Source: a virus. From it: a DNA stretch of 42,442 bases. Both the position numbers and the translations under genes were made by a program. The number at the start of each line of letters is the position of its first letter. Within the stretch, counting starts at the first letter, position 1. Below the pieces are notes generated by a model that saw nothing but the letters and a program-made list of their open reading frames with translations, was not told the DNA's origin and ran no database searches. Where the stretch lies: IMG/VR virus record IMGVR_UViG_3300009609_000033, positions 1-42,442 of that record, one strand, 5' to 3'. Below are positions 1 through 42,442 of the stretch, one piece after another.

Positions 1-111
1 ACCGTAACCGTCACCGGAACCGTAACCGTAACCGGAACCGGAACCGTAGCCGTAACCGTCACCGGAACCGTAGCCGTAACCGTCACCGGAACCGGAATCT
101 ATGTTTTCCAT
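1..111 (-). CDS. [S/Y/D]-G repeat micro-gene 4, 5' part (runs off the window edge)
   Basis: The start ATG lies at 111, preceded by TAAAGG about 10 nt upstream. Translation begins MENIDSGSGDGYG and continues as a strict alternation of Gly with Ser, Tyr or Asp up to position 1 without a stop. The continuation is almost certainly the piece at 42306-42442, which ends in TAA in the hexamer phase expected after joining the ends over their shared 8-mer. The joined protein would be roughly 80 residues of pure dipeptide repeat. The function is unknown. Such Gly-rich low-complexity chains may be disordered or adhesive, but that is inference. Confidence 0.6.
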   Translation of the reverse strand, partial: MENIDSGSGDGYGYGSGDGYGYGSGSGYGYGSGDGYG

Positions 112-128
112 ATAGGAACCTTTATTTT

Positions 129-416
129 TTAACCGGAACCGGAACTGGAACCGGAACCGGAACCGGAACCGGAACCGGAACCGTAACCGGAATCGTCACC
201 GTAACCGTAACCGGAACCGTCACCGGAACCGTAACCGGAACCGTAACCGTAACCGTAACCGGAACCGTAACCGGAACCGTAACCGGAACCGGAACCGGAA
301 CCGTAACCGTAACCGTAACCGTCACCGTCACCGTAACCGTAACCGGAACCGTCACCGTAACCGTAACCGTAACCGTAACCGGAATCGTCATCGGAACCGG
401 AATCTATGTTTTCCAT
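129..416 (-). CDS. [S/Y/D]-G repeat micro-gene 3 (95 aa)
   Basis: The protein starts MENIDSGSDDDSG and is otherwise a dipeptide repeat of Gly with Tyr, Ser or Asp, ending in a serine-rich SGSGSSSGSG. Codons are almost invariant: GGT for Gly, TAC for Tyr, TCC for Ser and GAC for Asp. The start ATG at 416 has AAAGG about 10 nt upstream, inside the linker shared by all copies. The downstream TAA at 129 is 15 nt before the next copy's ATG, so the genes are head-to-tail. There are no hydrophobic residues after the MENID cap, so no folded core is expected. Confidence 0.55.
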   Translation of the reverse strand: MENIDSGSDDDSGYGYGYGYGDGSGYGYGDGDGYGYGYGSGSGSGYGSGYGSGYGYGYGSGYGSGDGSGYGYGDDSGYGSGSGSGSGSGSSSGSG

Positions 417-433
417 ATAGGAACCTTTATTTT

Positions 434-475
434 TTAACCGGAACCGTCACCGTAACCGGAATCTATGTTTTCCAT
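434..475 (-). CDS. [S/Y/D]-G repeat micro-gene 2 (13 aa)
   Basis: This is a very short copy, MENIDSGYGDGSG then TAA, with the same ATG context and AAAGG as its 95-residue neighbour. It contains only four hexamer units, so it looks like a contracted (or seed) member of the same array. Whether the peptide accumulates is unknown. The initiation context is identical to that of the longer copies. Confidence 0.45.
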   Translation of the reverse strand: MENIDSGYGDGSG

Positions 476-492
476 ATAGGAACCTTTATTTT

Positions 493-708
493 TTAACCGT
501 AACCGTAACCGTCACCGGAACCGGAACCGTAACCGTAACCGGAACCGGAACCGGAATCGTCATCGGAACCGGAATCGGAATCGTAACCGTCATCGTAACC
601 GTAACCATAACCGGAACCGTCACCGTAACCGTAACCGGAACCGGAACCGTCACCGGAACCGTCACCGGAACCGGAACCGGAACCGGAACCGTAATCTATG
701 CTTTCCAC
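493..708 (-). CDS. [S/Y/D]-G repeat micro-gene 1 (71 aa, GTG start inside the DUF6948-like gene)
   Basis: Translation from GTG at 708 gives MESIDYGSGSG, then Gly alternating mainly with Ser, Tyr or Asp, with an Asp-rich patch in the middle. The start lies inside the last codons of the DUF6948-like gene (stop TAG at 696-698), in the minus-one frame. Its initiation sequence (GTGGAAAGCATAGAT) is homologous to the ATGGAAAACATAGAT of the other copies, so this junction looks like the ancestor of the array. Translational coupling is the simplest reading. A frameshift fusion to the upstream gene is the alternative. Confidence 0.5.
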   Translation of the reverse strand: MESIDYGSGSGSGSGDGSGDGSGSGYGYGDGSGYGYGYDDGYDSDSGSDDDSGSGSGYGYGSGSGDGYGYG

Positions 709-977
709 ACTGGCACCTCATTAATAGATTTTTCAGCTTGAGGAGTTATTTTAATAATTTCAATAACTCCCAATAGAACTATTTCGTCAACTGGGCAGGG
801 GAATTTGCATTCATTAGGTTTGCTAGTGCCTTCCATTGCTAATTGAGAAAGAGAAGCGGCACCCGCCCAATACCAAATTCGCCTAGCGTGTAGTAGTTCT
901 ATTTCATTACCGACCCTAGATTTGATAACACCGACAAAAACACCGGCATTTTGTGTTCTAATTAAGTGCATTTCCAT
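696..977 (-). CDS. DUF6948-like phage protein (93 aa)
   Basis: The sequence starts MEMHLIRTQNAGVFVG and contains RRIWYWAGAASLSQLA and a C-terminal VPVWKA. From memory this resembles the small phage family DUF6948, several members of which carry Gly-rich [S/Y/D]-G tails. No function is established for the family. Here the protein ends with TAG and the Gly-rich part is a separate overlapping frame. GAAGGG upstream of the ATG is a plausible ribosome site. The gene heads the repeat-gene string and lies downstream of a long non-coding leader. The family call rests on pattern recognition only. Confidence 0.6.
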   Translation of the reverse strand: MEMHLIRTQNAGVFVGVIKSRVGNEIELLHARRIWYWAGAASLSQLAMEGTSKPNECKFPCPVDEIVLLGVIEIIKITPQAEKSINEVPVWKA

Positions 978-1071
978 AGTTTTTTACCCTTCTTTGTGAA
1001 ATTATTTATTTAATTACCTAATTTAACAGAAAATTAAGTAATTAAATAAAGGTACGTACTTGATAAGTTAA

Positions 1072-1099
1072 TAAATAAATCTAAAATTAGTAGTGTCAA
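1072..1099 (-). promoter_or_regulatory. Tentative leftward promoter for the DUF6948-like and repeat genes
   Basis: The minus strand carries a perfect TTGACA (1094-1099). The -10 region is poor: TATTTA after 16 bp. The -35 lies inside the loop of the 11-bp inverted repeat 1075-1085/1112-1122, which could be an operator. The perfect -35 and the correct position upstream of the gene are the only support. Confidence 0.3.
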
Positions 1100-1145
1100 G
1101 TCAATGCCAACTTTAGATTTATGTTTGGTCAATCCGAACCGAAAC

Positions 1146-1194
1146 TGTAGCAATACCGGACAAACTTACTGTAAGTGTGTCCGGGAGTGCTACA
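1146..1194. other. Three-step perfect hairpin
   Basis: Nested stems are TGTAGCA/TGCTACA (1146-1152/1188-1194), CCGGACA/TGTCCGG (1156-1162/1178-1184) and ACTTA/TAAGT (1164-1168/1172-1176), with tiny symmetric internal loops and a 3-nt apical loop. Nineteen paired positions without a mismatch are far beyond chance for one spot. AACTGTA (1143-1149) can alternatively pair with TACAGTT (1212-1218), so a two-state fold is possible. Confidence 0.65.
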
Positions 1195-1557
1195 AAGTTG
1201 TGTCAGATCGGTACAGTTAGTGGTCAAGGTCTTATAATAACAGTATTGGCAATAGTAAAAAGGGGTAAATACTACTCTAACTTCTAATACCTATACTTTC
1301 TTCTTATCTATACTTATAAAAGGAAAAAATAGTAGAAGAAAAGCTATAAGCAACAATAGGGAAATCCCGGTTAGGGTTAGTGGTTTTGGTTCGCCCCCGA
1401 CGGGGCGAATCTGAGAACCGCACCAGACGGCCTAGGGAACGACACAGTTTACTTGAGACAAGTTTTTATAGCCAAATCGTCTGTTTACCCCAAAACTGGC
1501 TTTGTTACAAAACATGGGCCTCTAAATCGTTTTACGTATCGTTTTTTTGTTGGTAGG

Positions 1558-1617
1558 AAAAATTTCACTTCATTTGGGACGAAGGCCCTTTTCATTTTGA
1601 ATTGAAGTGAAATTTTT
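1558..1617. terminator. Bidirectional terminator-like hairpin
   Basis: A perfect 14-bp stem, AAAAATTTCACTTC / GAAGTGAAATTTTT (1558-1571/1604-1617), has A-runs and T-runs at its outer ends. It acts as an intrinsic terminator candidate in both directions. On the plus strand it is followed by GTTTTGTTT. On the minus strand it spans the stop codon (1592) of the 105-residue gene. The loop holds a smaller GGG/CCC pairing. Confidence 0.55.
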
Positions 1618-1909
1618 GTTTTGTTTGGTATTTAGTACCGTTTTTTATGAGCCATTCATCGGCCCATACAGAATTACTGAAGAACCTACGATACGTTTTT
1701 TCTTGAATGAAATTCCCTTCTCTATGTGGTGTTAATTTTTTTCTTATGTTGTCTGGCATTGCTGTTGGAATCCACCACTCCGGTATATTCTCTTTCAGAC
1801 TGTTACTGTGTACTCCAGTGTATTCCTTCATAAATTTAATGTATGAAGGAACTAACATAGCAGACATTTTTTGTCTGCTATGTCTAGGAAAATTGTTTGG
1901 TCTTTTCAT
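1592..1909 (-). CDS. Small basic protein coupled to a membrane peptide (105 aa)
   Basis: The protein was not recognised. The chosen start is the ATG at 1909 (MKRPNNFPRHSRQK...), which overlaps the TGA of the 26-residue peptide as ATGA. A longer frame would need a TTG start without a good ribosome site. The protein is rich in Lys and Arg, with several Trp near the middle (IPEWWIP) and end (SVWADEWLIK). Two perfect hairpins fall inside the coding DNA: 1823-1832/1842-1851 (10 bp) and 1855-1866/1872-1883 (12 bp, T5 loop). They may affect message stability. A terminator-like stem covers the stop. Confidence 0.45.
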   Translation of the reverse strand: MKRPNNFPRHSRQKMSAMLVPSYIKFMKEYTGVHSNSLKENIPEWWIPTAMPDNIRKKLTPHREGNFIQEKTYRRFFSNSVWADEWLIKNGTKYQTKQKFHFNSK

Positions 1910-1986
1910 CCCCAAAGGCTCCATACTAGGAATAAAATTATAAAGAATAAAATTACTCCTAGGTATTCCAATAATTGTTTTATCAT
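1906..1986 (-). CDS. 26-residue single-span membrane peptide
   Basis: The ATG at 1986 is preceded by AAAAAAGGG about 9 nt away. The peptide has a short polar head (MIKQLLEYLG) and a continuous hydrophobic stretch (VILFFIILFLVW) ending SLWG. Such tiny one-span peptides occur as phage lysis or accessory factors and as type I toxin peptides; either is only a guess. Its TGA overlaps the ATG of the next gene, so the two are translated together. The ribosome site lies inside the left arm of the 19-bp inverted repeat (1995-2013). Confidence 0.5.
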   Translation of the reverse strand: MIKQLLEYLGVILFFIILFLVWSLWG

Positions 1987-1994
1987 TGCACAAC

Positions 1995-2608
1995 CCTTTT
2001 TTAGATTCCCTCAAGTGTCCACACTGTCACATTACGCCACCTTTACGCTTGTGGCATTTTCTTCCTTGAGGGATTTGCGTAGTTGCTTTGGAACGAAAGT
2101 ATCCCGTCCCTCTATCTTGCGGAATTCTTTTGTGATGGTCTTGCGGTTGGGTAGCAATCCCAATAACGCATAGGCACCACGAATGAAGCTATACTTGTCG
2201 ATGCCCAATGCTATCCATCCTGGTTCACTAGGGATATTTAGTCCCTTGCCAGTACCATTGTCAATCATTAGAGCGAATTCGGCAATCATCTTGACAATTG
2301 CTCCGTCAGAGACGGTTGCAAGATAATTGACGAATCCTTCAAATGTCAAGTCGATTTTGTCCGACTTGTCGTCAAGGTATGCTTGTGCAAAACCTTGAAA
2401 CAATTTGAATGCACCAATTGCACTTTTATCATTCGAGACTCGGTTTACCAAGTCATAGAATGTTTCAGTGAATGCTTGTTGTGCATCTTGACCGTTGATT
2501 CCGATGTTTTCGGATAGGTCATATTCCTGGAATGCCAGTTTGATTTCAGTTTGTACCATGCTCATTTAGATTCTCCTTACCAAAATTGGTGAGGGAATCT
2601 AAAAAAGG
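1995..2608. repeat. Perfect 19-bp inverted repeat flanking one gene
   Basis: The sequence TGAGGGAATCTAAAAAAGG lies on the plus strand at 2590-2608 and on the minus strand at 1995-2013. The two arms bracket exactly the 177-residue gene (2032-2565). The match stops sharply on both sides. The left copy also supplies the ribosome site of the 26-residue peptide. It could be a duplicated leader, paired regulator sites, ends of a small mobile unit, or the borders of an invertible segment. No recombinase is seen in the window. Confidence 0.8.
2032..2565 (-). CDS. Unrecognised phage protein (177 aa)
   Basis: The start ATG at 2565 has a strong AAGGAG 7 nt upstream. The protein is soluble and mostly helical-looking (MSMVQTEIKLAFQEYDLSEN...). 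It has an acidic N-terminal half, a Gly/Pro turn region (NGTGKGLNIPSEPGW) and a basic C-terminal tail (KQLRKSLKEENATSVKVA). No motif was recognised. A leftward promoter candidate lies about 100 bp upstream inside the folded region, and a perfect 19-bp inverted repeat surrounds the gene. Codon use looks less A/T-biased than in the rightward operon. Confidence 0.75.
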   Translation of the reverse strand: MSMVQTEIKLAFQEYDLSENIGINGQDAQQAFTETFYDLVNRVSNDKSAIGAFKLFQGFAQAYLDDKSDKIDLTFEGFVNYLATVSDGAIVKMIAEFALMIDNGTGKGLNIPSEPGWIALGIDKYSFIRGAYALLGLLPNRKTITKEFRKIEGRDTFVPKQLRKSLKEENATSVKVA

Positions 2609-2618
2609 ATTATGTTTG

Positions 2619-3190
2619 TCCTAGCCTATGATCGGAGACTGTCATTCGATTTATACTGGCGGACAGTATAATTTTTTAATACAGCTAGTACAATCTAGGA
2701 ACTGTCAGAACCTTGACAGTCTTCGATCATAGGCTATGACTAGGAATTATAGCTAGACTTTCTATTTCGCACCATTACCATACACTCAATAGAGTGTATT
2801 GTAGTGCTAAGTCTTATCATCTAGCTTAGGGGTACACCCTCAGATTAACAGCATAAACCTACTGTTAATCCTATAATCGCGTCACTAATGTAGTGACTAG
2901 GCTACTGAATACACTCAGCTTTACGCACGCGATTACTGGCTATTCGTATGCTATCGTTCTGTGCGGGACGGGTAGCCAACCCACCATTCCATTTCTGGAA
3001 ACCGCGATAGCAATTGATAGAATAGCAAAGCCTATACCAGTAATAATTGCTCTAATTTTTGTTCTAATTTTGGTAAAAACTGGGTAATATTGCCCAATGT
3101 AGGGACTATTACCCAATTTTGGTATGACATTTTGTCTGGTACGACAATGTCGTAGCGACAAATTGCTTGGGTAATATTCCCCAATGTGGG
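2619..3190. ncRNA. Large multi-helix structured RNA candidate (about 570 nt)
   Basis: There is no gene here, but there is a dense series of perfect stems: 2622-2644/2714-2736 (23 bp, one G.U if read on plus); 2652-2658/2664-2670; 2755-2760/2809-2814; 2769-2772/2804-2807; 2780-2787/2792-2799; 2843-2851/2862-2870; 2874-2882/2927-2935; 2881-2887/2891-2897; nested 2932-2939/3037-3044, 2940-2944/3021-3025 and 2949-2956/3005-3012; 3081-3088/3108-3115; 3131-3136/3157-3162 with 3140-3145/3149-3154. Size and complexity recall the giant phage RNAs GOLLD and ROOL; homology is untested. The only outer wobble favours the plus strand, but the 3080/3116 mismatch favours minus. A cluster of protein-binding palindromes is the alternative. 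Confidence 0.55.
2665..2693 (-). promoter_or_regulatory. Leftward sigma70-type promoter candidate
   Basis: On the minus strand TTGTAC (2688-2693) and TATACT (2665-2670) are separated by exactly 17 bp. A transcript would start near 2658 and reach the AAGGAG of the 177-residue gene after about 80 nt. The promoter lies inside the loop of the 23-bp inverted repeat 2622-2644/2714-2736, so a regulator binding both arms, or folding of an antisense RNA, could control it. Confidence 0.45.
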
Positions 3191-3237
3191 TTAAAGCGGT
3201 ACGTTATACAATTTCACTAAGATTATTCCATTTTTAC

Positions 3238-3266
3238 TTGACATTGAGCCTCCGATGATGTATACT
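3238..3266 (+). promoter_or_regulatory. Strong rightward promoter of the structural operon
   Basis: TTGACA (3238-3243) and TATACT (3261-3266) are separated by 17 bp, nearly the sigma70 consensus. Transcription would start near 3273 and run through a roughly 380-nt leader into the rightward gene block at 3.7-26.3 kb. No other comparably good rightward promoter was noticed in the window. Confidence 0.75.
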
Positions 3267-3272
3267 TTAATA

Positions 3273-3651
3273 GAGGTTTGTTGTGTCAGTATTGGGACAG
3301 TTAAGGATTGCAGTATTAGTTGAATTGAATTTTAATTTTAATCTTTGTTGTTTGAAGCATAGCTTCAATAAACCTTTTAGAGTAATACTCTAATTTAGGT
3401 CATGGGGGAGATATTGCTTCAATTTTTTGCGCATTTTTTCAAGTCTGACTTGATTCAATTTTTAATTGACTTTTTAACGTGAAACTGTAAGCGACCTAGG
3501 ACGGGTGAAGCACGGCTTTCAGTTTAGAAGTAAGGCTGTAGTGTTGCAGTGAGACTTCCAAAATGTGATTGTGACTTGAGACTCCCAGATTTTGGCGGGG
3601 AAGAACCCCAACACAATAAGGTCAATAGAAATTTTGAATAAAAATATTTTT
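3273..3651 (+). promoter_or_regulatory. Structured 5' leader of the rightward operon
   Basis: No gene is seen. The leader has small perfect hairpins: TTGAAGC-ATA-GCTTCAA (3352-3368), the palindrome 3377-3393 (TTAGAGTA-A-TACTCTAA), the palindrome 3439-3453 (TCAAGTC-T-GACTTGA), CCAAAAT/ATTTTGG (3558-3564/3589-3595) and GGGG-AAGAA-CCCC (3597-3609). The palindromes near the start could also be operators. Confidence 0.5.
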
Positions 3652-3731
3652 ATGAAAATAAGGTCAATAGAAATTTTGAATAAAAATATTTTTATGAAAA
3701 TAAGGCCAATAGAAATTTTGAATAAAAAATT
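3616..3731 (+). repeat. 42-bp tandem repeat, two full copies and a third diverging copy
   Basis: The unit beginning ATAAGGTCAATAGAAATTTT starts at 3616, 3658 and 3700, an exact 42-bp spacing. The third copy has GGCC for GGTC and is shortened so that its tail becomes the start region of the next gene: ATGAATAAAAATATTTTTA resembles the repeat's own TTGAATAAAAATATTTTTA. Each unit carries AATAAGG, a possible ribosome site. Being 14 codons long, the repeat keeps one frame open. Confidence 0.85.
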
Positions 3732-3735
3732 ATGA
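3652..3735 (+). CDS. 27-residue leader peptide made of the 42-bp repeat
   Basis: From the ATG at 3652 the repeat reads MKIRSIEILNKNIF, then MKIRPIEILNKKL, then TGA, which overlaps the ATG of the secreted-protein gene (ATGA). The downstream ATG has no ribosome site of its own nearby, so coupled translation through this leader is plausible. The leader itself also lacks an obvious ribosome site, so confidence is modest. Confidence 0.3.
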   Translation: MKIRSIEILNKNIFMKIRPIEILNKKL

Positions 3736-4214
3736 ATAAAAATATTTTTAATTTAGGTTTAAGTTTATTTTTATTACAAATAAATTGTTTCTTTCCAGTT
3801 AATGGTGCTAGAATGGGAGGTTGGGAAGGAGACCCAAAGGTAGAGATTGAAAAAAAAGGAGCCGATTGGTCTTTTTCTTCTGGTACTAATTTTGGTGGTG
3901 AAGCAGAAGTAGTTGGTAATGCTGATGGTTCTTATGCTTTTAAAGTTAAAAAATTTAGTAGTAACGCTGGTGATGTAACTAAAGAACAAGGTGATCGTGC
4001 ATTGAATGCTGGTTTAGTAGAAATGCATAAAATTCAAAGTGAAAGAGAAACTCACTTTTGGAATTTTGCAGAAAGGGTTGCTGAAGTAGCTCTTCCAATT
4101 TTATTGGCCCCAAAACCAATCCCTCCAGGCAATAATAATAATAACAATGGTGGTGAACCTGCATGGTTAAAGTGGATTATGTTGAATCTACCTGGTCCAC
4201 CACCACCGCAATAG
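3732..4214 (+). CDS. Predicted exported protein (160 aa)
   Basis: The N-terminus is a signal peptide: basic MNKN, hydrophobic LGLSLFLLQINCFFPV, then a likely cleavage near NGA at residue 26. The mature part is Gly-rich and mixed (a GGWEGD region), with a helical middle (residues 95-120). It has an Asn tract (six N in a row) and a proline-rich end (GPPPPQ). No enzyme motif was recognised. It is the first gene of the rightward operon, followed by other small envelope-type genes, so a role in the host envelope or lysis is possible. The start codon lies within diverged 42-bp repeat sequence. Confidence 0.65.
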   Translation: MNKNIFNLGLSLFLLQINCFFPVNGARMGGWEGDPKVEIEKKGADWSFSSGTNFGGEAEVVGNADGSYAFKVKKFSSNAGDVTKEQGDRALNAGLVEMHKIQSERETHFWNFAERVAEVALPILLAPKPIPPGNNNNNNGGEPAWLKWIMLNLPGPPPPQ

Positions 4215-4241
4215 GCGGATAAATTCTTGAAAGGGGATTTA

Positions 4242-4760
4242 ATGAGTTGGAGTAATTTAACTAAGGATAGTGGTGCTGCTGTAATTGGATCGCCGATAGG
4301 AGGTGAAGCTCCTTTTCTTGTTGGACCTGTTGATTATAGTTTAGGTAATTTTACTGTCCCTCTGCAATCAAATAATAACCCTAGTACTATTGGTATGTGT
4401 TTGGCATTTATTCAAGGTGACTTAGGTTCTACTAGTCCCTTTGCTTCTTTAACCAGTATGCCAGAATGTTTAGCTGTTCCTGGTATTAAGAAGTTATCGG
4501 TACCGGTGGGTCCGGGTGAAATTTATGCTTTTAATGATCCTGTGGTTGGATATGTTGCTGATGCCCCCATTCACTGGGTAGCTGCAACTTTTACCGACCC
4601 GAATGATGTTGGTGGCTTTTTTGCTCCACAAAACTTTGGTCGACCCCAGCCGGAGATGTTTAGGGCACCCCAGCAGCAGTACTCCCAGCCCCAGCAGGGA
4701 GGTCAGTATCGGTCACAGACCCAGCCCCAGCAGTATCGGCAACCCTATAGGGCACGCTAA
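4242..4760 (+). CDS. Unrecognised protein with Gln-rich tail (172 aa)
   Basis: The start was taken at ATG 4242 (MSWSNLTKDSG), preceded by AAAGGGG 7 nt upstream; an in-frame TTG at 4227 is less likely. Residues 1-130 look like a compact beta-rich domain (GEAPFLVGPVDYSLGNFTVPL..., PVGPGEIYAFND). The last 40 residues are a low-complexity Gln/Pro/Arg tail (QQQYSQPQQGGQYRSQ). It could be a virion decoration protein or a secreted factor; no family was recognised. The stop overlaps the next ATG (TAATG). Confidence 0.65.
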   Translation: MSWSNLTKDSGAAVIGSPIGGEAPFLVGPVDYSLGNFTVPLQSNNNPSTIGMCLAFIQGDLGSTSPFASLTSMPECLAVPGIKKLSVPVGPGEIYAFNDPVVGYVADAPIHWVAATFTDPNDVGGFFAPQNFGRPQPEMFRAPQQQYSQPQQGGQYRSQTQPQQYRQPYRAR

Positions 4761-4891
4761 TGTTCTCAGAATTATCAAAAGGTACAGGAATCTTGAAAGA
4801 AAAAAATAATTGTGACTGTTTAAAATTACAAATTATTTTGGAACTCTTAAGATTCCAAACTGAGTTACTGAAATTTTTAAATGAAAAATAA
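4760..4891 (+). CDS. Small helical protein (43 aa)
   Basis: The ATG overlaps the stop of the preceding gene (TAATG), and the end overlaps the start of the lipoprotein gene by 11 nt. The protein (MFSELSKGTGILKEKNN...) has a leucine-rich C-terminal helix (LQIILELLRFQTELLKFL) that could be amphipathic or a short coiled coil. A CDC pair sits in the middle. No function is recognisable. The tight overlaps on both sides are the main evidence that it is a gene. Confidence 0.45.
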   Translation: MFSELSKGTGILKEKNNCDCLKLQIILELLRFQTELLKFLNEK

Positions 4892-5246
4892 ATATTTTTT
4901 AATTTTAGTACTACCAGTATTAATTATTTTAACTAACTGTATAGTTAATAAAAATACTACAAAAATAACTGTACAAAAAGAATCCATAAATTCCACGGAG
5001 AAAGTCCAAGTTTACCTAGGGACTTGGCAGACCACTGATGTATATGTTCTATCTTTCCTTACCGGGGACCCCTCCATTCCTAGGATGGAGGGGTCTTCTA
5101 TATATGGAAATGCTGGTGATGTATTTACTTTTGAAGTTAATACTAGAAGACACCAGTTAAAAAGATATTTAGAAAACTGTATGGATAGTGATTTAAACAA
5201 GGATAATAAACTAGACCTAAAAGACCTAGCTTTAATACAGAGGTAG
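4881..5246 (+). CDS. Lipoprotein with a dockerin-like calcium motif (121 aa)
   Basis: The N-terminus is a lipoprotein signal: MKNKYF, a hydrophobic stretch, and the lipobox LTNC at residues 17-20. The C-terminus reads DSDLNKDNKLDLKDLALIQR, matching the D-x-N-x-D-x-L-x-x-x-D loop of a single dockerin/EF-hand repeat. Established dockerins have two such repeats and bind cohesins; only one is present, so this is a calcium-loop resemblance. A GC-rich 11-bp hairpin (5067-5095) lies inside the gene. Anchoring in the host envelope, as a superinfection or lysis (spanin-like) factor, is inference. Confidence 0.6.
   Translation: MKNKYFLILVLPVLIILTNCIVNKNTTKITVQKESINSTEKVQVYLGTWQTTDVYVLSFLTGDPSIPRMEGSSIYGNAGDVFTFEVNTRRHQLKRYLENCMDSDLNKDNKLDLKDLALIQR
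5067..5095 (+). other. GC-rich perfect hairpin inside the lipoprotein gene
   Basis: GACCCCTCCAT / ATGGAGGGGTC form an 11-bp stem around a 7-nt loop (TCCTAGG), followed by TTCTAT. In such AT-rich DNA this is a striking stem. It could pause or partly terminate transcription, or protect or cleave the message between the promoter-proximal small genes and the packaging genes. Confidence 0.6.
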
Positions 5247-5254
5247 CCGAAGGT

Positions 5255-5443
5255 ATGTTCTTAGAAATTATAATTACTTTAACTGTCATTGGGTTTCTAT
5301 TATATTTAATTAATACTTATATACCAATGCAATCAACAATGAAGACTATTTTAAATGTATTTGTGTCTATTGCAGTAGTCTTATGGTTATTAGATTATAC
5401 TGGGTATTGGAATATATTTCCAGATATATCTGTTAGAAAATAG
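5255..5443 (+). CDS. Two-span small membrane protein, holin-like (62 aa)
   Basis: There are two hydrophobic segments: residues 2-21 (FLEIIITLTVIGFLLYLINT) and about 31-46 (ILNVFVSIAVVLWLL). They are separated by the short polar loop YIPMQSTMK. The pattern, including YIPM and the ILN...VVLWLL second span, resembles the Thivi_2564 family of small membrane proteins found in bacteria and phages. A holin-like role is plausible by size, topology and position but not shown. AAGGT precedes the start. Confidence 0.55.
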   Translation: MFLEIIITLTVIGFLLYLINTYIPMQSTMKTILNVFVSIAVVLWLLDYTGYWNIFPDISVRK

Positions 5444-5444
5444 A

Positions 5445-5801
5445 ATGTCCAGTAATTCTAGCATATCTGCTCACGATTATAATACTGAACAAGATTTCTC
5501 TTTAGTTAATAAACTAATGAGAACTCCAAGGTATTCTATTCCTGAGCATCTTCGTAATAAAATAATGGCTAGTGTTGAGACTGCTTTAGATGATCCTGAA
5601 GCTCCCCACTCACAAAAATTAGCTGCTGCTAGAGTTGCTCTTGAAGCTGATAAAGTTAATTTAGAACTTCTGAAACTAGCCCTTCCCAAAAAAGTCCACC
5701 ACTTTGATATTAAAGCTGCTAGTAATGAAGAATTATTAGAAGCTATTAAAGAAACTCAGAAGCTATTACCAATGGTCCCAAGAATTATAGATCAATCTTA
5801 A
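5445..5801 (+). CDS. Probable small terminase subunit (118 aa)
   Basis: It lies one small gene upstream of the large terminase. The protein is helical, with a polar N-terminus (MSSNSSISAHDYNTEQD). A central helical region (HLRNKIMASVETALDDPEAP, then SQKLAAARVALEADKVNLELLKLAL) is typical of small terminase subunits that oligomerise and bind packaging DNA. The C-terminus (ELLEAIKETQKLLPMVPRI) could contact the large subunit. Identification rests on position, size and helical pattern, not on a signature motif. Confidence 0.5.
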   Translation: MSSNSSISAHDYNTEQDFSLVNKLMRTPRYSIPEHLRNKIMASVETALDDPEAPHSQKLAAARVALEADKVNLELLKLALPKKVHHFDIKAASNEELLEAIKETQKLLPMVPRIIDQS

Positions 5802-5810
5802 AAGATTTAT

Positions 5811-6083
5811 ATGAATCCTATTGATTCTTTAATTAAAGAAGTAGAGACTCTTAGGACTAAATTAAAAGAGACTAGTTTAGATTTTGTCCCAACAAATGAT
5901 TTAATTACTGAATTACAGAATAGAACTAAAACTAGTATAATGATTTTTACTAGAATAGAACATGATAATCATACATTTACTTATATGTTCCATGAGGGTA
6001 GTTTAGGTGAAGTTATGGGTTTAGTTAATTATGCAGATTTAAGAATTAAAACTCGGTTAATAAAAGATTTTAGCACTGAATGA
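5811..6083 (+). CDS. Unrecognised small protein (90 aa)
   Basis: It lies between the two terminase genes and overlaps the large-subunit start by 4 nt (ATGA). The N-terminal third is a predicted coiled coil (IDSLIKEVETLRTKLKE). The rest is mixed alpha/beta (TSIMIFTRIEHDNHTFTYMF). The position suggests a packaging accessory protein, but nothing in the sequence proves it. Confidence 0.5.
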   Translation: MNPIDSLIKEVETLRTKLKETSLDFVPTNDLITELQNRTKTSIMIFTRIEHDNHTFTYMFHEGSLGEVMGLVNYADLRIKTRLIKDFSTE

Positions 6084-7645
6084 TATTGAATAGTGATCAA
6101 TTCGTCCAAGCAGTAAATGAGTTTAAGTCTCGTCAAGAACATCCTCTATATACATTTATCCCAACTAATAAACCTTTACATAACCAATTACAATTTTTAA
6201 AAGCAACTACTCGATACCGTTTGCTTTTCGGAGGGAATCAAAGTGGCAAAAGTATGTGTGCTTCCTATGACTTAGCTTGTTTTGCAACTGGTAAGCATCC
6301 TTATGTACCTATAGAAAAAATACCCAAAGGAACTATTAAGATATGGGTAATCTCTGCTGAGTATGTAACAATTAAAACTGGTATCTATAGGCATTTAAAA
6401 AGTTTTATACCAGAATGGGAAATACAAAAAGTAGGTCCAAATGTCCAGGGCCATATGCTCCCATCATTTTTAATTATTAAACGACATTCCTCTATGGAAA
6501 TTAAAGGAAAACCAGCATATGCTGAAATCAGTTTTATGTCGGCTAAGGGAGATCAGAGAGAGAAATTTCAAGCAGAAGCTGTTGACTTTTTCTACATTGA
6601 TGAAGAAATTGAAGAAAAGATTATTGAGGAACTCGAAGCTAGAACTTTAATTACTGGTGGTAGATTCACAATTTCAGCAACATTAGCTGAATCTTATGAT
6701 TGGATTTTAGAACTTGAAAGAAAAGGCGAAGAAGGCGATCCTGGTGTTTCCCTTACTAGATTATCTACTCAAGAAAATCCGTATGTTCATAAAGAGACAT
6801 TAGAGTTCTTTAAAAATAAATGGAGTGATGAAGCTCAAGAATACCGTATATTAGGTAAGTCTAAACGTAGTACTGGTTTAGTTTATAAAGATTTTGATGA
6901 CAATATCCATAGAGTTAATTCTTTTCCTATACCTAAAGAGTGGCCTAAGTTTTGTGCTATTGATCCTGGTATAAGAATATGTGCGGTCCTATGGATAGCT
7001 ATTGATCCAGGGGACCATGCGTATGCTTATAGAGAACTTTATTTTTCTAATGAACCTCTATATCGTATTGCAATGGAAATTAAAAAATGTGAACGATGGC
7101 ATTTTAATGAACACTTAAGTAGTATATTTAAACATTTTGTTTGGGAAGAAACTGATGATAGTGAAATAATTGTTACTCGTGTTATTGATGATAAAAAGAA
7201 TAGTCGATTAATTACTGGTGACCAAGGGGTAATGGATCAGTTAGCAAGTAAGTATGGTATTATGTCTGTACCTGCTGATAAATCTATGGCTCCAGGGTTA
7301 GAAGATGTTAGATTCTGGTTACAAAATAAAGCTGACAATAAACCAGGATTTATGGTCTTTGACCATTTAATTAATTTTTATAATGAATTAAAATCTTATC
7401 GTATTAGAGATAAAGCTTATCGTAAAAACCAAAATGATCCTGTTGATATTCCTATTAAAAAGAGAGATCACTTAATGGACTGTTGGCGTTATTTAGCTAG
7501 GGAGAATCCTAAATACTCAGATAGAATAAATACTCCTGGTTATATAGCAAATAATGTTAAGAAAACTTCTGAGTTAATCCGGGAAAGGAAAGAGAGAAAA
7601 GAATATGAACGATCAGAAATTGCTCAACTCCTTGGTGATTGGTAA
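6080..7645 (+). CDS. terL: Large terminase subunit (521 aa)
   Basis: This is the ATP-driven DNA packaging motor and headful/end nuclease. Walker A is GGNQSGKS (residues 51-58) and Walker B is FFYIDEE (170-176) with the catalytic Glu. The C-terminal RNase H-fold nuclease shows AIDPG (Asp 295), a second acidic cluster around 370-381 (VIDDK, TGDQG) and a third at KRDHLMD (461-467). The length is normal. It starts by overlapping the previous stop (ATGA) and is overlapped at its end by the next gene. The packaging mode cannot be read directly, since the contig ends lie in repeats. Confidence 0.93.
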   Translation: MILNSDQFVQAVNEFKSRQEHPLYTFIPTNKPLHNQLQFLKATTRYRLLFGGNQSGKSMCASYDLACFATGKHPYVPIEKIPKGTIKIWVISAEYVTIKTGIYRHLKSFIPEWEIQKVGPNVQGHMLPSFLIIKRHSSMEIKGKPAYAEISFMSAKGDQREKFQAEAVDFFYIDEEIEEKIIEELEARTLITGGRFTISATLAESYDWILELERKGEEGDPGVSLTRLSTQENPYVHKETLEFFKNKWSDEAQEYRILGKSKRSTGLVYKDFDDNIHRVNSFPIPKEWPKFCAIDPGIRICAVLWIAIDPGDHAYAYRELYFSNEPLYRIAMEIKKCERWHFNEHLSSIFKHFVWEETDDSEIIVTRVIDDKKNSRLITGDQGVMDQLASKYGIMSVPADKSMAPGLEDVRFWLQNKADNKPGFMVFDHLINFYNELKSYRIRDKAYRKNQNDPVDIPIKKRDHLMDCWRYLARENPKYSDRINTPGYIANNVKKTSELIRERKERKEYERSEIAQLLGDW

Positions 7646-7847
7646 ACGAGTATTATTTAATTATGGTGAACGATATGTTCCAGCTATAATTGAAGAAATA
7701 TTTGCTGAAAATATCTATGGAGTAAGCTATCTAATCCGTGGCGAGTGGAATTACGTCCAAGCTGTGTATGGAAAAGATACATATACTATTAAGGATTATC
7801 CAAAAGAATATACTTCAATGGGACCAGCTAAAGTAGGTGCTTTATGA
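7605..7847 (+). CDS. Unrecognised small protein (80 aa)
   Basis: It overlaps the end of terL by 41 nt in another frame, with a purine-rich ribosome region (GGAAAGAGAGAAAAG) before the ATG. The sequence (KRVLFNYGERYVPAIIEEIF...VSYLIRGEWNYVQAVYG) looks like a small beta-barrel (SH3/KOW-like) of the kind that binds nucleic acid or protein. The function is unknown. Its 3' end overlaps the glycosyltransferase-like gene by 4 nt. Confidence 0.55.
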   Translation: MNDQKLLNSLVIGKRVLFNYGERYVPAIIEEIFAENIYGVSYLIRGEWNYVQAVYGKDTYTIKDYPKEYTSMGPAKVGAL

Positions 7848-8629
7848 AAAAGCCTGAAATAGTAGTATGTGTCTGTTCGCTTGGATTATATAAAAAAGAT
7901 AATATTATATCTTTATTTAATATTATTCCTAAATTAAGTGGTGGTATTTTAATTACTGAATGTTCATTACTTCCTATGTCTCGTAACTATACTATTAGAC
8001 ATGCACTAAGAATTCATCCTGATCTTACTCATATTTTATTTGTAGATGATGATATGTGTAATTTTGATACATGGCATATTGAGAAATTAGTAGAACAAGA
8101 TAAAGATATTATTTCTGCATTTATGACTATGAGGAACCCTCCTTATGCAGTTGTATCTGCTTTTGAAGATAATACCAAAATTATTGAATATTTAAATAAT
8201 AAAGAAACTGTTGGAGTCCATCATACTGGTATGGCTTTTACTTTAATTAAACGTGAAGTAATTGATGCTTTAGCTGAACAGACTTCTGAAGGTCCAATTT
8301 GGTTTACAATGGACCGACCACCACGAAATAGTTTTAATGATGAAATAGAAGAGTTTGTTAATACTAATTTAAATAGACCTAATAAAAATATAGAAAATTT
8401 AGTTAGAGATGCTATAGCTTTTGGTCAAACTTCTAATTTAGGCTCTGATATTATTGGTGAAGATATTCAATTTTGTCATAAAGCTAGAATGTTGGATTTT
8501 AAAGTTTATGTTAATTGTGAAGTTATTATTGGGCATCTTGGTAATGTAGCTCATGATATTAATACTCAAATAGAATATAAACAAATTCAGAGTATTAAAA
8601 AAGGTGAGAAAGTACTGGTGGATGTATGA
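7844..8629 (+). CDS. GT-A-type glycosyltransferase-like protein (261 aa)
   Basis: The N-terminal Rossmann-like half starts EIVVCVCSLG. It contains MSRNYTIRHAL, as seen in phage nucleotide-sugar transferases, and the FVDDDM motif (residues 66-71) in place of a DXD metal/sugar site. A later GEDIQFCHKARM fits the acidic acceptor-side motif of the GT-A fold. The likely reaction is transfer of a sugar from a nucleotide sugar to an unknown acceptor (phage DNA, a virion protein or the host surface). It sits between terminase and portal genes with ATGA overlaps on both sides. Confidence 0.65.
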   Translation: MKKPEIVVCVCSLGLYKKDNIISLFNIIPKLSGGILITECSLLPMSRNYTIRHALRIHPDLTHILFVDDDMCNFDTWHIEKLVEQDKDIISAFMTMRNPPYAVVSAFEDNTKIIEYLNNKETVGVHHTGMAFTLIKREVIDALAEQTSEGPIWFTMDRPPRNSFNDEIEEFVNTNLNRPNKNIENLVRDAIAFGQTSNLGSDIIGEDIQFCHKARMLDFKVYVNCEVIIGHLGNVAHDINTQIEYKQIQSIKKGEKVLVDV

Positions 8630-8904
8630 CCAGTACTGAAATAGTTTTACTTGGTTTATTGCTTCTTTTGGTATGTATTTTTGCTATTGCATTAAATGTA
8701 TTTACTAAAGAACTTTTTAGATTATTAAATCAATATGCTGATTTATCAGTTCAATTAATGAATAGAATTTCTGATATACATTCTCAAATACAATTAAATT
8801 ATAGAGAAAATCATAATCATAGAACCCCAACAATAGAGGATACATTAGAAAAAGAAGAAGAAGAACAGTATAATTATCCTGAAGTAACTGGCGGACAGCT
8901 ATGA
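8626..8904 (+). CDS. Membrane-anchored coiled-coil protein (92 aa)
   Basis: One N-terminal transmembrane helix (residues 5-25, IVLLGLLLLLVCIFAIALNV) is followed by a helical segment (LFRLLNQYADLSVQLMNRISDIHSQI). The tail is acidic and polar (EDTLEKEEEEQ). The architecture resembles inner-membrane spanin or small virion membrane proteins. It lies just upstream of the portal, with 4-nt overlaps to both neighbours. The function is unassigned. Confidence 0.5.
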   Translation: MTSTEIVLLGLLLLLVCIFAIALNVFTKELFRLLNQYADLSVQLMNRISDIHSQIQLNYRENHNHRTPTIEDTLEKEEEEQYNYPEVTGGQL

Positions 8905-10868
8905 ATTTATTTGAAATGAAAAAGGGCAAGAAGCCCTCTATCATTGATTTTGTTAATAATAAGTTCATGGCTAACCGAGCTAACATGAACATGATGTATC
9001 GTTCATGGATGTTGAATTTAGCTTGGATTCGTGGTTATCAAAATGTTGATTATGATTATGTAAATAAAACTTTTATTAAAAATAAACGCGATCCTTGGAG
9101 ACCACGTTTAATTTCTAATTTAATGTTACCATTGGTTCGTAAATTAATTGCGAACTTAACATATATCCATCCTATATGGGATGTTATACCTGCTACTTCT
9201 GATGAAGAAGATATTCAGATTTCTAATGTATCTACTAAAATTGCTAGATATATTTGGGAACATACTGATATGTCTCTTAAGTTAGTTAGACTTTTGGGCT
9301 GGCAGTGTGCTTGTGGTAATGCTTTTTTTAAGGTTGGTTGGGATGCTACTGTTGGTGATGAAATTGAAATTGAAGCTAAACATTTAGAACAAGAATTATT
9401 ACAACAAGTAATGGAAATGATGGGTATTGGACAGACACCTGAAAAAATTAAAGTTAATGAAGGTGATGTGTTCATTGAACCAATATCTCCATTTAATGTA
9501 ATCTTTGATGATGTATCTGTAGTTCAAGATTCTGATTGGATTATTGAATCTAATATTAGAAGTCTTGATTGGGTTACTGAAAAGTTTGGTAATAAATATA
9601 AAGGCTTACCACAAACTGATGAGCATTCAATTTTAATTTTTCCAGCTATTTATAATGATAATCAGAAACCAAGTGGTTCTAGAAAAGGTGTATTAGTTCA
9701 TGAATTATTTATTAAACGAAAATCTAAAATGTTCCCAAAGGGATTACATGCAATCATTGCTGGTGGTGAACATGTTATTACACCACAGGATAATCCTTTT
9801 GAACATGGACAAATTCCTTATTCTCACTTTTTAGAAATTTATGATCCTAGTTCTCTTTGGGGAACTAGTATTGCTGAACAAGTTCGACCAAATCAAGCTG
9901 AGTATAATAAGATTCGTTCTGGTGTAATTGAACAAGTCAATATGATGAGTCAATTACAATGGTTGAATCCTAAGCAAAGTGAAGTTACTGAATTTACTAA
10001 TAAACCTGGACAAGTTTATAATTATAAATATCCATATAAACCTGAACAACAACAACCAAAACCATTACCAGCATATATTGAACGATCATTAGATCGTATT
10101 AGAATGGATATTCAGGATACTGCTAGTAGCCATGATGTATCTGAGGGTAAGAATGCTCCTGGAGTTAGGGCTGGTAAAACTGTTTTGGCTTTGCAAGATG
10201 CAGATGATTCGGTAATTGGACCAGTATTATTGTGGTTTGATGACCGATTGTCATATACAGGTAGATTAGCATTACAAACTTTTTCACAGTTTACAACTGC
10301 TGAAAAAGTATTAAATATTACTGGTGATTTTAATCAATTAGAAACTATTAATTTTATTGGTTCAATGGTTAAAGGTAAAAATAAAGGTGATTATTTTAAT
10401 GTTCGTGTAAAAACTTATGGACGCCAAATGATGTCTCGATCTGGTCGAGAGAGTTTGGCGTCAATGTTAATTCAAAATCAAGTATTAAATCCTGTAACTG
10501 ATAAAGAAAAAATTCTTCGTATTTTAGGAACTGCTGATTTAATTAGTGTATATGATGAGAATGCTGCTGATGTTACTAGACAATATAAAGAAATTGAAGA
10601 TATGATTACTGGTCAACCAGTTCCTGTTACTCTTGGTCAAAATCATGTGGTACATAAAGATACTATTAAAAAATATATTTCTTCAAGTAAATGGGATAAA
10701 TTACAACCTGAACAAAAACAAATTGTTATTCAACATTTACAAGCTCATATGCAACAAGAAGTACAAGAAGCTGTATTCCCACAATTATATAGTAGTCAGT
10801 TAATAGCAATGACACAACCACAACCGCCCCCCACCACAGGGGGTAGTAGTGGAGGGAGTAAACAATAA
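8901..10868 (+). CDS. Portal protein (655 aa)
   Basis: The portal forms the dodecameric head vertex through which DNA is packaged and ejected. The sequence has the long portal layout: an N-terminal wing with conserved aromatics (RSWMLNLAWIRGYQNV), then a section reading NPFEHGQIPYSHFLEIYDPS and LWGTSIAEQVRPNQAEYNK (about residues 292-340), typical of podovirus-type portals, followed by stem/clip and a long C-terminal helical barrel ending in a Gln/Pro/Gly-rich tail. It follows terL closely and precedes the scaffold and capsid genes. The start overlaps the preceding stop. Confidence 0.85.
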   Translation: MNLFEMKKGKKPSIIDFVNNKFMANRANMNMMYRSWMLNLAWIRGYQNVDYDYVNKTFIKNKRDPWRPRLISNLMLPLVRKLIANLTYIHPIWDVIPATSDEEDIQISNVSTKIARYIWEHTDMSLKLVRLLGWQCACGNAFFKVGWDATVGDEIEIEAKHLEQELLQQVMEMMGIGQTPEKIKVNEGDVFIEPISPFNVIFDDVSVVQDSDWIIESNIRSLDWVTEKFGNKYKGLPQTDEHSILIFPAIYNDNQKPSGSRKGVLVHELFIKRKSKMFPKGLHAIIAGGEHVITPQDNPFEHGQIPYSHFLEIYDPSSLWGTSIAEQVRPNQAEYNKIRSGVIEQVNMMSQLQWLNPKQSEVTEFTNKPGQVYNYKYPYKPEQQQPKPLPAYIERSLDRIRMDIQDTASSHDVSEGKNAPGVRAGKTVLALQDADDSVIGPVLLWFDDRLSYTGRLALQTFSQFTTAEKVLNITGDFNQLETINFIGSMVKGKNKGDYFNVRVKTYGRQMMSRSGRESLASMLIQNQVLNPVTDKEKILRILGTADLISVYDENAADVTRQYKEIEDMITGQPVPVTLGQNHVVHKDTIKKYISSSKWDKLQPEQKQIVIQHLQAHMQQEVQEAVFPQLYSSQLIAMTQPQPPPTTGGSSGGSKQ

Positions 10869-11551
10869 TGGCAGAAGAAACAACTGGTGCTGTGGCAACG
10901 CCACCAGCACCAACGGAAACACCCCCCGCTAATGCGGGGAATAGTACACCTACTCCAGAAGGTGAAGTGTTTATACCTTTACAAGTAGATGATGAAGTTT
11001 TTAATTTAAAACCCAGAGAATACCAGCAGTTAGCTGAATTCGGTTATCGAGCATTAAAAGAAAAATCTAATCCTAAACCTGATACTTCTGTTACAAATAA
11101 TGAACCTAAAGAACCTACTGTTGCTGAATTACAAGCTGAATTTAGAGAATTACAAAATGGTTTAAAACATAAAGAAGAATTAGGTAATATTTATAATGAA
11201 CTTAATCGTGTTTCCCAATCTAATGAATTAACTAAGACTAATGAAAAATTACATCAAAGTATTTCTGTTGAAACTTTAGCTAAAGTTAATTTCAATCCAC
11301 GATTGAATGTTGCTGATACTTATAATGCTGTTTTAAAAGAACGATTAGATTTATTAAATAGTCTGAAAAATGATGGTAATGATCGTGATAATGCTAGAAC
11401 AAAAGCTAATGCTTTAGTTAATGGTTCTATTCGTGGTGGTGGTAATCAATCTATTATTGATGCCTCAAAGAAATTTTCTCCAGAAGACATCCGTAGTGGT
11501 GCTTCAAAGCGAGCGTTAGAAGATTTTCTTAGGAAAGTTTCTGTAGATTAA
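10868..11551 (+). CDS. Probable capsid scaffold protein (227 aa)
   Basis: It lies directly between the portal and major capsid genes. It has a Pro/Thr/Ala-rich N-terminus (residues 1-35), a segment EVFIPLQVDDEVFNLKPREYQQLAEFG, then a long charged helical part (VAELQAEFRELQNGLKHKEELGNIYNELN) and a basic C-terminus (PEDIRSGASKRALEDFLRKV) suited to binding the capsid shell. Acidic helical proteins at this place are usually scaffolds. A GC-rich 6-bp hairpin (CCCCGC-TAAT-GCGGGG) lies near codon 20. The start is TAATG-coupled to the portal. Confidence 0.6.
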   Translation: MAEETTGAVATPPAPTETPPANAGNSTPTPEGEVFIPLQVDDEVFNLKPREYQQLAEFGYRALKEKSNPKPDTSVTNNEPKEPTVAELQAEFRELQNGLKHKEELGNIYNELNRVSQSNELTKTNEKLHQSISVETLAKVNFNPRLNVADTYNAVLKERLDLLNSLKNDGNDRDNARTKANALVNGSIRGGGNQSIIDASKKFSPEDIRSGASKRALEDFLRKVSVD

Positions 11552-11563
11552 ATAGGAGTTACA

Positions 11564-12931
11564 ATGCCTGGATTAGCTGCACCTGATTTTGCTAATGCAA
11601 TGAAGACCTATTATTTAGGTCCATTAAATCAACAAGTTGCTAAAGCTACTGTTTTATTAGATCGTTTACAAAAAAATTCTGAATATGTTTCTGGTAACTT
11701 TTCATATATTCCATTAATTTCTGGACGAAATCCTGGTGTTGGTTCCCGTCAAGATGCTAGTGGTTCTGGACCGACTTTACCTGATTCTGGTCGTCAAGGC
11801 TATAATAAGGCAACTTTTCCAATGACCTATCATTATGGTCGTGGTCAAGTTTCTGGTCCTGTGATGAGGGCCTCTAAGAATCAACAAGGTGCTTTTGCTC
11901 AAGCCTTGGATGTTGAAATGCAAGGTTTGATGGAATCGTTGCCGGAAGATTTAAACCGACAACTTTGGTCTTATGGGCATGGTCGTACTGGTACTTTAGC
12001 TGTTAATGGTGGTTCTACTTCGACTACATTTTCACTTTCATCTGCTTCATTTTTTAATGCAAAGATTGGTGATCGTGTTCACTTTGCCACTATTGCTGCT
12101 GGTGCTTCTCCTGCTCCATCAGTAGGAACTACTATTACTGCTATTACTCGTGATTCTACTTCTACTCTACATGTTATTACTTTAGCTGCTGCCCCTGGTC
12201 GTGCTGTAACCGCTGGGACTGATACATTATATTATGGTTCTAAGGCTGCTGGTATTACTGTAGATATTGATACTTCTCGTGCTAATGAAATGTATGGTAT
12301 TCCTGCTGCTATTTCTGGTGAAAATAATTTAGCTAATGAAGAAGCTATCCCTGTTGCTGGTACTGTTCCTGTTGCTGATGAATTTGTGAATGGTGCATTA
12401 CAGTTTGGTGCTATTGATCGTACTACTAATGCCTTTTGGAAATCTCAGTGGTTACAGAATCCTGTTGCTGCTGGAACTAATCGTCCATTGACTAATGCTG
12501 TTATGCAACATGCTTATTTATCTGCTGTTAATATTGGTGGTGCTAATCCAAAAAATATTGAAGTTTATACTAATCCAGGTATTTGGATGACTCTTGGTTT
12601 ACTTCATATTGGTGATCGCCGATATTCTGATTATCAAGAGACTCTTGAAGCTGGTTGGGTTTTCTTAAAATATAATGGTATTAAAGTATTTTATGATCGT
12701 GATGCTATTCGTGATGTTATGTTCTGGATTGATATGACTACTCTTCTTTTACTTAGTCAATCTGAATATGAATTAATGGATGAAGATGGTAAGGTATTAA
12801 ATCGAGTTGTTGATCGTGATGCTTATGAATTTACTCTTTATAAGGATATTCAATTAGGTGCTAAGAATTGTGCTAAGAATGTTCGTTTAGATGATATTCA
12901 GTCTGCTGCTAATATTGAGGCTACTGTCTAA
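11564..12931 (+). CDS. Major capsid protein (455 aa)
   Basis: The main shell protein is inferred from gene order (portal, scaffold, this), length and the strongest ribosome site of the region (TAGGAG, 8 nt before the ATG). The N-terminus (MPGLAAPDFANAMKTYYLGP) and the following SGNFSYIPLISGRNPG, HYGRGQVSGPVM and LDVEMQGLMESLPEDLNRQLW resemble capsid proteins of podovirus-like phages with an HK97 fold. Residues 160-220 are Ser/Thr/Ala-rich and may be an inserted surface domain. Codon use is rich in GGT, GCT and ACT, consistent with high expression. Confidence 0.8.
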   Translation: MPGLAAPDFANAMKTYYLGPLNQQVAKATVLLDRLQKNSEYVSGNFSYIPLISGRNPGVGSRQDASGSGPTLPDSGRQGYNKATFPMTYHYGRGQVSGPVMRASKNQQGAFAQALDVEMQGLMESLPEDLNRQLWSYGHGRTGTLAVNGGSTSTTFSLSSASFFNAKIGDRVHFATIAAGASPAPSVGTTITAITRDSTSTLHVITLAAAPGRAVTAGTDTLYYGSKAAGITVDIDTSRANEMYGIPAAISGENNLANEEAIPVAGTVPVADEFVNGALQFGAIDRTTNAFWKSQWLQNPVAAGTNRPLTNAVMQHAYLSAVNIGGANPKNIEVYTNPGIWMTLGLLHIGDRRYSDYQETLEAGWVFLKYNGIKVFYDRDAIRDVMFWIDMTTLLLLSQSEYELMDEDGKVLNRVVDRDAYEFTLYKDIQLGAKNCAKNVRLDDIQSAANIEATV

Positions 12932-13563
12932 TGATTAATGATCATCAAATAGAATGGATTAGGTGTAGAAAGTATTATAGTGTCTTTGAGTTACATAACT
13001 TAGCAGAAGCAGCTGGAGTTTTAAGAGCGAGTGCAGATGCTACACAACTTCCTACAATTTTAAGTGCTGCTAATGGTTTAGCTGGTTTGGCACTTGCTAC
13101 TGGTGATAACTATGATTCTGCTATTAATATTCCTTATGATTTAGACCCACAATATCCTGTTGGATTTAGGTGGTTTTATACTGCTGAAGTTACTGCTGAT
13201 GCTACATTAACTACTGTTATATTAACAATGTTAGCTAATGTTCGATTATTAAATGCTCAATTATTAGTTGCGTCTACTGCTCTTGATACTGTATTAGGTA
13301 CACAGACTTATGGGCCTTCTACTGCTGGTGTTTTAGATAATCAATTATCTAGAACTTCTCGTGGCATTAGAACTACTCTAGCTATGAGTCGAGCACAAAT
13401 TGAAGCTGGTGCAATGTTAGTTATGCGTTTAACACCATCTTCATTTGTTAATATTGTTGCTGCTTCATTAATTATTTTAGGGCTTGAAATTGATTATTGC
13501 CCTATTCGTTGTGTTGGTTTTGGTAAAGAAACTGATGCCCCGTTGGCTTCTGCTGGATTCTGA
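12931..13563 (+). CDS. Unrecognised virion-region protein, paralog A1 (210 aa)
   Basis: It follows the capsid gene with a TAATG overlap. The start (MINDHQIEWIRCRKYYSVFELH) and end (LIILGLEIDYCPIRCVGFGKE) match those of the next gene, so the two are tandem duplicates. The pattern is beta-strand-rich, with a hydrophobic core (TLTTVILTMLANVRLLNAQLL). A capsid decoration or head-associated role is likely from position; no domain was recognised. Confidence 0.65.
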   Translation: MINDHQIEWIRCRKYYSVFELHNLAEAAGVLRASADATQLPTILSAANGLAGLALATGDNYDSAINIPYDLDPQYPVGFRWFYTAEVTADATLTTVILTMLANVRLLNAQLLVASTALDTVLGTQTYGPSTAGVLDNQLSRTSRGIRTTLAMSRAQIEAGAMLVMRLTPSSFVNIVAASLIILGLEIDYCPIRCVGFGKETDAPLASAGF

Positions 13564-13566
13564 TTT

Positions 13567-14229
13567 ATGATTAAGGATTATCAAATAATGTGGCGGAGAC
13601 AGTGTAAATTTTATTCACCTTTAGAACTTAGTTCATTTTATCCCATTGCAATTAATGAAGGTGGGGCTGGTACTTATGGTGCTGGCCGAATAATGCAAAA
13701 TGTTTCTGAATCAACTATTCATTATAGTTCTGTTAATGCTGGGTATTGTGGTGCTCAGTTTACTGATTTGGATAAACCTTTATTAGGTATCCTTCAATTA
13801 CCTAGACATGTTGATACTAATTTTCCTATTAGATTAAAAGTTAATTGGACTGGTAATAATTCAGGTGCTATTACAACTGGTGTTCTTTGGACTGTATTAT
13901 ATGATTTAATCAAAAAAGATGTAGCTATTAATAATGCACCTAGTACTCCTTTATCAACTCCTATTGTGGCTTCTTTGGGGAATTTACCTTGGTCCTATAG
14001 TTGGAGTGATTATGGGGTTATTAGTAATCTGGGATTGACTAATCAAGAATTAGATGATGGGGCTAATTTAGTTGTTCAAATTAATAATACTTTAGTTGAT
14101 GCTAATATTAGTAGTTTAATTTTCTTAGGTATTGAAATAGATTATCTGCCTATTATGTGTTTACTTGAATCTGATTTTATTGCTGGTCGTGGTGAAAAAT
14201 ATGATCCCGCTTTCGTGGGGCCATCATGA
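13567..14229 (+). CDS. Unrecognised virion-region protein, paralog A2 (220 aa)
   Basis: This is a paralog of the preceding gene: MIKDYQIMWRRQCKFYSPLEL at the start and LIFLGIEIDYLPIMCLLESD near the end align with it, while the middle differs. It is beta-rich with Asn/Gly loops. A CCCGC-TTTC-GTGGG hairpin (with one G.U pair) falls in its last codons, and the stop overlaps the next ATG. The duplicates may be decoration proteins or head fibres with different binding faces; this is inference. Confidence 0.65.
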   Translation: MIKDYQIMWRRQCKFYSPLELSSFYPIAINEGGAGTYGAGRIMQNVSESTIHYSSVNAGYCGAQFTDLDKPLLGILQLPRHVDTNFPIRLKVNWTGNNSGAITTGVLWTVLYDLIKKDVAINNAPSTPLSTPIVASLGNLPWSYSWSDYGVISNLGLTNQELDDGANLVVQINNTLVDANISSLIFLGIEIDYLPIMCLLESDFIAGRGEKYDPAFVGPS

Positions 14230-14762
14230 TTATAACAGAAGAAAAACGAGCAGAGTTATATAAATTTAATCTTAAAGATTGTTTACCTGAAAGTATTCAA
14301 ACTGTTCTTACTAGATATGATAAAGATTTAACTGCTCTATGGAATGAAGACGATACTCAGTGGGAATTTTATCGAATTAAAAATAAAGGTATAACTAAAT
14401 CTGAAGATTTATTACATTGGCAAATTTCTGCCCCTACTAAAAGTAAATTAATTACTGTTGGTATTATTGATTGGTTAAAAAAATATGATACTAATTATCA
14501 AGGATATCTATCACAAGATCAAATGAAAAATAATTGGAAAAGACAATTTAGAAAAACTGCTTCTAAATCAAAAGAAGATCATAATAAAGCTATTGAGGAT
14601 ATTAAGTATGGTTGGAAGGATGGTAGCCATAAGTTTGGTACTAATAGGGTACAAATTAGTGTCCCTATTACAATCGGTATTAATCAAAAAACAGGGAAGA
14701 AAGTCTATGCCGTGAAAAAGAAAAGAGAGTTATTAATAGATGGCAACATCAATACTGTTTAA
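14226..14762 (+). CDS. Unrecognised protein (178 aa)
   Basis: It is charged, with many Lys, Trp and Tyr. It shows MIITEEKRAELYKFNLKDCLP, a central HWQISAPTKSKLITVGIIDWLKKYD, and a basic C-terminal half (MKNNWKRQFRKTASKSKEDH, then KKVYAVKKKRELL). The position among virion genes suggests a minor structural or head-completion protein. It overlaps the next gene by 23 nt. Confidence 0.6.
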   Translation: MIITEEKRAELYKFNLKDCLPESIQTVLTRYDKDLTALWNEDDTQWEFYRIKNKGITKSEDLLHWQISAPTKSKLITVGIIDWLKKYDTNYQGYLSQDQMKNNWKRQFRKTASKSKEDHNKAIEDIKYGWKDGSHKFGTNRVQISVPITIGINQKTGKKVYAVKKKRELLIDGNINTV

Positions 14763-15303
14763 ACCTGAGTTAGGTTTACCATTAAATCCTGGTGGTGAAT
14801 CTCCCATACAGAATGCTGCTATGGGAGAAGATGGTCATTTATGGAAAATTTATAGAGTAGCAGCAGATGGTGTTATTCCTACTGGTCTTGTAACTTTAGC
14901 TGATGGTACTGGATTTTATAGTGATAATCCAAGTGATAACACTGATGGTTCTATTGATGTCTCTAATTGTAGTGGTGTTAGTTTTGCTATTAATGCCCAT
15001 TTAGTTGCTCTTACTTTTGTAGATATTATATTAAAATTTTGTGATCGTGCTGGTCAATTTGATTTTTGGCAAACAATTTTCGATGGTGCTCTTGTTGGTT
15101 CTGATTATATTTATACTCCTAGATTATCTTTTTATAGAATATTAGCTGCTAATACAGATGAAGACCTTATATTTAGTGTTCCTGTTCCTAATGCTAAGTT
15201 TATGAGAATATTTATTCAAGGTTCTGGTGTTAATACAAATTCAAATATAGTTATAAAATTTGCTAGAGGGTGGCTCGATAATTTAGGAGTATTTACGGTA
15301 TGA
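14740..15303 (+). CDS. Minor virion protein candidate, paralog B1 (187 aa)
   Basis: It begins MATSILFKPELGLPLNPGG and contains GEDGHLWKIYR, DIILKFCDRAG and PNAKFMRIFIQGSG; all these blocks recur in the next gene. It is predicted beta-sandwich-like. Gene position between capsid and tail adaptor, and duplication, suggest a surface-exposed head or tail protein. The function is unknown. Confidence 0.65.
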   Translation: MATSILFKPELGLPLNPGGESPIQNAAMGEDGHLWKIYRVAADGVIPTGLVTLADGTGFYSDNPSDNTDGSIDVSNCSGVSFAINAHLVALTFVDIILKFCDRAGQFDFWQTIFDGALVGSDYIYTPRLSFYRILAANTDEDLIFSVPVPNAKFMRIFIQGSGVNTNSNIVIKFARGWLDNLGVFTV

Positions 15304-15884
15304 CAATATTATTTAAACCTGAATTAGGGCTACCTATGAATCCTGGTGGTAATGCCTGTATTCAGAATGCTGCATTAGGTGAAGAAGGTCATCAATGGAA
15401 AATTTATAGACATATAACTAGCGGTGATTTTGATGATGCTCCTGGTATTGCTGTAGATGATGTTTTATTTACAACTGAAGGATTTATTGAAGGTGAAGAA
15501 TCTGATGGTGCTGGATTAATTGATGTTTCTAATGTGGCTTCAGTTAGTTTGGCTGTACTTGTTAATTATGCTGGTTATACTGATATAGATATTATTTTAA
15601 AATTTTGTGACCTTACACAACCTGCTCCATTTGTAGAGTATCAACAGACTGCTTTAGTTAGAACTATTACAACTAATGTTCAGCTGGATGTTAGACCAGT
15701 TATTATTAGAATGCCTATAAGTTTAGATAATATGCCTATTATTTTTACTGTTCCTGTTTATAATGCTAAGTTTATGAGAATTTTTATTAATGGTAATGCC
15801 CCTGGCACCCCTGATCCTGGACGTTATGCTATTATTTTAGTTGGACGTGGCTGGCAACATGGTTCTGGAATAATATCTGTATAA
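15300..15884 (+). CDS. Minor virion protein candidate, paralog B2 (194 aa)
   Basis: This is a duplicate of the preceding gene: ILFKPELGLPMNPGG, GEEGHQWKIYR, DIILKFCDL and YNAKFMRIFINGN are shared, with an insertion in the middle (residues 60-80). It starts by ATGA-type overlap with B1. The pair parallels the A1/A2 duplication just upstream, so this segment has expanded by tandem copying. Confidence 0.65.
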   Translation: MTILFKPELGLPMNPGGNACIQNAALGEEGHQWKIYRHITSGDFDDAPGIAVDDVLFTTEGFIEGEESDGAGLIDVSNVASVSLAVLVNYAGYTDIDIILKFCDLTQPAPFVEYQQTALVRTITTNVQLDVRPVIIRMPISLDNMPIIFTVPVYNAKFMRIFINGNAPGTPDPGRYAIILVGRGWQHGSGIISV

Positions 15885-15890
15885 ATTTAT

Positions 15891-16460
15891 ATGTTAAGAT
15901 TTAATAAAACTTTACATTCTGGTGTTATCCCAATTAATAATTCTTATATTTCTCCTGGTAGAAATGTTTCTAGTTCTGCTGTGATTACTGGTAATACTTT
16001 ATTTTATGCACCTATTAGAATTTCTACATATTGTAGAATTATTGAAATGGGTGTTGATGTAACATCCATTGCTACTTTTGCACAAAAAATGGTTATTGGT
16101 ATTTATGAATTTGATATATTAACTGGAGACCCTAGTACTCTTATTGGTCAAACTTCTGAAATTGATTTAGGTACTGTTGGTGTTGGGCTTAAGTCACAGC
16201 CTATTGCTCTTGATCTTGATCCTGGTGTTTATTATATTGTATCTCATTGTGAGGATGGTTCGGTAAGAGCAACTCTTAGAACTTTTAGTGCTGTGGACTA
16301 TGCAACATATCCATTGGCTGCTGCTACTGGTACATCAAATGTTATTGGTAGAAGTGTCGTAAGTGCATACTCTGCTACTTTGCCTAATCCTGCTCCACCA
16401 AGTACTACAAATATTACAGGAACTATGGTTAATACTAAGTTAAAGGTACAGGCTAGGTGA
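15891..16460 (+). CDS. Beta-rich virion protein candidate (189 aa)
   Basis: The sequence alternates short hydrophobic strands with Gly/Asn/Thr turns. It shows SGVIPINNSYISPG, FYAPIRISTYCRIIEMGVDV, MVIGIYEFDILTGDP and LDPGVYYIVSHCEDG, a jelly-roll-like pattern seen in phage surface or receptor-binding domains. A role as a head or tail accessory or host-binding protein is inference. It is followed after 4 nt by the tail adaptor gene. Confidence 0.6.
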   Translation: MLRFNKTLHSGVIPINNSYISPGRNVSSSAVITGNTLFYAPIRISTYCRIIEMGVDVTSIATFAQKMVIGIYEFDILTGDPSTLIGQTSEIDLGTVGVGLKSQPIALDLDPGVYYIVSHCEDGSVRATLRTFSAVDYATYPLAAATGTSNVIGRSVVSAYSATLPNPAPPSTTNITGTMVNTKLKVQAR

Positions 16461-16464
16461 CCTG

Positions 16465-17091
16465 ATGATAAAGTCAGAGATGACAACTTTGTTGCAATTG
16501 AATCTTAATGACCAAAGAGGTGGTAGATTTACTGCTGAAGTTTGTAGACTACTTTTGAACTCTGCATTTAAAGATGTTTGGTCAGATTTAATTGCTAAAC
16601 AAAAATATTTTGCTAGAGTTTCTTTAGATGTTACTTTTATTTCTGGTAGCCAAGAAGTTGATTTAGTTGATAATTTACAAAAAATTATTTTAGTTCAAGA
16701 TGTAGATCAAATCCCTATTCCTGTATATGATGAATTTAAAAGTAAAAAATCAGAAGTTGCTTCTGTTTATTTAATTAATGTTAAGAAAACTTTACCTAAT
16801 ACAATTCGTAAAAAGTTAGGTTGGTATAGATTACCTAGTTCTTCTTTTACACTTACTGTTATTTATGTTCCTACTATTTCTCAGTTTCAACCTGATGGTC
16901 TGAATTCTGATATGATAGAAGAAATACCAGAGGAATATCATAATGTAGTTGTATCTTGGGCTACGGTACTTGCCTTGGGAACTGATGAATCGGCAGTAAA
17001 TTATTGGACTGGTATTTATCAGAAACAAATTGGTGAAATACAAGAAAGTAGTTTTCCAGAAGAAGTAGTAGATTATTATTATGGTTATTAA
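16465..17091 (+). CDS. Head-tail adaptor / tail tubular protein A-like (208 aa)
   Basis: It has the usual layout of podovirus adaptors: a helical N-terminus (TAEVCRLLLNSAFKDVWSDL), a beta section ending in FTLTVIYVPTISQ, and a C-terminal helix preceded by IPEEYHNVVVSWATVLAL, a pattern shared with adaptor proteins that check for an EYH/EEY helix. It sits immediately before the large nozzle-type gene. An alternative start at the second Met (16480) is possible; neither has a good ribosome site. Confidence 0.65.
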   Translation: MIKSEMTTLLQLNLNDQRGGRFTAEVCRLLLNSAFKDVWSDLIAKQKYFARVSLDVTFISGSQEVDLVDNLQKIILVQDVDQIPIPVYDEFKSKKSEVASVYLINVKKTLPNTIRKKLGWYRLPSSSFTLTVIYVPTISQFQPDGLNSDMIEEIPEEYHNVVVSWATVLALGTDESAVNYWTGIYQKQIGEIQESSFPEEVVDYYYGY

Positions 17092-17093
17092 CT

Positions 17094-19250
17094 ATGCAGG
17101 TTACTAAGTTTACTGGTTATTCTTCTGTTAGAAGTGGAATTACTAAAGACATTAGTAAGTCTAGTAAACTTATTAATCTTATGATTAATAAGGGTAATCT
17201 TTGTAATCTCCCTTATTTCACTCAAAGACTTTTACTGTCTTCACAGAATTCTCATAGAATATTTGTTATATATAGATCACAACAAAAAAGTAATGATGTT
17301 TATTTAGTTATTTTTCTTTCTAGAAGTGTTCTTTTACAAGGACAAGAAAATAGTTTTTTGCATCAAACACAAGGTGGATCAAATGCTTTCTTTTCTTTTA
17401 ATATTGATTTAATAAATTTTTGGTCGGAAGGATTTGACCCTCGTTATTCTTTTAGTGATACTTATCATCTTGGTTTAAGTAAATTTTTTCAAGTTGGTAA
17501 ATGGTTATATATGTTAGCTTTAACTAAAGACCCTTTTATGGCTAAGGGCAATACCCCTAGAATGCTTAAAATTTTACCTAAGCTAAGTAATGAAGCTCAA
17601 AGTATTGTGCAGTTAGCTGGGCTTAAAGCTCCTAGAAAAGTTGTATTTGATGATTTTGTAGGTAGTGGTGCTTTAACTGGTTCTTATAGTTTTGCTTTTT
17701 CTTTTAAACAAAAAACTGTTTATAATGATGTTAATGGTGAAAGAGTCTATGCTATTAGTGAATCTGATAGGATGGAATCTAATGTAATGACTACTAGTCC
17801 TGATGCTCTTCAAACATTTGCTGCTCAGAATGCCTATTATAAAGTTTATACAGATATAGGTACTTTAAGAGCAGAACCTTATACTACTTTTATTAGTATA
17901 TATGTTCGTAATTCAAATCAAGTTGAATGGTATTGGGTTGAAGATGTTAGTGCATTAGATAATATAATATTTACTGATCCTAATGATTCTAATAGTCGTT
18001 ACTTTAGAATTTTAGTTAGTAATGTAACTCAAACTGTAACACGATTAGCTGAGTTTGTTAAGAGAGCAATACCTTTACCATCTGCTCATGCTTGTGTATT
18101 TAAGGATAGAATGTACTGGCTCAATACAGCATATGAAAATTCCCAACAATACTGGCCAGTTAATCAAATTCAATATAGTCAAATATTTAGAACTCCTGGT
18201 ACTGATGTTGTTGATTATACTAAAGCTAGTTATATTGAAGATGAATTTTTATTAGGAGACGCTTCTTATAATAATACTGGAGCTATAGAATTTTTAGGAC
18301 AATTAATTTTATTTAAAGAAAATAAAACTTATGTATTAACTGATGATATTTTAAATGGTGGTGAACTTAGAGTATTATTTGAAGATAAAGGTTGTGTTAA
18401 TAAACTTGCTGGTAATGGTTACATAATAATAGATAGTAAATTATATTTTGCTGCTTATGATGGTATTTATATGTATAATGGGGCTAATGATCCTGTTAAA
18501 ATTTCAATGGATATTCAAGAAGATTTAGATAAGATACCTTCAAAGCTTTATCAAAATGTAAGATTTGGTACTGATTCTCGTTATGGTTTATTATATGTTA
18601 TGTTTCCTGCTGTTGACTCTGGTTACTATGGAGTTCATCCATCTTTTATATATCATTGTAATGAATTAAATGATGATAGTATTGGTTACTGGACTACTTA
18701 TAATGCTGGTTTAAGAATAGATTCTAGATTTTCTCCTGAGATTACAGAACTTAACCCAATAAATGTAAATGCTAATTTAGTTCAAGTTGAAAGTGTAGTT
18801 AAAGATATTGTGTATTTTGTACATAATGATAATTTATTTATTGCAGGAAATATTGATGATCCAAGCGTACATGGTAGTTTTCCAGCTAGAATTTGGATGA
18901 TTCAAACTTCTTTATTAACTTTAAATGATGGGTCTAGAGATAAACAATTTAATCTTTTTAAATTAGAAGCTGATTTCTATACAGAATTTATTGCTAATTC
19001 AGGAGTATTTTCTATATTACCATTAGTTAAATTAACTATAGCTGATAATAGAGATTTAAGAAACTTTCAACAATTTGATTTATCTGAGTATGGAGAATTC
19101 AATGTTAGTAAAATTGCTAAACAATTACTTTTACAAATTGTCCCTTATCCTAATGTAGGTGGGGATAACCAAGCTTATAATGATTTATGGTTTAAACCTT
19201 TTAGAATTTTTGGTTGGATGTTAGATGTTAATAGAAGAGGAAGGCGTTAA
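17094..19250 (+). CDS. Tail nozzle / tail tubular protein B-like (718 aa)
   Basis: This large beta-rich protein directly follows the adaptor, as in short-tailed phages. Features include ISVYVRNSNQVEWYWVEDV-like strands (about 265-285), FKDRMYWLN (about 335), ILFKENKTYVLTDDIL, LYFAAYDGIYMYNG and a C-terminal FRIFGWMLDVNRRGRR. The repeated blades of aromatic strands match the beta-propeller nozzle of P22/T7-type tails. In these phages it extends the portal-adaptor channel and carries the spikes. The exact subgroup is unknown. Confidence 0.7.
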   Translation: MQVTKFTGYSSVRSGITKDISKSSKLINLMINKGNLCNLPYFTQRLLLSSQNSHRIFVIYRSQQKSNDVYLVIFLSRSVLLQGQENSFLHQTQGGSNAFFSFNIDLINFWSEGFDPRYSFSDTYHLGLSKFFQVGKWLYMLALTKDPFMAKGNTPRMLKILPKLSNEAQSIVQLAGLKAPRKVVFDDFVGSGALTGSYSFAFSFKQKTVYNDVNGERVYAISESDRMESNVMTTSPDALQTFAAQNAYYKVYTDIGTLRAEPYTTFISIYVRNSNQVEWYWVEDVSALDNIIFTDPNDSNSRYFRILVSNVTQTVTRLAEFVKRAIPLPSAHACVFKDRMYWLNTAYENSQQYWPVNQIQYSQIFRTPGTDVVDYTKASYIEDEFLLGDASYNNTGAIEFLGQLILFKENKTYVLTDDILNGGELRVLFEDKGCVNKLAGNGYIIIDSKLYFAAYDGIYMYNGANDPVKISMDIQEDLDKIPSKLYQNVRFGTDSRYGLLYVMFPAVDSGYYGVHPSFIYHCNELNDDSIGYWTTYNAGLRIDSRFSPEITELNPINVNANLVQVESVVKDIVYFVHNDNLFIAGNIDDPSVHGSFPARIWMIQTSLLTLNDGSRDKQFNLFKLEADFYTEFIANSGVFSILPLVKLTIADNRDLRNFQQFDLSEYGEFNVSKIAKQLLLQIVPYPNVGGDNQAYNDLWFKPFRIFGWMLDVNRRGRR

Positions 19251-19255
19251 AAAGA

Positions 19256-19645
19256 ATGGCAAGTAGTGGAGTAATTCAAGGGACTATAACTGTAGGAGAG
19301 GGCCAAACTAATCAAGCATCTGCTCCTGTTTCTAGTAGTATTGGTTCAGTTGTAAATACTGTTCAAGGTAAAATAAAACTTGTTAATACTACCCCTGTAG
19401 CTTTGCCTATGGGAGGTGTTACCAAAGTTAGATTAATTTATATTAAATGTAGAGATACTGCTGGTCTTGATAAAGAAGTCGATATTGCTTTTGTACCTAC
19501 AGCTTATGGGACTGTTGTGAAAGTTACAGAATTTATGTATGTGTTTAGTATAGCAGGAGGTCCGTCTGGACCTATTACAGCAGTAACAATAACGGCATTA
19601 GATGCTGCTGGTTATAATGTTGATTATATTATCTCCGGTGATTAA
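19256..19645 (+). CDS. Small beta-rich virion protein (129 aa)
   Basis: It starts MASSGVIQGTITVGEGQTNQ and contains GKIKLVNTTPVALPMGGVTK and VRLIYIKCRDTAGLDKEVDI. It is Gly, Val and Thr rich with alternating hydrophobics, consistent with a small immunoglobulin-like or jelly-roll fold. It lies after the tail nozzle. The TAATG overlap with the next gene suggests the two are made in equal amounts. Confidence 0.55.
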   Translation: MASSGVIQGTITVGEGQTNQASAPVSSSIGSVVNTVQGKIKLVNTTPVALPMGGVTKVRLIYIKCRDTAGLDKEVDIAFVPTAYGTVVKVTEFMYVFSIAGGPSGPITAVTITALDAAGYNVDYIISGD

Positions 19646-20091
19646 TGCCTATAGTTTTTCCTGGTAATGTTTCTGGTAAAAATAGACTTAATCTAGATGA
19701 ATTATCTTATCAGAATCCTTATCAAACTATTATGTTTGGGTTCAATGCTTCCCATCATAGATCAGTTAATTTAATAACTTTACCAAAAAATGTAATGGTC
19801 TATGAAGTAGTATGTAAAGTTATTGAAGCGTTCGATGCTGTTAATAGCCGTTTAGAAATAGGAACTGATAGTGGTCAAGCATCTATTGCTATGTTTAATA
19901 TTAATAATGTAGGTTTAAAATTTATGGTAGAGTTTGATCTACCTAAATTTTATAGGCCATTTACACAACCAGAAAATATACGAATAGCAGTGACTGCTTT
20001 ATCAGGGACAAATACTAGGGGTAGTGGGTTTGGTGTAATTAATTATTTAGACTTAAATTTAATTGAGTCTAATAAGAAGATAGGGATTTAG
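19645..20091 (+). CDS. Beta-rich virion protein (148 aa)
   Basis: Translation starts MPIVFPGNVSGKNRLNLDEL and includes NLITLPKNVMVYEVVCKVIE, SRLEIGTDSGQASIAMF and FYRPFTQPENIRIAVTALSG, again a beta-sandwich pattern. Position suggests a tail or head surface protein. No family was recognised. Confidence 0.55.
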   Translation: MPIVFPGNVSGKNRLNLDELSYQNPYQTIMFGFNASHHRSVNLITLPKNVMVYEVVCKVIEAFDAVNSRLEIGTDSGQASIAMFNINNVGLKFMVEFDLPKFYRPFTQPENIRIAVTALSGTNTRGSGFGVINYLDLNLIESNKKIGI

Positions 20092-20092
20092 T

Positions 20093-21055
20093 ATGGCTAA
20101 ACAAAAAGGTTTGTTTGATTTTTTACAGCCACCTAGTGCTGCTAATTTTCAATTTGCTGTTCAACCTAATACAGGTATGGATCGGCAAGTACGAGTTCTA
20201 GGTGGGGATCAAACAACTTCTAGTCCTAGACCAGTCCCTCCTAGATTTCCTGGTATAAATGATCCTGGTCTTATTACTAGTCAATTTCCAGTTGACCAAA
20301 GACCTTTTGTTTCTAATGCGTTAAGTAGTTTAGGAGCAACACCACAATATAATCAACAGATTTTGGATGAAGCACTAGCTATGATTATGGGGGCTCCTAA
20401 AGCTGGGAATAGACGTGGACAAACTGGATTAATTGGTCAAGTTAATGATGCCTTTGCTGGGCCTTTACAAGCTTTAACAAATCCATATTCAGATCAATTA
20501 AGAAATGATACTTTAGCTAGTATTCAAGATCAGATTGCTAGACAAAATCAATCTGATTTAGAAAGAGCAGCAGTTTATTTTGCTGGTAGGGGATTAACTG
20601 GTTCTGGTGGGCAATTAGATATTGAGAATGCTTTACGAAATCAAGCAACACAAGGTAGAGTTGCTGCTAATTTAGGAACATTAAAAGATCAAACAGATGT
20701 TAATACACAAGCTGCTGCTACTAGAGGACAATTAACCGCTGCTCAACAAGAAATTATTGGTAGACTTGGTTTAGGTGCAGCTGGATTACAAGCTCAAAAT
20801 GCTATACCATTAGATTTAGGATTTAATGCTAATGCTGAATTATTGCAATTATTATTAGGCCAACAGAATGCTGAAAAAGCATTAGCATTAGGAGCACAAA
20901 CTGCTCAGAATAATGCACCAAATTGGTTAACAGATATATTACAAATTCCTAGTTTGTTTTTCCCTGGTAGTAAACCTCTTGCTGGTTTAGCGGGCACTGC
21001 TGGTTTAGCTGGAAATTATTATAATCCTGAATATGGATTTTTAAATTATAACTAG
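20093..21055 (+). CDS. Helical internal virion / ejection protein candidate (320 aa)
   Basis: The N-terminal third is Pro/Gln-rich. The middle is a long helical region (SIQDQIARQNQSDLERAAVY, then FAGRGLTGSGGQLDIENALR) rich in Gln, Ala and Leu. The C-terminus is Gly/Ala/Leu-rich (PSLFFPGSKPLAGLAGTAGL). Such Ala/Gln-rich helical proteins downstream of the tail genes are typically ejected with the DNA to build a transenvelope channel. The inference is from composition and order only. Confidence 0.55.
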   Translation: MAKQKGLFDFLQPPSAANFQFAVQPNTGMDRQVRVLGGDQTTSSPRPVPPRFPGINDPGLITSQFPVDQRPFVSNALSSLGATPQYNQQILDEALAMIMGAPKAGNRRGQTGLIGQVNDAFAGPLQALTNPYSDQLRNDTLASIQDQIARQNQSDLERAAVYFAGRGLTGSGGQLDIENALRNQATQGRVAANLGTLKDQTDVNTQAAATRGQLTAAQQEIIGRLGLGAAGLQAQNAIPLDLGFNANAELLQLLLGQQNAEKALALGAQTAQNNAPNWLTDILQIPSLFFPGSKPLAGLAGTAGLAGNYYNPEYGFLNYN

Positions 21056-21064
21056 GAGATAGAT

Positions 21065-21508
21065 ATGGGTTTTGGACAAGTAGGTCAAAGTCAACAAGCA
21101 TTTGGAATGAACTTTGCAGATATGCAATCAAGGATTGCACTGCATGAAAATCAAATGCGGACTGTTGAATTAGAAAATTTAAAACAACATCTGTTTCAGA
21201 TGTATCAATTAGAAGAACAAAAGAAAGCAGAGAGAAAAGCTAAGAGAGATAAAGCTACTAAGATAGCTGCCGCTGCTGCATTAACTGTATTAACTGCTGG
21301 TGCTGGTGCTGCTGCTGCTCCTGCTATTTTTGCTGGTACTGCTCTTGGTGGTCTGACTGCTGCTGAAACTGCCGCTGCTGTAACAGCTGGTGGTCTTAGT
21401 GCTTTTCCGGCTACTGCTGGAGCCACTACTGCTGGCTATTTAGCTGGTGCTGGACTTGGTGCTAGTGTTGGTCAAGGTTTAGGTAACAGTATTTTTGGAG
21501 CTTATTAA
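21065..21508 (+). CDS. Ala/Gly-rich membrane-active virion protein candidate (147 aa)
   Basis: The N-terminal charged helix (LHENQMRTVELENLKQHLFQ, then LEEQKKAERKAKRDKATK) is followed by about 80 residues of almost only Ala, Gly, Thr and Leu, forming two or three possible hydrophobic helices. It has a good ribosome site (AGGAG). The layout matches small pilot or ejection proteins that insert into the host membrane. The GCT-rich DNA here is much higher in GC than its surroundings. Confidence 0.55.
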   Translation: MGFGQVGQSQQAFGMNFADMQSRIALHENQMRTVELENLKQHLFQMYQLEEQKKAERKAKRDKATKIAAAAALTVLTAGAGAAAAPAIFAGTALGGLTAAETAAAVTAGGLSAFPATAGATTAGYLAGAGLGASVGQGLGNSIFGAY

Positions 21509-21509
21509 A

Positions 21510-22787
21510 ATGCCAGAGGGAAATCCCTTAGGTTATTTAATGCCGTATTTTAATCAGGAAAATACTGAGCAAAGAAATACTCAGAGTCAGTATGCTGTAC
21601 CAGCTGCTTATACTGCATTACAACAACAACTGCAACAACGACAGGCACCCACCGAAGGTGGACATAAATACAGTGATGAGCCTGCAATTATTCTTGCAGC
21701 TTTAGGAAATTTATCTTCAGCATTAACTAGTAAAGACCCTGGTGAAGAGTTTCTAAAGACTGCTCAGTTATTACAAGGTATTCAAAATAATAGGACTAAA
21801 CAAGCTTTTCAAGATTTTGAATTGGAAACTAAATTATTAGAAAGTCAATTAGATGCTAGTCGTGAAGAAATTTTACTTCGCGGTCAAATGAAAGAATTAT
21901 TTAATAGAGAAATTGCTCATAGAGTTGGATTAAAGAAAACTGTTGCTGATGCTGAAGTTGCTGAACAAACAGTTGATTCAAGAATTAGACAAGAAAAAGC
22001 TAAAGCAACACAAGAAGAAGCTAAGGTTGCTAGAATTCCTCAAGAAGATTTAAAGGCACAATTAGAAAATGCTGTTGCTGACCAGACTTACAGAAAGATG
22101 GAACAGGAAAATTCTTCTAATTTACAAATATTACAAATGGCTGGACAGATTTTAGATGATCCTAAATCTTCCATACAAGATAAACTTAGGGCAGTTGGAT
22201 GGGTTCAGCAACGAAATGCTGAGCAACCTAAGACTATGAGTACTTTAGATCAAGCTGCTTTAGTAAGTCCTGAAGTTGCTTTATTAAGAGAACATGGTAT
22301 TCAAAATTTAGAACCTGAACAATTTCAACATTTGTTAGCTGCTGTAAATTCTACTGAATTAACAATTTTTCCTAAACCTGTTAGAGATAAAGTAACTAGA
22401 GTTCTTGGTAAACTTTCTACAATGATTACTAAAAAAGAATCTGGTTCAGAACAAACTGGTTTTGATTTTGCTGTTGATAGTTTTAGTGATCCTTTATTTA
22501 GAAGTAATATTAAAGGTAGTGAAATGAATCAAGAATTTAGAGAACTTATTAAAGATATTCAAGAAAACCAAATGCCTAGTGTTAAAGGAGATTTATTACA
22601 AAAAATTAATGAATTATATTTATTGAAGATTAAAGCTATGAATGAAAATATTCCTATTGAAATGATTTTAGATAAAGAAAAAGAAAAAGATAAAAAGAAA
22701 AAACAAACTGAACAAGATTTAGCTACAGAATCTTTGAATAAATTAATATTACAAAGATCAAAAAATCTTGCTGGAAAGATTAAATAA
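21510..22787 (+). CDS. Helical ejection protein candidate (425 aa)
   Basis: The start was chosen at ATG 21510 (MPEGNPLGYLMPYF), with GGAG about 11 nt upstream. Most of the protein is predicted alpha-helical and charged, including TVDSRIRQEKAKATQEEAKV and KEKEKDKKKKQTEQDLATES (about 391-410). Gln- and Glu-rich heptads suggest coiled coils. It lies between the Ala/Gly-rich protein and the 1022-residue protein, the common place for the second ejection protein. Confidence 0.55.
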   Translation: MPEGNPLGYLMPYFNQENTEQRNTQSQYAVPAAYTALQQQLQQRQAPTEGGHKYSDEPAIILAALGNLSSALTSKDPGEEFLKTAQLLQGIQNNRTKQAFQDFELETKLLESQLDASREEILLRGQMKELFNREIAHRVGLKKTVADAEVAEQTVDSRIRQEKAKATQEEAKVARIPQEDLKAQLENAVADQTYRKMEQENSSNLQILQMAGQILDDPKSSIQDKLRAVGWVQQRNAEQPKTMSTLDQAALVSPEVALLREHGIQNLEPEQFQHLLAAVNSTELTIFPKPVRDKVTRVLGKLSTMITKKESGSEQTGFDFAVDSFSDPLFRSNIKGSEMNQEFRELIKDIQENQMPSVKGDLLQKINELYLLKIKAMNENIPIEMILDKEKEKDKKKKQTEQDLATESLNKLILQRSKNLAGKIK

Positions 22788-25700
22788 TGGGTAGAATAGC
22801 CGATGCTTATAGGGGTCCAACTGGTACTGGCAAGACTGCTGCACAGACTAGTGAGACCTATACAGAAATGGCTGGTAGAAATGTATTTGAACTACTAGAC
22901 GCTTCTAGTAATCTAGGACGAAGTGCTGTTGGATTTGCAGCGAGTGGAGGTGATCCAGAATATCTTGCGAATATTGCTAAAATTCTACTACCATTTATGG
23001 AAAGTAGAAAAGTTGACATTAAAGAAATAACTGGTAGTAAAAATCCATACACTAATTTGTTTTGGGAAATTGCTATTGATCCACTTAATCTTGTAGGTGG
23101 TGCTGGTACTTTAACTAAAGCTGGTAATATAGCTAAACGATTAGAGACTCTTAAAAATTTAGAAAAAACTATAGGTACAGTTAATAAAATTGAAGATGCT
23201 AGTAGACTTAGAAAATCTATAGAACTATTAGAATCTGAACATAAATTATTATCTAATACTGGTGTACCAGAACGAGCTATAGTTAATATAGGTTTACCAT
23301 TTACTAAAGGTATTGATGTTGGTGATGCTAAATCTATTACTAGTAGAATACCTAAATTATTACCTGAGTCTGGTAAGATTGTAGCTTTAAAAGAACAATC
23401 AACTAAATTAGAAAAAGCTTTAGTTAAAGCTAAAACACCAGAAAAACTTTTTGAACTACAGGAAGATTTAAAATTTGTTGAAGCTGAGTACTTAAAAAAT
23501 AAAGGAGTGTTACCACCAACAGCTGCGTTAAAAGCATCTCAAGCTATACAATGGTTTAAGAAACATTTTAGTACAAAAGCATCAGAACCATTTGTGCAAA
23601 CTTTAGAAGATTCTCTTGGAATTCAACGAGAACAATTAAGATTAGAAGCTATTAAAGGTAGTAAAGTAGCAGCAGATGAGTTAGCTAAGATTGGTGATAT
23701 TACTGATAAAGCTTTTAAAGAAAGAGTATTGAGAACTTTTGAATCTAGTGTTCTTCGTAATCCAGAAACTAGACCAGATGTAGCTGCATTACTACATGAG
23801 GGTGAAAAGAAACTAAATAAGATTATTGATTACAGAGTTACTAAATTATTAAAAGCTGGTAAAGATTCTAAAGCTGATGAAGTTATTGAGAAGATGATTG
23901 CTGATGTAGAGAAATTAAAACTTCAAGCTGTTGATAGAGATTTAAAATTAAAGAAGGGTATTGAATATTGGGATACTGCTGAACCAGCTTTACAAGAATG
24001 GATACTTAAACATCATGACTCTATGTATAATCTTGTTGGATTAGAAAATGCTAATAGAGTTAAAACTGGTTTATTAGAAAGTTCTAAAGGATTTACTGAG
24101 TATGTACCTAGAGTATTAAGCTCAACAGCTAAAGAATTTGCTAAAGGCAAAAATAAAGGAAAAGCTTTAGCTATAAAAGACTTTATTACACCTAAAATTT
24201 CTGCTGCTTATCAACGTTCATTACTTCCTGAATTACAAATACTAGATGCTAATGACGTTATTAAACAAACATTTAATATTGATTTTGATTATTTTGAAAC
24301 TGATGTGATTAAAGCAATGTTGAATAGAAAAATTCAATCTGTTAATGCTATTACTAGTTCTCAATTTGTACAAAATATTGCTAATGAATATAAAACTGTT
24401 CAAAGAACTGGACCATCTATTAAATCTTTTTATAAAGAATTTGGATTAGATACAAAGAAGTTACCAACAGATGTTTATGTACCATTACATATTGCCAATG
24501 AAGCTAAAAGAAATCATAAGATACTTGTAGAGACTTTAAAAAATCCAGAAGGGTTTTTACAAACAGCTTTACAATTAAATGATATGTTTGTTAATAATGT
24601 TTCTAGAGTTTTATTAACTGTTGGATTCCCTGAGTATCACCATAGAAATTTTGTTTCTAATCAATGGTTAAATTCTCTTGGTCCTAATGGTATGAATATA
24701 ATTAAAGTTGAACATGTTAAGTATGGGGCTAAAGCTTTAGACTTACAAATTAAAAGAATTAAAGGAACACTTTCTCCAGAAGAATTAGAAACAATTAATG
24801 AGTTAGAAAAGTTTAAAGTATTTCGCGGTGGTCAGTATGAAGAATTACAAAGTTATTTTTCTAAAGGTGATAAGAGTAATTTAGAACAATGGATAGATAG
24901 ACCTATTACTAAAACTTATGATAGTATTAGTAAATTACTTGGTGCTTCTAAAAAAATTCGTAATCCAGAAATGATTGATCCATTATTTGGTAAAGCTTAC
25001 GGAAAATTAATTGAAGATAATTCTAGGATTGCTCATTTCTTACATAAGAAAGATAAAGGATTGACTAGCTTTGAAGCTATGCAATCCATGAATAAGTATT
25101 TATTTGATTATACTGATTTAACTGTGTTTGAACAAAGGTTTATGAAACCAACTGTATTATTTTATACATGGATGAGAAAGAATATTCCATTAGCTATTAA
25201 TTCTGTAACAACTAATCCTCGTATGTATGCTGCTTTTAATAATTTAACCGGGTCGAATACTGAGGATAGACCCGATTACTTAAAATCTAGAGTAGCATTC
25301 CCTGCTCCTTGGAATCCACAATTAATGGTTGCTGGACTTGGTGTACCTATTGAAGATTTGAATATGTTTAATATTAAAGATGCTGATCCATTTTTTGTAG
25401 ATCAAATTAAACGAGGTATGCAAAAACTAGCATCTACTTTAACACCAACACTACAAGCACCTACAGAATTTTTATCTGGTGAAAAACATTTCAGTCGTAA
25501 AGACTTGAGAGATATGGGTTTCTTTGAATACCTTAATAGTATTCTTCCTACTTCACGAGCAGTGAGAACTGCTAAAGAATTGGGTGTACTTCCACAACCT
25601 GTTAAAGATTTATTAAATATATCAGAAGATAAGATACAAAAGACACGGACTGCTAGAGGTGTAGAATTATTAACTGGTATTCGTACATATACAGTTGACC

Positions 25701-25855
25701 CTAGATCAGCACGAATTTCTGAGTCTAGACGTAAAATTTTAAAAAGTGGTAAAGCTACTAGTTTTAATATTCTAATTCCTAAATCTAAATTTAAAACTGA
25801 TGAAGAAGTTAAAAGATTAATTAGAGAGCATCGAAGAATTGTGGAGAAGAAGTAA
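22787..25855 (+). CDS. Large internal virion / ejection protein candidate (1022 aa)
   Basis: It is the largest gene of the window and last of the big virion genes, with a TAATG start overlap. It is helical and charged through most of its length. Residues 93-115 hold a Gly-rich segment (LFWEIAIDPLNLVGGAGTLT). Around 605-625 is VGFPEYHHRNFVSNQWLNSL, with a membrane-like hydrophobic surface. Near 790-810 is FMKPTVLFYTWMRKNIPLAI. The ending is very basic (RLIREHRRIVEKK). No lytic transglycosylase motif was recognised. Size and position match the largest ejection protein of podoviruses. Confidence 0.6.
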   Translation: MGRIADAYRGPTGTGKTAAQTSETYTEMAGRNVFELLDASSNLGRSAVGFAASGGDPEYLANIAKILLPFMESRKVDIKEITGSKNPYTNLFWEIAIDPLNLVGGAGTLTKAGNIAKRLETLKNLEKTIGTVNKIEDASRLRKSIELLESEHKLLSNTGVPERAIVNIGLPFTKGIDVGDAKSITSRIPKLLPESGKIVALKEQSTKLEKALVKAKTPEKLFELQEDLKFVEAEYLKNKGVLPPTAALKASQAIQWFKKHFSTKASEPFVQTLEDSLGIQREQLRLEAIKGSKVAADELAKIGDITDKAFKERVLRTFESSVLRNPETRPDVAALLHEGEKKLNKIIDYRVTKLLKAGKDSKADEVIEKMIADVEKLKLQAVDRDLKLKKGIEYWDTAEPALQEWILKHHDSMYNLVGLENANRVKTGLLESSKGFTEYVPRVLSSTAKEFAKGKNKGKALAIKDFITPKISAAYQRSLLPELQILDANDVIKQTFNIDFDYFETDVIKAMLNRKIQSVNAITSSQFVQNIANEYKTVQRTGPSIKSFYKEFGLDTKKLPTDVYVPLHIANEAKRNHKILVETLKNPEGFLQTALQLNDMFVNNVSRVLLTVGFPEYHHRNFVSNQWLNSLGPNGMNIIKVEHVKYGAKALDLQIKRIKGTLSPEELETINELEKFKVFRGGQYEELQSYFSKGDKSNLEQWIDRPITKTYDSISKLLGASKKIRNPEMIDPLFGKAYGKLIEDNSRIAHFLHKKDKGLTSFEAMQSMNKYLFDYTDLTVFEQRFMKPTVLFYTWMRKNIPLAINSVTTNPRMYAAFNNLTGSNTEDRPDYLKSRVAFPAPWNPQLMVAGLGVPIEDLNMFNIKDADPFFVDQIKRGMQKLASTLTPTLQAPTEFLSGEKHFSRKDLRDMGFFEYLNSILPTSRAVRTAKELGVLPQPVKDLLNISEDKIQKTRTARGVELLTGIRTYTVDPRSARISESRRKILKSGKATSFNILIPKSKFKTDEEVKRLIREHRRIVEKK

Positions 25856-26079
25856 TGCCCGGTCCATCAACAACAATATTAACTGAACAGATGCGTAAAA
25901 ATGCAAAGATGTTCCAACCTAAGAATATTTTTATGTTAGAAATTCTTAGAGAAATAGCTTTGAAAAAGTTACAGATGCACCGTGAGGTGGGTCTGGGACA
26001 GGTGGGACAAGGACAAATGAGACAAGGGAATCTGTTAGGGGCAGATTATGGTACAACCAATCAGAATTTACAACGATAA
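25855..26079 (+). CDS. Unrecognised small protein (74 aa)
   Basis: It starts MPGPSTTILTEQMRKNAKMF, followed by a helix (IFMLEILREIALKKLQMH) and a Gly/Gln/Met-rich tail (GLGQVGQGQMRQGN). It is coupled by TAATG to the large virion gene and overlaps the next gene by 32 nt. It may be a small virion or lysis accessory protein; unknown. Confidence 0.5.
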   Translation: MPGPSTTILTEQMRKNAKMFQPKNIFMLEILREIALKKLQMHREVGLGQVGQGQMRQGNLLGADYGTTNQNLQR

Positions 26080-26281
26080 CTTTTTTAAGTATATCTCAAG
26101 TATTTTGATTGGAGTTCTTTTAACAATCATTGGCTATTTAGTTAATAGAAATGATACTCGATTAGACCTTATTGAAAAAACTGTTTATGAACTTGGAGAA
26201 TTAAAAACTGATGTTAGCTATATAAAAAATGAATTTAAAGAAATTAAAGAAATTCTAAAATTTAATTATAAGATTCCTTAA
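26048..26281 (+). CDS. Membrane-anchored coiled-coil protein, XhlA-like topology (77 aa)
   Basis: One transmembrane helix (residues 14-33, KYISSILIGVLLTIIGYLVN) is followed by a charged coiled coil (LIEKTVYELGELKTDVSYIK, then NEFKEIKEILKFN). The same topology (here TM first) occurs in small phage lysis and hemolysin-XhlA-like proteins. It is the last gene of the rightward operon, a common place for lysis functions. It ends only 12 bp from the end of the converging leftward gene. Confidence 0.5.
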   Translation: MVQPIRIYNDNFFKYISSILIGVLLTIIGYLVNRNDTRLDLIEKTVYELGELKTDVSYIKNEFKEIKEILKFNYKIP

Positions 26282-26292
26282 TTAATTTAATT

Positions 26293-26562
26293 TTAATTTA
26301 ATCCTACATCAGTAATAATATTTGAAATTTTTAATTCTTTACAAACAGTAAAGATACATCCAATAAAATCTTCAATCTCTGTATCATTTAATTCTAAATC
26401 TTTTGTTTGATCTATAGGTTCAATTATTAATGTTTTAAAAAGTTCCATTGCTTTCATAAAAATACCATTAGATATTGTCATTTGAAGTAATGGTTTATTA
26501 TTTTTAGTAATAACCATTTGAAGAATAGGTATCTTTGTATTCTGCATGAATACTGCTTTCAT
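26293..26562 (-). CDS. Unrecognised small protein (89 aa)
   Basis: It is the last gene of the leftward block. The start overlaps the end of the primase-helicase gene by 4 nt. The N-terminal half has short repeats of similar strands (IPILQMVITKNNKPLLQMTI), then an acidic helix (LELNDTEIEDFIGCIFTVCK). No motif was recognised. Only an AT-rich 11-bp gap separates it from the converging operon end. Confidence 0.5.
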   Translation of the reverse strand: MKAVFMQNTKIPILQMVITKNNKPLLQMTISNGIFMKAMELFKTLIIEPIDQTKDLELNDTEIEDFIGCIFTVCKELKISNIITDVGLN

Positions 26563-29171
26563 TTAGTTAATCTTCCATTAATAATTTTGTAAGGTATCTC
26601 TGCGATAATCTTACTTTTATTTTCTACCCAATCTACGTTACCGAAATAAGTTTGATTTTCCTGACCATACTTTCCTTTAATAAATGGTGCTCGTTTGGCT
26701 ACCATTCTTAATGACCATGCTTGTCTTTCTAATGGTTCTAACCATTCTATAAACTTCTGATAGAAATCTCCTATTTGTATTTTGTGTCCAGAAATTTCTA
26801 TAATCTTTTCATTAATAAATGTTTGCAAGTCTGATTCATTCCGTTCTATTTCTTTCTTCTTTTCCTCTGTCATTATAATAGGTGGTCTTAATCTAGTAGT
26901 AGATTCTGGTATATCAAAATTCATAAGTGTATGTAGAAAAGCCGCCGCCTCTTTTTCACATTCTTTAAGTAGCTCTTCTTTGGGAATTTCATTCTCAAGA
27001 GGAGTTACTTTTATTAACATAATTCTTGTATCATTTGTAAAGATAGGGCAATAAGAACTATCATTGGCACACTGAATCCAATGTGTAGAATTGGGTATTT
27101 CGTGTGGCTGTTTATACATTTGTCTGATGGTTAGAGATTTACTAGTAACCCAATCTTTAATTTTATCTGATGCTGTATTCTTTTTAGATAGATTAGTTTC
27201 TTCAATAATACAAAATACTGCACCAAACAATTCACCATTAAATCCAGATGAATTAGTTAATGCTTGGTCTGCTCTTACTACAGTACCTTTATTAAATAAT
27301 AAATTTAAAGCTTCATGAAAAATAGACTTACCAGTATTTTGTTCTGGACTAAAGAAAAATAAATAAGGTGTTGGTTGTAGTGGGTATTGTAAACAACAGG
27401 CTAACCAACATTGTAAATATAATAGTCCATTATAAATACCATTTTCAGTACACCAACTATTCTCTATTAAAATATCATCTAAAGACTTTCCACAATGACT
27501 GAGAATTTTATCCCAAGTTCTATGTTGGCCAGCTTTAGCATTGTATCTAAACTGGGCAGCTTTCATATTCCATTCACGATTACCTGGATATTCTGGTTGA
27601 AAAGGTTTATTAACTAATACCCAGTTATTAACAATACAATTACCTAATAGTGATTCTACTTCTTTCTTTCCCTTATTTAATGTACCTAAGTACAATTCAA
27701 TGTGTCTACGGTTTTCATTAATCCAACCACTATTAGTTTGTATGTACCAACCAAAATCACTATCTAAAGAAACTATGTGACGAATTAAATTATCGTGTAA
27801 TTCTACCTCTGTTGTATTATGTGGGAGAAAAAAAATTCTAACCCAGTTACCTTTTTGTTCAATATAATTTTCTAGAATTTCATGTTCAAGTCTAACAAAA
27901 GTTAATACAACTTTACCATTTTTTAAATCTTTAATAGTTGCTGAACGATTTTCTATTTGTGGTACATTAGGAACTTCACATTCAATACCCATTATATTTA
28001 AAGTTTCAATAGCTTTAACTAAACTTTTATATGAATAATCTTTTTCACCTTCTATACCACCAGATATTTTTGTAGCAATTCTAAGTGTTGGTGAACAATT
28101 AAAATATGTAGTGGTCCAACCAGAGGAATCTCTGAACCAAGATAAGTGTTCAGTAATTTCTTTTGTATGTCTACGGACAATCCAACCATTATTAGTTAAT
28201 GGAAAACAAAAACAATTCTGGTCATTACCTTGTTCTTTACCTGTAGATATAGTATTAAAGATACCTTTTAATTTTAATTCAGTGTATGCTCTTTTAAGAT
28301 CAGAAGTATGACAGACTAACATCTGTCTATCATCATTCCACCACCATAAACTATTAGAAGTTTCAAACCATTTTAGTAATTTAATTTGTTCTTCCGATAA
28401 AGTTAATCGTCTATTAGATGCAACCAGTTCATCAACATTAGTTTGTTTGCCATGTACTAATTTAGATTTAGAAACTTTATCTAAATATTCTTTCCAATTA
28501 AGAATATCATTTTGATTAATTATTTCTGAATGTTGTTTTATTAATTTAAAACTTTTATCAGGAGTAGCTTTTCTATGCCATACCCAAAGAATGCCACCAT
28601 AAGAATCTACTTTAGTTTCTAAATTAATTCCTGTTAGTGCAGAAATTTTAGAAAGAATAGCTTTAGAAATAGCTGCATGTTCAGTATGATTATTTACGGA
28701 ATCAATGGAAGTAAACACATAGATATGATAACCATTGCCACCAGTAGAACTATAAATACTAACAAATGGAATATTGGAGATTTTATCAATGATCCCAGAT
28801 AACTCATTTTGTGTTAATCCTTCTTTATGCCCAATGATAGAATCAAAATCAAATCCTACCCATAGAGATTTCTTTTTAACCCAGTTCCAACCAGTCATAC
28901 CAATAGCCTCGGCATGAACAGATATATCAAAACCTATTGGTTTATCTATATAAGTTGGATTAGAATTAGCGGCAAACGGAATCCTGAAGTGTTTCCAAGT
29001 TTGTAATCCATCACTAAAACCATACCATCTATGTCCAGAAAAGGTTCCAGTAATAGGTTCACCATCATCTTTAGCTACATTAACTTGTACCTCCATTTCA
29101 TATGTGTAATGTTTACACATAGGAAATGTTTGTGTAACTAAGAATTTTTCTATAGCTTCAGTTTTAAGCAT
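26559..29171 (-). CDS. AEP primase - SF3 helicase replication protein (870 aa)
   Basis: This is a fused replicative primase and helicase. The N-terminal archaeo-eukaryotic primase domain shows VGFDFDS (residues 106-111, catalytic acidic pair) and STGGNGYHIYV (142-152, the G-Y-H-I nucleotide-binding motif). The C-terminal AAA+ SF3 (D5-like) helicase has Walker A SPEQNTGKS near residue 610 and Walker B VFCIIEE near 655, with QCANDSSYCPI further on as the third motif. It would unwind the phage origin and prime synthesis for the family A polymerase of the same block. Confidence 0.85.
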   Translation of the reverse strand: MLKTEAIEKFLVTQTFPMCKHYTYEMEVQVNVAKDDGEPITGTFSGHRWYGFSDGLQTWKHFRIPFAANSNPTYIDKPIGFDISVHAEAIGMTGWNWVKKKSLWVGFDFDSIIGHKEGLTQNELSGIIDKISNIPFVSIYSSTGGNGYHIYVFTSIDSVNNHTEHAAISKAILSKISALTGINLETKVDSYGGILWVWHRKATPDKSFKLIKQHSEIINQNDILNWKEYLDKVSKSKLVHGKQTNVDELVASNRRLTLSEEQIKLLKWFETSNSLWWWNDDRQMLVCHTSDLKRAYTELKLKGIFNTISTGKEQGNDQNCFCFPLTNNGWIVRRHTKEITEHLSWFRDSSGWTTTYFNCSPTLRIATKISGGIEGEKDYSYKSLVKAIETLNIMGIECEVPNVPQIENRSATIKDLKNGKVVLTFVRLEHEILENYIEQKGNWVRIFFLPHNTTEVELHDNLIRHIVSLDSDFGWYIQTNSGWINENRRHIELYLGTLNKGKKEVESLLGNCIVNNWVLVNKPFQPEYPGNREWNMKAAQFRYNAKAGQHRTWDKILSHCGKSLDDILIENSWCTENGIYNGLLYLQCWLACCLQYPLQPTPYLFFFSPEQNTGKSIFHEALNLLFNKGTVVRADQALTNSSGFNGELFGAVFCIIEETNLSKKNTASDKIKDWVTSKSLTIRQMYKQPHEIPNSTHWIQCANDSSYCPIFTNDTRIMLIKVTPLENEIPKEELLKECEKEAAAFLHTLMNFDIPESTTRLRPPIIMTEEKKKEIERNESDLQTFINEKIIEISGHKIQIGDFYQKFIEWLEPLERQAWSLRMVAKRAPFIKGKYGQENQTYFGNVDWVENKSKIIAEIPYKIINGRLTK

Positions 29172-29174
29172 AAA

Positions 29175-29477
29175 TTAAAGAGCTATAAAAATTGTTGAGC
29201 AGTGATCACAAGTACCCTTATAATAAATAAATTCACTTTCTGGACTTTTCATTATATTTTGTTTCATTTCTATTTGATGGTATGTTCTTGTATTATCTGG
29301 AACAATAGAAACATCCATTAATGGATGATATTTTTTATTGGGATGGACTTGAGTATATTTTAATCTATTTTTATAAGGACTTGGCTTAAATACATAATTA
29401 TAAATATCTATTGTTGGATGGTTATGTATTGCTTTTAAAAACTGTTTAACAAAATCTAATGCTTCAAACTGTTTCAT
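29175..29477 (-). CDS. Unrecognised small protein (100 aa)
   Basis: The start at 29477 (MKQFEALDFVKQFLKAIHNH) was chosen because GAGGG lies about 9 nt upstream; an in-frame ATG is 12 nt earlier. The C-terminal part has CDHC followed by STIFIAL, and His-rich segments (HPTIDIYNY, HPNKKYHPLM), which could bind a metal, but no known zinc motif is complete. It overlaps its upstream neighbour by 14 nt. Confidence 0.5.
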   Translation of the reverse strand: MKQFEALDFVKQFLKAIHNHPTIDIYNYVFKPSPYKNRLKYTQVHPNKKYHPLMDVSIVPDNTRTYHQIEMKQNIMKSPESEFIYYKGTCDHCSTIFIAL

Positions 29478-29820
29478 AACTACCCTCATTTTTAATAATG
29501 AAATCTGCTGGAATATAGTTTGAAAGTATTTCTAGTTTAACTCTCATAGCATAAGCTTTAACTCCTGTTGGAAATGTAATCTTACCAGCTTGCCAACAAT
29601 CTATAAAGGCACCTTCTAAATTTAATAATTTTAAAATATTTTCAATTTTAGTTTTAATTGTTTGTCTTTTATTATGGTGCATTGAATGTATGTATGGAGT
29701 ATCTTCTATAAAATCCATAAACCAATGACCATTAGCCAATCCTAATACTGGATTCTTATAGTATTTATTATCATCAGCTAGGACATACTCGTCGTTTTCT
29801 CTTTGGATTATCTTTAACAT
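29464..29820 (-). CDS. Unrecognised protein (118 aa)
   Basis: Start ATG 29820 (MLKIIQRENDEYVLADDNKY) has GGAGG about 12 nt upstream; a longer frame would begin inside the preceding gene without a ribosome site. The protein is mixed alpha/beta with LGLANGHWFMDFIEDTPYIH and a C-terminal KAYAMRVKLEILSNYIPADF. No motif was recognised. It belongs to the replication-block set of small unknown genes. Confidence 0.5.
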   Translation of the reverse strand: MLKIIQRENDEYVLADDNKYYKNPVLGLANGHWFMDFIEDTPYIHSMHHNKRQTIKTKIENILKLLNLEGAFIDCWQAGKITFPTGVKAYAMRVKLEILSNYIPADFIIKNEGSYETV

Positions 29821-30052
29821 TTGTATAATATATCCTCCCACATTTACAACCACCAATTAAATAGTTACATTTGCCTATTTTTTTAACAGTAAGTTTTATT
29901 AAATTATAAGTTGGATCACATTTATATAAAAATTTAAATACTGGTACATTTAATGGACTATCACAAATACAAGCTATCCAAAATCCTTGTTCATAATAAT
30001 TGTGCTGAACATCACAACCATTTAAAAGAATTTTTTTGAATTCTCTTCTCAC
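29774..30052 (-). CDS. Cys-rich small protein, possible zinc binding (92 aa)
   Basis: It contains several cysteines: GCDVQ, WIACICDSPL, KCDP, GKCNYLIGGCKCGRIYY and a C-terminal RRVCPS. The spacing C-x6-C-x-C near residues 65-73 could be half of a metal site. The basic tail (KDNPKRKRRVCPS) suits nucleic-acid binding. The start overlaps the end of the preceding gene by 4 nt. Confidence 0.5.
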   Translation of the reverse strand: MRREFKKILLNGCDVQHNYYEQGFWIACICDSPLNVPVFKFLYKCDPTYNLIKLTVKKIGKCNYLIGGCKCGRIYYTNVKDNPKRKRRVCPS

Positions 30053-30252
30053 GAAATATCAACAATTTTCTTTTTATATTCTATTAACCAATCTGCTAAT
30101 ACATTTAAATCATCTTTAGTTGGTTCTTCAGATAAATTTAAAATATATTTATTTTGGTTTTCTAAATAATCTTTAATCCATTCATCCAGAATTTTGTGAT
30201 CATTGCCTGAACAATCTTGTAGTATATATAATAAATCTTCAATACCTATCAT
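30049..30252 (-). CDS. Unrecognised acidic helical protein (67 aa)
   Basis: It reads MIGIEDLLYILQDCSGND, followed by three predicted helices with many Asp, Glu and Leu (KILDEWIKDYLENQNKYILN, DDLNVLADWLIEYKKK). Small acidic helical proteins in phage early regions often bind host enzymes, but nothing specific is recognisable. Confidence 0.5.
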   Translation of the reverse strand: MIGIEDLLYILQDCSGNDHKILDEWIKDYLENQNKYILNLSEEPTKDDLNVLADWLIEYKKKIVDIS

Positions 30253-30264
30253 GTATACTTTTCC

Positions 30265-30378
30265 TTAATTTTTTAAAGCCACATAAATAAACATAAATAA
30301 TTCATGAAAAATTATTACTGTAAAAAATATTAAACATAATGAAAGAATTAAATTTATTAAAGTTTTTGATTTTATCAT
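30265..30378 (-). CDS. 37-residue single-span membrane peptide
   Basis: Its ATG overlaps the TGA stop of the PD-(D/E)XK nuclease gene (ATGA). The sequence is MIKSKTLINLILSLCLIFFT continuing VIIFHELFMFIYVALKN, essentially one long hydrophobic helix with a basic head and tail. It fills the 120-bp space before the next gene. The function is unknown; membrane targeting of a replication-block factor is conceivable. Confidence 0.45.
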   Translation of the reverse strand: MIKSKTLINLILSLCLIFFTVIIFHELFMFIYVALKN

Positions 30379-31349
30379 ACATATTTCTCTCTTTCTTTAG
30401 GATCACCTAATGTTTGTTGATACTTAGTACAATGAATAGCTACAGGACAGAGACTACCATAAGCTTCACAAGTATCCTTTGCTGGAATTGGTGGTGGTAC
30501 ATCTACAGAAAAAGTTTCTGGATATACCATATCCCACATTAATTTTAGTTCTTCAATAATTTGACTCTCAAAGCTTTCAGAAATTATACCAACATGTTCA
30601 GTAAATACTACTTTATGTTTTTGTTTACAAATTTCATGAATAATATATGAACTAGTCTTAGCTGATTTATTAAGTAACCAATTATAAAATAATAATTGAA
30701 CAGCCCAATCAAAATGCTTTTGATCTAAGTATACTACATTATCAGCAGCAACACCATTAGTAGTTTTCTCTGCACCATCACTATCAATTCTGTAATGGTA
30801 TCCAGCAGTAGGCGAAGCAGTCCAGTTAGAATAAAATCCCCTAACTTTCCAATCAAATGGAATAGTATCTACAATAGCATCCATCCTACCTAAGATTGGG
30901 ATACTACTATTAAAATATTCACTAACACCAGTTATATATTTAACTTGTTTAGTAGTTTTATATCGAATAGGAAATTGTAAATATTTTTCTTGTTCAAGAT
31001 AAATATCTAACTTAGCATAACTTAGGAATCTATCTAGCATTCCTAAGTCAATGTATTGTTTCATTAAGTTCTTAGCATCAGTAACAACCTCTTCTTTATC
31101 AGCAATATTTGTTGAGTTTACAACCTTAGTGAAACTAGTAAATGGAGTTTTAATTTGTTTTTGTTTAGCAATCTGTTCTTTTAATAGTGAATCAAAAAAT
31201 AAACCTAATGCGGCTGGTTTACCTGTAACTCTTTCTGGAATTGTTAAACCAGAAAGTTTAGTTAGATAAACTTTATACTGACACCTTCTCCAATCTAAGA
31301 AAGTAGACGGAGAAATATAAGGTAAGAATCTATATATTGGTAACTGCAT
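30375..31349 (-). CDS. PD-(D/E)XK nuclease, RecB/Cas4-like (324 aa)
   Basis: The N-terminus SPSTFLDWRRCQYKVYLTKL has the S-x-S-x-x-x-x-x-x-C-x-x-x-Y pattern of the RecB/Cas4 nuclease family. The catalytic core appears as ILGRMDAIVDTIPFDWKVRG (about residues 152-171), giving the D...DxK triad. The C-terminus has C-EAYGSLCPVAIHC, three cysteines that with Cys-23 could hold an iron-sulfur cluster, as in Cas4/AddB proteins. The expected role is exonuclease or end processing in replication and recombination. The genes around it are replicative. Confidence 0.75.
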   Translation of the reverse strand: MQLPIYRFLPYISPSTFLDWRRCQYKVYLTKLSGLTIPERVTGKPAALGLFFDSLLKEQIAKQKQIKTPFTSFTKVVNSTNIADKEEVVTDAKNLMKQYIDLGMLDRFLSYAKLDIYLEQEKYLQFPIRYKTTKQVKYITGVSEYFNSSIPILGRMDAIVDTIPFDWKVRGFYSNWTASPTAGYHYRIDSDGAEKTTNGVAADNVVYLDQKHFDWAVQLLFYNWLLNKSAKTSSYIIHEICKQKHKVVFTEHVGIISESFESQIIEELKLMWDMVYPETFSVDVPPPIPAKDTCEAYGSLCPVAIHCTKYQQTLGDPKEREKYV

Positions 31350-31509
31350 AAAATTCTCCTAAAGGGTATTGCTCATAATGAAATTCTAAAGTAGGGTGTA
31401 ATTTACTTTGTTCTTGAATTACTTTTATAGCTACTTCTTCATACTCAGTTACACCAAAAATTACCATTTCGTCGCCACCAAAATAATAATAAACTACATA
31501 TACTTTCAT
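31330..31509 (-). CDS. Unrecognised small protein (59 aa)
   Basis: Start ATG 31509 overlaps the stop of the upstream gene (ATGA), and its end overlaps the nuclease start by 20 nt. The sequence begins MKVYVVYYYFGGDEMVIFGV, then an acidic helix (TEYEEVAIKVIQEQSKL) and a beta end (EFHYEQYPLGEFYAVTNI). The beta-alpha-beta pattern with both overlaps makes a real gene likely. The function is unknown. Confidence 0.55.
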   Translation of the reverse strand: MKVYVVYYYFGGDEMVIFGVTEYEEVAIKVIQEQSKLHPTLEFHYEQYPLGEFYAVTNI

Positions 31510-31820
31510 ACTGGTGCCACCCTTTCTAAAAAGTCATTACAATGACATTTCATTAAAACATGTTCACTATTTGGAATTTCTAAGGCTCTAATCATTTTAT
31601 AAATAGGCATTGCTTTAAATTTATAGTATGTTTCAAAAAGAGTTTTATCTATGCACTGAGTTCTAGCACTTTCTACAGGTAAAATATTTTTAATATTTAA
31701 AGATTCTGCTATAAAGTAGAAAGTTGGTCCAATCTGTATTAAGTAAGCTTCTAATGGATGAATTGTTTTAAGTACTGGTAATTGTAATTCATATAATGCA
31801 CCAAGAATAGGCTTATTCAT
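31506..31820 (-). CDS. Unrecognised protein (104 aa)
   Basis: It begins MNKPILGALYELQLPVLKTI and has a mixed alpha/beta pattern, with two Cys and one His near the C-terminus (HVLMKCHCNDFLERV). No complete metal motif or family was recognised. It overlaps neighbours at both ends, as is usual in this block. Confidence 0.5.
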   Translation of the reverse strand: MNKPILGALYELQLPVLKTIHPLEAYLIQIGPTFYFIAESLNIKNILPVESARTQCIDKTLFETYYKFKAMPIYKMIRALEIPNSEHVLMKCHCNDFLERVAPV

Positions 31821-31962
31821 TTATATATTCTTCTGGTACACAGTAATCACAATCACAAGCAGAGTCACCATCTGTATGTATACATTCTGGACAGCTTTCA
31901 TTTTCATGCATAGAGGTGCCACAATTTGGACATTGAATTTTACCAGTCATAGGTTCACACAT
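31813..31962 (-). CDS. Mini zinc-ribbon protein (49 aa)
   Basis: It reads MCEPMTGKIQCPNCGTSMHE then NESCPECIHTDGD, with CPNC (residues 11-14) and CPEC (24-27) forming a four-cysteine zinc ribbon with a 9-residue gap, followed by an acidic CDCDYC tail. The start overlaps the end of the VRR-NUC gene by 8 nt and the end overlaps the next gene. Free-standing zinc ribbons commonly bind nucleic acids or RNA polymerase; which applies here is unknown. Confidence 0.6.
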   Translation of the reverse strand: MCEPMTGKIQCPNCGTSMHENESCPECIHTDGDSACDCDYCVPEEYINE

Positions 31963-32287
31963 ATTCTTTCCAATTCCCTTTCAGATTAAAAAGTCTACTA
32001 TAGTTGGTTTCATTTTCTAATACATATACTTGGTCACCATACTGTTCTAACTCAAAGAAAAACTTACATTGTGATTCTCTGAGTTTACCTTTAGGTGCTT
32101 TCATTTCAATCCACCTATGACCATGTTTTGGATGGACACAGTATAGATCAGGAAATCCAGATTGAAATTGACCACCATGTAATTTTTTAACTAACCAACC
32201 ATTCGACTCCATATATTTACGGAGTCGTTGTAGACCTAATTGTTCAGGCCCATTCTTAACTGTTCTCTTTGGTTCTTTGAAAAACAT
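31955..32287 (-). CDS. VRR-NUC family nuclease (110 aa)
   Basis: The start was taken at ATG 32287 (MFFKEPKRTVKN), since the longer frame uses TTG. Motifs of the PD-(D/E)XK-type VRR-NUC domain are visible: an early E (GPEQLGLQRLRKYME), GGQFQSGFPDLYCVHPKHGH with the catalytic Asp, and WIEMKAPKGKLRESQ with the E-x-K pair. Family members are structure-specific nucleases, some cutting Holliday junctions. A role in resolving replication intermediates before packaging is likely. Confidence 0.75.
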   Translation of the reverse strand: MFFKEPKRTVKNGPEQLGLQRLRKYMESNGWLVKKLHGGQFQSGFPDLYCVHPKHGHRWIEMKAPKGKLRESQCKFFFELEQYGDQVYVLENETNYSRLFNLKGNWKEYV

Positions 32288-32288
32288 T

Positions 32289-32645
32289 CTATACAAAAGT
32301 ACTAGCAGCTAGAGAAAGAAATTCTACACGAGGATTCCAGATAAAGAAATCCTGATTATATCTAGCTAAATCTTTTTCTAAATCAGCAATCTTCTTTAGG
32401 TATTGTTCCTTACGTTCAGGATACTTAATGATTAATCCTTTATATAAAGCAATAGACTTAGTTGTATTAATGATTCCATACTTAGCAGTGTTTAAATAAA
32501 TACTAGCATAAGATTCATTAAAAATAGATAGTGCTTCCGCCACATCATGTGGAAACATTTTAGATACATTGATGGTAATACTCTCGCCAATCTTAACTGT
32601 CTCTAGGTTTGTCAATGCCGCTGGAACGTTTGGTACTGTTGCCAT
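32289..32645 (-). CDS. Unrecognised protein (118 aa)
   Basis: Start ATG 32645 (MATVPNVPAALTNLETVKIG) is preceded by AAAAGGAT and just overlaps the preceding stop region; a longer frame lacks a ribosome site. The C-terminal half is helical with a coiled-coil look (ERKEQYLKKIADLEKDLARY). Its stop is followed at once by the VRR-NUC start. No family was recognised. Confidence 0.5.
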   Translation of the reverse strand: MATVPNVPAALTNLETVKIGESITINVSKMFPHDVAEALSIFNESYASIYLNTAKYGIINTTKSIALYKGLIIKYPERKEQYLKKIADLEKDLARYNQDFFIWNPRVEFLSLAASTFV

Positions 32646-32649
32646 AAAC

Positions 32650-33357
32650 TTAATCCTTTTTAAAAATTTCCGTAACTGTTTCCAAAAAGTCTTTTTGTCC
32701 TGGGTATCCGATAATTGTATCATAGCCCAGTTCTTTAAGATTTTCTACTTGCCCTAAAACTCTATCTGATCTCCAATCAATATTATTATCTTTATAACAG
32801 AAAAGCATTGGAATCATTGGTTTAATACTGTTTAAATTAATATTAACATTTGTTCTATGAGCTATAACATTTGCTTTATTCCAATTTAAGTTACCATGAG
32901 TTTGATCTATTAGTCTATAATTTGCAATACATTGTTTAATACATTCACAAAATTCCCAATGAACTCCTGGTTCTGTACGAATAGGTGGAATAGGATAGAA
33001 CCAATGTTGAATGGTTTGATCCATTAAAGAAAACCTTTCTTTTAATACCTCCCAATAGACAGTAGTCCAATTATTTTTTTCGATATTTTTTAAATAAGTT
33101 TCACAGTCATGTACCCAAATATTAGAATATGGTGATGGGATTAATTCTGAAAAATCAGCAAAACTATCAGGTTTCATTCCTGGAATAATTCGTTTTTTAA
33201 AGGCTTTAAGCCTACCATATTCCCAAGGTTTAAAAATTCCATTACCAGTAATAATAATTTTATTACAATATTTTAAACATTTTTCTACACCAGGTAATAT
33301 TTTATTTACTTGAGCAGGACTATTACACTCAACCCAAAATTTTATAGTTTTATTCAT
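32650..33357 (-). CDS. Unrecognised protein (235 aa)
   Basis: The protein has alternating beta/alpha segments, beginning KTIKFWVECNSPAQVNKILP and including CNKIIITGNGIFKPWEYGRL, YSNIWVHDCETYLKN, WTTVYWEVLKERFSL and DTIIGYPGQKDF. It has many Trp and His. The pattern could be a TIM-barrel- or Rossmann-like fold, but no catalytic motif is certain. It starts by overlapping the previous gene by 8 nt. Confidence 0.5.
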   Translation of the reverse strand: MNKTIKFWVECNSPAQVNKILPGVEKCLKYCNKIIITGNGIFKPWEYGRLKAFKKRIIPGMKPDSFADFSELIPSPYSNIWVHDCETYLKNIEKNNWTTVYWEVLKERFSLMDQTIQHWFYPIPPIRTEPGVHWEFCECIKQCIANYRLIDQTHGNLNWNKANVIAHRTNVNINLNSIKPMIPMLFCYKDNNIDWRSDRVLGQVENLKELGYDTIIGYPGQKDFLETVTEIFKKD

Positions 33358-33703
33358 TACGCCTCTTCTTTTTAATGGGTCTATTAACCCACATGTTTTT
33401 AATATCTACAAGTGTACCATTAAGTTCTATCACTTGTGGTTGTGTCTTTGCTACTAGTCTCATCATAGTCCAGTTAATTAAATCTTTATGTTTCTCATAG
33501 ACATGATGGGCAGTATGAACGTACTTTAGAAAACCAAATTTATTCTTATAGATAAAACTATATGCTTTACTCCATTCATCATGAGTATCAAAATTACTTA
33601 ACCAACGTAGCCACCGTTCCTCAGTAATCATACACTCATTAAGAATAAATTTGTAAGTTTCATAGAACTTAGTCAGTTCATTAATTATCTCGTCTTTCTT
33701 CAT
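33350..33703 (-). CDS. Unrecognised helical protein (117 aa)
   Basis: It is helical throughout (DEIINELTKFYETYKFILNE, then EERWLRWLSNFDTHDEWSKA), with a very basic end (RPIKKKRRNE) that overlaps the next gene. The tail suggests nucleic-acid contact. No motif was recognised. Confidence 0.5.
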   Translation of the reverse strand: MKKDEIINELTKFYETYKFILNECMITEERWLRWLSNFDTHDEWSKAYSFIYKNKFGFLKYVHTAHHVYEKHKDLINWTMMRLVAKTQPQVIELNGTLVDIKNMWVNRPIKKKRRNE

Positions 33704-33875
33704 AGCCGTAACCTAAGTGCCTTTCTTTTAGAATTTTAAATTTTAATAATTCATCATCAGTTAATTGTTCAGGTTGATAATACAATATTGCATTTACAAA
33801 TTCATAATCTTCAGTCTCTGGTTTTAAAAATTCTATCAGCCTCTCGCATGTTTTCCATATTTTTTCTATAGTCAT
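33681..33875 (-). CDS. Unrecognised small protein (64 aa)
   Basis: The protein is helical and charged (MTIEKIWKTCERLIEFLKPE, then a Tyr-rich LGYGYEERRDN end). It overlaps both neighbours, by 65 and 23 nt, which is more than usual here, so the exact start could be further in. The function is unknown. Confidence 0.4.
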   Translation of the reverse strand: MTIEKIWKTCERLIEFLKPETEDYEFVNAILYYQPEQLTDDELLKFKILKERHLGYGYEERRDN

Positions 33876-34041
33876 CTAAAATACTCGATTGTTTTTTTAT
33901 ATGTTCAAGACATTCATCCATTATACTTGATAATTGATCATATATATAGTTACCAGGACTTTTTAATTGATCTATTATTTTATCAATAAAAAGCATATCT
34001 TGTTTTATTAAACTTAATAAAACTATCTCAAATTCTGTCAT
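33811..34041 (-). CDS. Unrecognised small helical protein (76 aa)
   Basis: It starts by ATGA overlap with the polymerase stop (MTEFEIVLLSLIKQDMLFID). The remainder is Ile/Leu/Lys helices with likely coiled-coil character (SIMDECLEHIKKQSSILDDY). Its position directly after the DNA polymerase suggests a polymerase accessory or regulator, without sequence proof. Confidence 0.5.
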   Translation of the reverse strand: MTEFEIVLLSLIKQDMLFIDKIIDQLKSPGNYIYDQLSSIMDECLEHIKKQSSILDDYRKNMENMREADRIFKTRD

Positions 34042-36239
34042 TTCTCTGCCCAGCTTTTCATATCAGTTTTCCAATTAATCTTTAATAGTGGTACAAGTTT
34101 ACTAAAGTTAATAATAGTTCTATTAACAACCTCCTTTATTCTATTAGTATATTGTGATTGGTGAGTAACTAATACTTCATCATGAATGTTTAAAGTTTTA
34201 ATTAATTCTGTAGAGATTCCACTAGGAGATAAGTCTACAATATTTCCTTGCAGTTCTTTATTTATCTGTGCTCCTGTACCTTGTATAACATGATTAGCAG
34301 CAGCACGCATATTTCTAGCTTGTATTTGGAATGCACAACTGTAGAGTGATGACATTGTAGCACCACGATATGTTTGTATTCGTTCTGATTTTGGTCTAAT
34401 ACACTGTCCTATATTTTCTAACTGTCTTGGAGGATTCTGAGCCAGTTCAAATAATACTTTTACTATCTGATTTTCTAATGTAAAGTATCGTCGGAATCCT
34501 AGTAATGTTTCTATAAATGGTGCTGGTTCTTTCCATACAACAGCAGTACCTAATCCATTAGGCTGAGACATAGAACAGAAAGCATCAAAAATTAATTTAC
34601 GTGAAGTTCCGACTCTAGGGTATCTTTCTAAAAATTCTTTATATGCAGTCTTAGCTTGATTGATATCAACTTTAGCTGTCTCTGAAATCTTGTGTTCTTG
34701 TGCCCCATATAGTAATCCAAAGAAGGAATTCTTTGCAGGATTATACATGTTCTCTGATTCTGACAACCCTTTACTAGCCATAATGGTATCATAATCTTCT
34801 TCATAGATCATTGATCCCAGTACACCGTGAACAGATTTACCTTGTTGTAAATCTTCTCTTAATTTTTTATCTTGGTATACAGCATCAGCTAACGTAACTT
34901 CAAACGCATCGAAATCCCCACCAGACAAACTTTCGTTGTCTTCGGATAACATAAATATTCGTCGAAAGTCTTTATCGCGTTTAATTCCTTGGGGATTAAG
35001 TGAACCTCTAGATCGGTTTGACTCTTGTATGTCACTAAATCCACCAGACATTCGTCCAGATTTAGCTCCAATGATTTTAAAATTCGGACAAAATCTACTG
35101 GTCTCAAGGAGCTTGTTGAGGTAGTCATTCTCCTTTGAAATCTTTCTGGCATGAATAATTTCCTTTGCTCTGTTGGATACCTCTGAATTAAGTTCAGATA
35201 ATATTTCTAATGTATGCTTAGAGGTATCTCTAATTAAAATCTTTTCTTTCTCTGTAGCTACAGAAAGTAACCAGCGTTTAACAGCATGATGTGAGTCAAA
35301 ATTAATCTTTATATTTTTAAGGTACTCATAGTTAGCAATAGATTTATCTATAACTATTTTTTTATCTATAGAAAACCCATGCCAACGTACACCACCAACA
35401 TGACAAGCTAGTTTACTATCAATATCTCCTGCTGCTGGTTCTCCCCAAGTATGCCACAATCTTTGTAATAGAACTACATCTTGTTCAGCATAACTTAATG
35501 CAGTCTTATTCTCCCACCAAAACTTTATATGTTCATTTATAATCAGTTTCCATTCTATTGTATATGGATTATAATCATTTTCAACAGGATAAAATTCTTT
35601 AGGAATAGGATAATCTAATTGTTTAGTTTTAAAGATTTCACTAGCTAAGGCTTTTAAACCCATACTAGGTTTAAATCTTAAAACTACATTAACAAAATCA
35701 GGATTACCATCTATTGAATCTACTTTCCATTGTGCTGCTGTTTCTGGATCAGCTGCATTTTTAAAATAAATTAATGGTAATTTAAATTTATCTTTAAGTA
35801 TATCACATAGTATTGTTCCCATTTTAATAGGAACGTTTTTAATTTTAATATCATCCCGTTCCATTAGGGATTGGTAAGGGCCTTTACGAGCATGAAGAAA
35901 TAAATCTAAAGCCTTAACTGGTTTAATTGTATATCTTCGTGCATCTCTATAAGGGTCTTCTGAATTTCGTCCAGCAAACAATTCTGGTGTAGGAGCATTT
36001 TCATAACGTTCACTTGTCCGTAAAATATTATACAACTTAGTAAGCTGGAACCAATCATGAACCAAGTTGAAACCACAAATACCTCCAGTATGTTCACAAA
36101 AATATTCTATTAATTCTAAAGTTTCTCGTATAGGTTTACGGAAAACATGATGTAGTTTAACTAGACCATCACCTTCTGCATACTGTATAAGTATACATGG
36201 TCCAGTTAAACCACAAGATTCTGTATCAAGGAATATCAT
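34038..36239 (-). CDS. Family A DNA polymerase with 3'-5' exonuclease (733 aa)
   Basis: This is the replicative phage polymerase. The exonuclease domain has LDTES (Asp 5, Glu 7), FNLVHDW (Asp 62) and YAEQD (Tyr 250, Asp 254), a full DEDDy set. The polymerase domain has GAKSGRMS (about 391-398), motif A GGDFDAFEVT (440-449, D...E spacing as in T7), motif B KNSFFGLLYG (503-512) and motif C NIHDEVLV near the C-terminus. There is no 5' nuclease domain. The length equals that of T7-like polymerases. It works with the primase-helicase at 26.6-29.2 kb. Confidence 0.92.
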   Translation of the reverse strand: MIFLDTESCGLTGPCILIQYAEGDGLVKLHHVFRKPIRETLELIEYFCEHTGGICGFNLVHDWFQLTKLYNILRTSERYENAPTPELFAGRNSEDPYRDARRYTIKPVKALDLFLHARKGPYQSLMERDDIKIKNVPIKMGTILCDILKDKFKLPLIYFKNAADPETAAQWKVDSIDGNPDFVNVVLRFKPSMGLKALASEIFKTKQLDYPIPKEFYPVENDYNPYTIEWKLIINEHIKFWWENKTALSYAEQDVVLLQRLWHTWGEPAAGDIDSKLACHVGGVRWHGFSIDKKIVIDKSIANYEYLKNIKINFDSHHAVKRWLLSVATEKEKILIRDTSKHTLEILSELNSEVSNRAKEIIHARKISKENDYLNKLLETSRFCPNFKIIGAKSGRMSGGFSDIQESNRSRGSLNPQGIKRDKDFRRIFMLSEDNESLSGGDFDAFEVTLADAVYQDKKLREDLQQGKSVHGVLGSMIYEEDYDTIMASKGLSESENMYNPAKNSFFGLLYGAQEHKISETAKVDINQAKTAYKEFLERYPRVGTSRKLIFDAFCSMSQPNGLGTAVVWKEPAPFIETLLGFRRYFTLENQIVKVLFELAQNPPRQLENIGQCIRPKSERIQTYRGATMSSLYSCAFQIQARNMRAAANHVIQGTGAQINKELQGNIVDLSPSGISTELIKTLNIHDEVLVTHQSQYTNRIKEVVNRTIINFSKLVPLLKINWKTDMKSWAEK

Positions 36240-36402
36240 AATTCATAATAAACTGTTTAGCTGCATATCTTGTATAAATTTCATCACGATAACAGTGGTC
36301 ATCTTCTAGTGCATCAATATGTTCATAAATATCTTTCTGCATTTCAAATAATCTTTGTGTAATTTCTAACTTAAGTTGTATTTTATATTCTTCAAAAGTC
36401 AT
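36226..36402 (-). CDS. Small helical protein, paralog C1 (58 aa)
   Basis: The start was taken at ATG 36402 (MTFEEYKIQLKLEITQRLFE); an in-frame ATG lies 9 nt earlier. The opening MTF-E-x-K and RLFE match the next upstream gene, so the two are tandem paralogs of short acidic helical proteins. The 3' end overlaps the polymerase start by 14 nt. Function unknown. Confidence 0.5.
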   Translation of the reverse strand: MTFEEYKIQLKLEITQRLFEMQKDIYEHIDALEDDHCYRDEIYTRYAAKQFIMNYDIP

Positions 36403-36574
36403 AATTATCATCCATTAAAATATCTACTTGTTCATCTATAATATCGTCTAAGACAATTCCTTCAAAATTTTCTTCAGTTAATTCATTTAAATCCCCTAGT
36501 ATTTTATTTTTATATTCAAACAATCTATCATCTATTGTATCTGCCAGTGCTTCTTTAAATTCAGTGAATGTCAT
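36392..36574 (-). CDS. Small acidic helical protein, paralog C2 (60 aa)
   Basis: It reads MTFTEFKEALADTIDDRLFE, then acidic helices (DLNELTEENFEGIVLDDIID). It shares its N-terminal pattern with the 58-residue neighbour and is strongly acidic, with more than a dozen Asp/Glu in 60 residues. DNA-mimic or host-factor-binding roles are known for such proteins in general. No specific family was recognised. Confidence 0.5.
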   Translation of the reverse strand: MTFTEFKEALADTIDDRLFEYKNKILGDLNELTEENFEGIVLDDIIDEQVDILMDDNYDF

Positions 36575-36786
36575 ATAGAAAAATACTCCTTTATTACTTC
36601 AACCCAGAATCTGTTTGCTTCAGTATTGACTGCAAAACTATTAGACAGTGGACTATCTATTTCTTTAATTCTTTCATAGATTCTTCTCATAATTTCAAAC
36701 TCAATTTGTCTGACTTTAGTATAAAGTTTATTGTGGGTTTCTGCCAACTGGTCAGTGACACCACCTTCTATGATTAATTTTTCCAT
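36571..36786 (-). CDS. Small helical protein (71 aa)
   Basis: It reads MEKLIIEGGVTDQLAETHNK, then charged helices (LYTKVRQIEFEIMRRIYERI) and NRFWVEVIKEYF. It may be distantly related to the two shorter paralogs downstream (similar R-I-x-E helix), but this is weak. It overlaps both neighbours by a few bases. Confidence 0.5.
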   Translation of the reverse strand: MEKLIIEGGVTDQLAETHNKLYTKVRQIEFEIMRRIYERIKEIDSPLSNSFAVNTEANRFWVEVIKEYFSI

Positions 36787-36968
36787 TTTGTCTTCTTTAT
36801 ATTAGTACATCTACAAGGAACATATTTACCTTTATCATTAATTCCTTCATAACCACGACCATAACAGTACTTACAATTGGTTTTAGGCTTTCTTCCTAAA
36901 GGAATAAATCCTTCAGGAATAGAAGTATTCTTTGGGAATTCTCTAATTTCTCCTGTTCTTTCATCCAT
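36774..36968 (-). CDS. DnaJ-type zinc-finger mini-protein (64 aa)
   Basis: The core reads CKYCYGRGYEGINDKGKYVP followed by CRC, i.e. C-x2-C-x-G-x-G-(x)n-C-x-C, the motif of DnaJ-like zinc knuckles. The N-terminus (GEIREFPKNTSIPEGFIPLG) and basic end (NIKKTKWKN) are typical of small phage proteins with this motif. It lies between the SNF2-type helicase and the helical small genes, with a 13-nt overlap downstream. Confidence 0.65.
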   Translation of the reverse strand: MDERTGEIREFPKNTSIPEGFIPLGRKPKTNCKYCYGRGYEGINDKGKYVPCRCTNIKKTKWKN

Positions 36969-38597
36969 TTAAAATACCTTTTTTTGTAGACAATTCTGTA
37001 TCTCCTCTAAGGTTGTGTTTTGTAAACTAATTTTAGCATCAAGTTTATCAACAATAAGTTTATCAACAGGTAAATTAATAATATCTACAATTCTAGTTCC
37101 TTTCTCTTTAGACATTCCTGGTCTATCTCTACGTTCTAATGATTGTATTCTTGCATCAACAGAAAAATCATTAGAATAATAAACTAAACATTCTGTCTTA
37201 GTTAATGATAATCCATGAACACACCGTGGATTAGCAATAATACACATATTTTCTATAAAATCATCGTCAAATAGTTCTAAAATATTAGAACTTTCACTTT
37301 GACAATCACTTGGTGTTATATAACCAGCCCAACCTCTACCATCTATACACCCAAAAGACCATTTACATTCCTTAACTGTTTCACAAAGTTTATTTACAGT
37401 TGCTTGGAAGGCAGCATAAATTACTAATCGTCCGGGTCCACCATTTTCTTTAGCATAAAATTCTAATAGTTCTTTAACTATTTGTATCTTTGGTGAACCA
37501 AACCATGTAGTTTTTCTAGTATTATCTACTATTTGATACTGGAATCCATCAGAAAATTCTCGTAATCGTTCTAATGCTTCAATACCAGTACTACATAATT
37601 TTAATAGTGCCTCAGCTACATTTAAATCTTCTGGTTTAACTTCACAATATATTTTTTCAAAGATTTTATCTGGTAGGTCCATACAATCCTTTTTCTTTTT
37701 AACTAAAACTATTGGTGCTAGATTTTTAGATAGTTTTTTAAGTTCGTCTTCTCGCCACCCAACAATTTTAGGATAGATTCCGTATTCCCCTTCTTGTTTC
37801 TCTATGATTGCATACCGGTTTTTAAATTTAAGAATTGAACCTTCACGCAGCCATCCTGGTTGTAGACATTCTATTTGATGCCACCAATCTGAGGGGTCTT
37901 TAGGTGCCGGTGAACCAGATAGCATAATGATATAGGTTTCATCGGATTTTTTACGTAATTTTTCGCAGAGAATACTGGCATAGTGCCCTCGTAACGATAA
38001 CGGATTTTTAATTTTGATCGACTCATCAAATATTACACCATCTGGTAAGTCTTCTTCTTTATAATCACGGAGTAAATGATGCAAAGATTCATAAGTAGTC
38101 ATGGCTACTGGTGTTAGTTTAGCATCCCATTTTTTTAATTGTCTTTTCCATTCTTGTTGAGCACCAAACGGAGCAACTAACCACCATTTATATAATTTTT
38201 TATGTATTGCAATATGTTCCATTAAACGGATACATACTAGAGTCTTCCCTAACCCCATTTCGAGAGCTAACATACATCGTTGTTTAGCAAATGCAAATAA
38301 AAATGCTTCTTTTTGATGTTTAAAAAAGTTTTCATAAATTACCCAATGGATATCATTGGTATAATATCTATCAATTTTAAAACCTTGTACTGTTTGTAAT
38401 ACAAAATTATTGTGCTCATTATTATCTATAGACCACATACCAATATCAGTATGCCATTTATCACCAGATAAAGACTTAATAAAATTAATTAAATCCTTAT
38501 CATAACCAGATTCAATAAATATTTTATTACTTTGTGGGTGTAAAGTAATATTAATCTGTTTGGTTAGATTGTTGGCTGTTGGTATTTTTATTAACAT
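36969..38597 (-). CDS. SNF2/SF2-type helicase (542 aa)
   Basis: This is a DNA-dependent ATPase with two RecA-like lobes. Motif I is LEMGLGKTLVC (near residue 115), motif II DES in VIFDESIKIKNP (near 190), motif III MLSGSPAP (near 228). Motif V/VI-like segments near 480-500 include HGLSLTKTECLVYYSNDFSV and ARIQSLERRDRPGMSKEKG with the arginine fingers. Preceding residues may form a DNA-binding N-terminal extension. Phage members act in replication, recombination or remodelling; the exact role is open. Confidence 0.85.
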   Translation of the reverse strand: MLIKIPTANNLTKQINITLHPQSNKIFIESGYDKDLINFIKSLSGDKWHTDIGMWSIDNNEHNNFVLQTVQGFKIDRYYTNDIHWVIYENFFKHQKEAFLFAFAKQRCMLALEMGLGKTLVCIRLMEHIAIHKKLYKWWLVAPFGAQQEWKRQLKKWDAKLTPVAMTTYESLHHLLRDYKEEDLPDGVIFDESIKIKNPLSLRGHYASILCEKLRKKSDETYIIMLSGSPAPKDPSDWWHQIECLQPGWLREGSILKFKNRYAIIEKQEGEYGIYPKIVGWREDELKKLSKNLAPIVLVKKKKDCMDLPDKIFEKIYCEVKPEDLNVAEALLKLCSTGIEALERLREFSDGFQYQIVDNTRKTTWFGSPKIQIVKELLEFYAKENGGPGRLVIYAAFQATVNKLCETVKECKWSFGCIDGRGWAGYITPSDCQSESSNILELFDDDFIENMCIIANPRCVHGLSLTKTECLVYYSNDFSVDARIQSLERRDRPGMSKEKGTRIVDIINLPVDKLIVDKLDAKISLQNTTLEEIQNCLQKKVF

Positions 38598-38745
38598 TCT
38601 GTTCTCTAAATATACTGAATTTTTTTGGAGCAGTTATTCCTATTTTAACTGATGGTTGATGCGGTGATAACTCTAATTCAATTTTTTCTGTTTCATTTAT
38701 CTGTATTATTATTTTCTTGTTCCGAAATAGTTTCAGACATAACAT
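38551..38745 (-). CDS. CsrA-like RNA-binding translational regulator (64 aa)
   Basis: The first 50 residues follow the CsrA/RsmA pattern: MLCLKLFR (compare MLVLTRK), beta strands IIIQINETEKIELEL, then SVKIGITAPKKFSIFREQNV, matching the conserved V-K/R-I-G-I-x-A-P-K-x-x-x-x-R-E-E block. Leu-4 and the Arg of FREQ occupy the RNA-contact positions. CsrA dimers bind GGA in mRNA leaders and repress or stabilise messages. A strong GAGGG precedes the ATG. The gene overlaps the zinc-ribbon gene by 53 nt and the helicase by 47 nt, so it is embedded between them. Confidence 0.65.
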   Translation of the reverse strand: MLCLKLFRNKKIIIQINETEKIELELSPHQPSVKIGITAPKKFSIFREQNVNKNTNSQQSNQTD

Positions 38746-38935
38746 AAACTTCCCTCTTCACTTCTCTGGTTTGGAAAATAATATTACAGACTCTACACTT
38801 TCTTGTTCTTTGTATTATATTTTCTAATCGTTTATCAGGATGTGTAAAAGTTCTAGTCACAGTAACTCTAGTGATACTACCACATTTAGGGCATGGAAAG
38901 TGTTTACCAACTCTAGGCTTACTAAATTTAGTCAT
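38693..38935 (-). CDS. NrdR-like zinc-ribbon protein (80 aa)
   Basis: Start ATG 38935 (MTKFSKPRVGKHFPCPKCGS) is preferred because AGG lies about 11 nt upstream; the earlier in-frame ATG at 38962 lies in the folded RNA element. CPKC and CRVC form a zinc ribbon with a basic linker (TRVTVTRTFTHPDKRLENII, then QRTRKCRVCN), like the N-terminal ribbon of NrdR or Ogr-type transcription factors. A transcriptional role is plausible. It ends in an acidic tail overlapping the CsrA-like gene. Confidence 0.6.
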   Translation of the reverse strand: MTKFSKPRVGKHFPCPKCGSITRVTVTRTFTHPDKRLENIIQRTRKCRVCNIIFQTREVKREVYVMSETISEQENNNTDK

Positions 38936-38960
38936 TTTAAATTTACCTATTTGAATATTC

Positions 38961-39155
38961 ATAGCTCTGTTCTGGATTTCTACCAGATACCATTTTCACG
39001 ATAAAAACCTTGCGGACTTATCTAGTGGGTTCATACGTTTAAGCGAGCTACCCATTAAAATTTTGACTCCTGAGCCCTACGCTAACTGGTAATCAAACTC
39101 TTTATGGACCAACTTAACGACATAGCGTGTCATACATCCACGCTGACAGAGCTAT
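38961..39155 (-). ncRNA. tRNA-like folded element next to tRNA-Leu (about 195 nt)
   Basis: The segment is closed by a perfect 10-bp inverted repeat, ATAGCTCTGT / ACAGAGCTAT (38961-38970/39146-39155). Read on the minus strand, the 3' closing strand is directly preceded by TCTGG-TAGAAAT-CCAGA (38971-38987), a 5-bp stem with 7-nt loop placed like a T arm. The 5' closing strand is followed after two bases by GCGTG/CACGC (39125-39129/39139-39143), placed like a D arm. About 110 nt replaces the anticodon arm, including TGGGT/ACCCA. The loop is not a consensus T loop, so this is not an ordinary tRNA. It starts 2 nt after tRNA-Leu. Confidence 0.5.
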
Positions 39156-39157
39156 AC

Positions 39158-39242
39158 TAGTAGTAGTCGGACTTGAACCGACACTCCCTAAAAGGGAAAC
39201 GGATTTTAAATCCGTTGCGTCTGCCAATTCCGCCATACTACT
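39158..39242 (-). tRNA. tRNA-Leu (anticodon UAA)
   Basis: A complete cloverleaf can be drawn on the minus strand. The acceptor is AGTAGTA/TACTACT. The D arm contains GGCGGAATTGGCAGACGC. The anticodon stem is ACGGA/TCCGT with loop TTTAAAA (anticodon TAA). A long class II variable arm (TCCC...GGGA) is typical of Leu, and the T arm is GTCGG-TTCAAGT-CCGAC. No CCA is encoded. Its 5' end overlaps the last bases of the methyltransferase stop codon. It decodes UUA/UUG-type leucine codons; TTA is abundant in this AT-rich genome. Confidence 0.95.
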
Positions 39243-39933
39243 TAAATCCATTTAATTTTTTTTGTATCTCTTTCACATACCCTTCGACTATATCCATACC
39301 TATATAGTTACGGTCATAGGTGTGACAGACAAAACCGAGTTGACCAGTACCCATAAATGGATCAAAAACCCAGTTTCCTTTTTTCGTATAAGCTTTAATT
39401 ATACGAATTAATAGTTCCCTAGGTTGGCAGGTTCTATCATGTTTATCTTCTAAGTGACGACGGTGTAGAGAATTGCCGGGTTGACGGGGGTAATGCCAAA
39501 CATCACCAGGGACACGACCATGTAAGTCTGCACGGAGGTCTCCATGTAGTAATCTTTGGGAATCTATACAAACTTCTGTCCAATTAAATTCTGGACTACC
39601 ATGTTTATAAACTAAAAGAGTATCGTGTGAGGGTACAAATCGTCTATGTGTGTATAGACCAAAGTTGTACTCCCACACGATCTCATTAGTCAATTTTAAA
39701 TGACCAGTATAATATTCTGTAAATATTTTTTCAACATTATATCTCGATTTTACATCTGTCCAAATTAATAAATAACTATTTTCGGTTAATCTAGGGACTA
39801 ATTGCCAAGAAATATCATATATAAATTGTTCACTTAGTTTAGCATAGGGAGCATCAATATAAATTAATTTAAATGGATGCAGATTCGGTAGGAATGGTAA
39901 TTTTAATGCATCTCCTACAAAAATATGTACCAT
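39238..39933 (-). CDS. DNA N6-adenine or N4-cytosine methyltransferase (231 aa)
   Basis: The order of motifs is that of beta-class enzymes. The catalytic motif IV appears as IDAPY (residues 26-30), in place of the usual DPPY, near the N-terminus. The AdoMet-binding motif I is WVFDPFMGTGQLG (about 193-205) near the C-terminus, followed by NYIGMDIVEGYVKEIQKKL. The target-recognition part lies between (RVPGDVWHYPRQPGNS, about 140-155). No restriction enzyme partner is visible, so protection of phage DNA or regulation is likelier. The stop TAG touches the tRNA-Leu 5' end. Confidence 0.8.
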   Translation of the reverse strand: MVHIFVGDALKLPFLPNLHPFKLIYIDAPYAKLSEQFIYDISWQLVPRLTENSYLLIWTDVKSRYNVEKIFTEYYTGHLKLTNEIVWEYNFGLYTHRRFVPSHDTLLVYKHGSPEFNWTEVCIDSQRLLHGDLRADLHGRVPGDVWHYPRQPGNSLHRRHLEDKHDRTCQPRELLIRIIKAYTKKGNWVFDPFMGTGQLGFVCHTYDRNYIGMDIVEGYVKEIQKKLNGFK

Positions 39934-39959
39934 TTAAATTATTTATATTATTTAATTTT

Positions 39960-40670
39960 TTAGTAAGTTGTTTCTTCATTAGTTACTGTTGGTTCATCCT
40001 TGCAAGGGGCAAGAAAAGTTTTTACTGCTTCTGTCATTAGTCTTTCGCTGGGGATTAAATCAGCAGTACATTCTAAAGGTAATACATTCGGTACAAAAAA
40101 TCTAGCATTACCTTTAGTTGTAAATTGTGAAATTAATTCAAAGTAAGCAGTGTATGGTAAGTCTTTTTGTGACCCTTCCCTATCTTCTGGTTTACGCATG
40201 TAATTAAGAATATCATGAGTTACATGCCTAAAAGACTTTTTAGAAGGAAAGAAAGTACAAAAATCCATAGTAGCTGGAATATAAATCAGTAATTCAATTC
40301 CGTGCATTACTACAATTTTTTTAATTTTGTCGTCATCTGTTGTAATAATTCGTCTATAAATTTCGCTCTTTTCATTAAAACTTTCTGCTTCTTTCTTATT
40401 ATCTTTTAAGAGTAAAGCATGGGAACGCCAATCAAGAACTAAAATATTAACTTTCCTACCTAGATTGACTTTATCTGTAGTTAAGATAAAATCACCAGCA
40501 GTATTGGAGACTTCTTTTTTATCAGGAGTTAAAAACTTTCCATCATTTTCCTGAGAAACCCCTTGAACTAGTTTTAAATTTGTAAGAAAAGCTCTAGATA
40601 ATGGAGCTAATTCTTTAACAGTATTTGCGGAAGGTACACTTTTAGCGGACATAGCTAAATCAGTAGACAT
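39960..40670 (-). CDS. Unrecognised replication-block protein (236 aa)
   Basis: It begins MSTDLAMSAKSVPSANTVKE with an AAGGA/AAGG ribosome region. The middle is beta/alpha (VNLGRKVNILVLDWRSHALL; KKIVVMHGIELLIYIPATMD), with HDILNYMRKPE and KGNARFFVPNVLPL later, and an acidic C-terminus (KDEPTVTNEETTY). An acidic tail after a mixed domain recalls phage single-stranded DNA-binding proteins, but no motif confirms this. It is the second gene after the strong leftward promoter and likely highly expressed. Confidence 0.55.
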   Translation of the reverse strand: MSTDLAMSAKSVPSANTVKELAPLSRAFLTNLKLVQGVSQENDGKFLTPDKKEVSNTAGDFILTTDKVNLGRKVNILVLDWRSHALLLKDNKKEAESFNEKSEIYRRIITTDDDKIKKIVVMHGIELLIYIPATMDFCTFFPSKKSFRHVTHDILNYMRKPEDREGSQKDLPYTAYFELISQFTTKGNARFFVPNVLPLECTADLIPSERLMTEAVKTFLAPCKDEPTVTNEETTY

Positions 40671-40887
40671 CCTTATTCCTTTGACTTATAATCGATTAAA
40701 TTTATAATTACACAAAAGTACCAAACCTAACTAGGGTTTTATTATATTGGCTTGTTTGGAGTCTTGGTATCCAACAATATAACAAATTTACCACAGCTAG
40801 TTAGGTTTGGTATTTATCGTTAGGACTAATAATCACCATCTAGATTACTAGAATATAGTGATTATTAGTGCACTGAGGATTCATTAT
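40671..40887 (-). promoter_or_regulatory. Structured intergenic leader (two strong hairpins)
   Basis: There is no gene. A perfect 16-bp inverted repeat, TACCAAACCTAACTAG / CTAGTTAGGTTTGGTA (40719-40734/40797-40812), encloses ATATTG/CAATAT (40744-40749/40775-40780). A perfect 12-bp repeat, ACTAATAATCAC / GTGATTATTAGT (40825-40836/40858-40869), encloses a further TCTAG/CTAGA stem. It lies between the ParB-like stop and the start of the 236-residue gene, so it could attenuate or process the early transcript. Confidence 0.6.
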
Positions 40888-41865
40888 TCAACCCTGTGCT
40901 GTTTCCAATTGTAATTGTTCACGTTGACGCTTCAGTTGGGCCATTGCCTCCTCTTGATTCTTTAATTTACGATCAAGGGCAATCTGCTTCTTCTTTGCTA
41001 ATTCACTAGCTTGGGAAGCGTTTCTAACAGCTAGGCTTCGTTCGTCAATACTACAAATTTCCTTCAACATATCATACCGACCACGGTCATACTCAGTTAG
41101 TGAATCACCCTTAGACTCAATATACTCCTTAATTTCGTCTAGCTTCTCTTTAATAATTTTTGGAGAAACAATCTTAACAGATGGTCCAGTAGGTTCTACT
41201 GCTGTTCCTGGGGCTGCCTTTTGTGCTTTAATGGCTTTACCAATATCCATCACAGAGTGTAGGAATTGGGAACCAGATTGATTCTGGGCCATTGTAAGGA
41301 CTTCGTCCTGTTGATAGTCCTCAGGAATATATTTAGCCAAATTAAAAGCATTACAAGCAGTAATCTTATCTTCAGAAACTAATTGAGTAGCTTCTGCAGA
41401 AAGCTTCTTTAGCTTCAAAATATTACTAAGATCAGCTGGCCACATAGTTAGTGCCGCTGCAACTTCTGTTTGTGTTTGTTCAGGGTGATTAGTGATATAC
41501 CTAACCACCTGATGAAGTTTATCAATTAACTTTGTCGGCAATCTACGCTCATTAGCAGACATTTGTAACCGAATAACTTCATCATCAGTAATGTTGTCAT
41601 CGACAATAATAGGGACACGATCAAACCCTAACTCGGTGGCACAACTAAACCTATGGCCACCATCGACAATTTCATACTTATTGGGAATTAATTGTTTGAA
41701 TTCATTTTTTAATGATCGAACAATAATGGGAAACATAATCCCATTCTCTTGAATATCAAACTTTAACCGTTCATAATCATCTCTTTCCTTATAAACAGGC
41801 CTATACTTAACATCAGTAACTACCAGAGAATCCAATGGAACATTTAAATATTGTTTTTCGCTCAT
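40888..41865 (-). CDS. ParB/Spo0J-like DNA-binding protein (325 aa)
   Basis: The N-terminal ParB/sulfiredoxin (CTPase-type) domain shows VPLDSLVVTDVKYRPVYKER and the box IVDGGHRFSCATELG (residues 66-80, the GGHR signature). It is followed by a helical DNA-binding part with a helix-turn-helix pattern (PEQTQTEVAAALTMWPADLS, about 128-147). The C-terminal 110 residues are charged coiled coil (YIESKGDSLTEYDRGRYDML; KKKQIALDRKLKNQEEAMAQ). Phage ParB-like proteins act in segregation, transcription control or as nucleases. No ParA is seen in the window. It is the first gene after the consensus promoter. Confidence 0.85.
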   Translation of the reverse strand: MSEKQYLNVPLDSLVVTDVKYRPVYKERDDYERLKFDIQENGIMFPIIVRSLKNEFKQLIPNKYEIVDGGHRFSCATELGFDRVPIIVDDNITDDEVIRLQMSANERRLPTKLIDKLHQVVRYITNHPEQTQTEVAAALTMWPADLSNILKLKKLSAEATQLVSEDKITACNAFNLAKYIPEDYQQDEVLTMAQNQSGSQFLHSVMDIGKAIKAQKAAPGTAVEPTGPSVKIVSPKIIKEKLDEIKEYIESKGDSLTEYDRGRYDMLKEICSIDERSLAVRNASQASELAKKKQIALDRKLKNQEEAMAQLKRQREQLQLETAQG

Positions 41866-41900
41866 AAAACACCTTTTTTTCGATACGGGTTACTATTTTT

Positions 41901-41924
41901 AACCTAAAAAACTTATTTTAGGTT
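41901..41924 (-). promoter_or_regulatory. Leader hairpin before the ParB-like gene
   Basis: A perfect 9-bp stem, AACCTAAAA / TTTTAGGTT, with a 6-nt loop lies at about +10 to +33 of the transcript from the 41.94-kb promoter. It may stabilise the message 5' end or be a regulator site. Confidence 0.5.
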
Positions 41925-41939
41925 CTGTTTCCTATTAGT

Positions 41940-41967
41940 ATTATATCATAATAAAAATAATTGTCAA
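41940..41967 (-). promoter_or_regulatory. Consensus leftward early promoter
   Basis: Minus strand TTGACA (41962-41967) and TATAAT (41940-41945) are both perfect, with a 16-bp spacer and an extended -10 (TGATATAAT). Transcription from about 41933 would serve the ParB-like gene and the replication block. The -35 is embedded in the palindrome 41956-41984. Confidence 0.85.
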
Positions 41968-41984
41968 GTGTTTTGACAATTATT
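41956..41984 (-). terminator. 12-bp palindrome: terminator of the 86-residue gene and/or operator
   Basis: AATAATTGTCAA-GTGTT-TTGACAATTATT is a perfect 12-bp stem. In the leftward direction it is followed by TTTATTAT, so it could end the repeat-gene transcript. It also contains the -35 hexamer of the early promoter, so a repressor dimer bound here would block that promoter. Confidence 0.55.
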
Positions 41985-42012
41985 TTATTAAATTAGTGGT
42001 TCGTACCTTTTT

Positions 42013-42273
42013 TTATTCTTTTTTAGCAAAATATTCTTTCAAAATTTCAGATTCCTTTTCTCGAAACCATTCACGGATTTGTTTATAGCTAGTTGCACTA
42101 CCAAAGACCCGTACAGCTTCACTGGCAATTTTATTTATTAAATTGTCAGAGACATTATAAGTATTTGTCAGTCGCTCTAGATTCATTATGATGAGTCGAA
42201 GATTACGTTGGTGCTGAAAATCACTATATATCTTTCTTTTTAAGAAAAACCAATGATTATGTCTATCTAACAT
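42013..42273 (-). CDS. Unrecognised small protein after the repeat genes (86 aa)
   Basis: It begins MLDRHNHWFFLKRKIYSDFQ just downstream of the last linker of the repeat array (AAAGG lies about 25 nt upstream, rather far). An internal Met (MNLERLTNTYNVSDNLINKI, start 42186) gives a compact 57-residue helical protein with ATSYKQIREWFREKE. It ends before the terminator/promoter palindrome. No family was recognised; it is co-transcribed with the [S/Y/D]-G genes if the window is circular. Confidence 0.5.
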   Translation of the reverse strand: MLDRHNHWFFLKRKIYSDFQHQRNLRLIIMNLERLTNTYNVSDNLINKIASEAVRVFGSATSYKQIREWFREKESEILKEYFAKKE

Positions 42274-42284
42274 AAAGTTTTCAA

Positions 42285-42442
42285 CCGGATAGGAACCTTT
42301 ATTTTTTAACCGTAACCGTAACCGTCACCGGAACCATAACCGGAACCGGAACCGTAACCGGAACCGTAACCGTAACCGTAACCGGAACCGTAACCGTAAC
42401 CGTCACCGGAACCGTCACCGGAACCGTCACCGGAACCGTAAC
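42285..42442. repeat. Hexanucleotide repeat array (right contig end)
   Basis: These are the same CCGTAA/CCGGAA/CCGTCA units as at the left end. They are preceded by one copy of the linker ATAGGAACCTTTATTTTTTA (42290-42309). The last eight bases, ACCGTAAC, equal the first eight of the window. Joining with that overlap (or a 2-bp overlap) keeps the hexamer phase, while simple concatenation does not. Confidence 0.85.
42306..42442 (-). CDS. [S/Y/D]-G repeat micro-gene 4, 3' part
   Basis: This is an open repeat frame on the minus strand ending GGT TAC GGT TAC GGT TAA at 42306. It has the same codon set as the copies at the left end: GGT, TCC, TAC and GAC, with one GGT TAT. It is followed by the same AT-rich linker with AAAGG that separates the other copies (42285-42307). 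The 5' part must lie across the contig edge, at 1-111. Confidence 0.55.
   Translation of the reverse strand, partial: YGSGDGSGDGSGDGYGYGSGYGYGYGSGYGSGSGYGSGDGYGYG

Follow-up and report, generated by a model that had tools for sequence, protein, structure and literature searches.

A DUF6948 gene and an overlapping Ser/Tyr/Asp-Gly repeat gene as a candidate two-gene phage module

The locus analysed here raises the question of why a phage should carry a row of small genes made almost entirely of six-base units, and whether such genes act on their own or as part of a larger system. The window, by which we mean the whole 42,442-nucleotide stretch of DNA under analysis, carries, on the minus strand of positions 1-708, four frames in a head-to-tail row (71, 13, 95 and approximately 80 amino acids), in which nearly all residues fall into SG, YG or DG pairs (hereafter XG). 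This arrangement, sizes included, had been proposed in a first-pass annotation and is confirmed in the sequence, with identical linkers between the frames. The reading that we favor, at a probability of roughly 0.45, is that of a two-gene phage module, in which a DUF6948 barrel would be accompanied by a low-complexity XG partner coded by composition. The features of the locus are as follows.

696..977, minus strand: DUF6948 gene, first of the pair, 93 aa (Pfam PF22253, E 3.8e-29)
689..718, minus strand: overlap junction, DUF6948 end E-V-P-V-W-K-A-stop with GAGG, then GTG(G) of XG cistron 1
493..708, minus strand: XG cistron 1, 71 aa, GTG start, VESIDYGSGSG...
456..495, minus strand: linker 1, cistron 1 stop, AAAGG, ATGGAAAACATAGATTCCGG
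434..475, minus strand: XG cistron 2, 13 aa, MENIDSGYGDGSG
397..436, minus strand: linker 2, same as linker 1 over the shared 20-mer and 30-mer
129..416, minus strand: XG cistron 3, 95 aa
92..131, minus strand: linker 3, same as linkers 1 and 2 over the shared 20-mer and 30-mer
1..111, minus strand: N-terminal part of XG cistron 4, 37 aa, running off the contig
42306..42442, minus strand: C-terminal part of an XG cistron, 44 aa and stop
42289..42308, minus strand: last linker copy, truncated; stop, AAAGGTTCCTAT, without ATGGAAAACATAG
42013..42273, minus strand: next gene 3′ of the array, 86 aa, no Pfam match; start about 15 nt past the truncated linker

In the three complete cistrons the in-frame units are TCCGGT (35), TACGGT (27), GACGGT (10) and ten others. 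The claim that the copies consist only of SG, YG and DG units holds for nearly all pairs and fails for a minority, such as SDDDSG, YDDGYDSDSG and SSSG. With TRF, a 6/12-bp array (scores 445/492) spans 1-694 and recurs at 42307-42442, and a linker period of 59 bp is found at 376-520; the GC content of the array is 0.535 versus 0.327 for the window. No family in PHROGs, NCBIfam or Pfam was matched by the XG frames. The C-terminal piece at the far end of the window is probably cistron 4 continued across an assembly break in the repeat. Cistron 4 would measure about 79-80 aa if the 8-base overlap of the contig ends, ACCGTAAC, were the true join, which so short a match inside a hexamer array leaves unproven.

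The gene upstream of the array passes the PF22253 gathering score with 101.1 bits (cut-off 27), and the two genes share sequence. The last codons of DUF6948 are GAG GTG CCA GTG TGG AAA GCA TAG; shifted by one frame, XG cistron 1 opens there with GTG GAA AGC ATA GAT. A single start shared by all copies, as first described, is therefore found at the linkers and not in cistron 1, which begins with GTG (VESID) inside the DUF6948 gene. Every cistron does possess a predicted initiation signal of its own, as had been suggested, in the form of a start codon and an SD-like AAAGG or GAGG from which translation may be expected.

The linkers connect the later cistrons to this same junction. A 20-mer, TAAAAAATAAAGGTTCCTAT, lies at 112-131, 417-436 and 476-495, and once more at 42289-42308, where the linker is cut short after it. 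The junction part of linker 1 (30 nt, 456-485) agrees with the 3′ end of DUF6948 at 24 of 30 positions, the next best place on the same strand giving 18 of 30. The linker thus repeats the DUF6948 3′ end in degenerate form, and duplication took in the chain cistron along with the start of its translation. A search of IMG/VR for the exact linker gave 0 matches, so the window's linker is its own. The proposal that amplification occurs at two levels, hexamer and whole cassette, gains weight from at least ten other contigs that carry two to five XG cistrons (a script flagged 25 of 94, some flags being other-frame readings, and ten were accepted by eye). There are up to five in L013 and L091, four or more in L108 and L110, several in L024, and two each in L050, L064, L071, L097 and L112; in L050, L071 and L091 the stretch 5′ of a later start likewise repeats the end of DUF6948.

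The chain genes had been regarded as free-standing tail genes. They are instead the second gene of a near-obligate pair with DUF6948, judging from 94 other IMG/VR contigs, all distinct, that comprise 29 loci and the best 80 of 567 DUF6948 relatives (15 contigs in both) and that, as near relatives of the query, are not independent. An XG frame starts within -40 to +120 nt of the DUF6948 stop in 91 of the 94; the exceptions (L014, L018, L076) hold degenerate Gly-rich frames farther downstream. As a control, strict XG frames in the same 94 loci number 129 downstream of DUF6948 and 13 elsewhere, some of the 13 being antisense shadows or degenerate kin. A reverse scan, blind to DUF6948, employed a 51-base degenerate repeat DNA pattern and returned at least 120 stretches. 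Among the matches listed, 100 of 120 accompany DUF6948 or a relative: DUF6948 itself stands upstream on the same strand in 89, and a divergent DUF6948-like gene in 11 (nine of a divergent type and two wider-profile matches, the A3/A4 profiles having been built from eight of the loci they searched). Another 18 have less than 600 nt upstream, and two (L174, L232) are without DUF6948. The divergent type bears the motif IVVLDRGFVYVGxV...NIRxWGTTKGLGxLA and aligns with the DUF6948 profile at an hhalign probability of 86.8 (E 4.3e-6, two Pfam-DUF6948 members left out). The first-pass annotation had also pointed to DUF6948 proteins with Gly-rich tails; no in-frame fusion was seen in the 94 contigs, where the Gly-rich "tail" occupies the overlapping frame. 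A DNA-level search of E. coli genomes for two DUF6948 genes found none, which at that level says little.

The overlap itself bears a mark of coding. The chain gene starts over the C-terminal Trp codon of DUF6948 in 79 of 94 contigs (ATGG in 70, GTGG in 9); five others have an ATGA-type overlap, seven start at another place, and three lack a start by our criterion. In 65 of 84 cases A is the third base of the V/I codon before that Trp, versus 221 of the 1055 other V/I codons in the gene stretches (odds ratio 12.9; p 1e-25, a value too small given that the rows are related). Because an A at this position creates ATG, codon choice in DUF6948 keeps the start of the chain gene. An SD-like 4-base match lies upstream of the start in 50 of 79, as a raw count without shuffle control. 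A programmed frameshift in place of a new start was considered and set aside as less probable, since the sole shared feature of the overlap is the [A/G]TGG start.

What the chain gene conserves is best seen in 104 arrays with 3480 pairs, where X is S in 35.2%, Y in 26.7%, D in 22.9%, F in 3.0% and N in 2.8%. F, N, H and C are one step from S/Y/D codons yet rare at X, and the chains are for the most part free of Lys and Arg. The Gly slot is 96.0% Gly, and its one-step variants are 215 synonymous to 106 non-synonymous, against an unweighted neutral expectation of 3:6. The S/Y/D percentages are 35/28/22 where X codons end in C and are followed by GGC (53 arrays), 33/25/25 for T with GGC (27 arrays), 35/31/26 for C with GGT (11 arrays) and 37/30/25 for C with GGG (6 arrays); two small codon styles (3 arrays each) are off this ratio, and some contigs extend X beyond S/Y/D (V, E and A in L022; L and W in L019). 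Codon style changes at least 28 times by parsimony on a DUF6948 tree of 93 rows, most forks of which are unresolved. The order of X is near random with weak biases (z from -3.3, at lag 1, to 4.6, at lag 2). Since S:Y:D is alike in the common codon styles, it is the protein that is under selection, and we read these sequence patterns as selection on composition and on X-Gly alternation, not on order.

These observations bear on two readings in which the protein would be incidental. According to the first, the hexamer array works as DNA, be it for attachment, as an origin or for recombination, with the open frame as a by-product. Such a view is in print for Iodobacter phage PhiPLPE, whose (KMGCCG)35 at 46,046-46,255 was described as a DNA repeat and speculated to be a novel attachment site (PMC3391216); it was the only printed view found. 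That repeat likewise follows a DUF6948 gene and reads as an XG frame, and the available text of PMC3391216 makes no mention of coding capacity or of a DUF6948 link. Arrays do lie near recombination genes, with XerD annotated beside one. The codon evidence is a poor fit, however: the hexamers vary between phages (TCC/TAC/GAC or TCT/TAT/GAT with GGC, GGT or GGG) while the encoded S/Y/D stays constant, the biased codon choice keeps a start codon, and Gly slots vary mostly synonymously, all of which makes a DNA site quite improbable. The second reading, a selfish or passively tolerated microsatellite whose slippage after DUF6948 yields a harmless, unselected frame, would account for near-random order and varying lengths. 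It would also account for third bases that are homogenised within arrays (for Y, 19 minority versus 910 majority), as slippage would do. A tolerated repeat would hardly follow nearly every sampled DUF6948, hold S:Y:D alike across the common codon styles with the easy neighbors F, N, H and C kept rare, or impose a codon-level constraint on a start codon, and we rate it only slightly above the DNA site.

The carriers allow the turnover of the array to be followed in isolates. They include the Pectobacterium phages Taid, Ymer, Abuela, Amona, Koroua, Pappous and Sabo, Dickeya phage Setonix, PhiPLPE, Vibrio phage IKEMa6-1, Chlorobiaceae phage CV-1-33 and a circular spring-water phage, together with two complete Neisseria gonorrhoeae chromosomes of three DUF6948-XG copies each (L140, L143 and L145 in NZ_CP119142.1; L141, L142 and L144 in NZ_CP119140.1). 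Both chromosomes are typed as plasmids in PLSDB, and the DUF6948-XG copies are unannotated in that table. Eight related cultured phages share a common start, MSKLIKPE[K/R]YG, and a near-identical end, between which chains of 53-89 aa differ in unit order; the Ymer and Abuela chains are alike. In Ymer, Abuela and Amona, DUF6948 and 600 nt on each side are 100% identical, and Amona has 33 hexamers versus 36, although exact array lengths in this genus are doubtful because its genomes are short-read assemblies (PMC11445585, available text). Gonococcal chains measure 95-97 aa, differ between some copies and between strains, and add Asn to S/Y/D. Near-identical metagenome pairs vary (e.g., L027/L028), some of those contigs ending in the array, and other close pairs share identical arrays (e.g., L094/L099, L111/L120/L125). 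The earlier expectation of length polymorphism in a hypervariable series is thus borne out, both length and order differing among related isolates and prophage copies.

The chain gene is accordingly an in-frame tandem repeat of a 6-bp unit whose copy number varies between close relatives. It is not a perfect repeat of one unit, being built from three interchangeable units in near-random order. A phase-variable microsatellite gene was rejected, since a 6-bp unit is divisible by 3 and slippage keeps the frame. The mechanism of variation, a coding tandem repeat, is of a known kind.

An assembly artefact had been named at the outset as a possible refutation. It is correct insofar as this contig, like 18 of the 94 relatives, breaks off inside the array, and the short-read Ymer-genus assemblies counsel the same caution over lengths. 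It fails in kind, because intact frames recur in cultured phages, in a circular phage record and in the two complete gonococcal chromosomes; we consider it the least probable of the explanations weighed here.

The chain also occurs fused to other protein. A fused form is found in two human-gut phage scaffolds and a Monoglobus plasmid, and in L037, L039, L041, L126-L129 and L139 the chain is N-terminal to a conserved folded domain. This domain of approximately 150 aa (FAHGxTLxEA...WHHxLTGSC; L126:3001-3459, L127, L128, L129, L037, L139) is modelled at pLDDT 92.1, matches no Pfam family above cut-off and has no counterpart among PDB folds (best E 0.24). A second fused architecture occurs in L191, where the XG chain is followed by another C-terminal region, whose one match, to DUF7666, falls below threshold (E 0.034).

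The genomic surroundings suggest where the pair may act. Among 30 neighboring proteins of at least 140 aa, picked by size and position, 16 match PHROGs of DNA, RNA or nucleotide metabolism (RecE, RecT, Erf, SSB, Gp2.5, primase, helicase, polymerase), and a virion part is the best match of none. In the window the pair precedes ParB-like, methyltransferase, SNF2-type helicase, PolA and DUF5906 genes on the same strand, with structural genes on the opposite strand; a distant DNA search of phage records with window positions 6080-12931 gave no match. Upstream of DUF6948 lie inverted repeats at 1005-1050, 1075-1122 and 1558-1617 (20 nt at 95%, 21 nt at 81% and 18 nt at 94%), which are possible regulatory or terminator structures. 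A 42-bp direct repeat at 3615-3740, AT-rich and with internal palindromes, has two perfect copies and one of 83% directly 5′ of the plus-strand structural operon. Within the structural region, 12931-14229 and 14740-15884 hold two pairs of adjoining apparent paralogues, the MINDHQIEW/MIKDYQIMW and FKPELGLPLNPGG/FKPELGLPMNPGG proteins.

Two further readings accept a selected chain and assign it another role. It could be a structural filament or glue, a silk-like beta-sheet in a virion or adhesin, and not a soluble partner of DUF6948. Alternation of Gly with S/Y recalls the GX repeats of silk fibroin, and the pair adjoins tail genes in the Pectobacterium phages. With Asp at about one quarter of X, however, the chain should be acidic and soluble, and elsewhere its neighbors serve replication and recombination, with no structural best match in the 30 scanned; a filament is therefore unlikely, if less so than the other rivals. 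Alternatively, a variable decoy or counter-defence protein might escape or titrate a host factor by fast change of order and length. The turnover of arrays between fixed flanks would suit such a role, as would the replication and recombination genes around the pair. Yet composition is kept where order is not, and the same three units offer little new surface; in PADLOC neither DUF6948 nor the C-terminal domain of fused chains had a match, a negative of small weight. A decoy seems to us about as improbable as a tolerated microsatellite.

The favored module of barrel and chain draws its first component from a structural model. The AlphaFold2 model of DUF6948 has a pLDDT of 97.7. The best PDB rows in Foldseek are Sm/LSm or spliceosomal entries, and also 3by7 (best E 0.044, prob 0.99); the spliceosomal chains are read as Sm proteins from their entry titles. 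VIA gives a best Z of 6.7, in the range below 8 where the tool warns of common arrangements, with an rmsd of 2.2 over 65 residues at 12% identity. No N-terminal Sm helix is seen in the 90 residues modelled, and hmmsearch of DUF6948 (A1) against PDB sequences found 0 matches at E up to 1. The resemblance of the modelled barrel to the Sm/LSm fold is moderate and suggestive. Relatives in BFVD carry the DUF6948 name, and no paper using that word was found in the open-licence literature.

How might the two genes work together? The first, DUF6948, would make a small beta-barrel protein of Sm/LSm-like fold. The second, starting inside the end of the first in the -1 frame, is probably translated in coupling with it, as anatomy and codon evidence suggest, and would produce a chain in which Gly alternates with Ser, Tyr or Asp, these three in a near-constant ratio. 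Its gene would grow, shrink and reshuffle in 6-bp steps; as such steps cannot break the frame, order may drift fast while amino-acid composition is held by selection. Here, as in at least ten other phages, tandem duplication has also taken in the complete chain cistron, start signal included. The product would be a soluble, acidic, tyrosine-studded low-complexity polymer, and linkage, composition and barrel resemblance make it a candidate multivalent assembly partner that would engage DUF6948 through composition. In the early phase of infection, barrel and chain might then organise work on nucleic acids. Translation, Sm-like assembly, physical partnership and an early role of the pair are all points that we infer.

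A bolder version pictures an Sm-like barrel, widespread in phages, with a trans-encoded "tail", a hypervariable random SG/YG/DG copolymer in which composition and length carry the meaning, multiplied in some phages by whole cistrons and building an RNA/DNA-protein condensate or scaffold in early infection. We hold this version as doubtful. As to the favored module itself, the strict Gly alternation is more than a composition-only disordered polymer needs, and may reflect silk-like beta-sheet structure or just the hexamer origin. The fused form with its folded C-terminal domain means that a linker role of the chain fits equally.

Several known systems offer parallels. Eukaryotic Sm/LSm proteins bear Gly-rich low-complexity tails, and the DUF6948 model resembles their barrel; here, by contrast, the chain is a separate overlapping cistron, and RNA binding and a ring are putative. 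Silk fibroin has GX repeats in which Gly alternates with Ser/Tyr, and FUS-like domains have a Tyr/Ser/Gly composition. The XG chain shares these traits and differs in being Asp-rich, short and phage-encoded, a likeness for which no homology is claimed. In Borg elements, also mobile, fast-evolving in-frame repeats make disordered protein stretches whose homologues share composition (PMC9879509, available text). The Borg repeats are perfect and lie inside varied, often extracellular or membrane proteins, whereas the two-residue XG unit makes up a whole small cistron with one partner gene and near-random order. The available text of a survey of prokaryotic low-complexity regions does not name an XG family (PMC6821194), and no description of a barrel and X-Gly pair was found in open-licence papers. 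The DUF6948 name, low-complexity repeats and one instance of the repeat, in print as DNA, were already known; the DUF6948-XG pair is what we regard as new as a gene system.

Hundreds of phage contigs (one scan gave 567 DUF6948 relatives; the pair was checked in 94) and cultured phages carry a near-obligate pair that appears to have escaped description, the probable reason being a second gene of low complexity that breaks assemblies. The pair gives DUF6948 a candidate partner and a testable context. It also constitutes a natural experiment on proteins selected for composition and not for sequence, with the Ymer-genus isolates as close variants.

Follow-up and report, generated by a model that had tools for sequence, protein, structure and literature searches.

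A gene-free hairpin array beside a stem-bracketed gene, probably part of a module common to six podovirus-like phages

Organization of the locus

The window, by which we mean the whole 42,442-base viral contig analyzed here (G000), belongs to a podovirus-like phage whose genes run in a leftward and a rightward block (Table 1). The region of interest occupies the gap between these blocks, near the minimum of the cumulative GC skew. The original prediction placed a giant structured RNA in a gene-free stretch at 2619-3190. No convincing gene is indeed found there: the stretch holds no ATG-initiated open reading frame of at least 40 amino acids, and its only GTG or TTG frames (2893-3087 on the plus strand, 2940-3161 and 3032-3184 on the minus strand) are unsupported. 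The region splits into a hairpin array of about 430 bases (2618-3043, H1-H6) and a group of palindromic repeats (3081-3190), with the promoter at 3238 just outside.

Table 1. Features of the gene-free region and of the genome around it
Feature	Position	Strand	Remarks
Rightward structural block	from ~3.7 kb	+	terminase 6080, portal 8901, capsid 11564
Leftward block (replication and early genes)		-	PolA-type polymerase 34038, primase 26559, ParB-like 40888
tRNA Leu	39158-39242		sole tRNA of the window; ~5.8 kb from the gene-free region if the genome is circular
Panhandle 3' arm	1989-2013	-	after the stop codon; pairs with 2590-2614
Panhandle gene	2032-2565	-	177 aa, no known family; AAGGAG precedes the start
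Panhandle 5' arm	2590-2614	-	before the Shine-Dalgarno sequence
H1, long hairpin domain	2618-2740	-	arms 2618-2644/2714-2740 around 69 nt with smaller stems
H2, hairpin with nested stem	2750-2827	-	inner arms 2773-2787/2792-2806
H4, simple hairpin	2842-2873	-	GATTAACAG/CTGTTAATC
H5, nested hairpin domain	2874-2935	-	closing stem TAATCGCG/CGCGATTA
H6, nested hairpin domain	2936-3043	-	holds 2949-2956/3005-3012
Palindromes, three copies	3081-3103, 3100-3122, 3168-3190		close to ideal TTGGGTAATATTACCCAA
Sigma-70-type promoter, TTGACA-17-TATACT	3238-3266	+	strong; place conserved in relatives

Two complementary arms enclose the gene that adjoins the array, an arrangement that we call a panhandle. 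Twenty-three of the 25 arm positions form Watson-Crick pairs, and the other two are G-U pairs on the messenger strand. A search with the single protein sequence returned no relatives, and its predicted structure is poor (mean pLDDT 44.8).

The palindromes are an element separate from the hairpin array, and we regard them as probable operators or other protein-binding sites. Counterparts of the promoter lie at the same place in the related phages L006, L009, and L016, and other palindromes occur near the counterpart promoter: TTATCGGAC in L009, L016, and L102, GGGCATATATGCCC in L006, and a AAAGTATNACTTT-like form in L013. Palindromes that change from phage to phage but keep their position fit operators specific to individual regulators, and we therefore treat these repeats as a DNA-level element. 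Upstream of the array, the minus strand yielded no convincing sigma-70 promoter, which counts against the array being part of a leftward transcribed module.

Further repeats lie in the neighborhood. Positions 1-700 form an array rich in hexanucleotides (GGTTCC/GGTTAC/GGTGAC, read on the minus strand); the contig ends in it, and at least three small leftward ORFs there open with a common ATGGAAAACATAGATTCCGG-like start. A second gene-free, strongly structured stretch is located in the leftward accessory block at 970-1590 (z -7.2 on the plus and -5.0 on the minus strand). A perfect 12-bp hairpin (1855-1883) and a second hairpin (1938-1975) lie where the leftward ORF that terminates at 1592 is likely to have its 5' end. 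Immediately 5' of the first rightward gene, a 42-bp direct repeat is present in two perfect copies and one partial copy (3615-3740).

Folding of the gene-free region

RNA folding of 2610-3190 gave z-scores of -8.63 on the plus and -10.65 on the minus strand, and none of 100 shuffled sequences was as stable on either strand. A 572-nt segment starting at 2619 scored -10.9 on the minus strand, compared with a mean of -1.25 (sd 1.35, minimum -4.18) for 34 segments elsewhere in the genome. The longest inverted repeat of the region, which forms the arms of H1, spans 27 nt with 93% complementarity.

Both stems offered as examples of nesting in the original prediction are exact, namely 2932-2939/3037-3044 (attactgg/ccagtaat) and 2949-2956/3005-3012 (tgctatcg/cgatagca). 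The nested example partly competes with the H5 closing stem; as the bases ATTA are common to both, not every listed stem can coexist. The density of pairing had also been taken as a sign of selection. Stem length and strength do exceed chance, with 107-114 bp of total pairing versus 72-74 in shuffled sequence and a longest stem of 23 bp on the plus strand versus a shuffle maximum of 17, whereas the number of uninterrupted stems of at least 6 bp is ordinary (12-13 versus a shuffle mean of about 10).

Unusual structure extends over the whole of 0.9-3.75 kb, coding parts included (mean z of -2.3 on the plus and -2.9 on the minus strand in 150-nt segments); the two main gene blocks average only -0.4 to -0.75 by the same measure. 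Strong local structure is also seen in a coding ORF and in the ParB region, and a mutational origin would likewise give such structure. Since the gene-free stretch is strongly paired and relatives have similar stretches close to the same position, we consider some selected structure likely. A single giant, ornate RNA finds no support: the minimum-energy fold, computed without pseudoknots, strings together hairpins that are largely independent of one another, and the separate palindromic repeats follow.

Is the region a member of a known RNA family? No covariance-model match was obtained to GOLLD (RF02032), at the gathering score or at E values up to 10, nor to ROOL (RF03087), the two families to which the region had been likened; the ROOL control is uninformative because 14 control genomes likewise gave no match. 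Rfam models applied to the full window, together with a permissive search of 950-3760, yielded only the tRNA or chance-level matches. As predicted, the only tRNA lies elsewhere, and the region lacks the tRNA-island neighborhood that is typical of GOLLD, though not strictly defining. Covariance models built from the single sequence (H4-H5 and H6) matched the window only. With no Rfam match, a distant tRNA, and models that find the window only, we do not assign the region to GOLLD or ROOL. No match came from IMG/VR when it was scanned for the exact H1 stem pattern, nor from a DNA similarity search of 2300-3500 against 50,697 phage records. In the relatives the array sequence is not conserved and has no alignable homolog, which also counts against a module that includes it.

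If 2618-3190 gave rise to a separate, large, structured non-coding RNA that acts as a folded molecule, a new class comparable to GOLLD and ROOL in size and setting, this would account for the length (about 430-570 nt), extreme z-scores, nested domains, phage setting, and structured counterparts in relatives. We nevertheless think such an RNA unlikely, given hairpins that are modular and show no evident global fold, operator-like repeats that fill part of the interval, a tRNA that is not nearby, and neither an Rfam match nor an alignable homolog, relatives included.

Panhandles in six phages

Relatives of the phage were identified by searches with terminase, portal, and capsid; they share its gene order and 44-65% amino-acid identity in those proteins. 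The region is covered in full in five of them: L006, L009, L013, L016, and L100/L102. L100 and L102 are identical where they overlap, and the pairs L015/L016 and L100/L102 are essentially identical. A terminase alignment search of GTDB genomes found two distant MAG contigs only.

Using an inverted-repeat score of at least 18 and a gap above 90, we detected 12 panhandles, three each in L006, L016, and L102 and one each in L009, L013, and the window. Shuffled genomes of the window and of four of the five relatives gave no panhandle at the same score. All repeats that reach this score with a gap above 90 in the six phages lie among the leftward genes flanking the divergent promoter. The arms measure 23-36 nt, the two halves of one stem are up to 576 nt apart, and the arm sequence is particular to each gene. 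Ten panhandles each hold a single ORF, the upstream arm lying 11-33 nt ahead of its start codon and the downstream arm 7-22 nt past its stop; the remaining two (L006 6967-7272 and L016 5072-5219) contain no likely ORF. Because arm sequence differs gene by gene, we ruled out that the arms are terminal repeats of a mobile element. The panhandle proteins have no noteworthy relatives in Pfam, PHROG, NCBIfam, or PDB, and their mutual homology is no more than suggested, by position and weak similarity. Among more distant terminase relatives there are a few other long inverted repeats, and three named podoviruses with weak terminase similarity show no comparable repeats.

Could the repeats be a mutational by-product, made repeatedly by template switching near a replication origin and serving no selected function? 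The strong structure of coding sequence in the same stretch, the unconserved array sequences, and the tandem repeats that also accumulate here fit such an origin. It would leave unexplained why 10 of 12 long repeats bracket exactly one ORF at short and similar spacing and why the pattern recurs in six divergent phages; moreover, unselected arms should not favor G-U pairs on the messenger strand, barring strand-biased mutation. We judge this explanation improbable.

Other elements were noted in these and more distant genomes. In a distant phage group, a homologous long inverted repeat sits directly upstream of the terminase gene (L026 9714-9892, L041 9735-9907, and L052 9762-9913); its wobble pairs favor the plus strand, and it may be a conserved RNA element. 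A motif resembling GGGACTCCGAnGGTGCTGnnGTATATATACC, possibly a late promoter or packaging site, lies just before small-terminase-side genes (L006 9330-9370, L010 400-435, L012 1205-1245, L016 7555-7595, and L102 3180-3215); L013 has a divergent form, none was seen in the window, and an exact scan for the motif matched the L010 contig only. Different minisatellite repeats occupy the same intergenic place in L006 (9160-9320), L010 (160-390), L012 (880-960 and 1130-1190), and L014 (1-150).

RNA or DNA?

Do the stems act in RNA or in DNA? At arm positions that are not Watson-Crick, G-U pairs on the messenger strand outnumber those on the other strand by 20 to 6 (two-sided p = 0.009), an excess to which strand-biased mutation could add. 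Duplex energies favor the messenger strand by a mean of 3.6 kcal/mol, a borderline difference (p = 0.053), and the mean pairing probability of the arms in sense RNA is 0.89-1.00. Together these results argue that the panhandles probably act as RNA.

The array gives a different picture. Folded alone (2615-3050), its strands perform equally well (z -9.0 plus, -8.5 minus), which counts against the module, and the H1 stem pairs slightly better on the plus strand, counter to a minus-strand role.

Hairpin-rich non-coding stretches adjoin a panhandle gene in L006, L009, L013, and L102 and precede a leftward gene in L012. Minus-strand versus plus-strand z-scores are -5.65/-4.25 in L006, -7.4/-5.0 in L009 (where the stretch lies on the other side of the panhandle gene), -7.15/-4.74 in L013, and -5.35/-1.75 in L102. 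In L012 the strands are about equal (-7.27/-7.21), and part of the stretch may encode a 42-aa peptide. What these five relatives have in common is such a stretch nearby, without sequence conservation. L016 is an exception that counts against the module, its stretch adjoining the panhandle being unstructured (z about 0).

A control region that acts as DNA at the divergent point, by binding regulators, initiating replication, or forming cruciforms, would make RNA folding incidental. The location between divergent gene blocks near the skew minimum, the adjoining strong promoter, the palindromic repeats, the ParB-like protein of the phage, and the roughly equal folding of the array strands are all compatible with this. 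Nested stems of this length, with loops tens of bases long, would be unusual operators, however, and DNA-level control does not readily account for gene-bracketing arms hundreds of bases apart with a messenger-strand wobble bias or for better minus-strand folding in four of the five relatives' stretches. We therefore hold this possibility to be rather unlikely.

A proposed early expression module

Most informative is the stem-bracketed gene module common to six phages, of which the array is probably the non-coding component. Hairpins, panhandles, tight gene bracketing, recurrence in six phages, and the messenger-strand wobble bias of the panhandles are its observed foundation. The best explanation, which we favor tentatively, is that 2618-3043 is a hairpin-rich, non-coding part of an early transcript that runs leftward, within this module. 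We infer transcription, the acting strand of the array, cleavage, protection, and the nuclease.

How might such a module work? A leftward (minus-strand) early transcript would carry the array just upstream of the panhandle gene. Because the gene order of G014 (L100) suggests such an arrangement, we envisage a transcript that runs from the array through one to three panhandled genes to an ordinary operon. Long double-stranded stems would flank the early cistrons beside the divergent control region and set them apart from one another. In the window, pairing of 1989-2013 with 2590-2614 would close the ORF and its Shine-Dalgarno sequence into a loop, and the neighboring hairpins would be closed units without genes. 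The stems would probably be points of cleavage and protection for a nuclease that acts on double strands, host RNase III for example; processing there would release short, stable monocistronic messages whose ends the stems set. The palindromes at 3081-3190 would be separate, operator-like DNA sites. That the whole is a new RNA-based expression module, in which stem-closed early cistrons alternate with structured non-coding RNA along the leftward transcript and are excised or protected via double-stranded RNA, the array being a functional RNA part, is a bolder claim that we find doubtful.

These observations suggest that stems of double-stranded RNA, and not a single giant RNA of the GOLLD/ROOL kind, organize early gene expression. 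Should the stems work at the RNA level, individual early genes of this phage group would be bracketed by complementary arms specific to each gene, which would offer a simple test of whether nucleases that recognize double strands determine the boundaries and stability of messages. The work provides concrete loci for RNA end mapping and illustrates that a hairpin-rich gap resembling a giant RNA can be interpreted from neighboring features. A limited search of the open literature found no description of such a stem-bracketed module.

Comparison with known systems

GOLLD and ROOL are phage or prophage RNAs, often near tRNA islands, with elaborate folds backed by covariation (PMC12286853). The ROOL fold is complex and contains multiple pseudoknots. 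The array resembles them in being phage-encoded, several hundred nucleotides long, and highly structured; it differs in having no model match and no neighboring tRNA, in its modular hairpins, and in a sequence not conserved among relatives. In hok-type mRNAs, long-range 5'-3' pairing joins the ends of a short message. The Shine-Dalgarno sequences of the present phages are instead inside the loop, not the stem, and evidence of an antisense RNA or toxin is absent.

In bacteriophage T7, the early polycistronic RNA is cut by RNase III at double-stranded sites to give mono- and dicistronic messages (PMC4858673). The present phages share with T7 the presence of long double-stranded stems (arms of 23-36 nt) at cistron borders, directly beside leftward ORFs, and in both cases early phage RNA would contain double-stranded processing sites, cleavage in the present phages being a prediction. 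The T7 RNase III sites are local hairpins between genes, whereas here the stem halves flank a single cistron, one before and one after it. In this respect the closer parallel is to bacterial rRNA precursors, in which complementary arms bracket the product and RNase III cuts the arms; the loops differ in holding small protein genes or, in two panhandles, short non-coding sequence. To our knowledge, gene-specific bracketing arms are known for ribosomal RNA precursors and not for phage cistrons. Long, near-perfect arms are, in principle, suitable substrates for RNase III-type enzymes.
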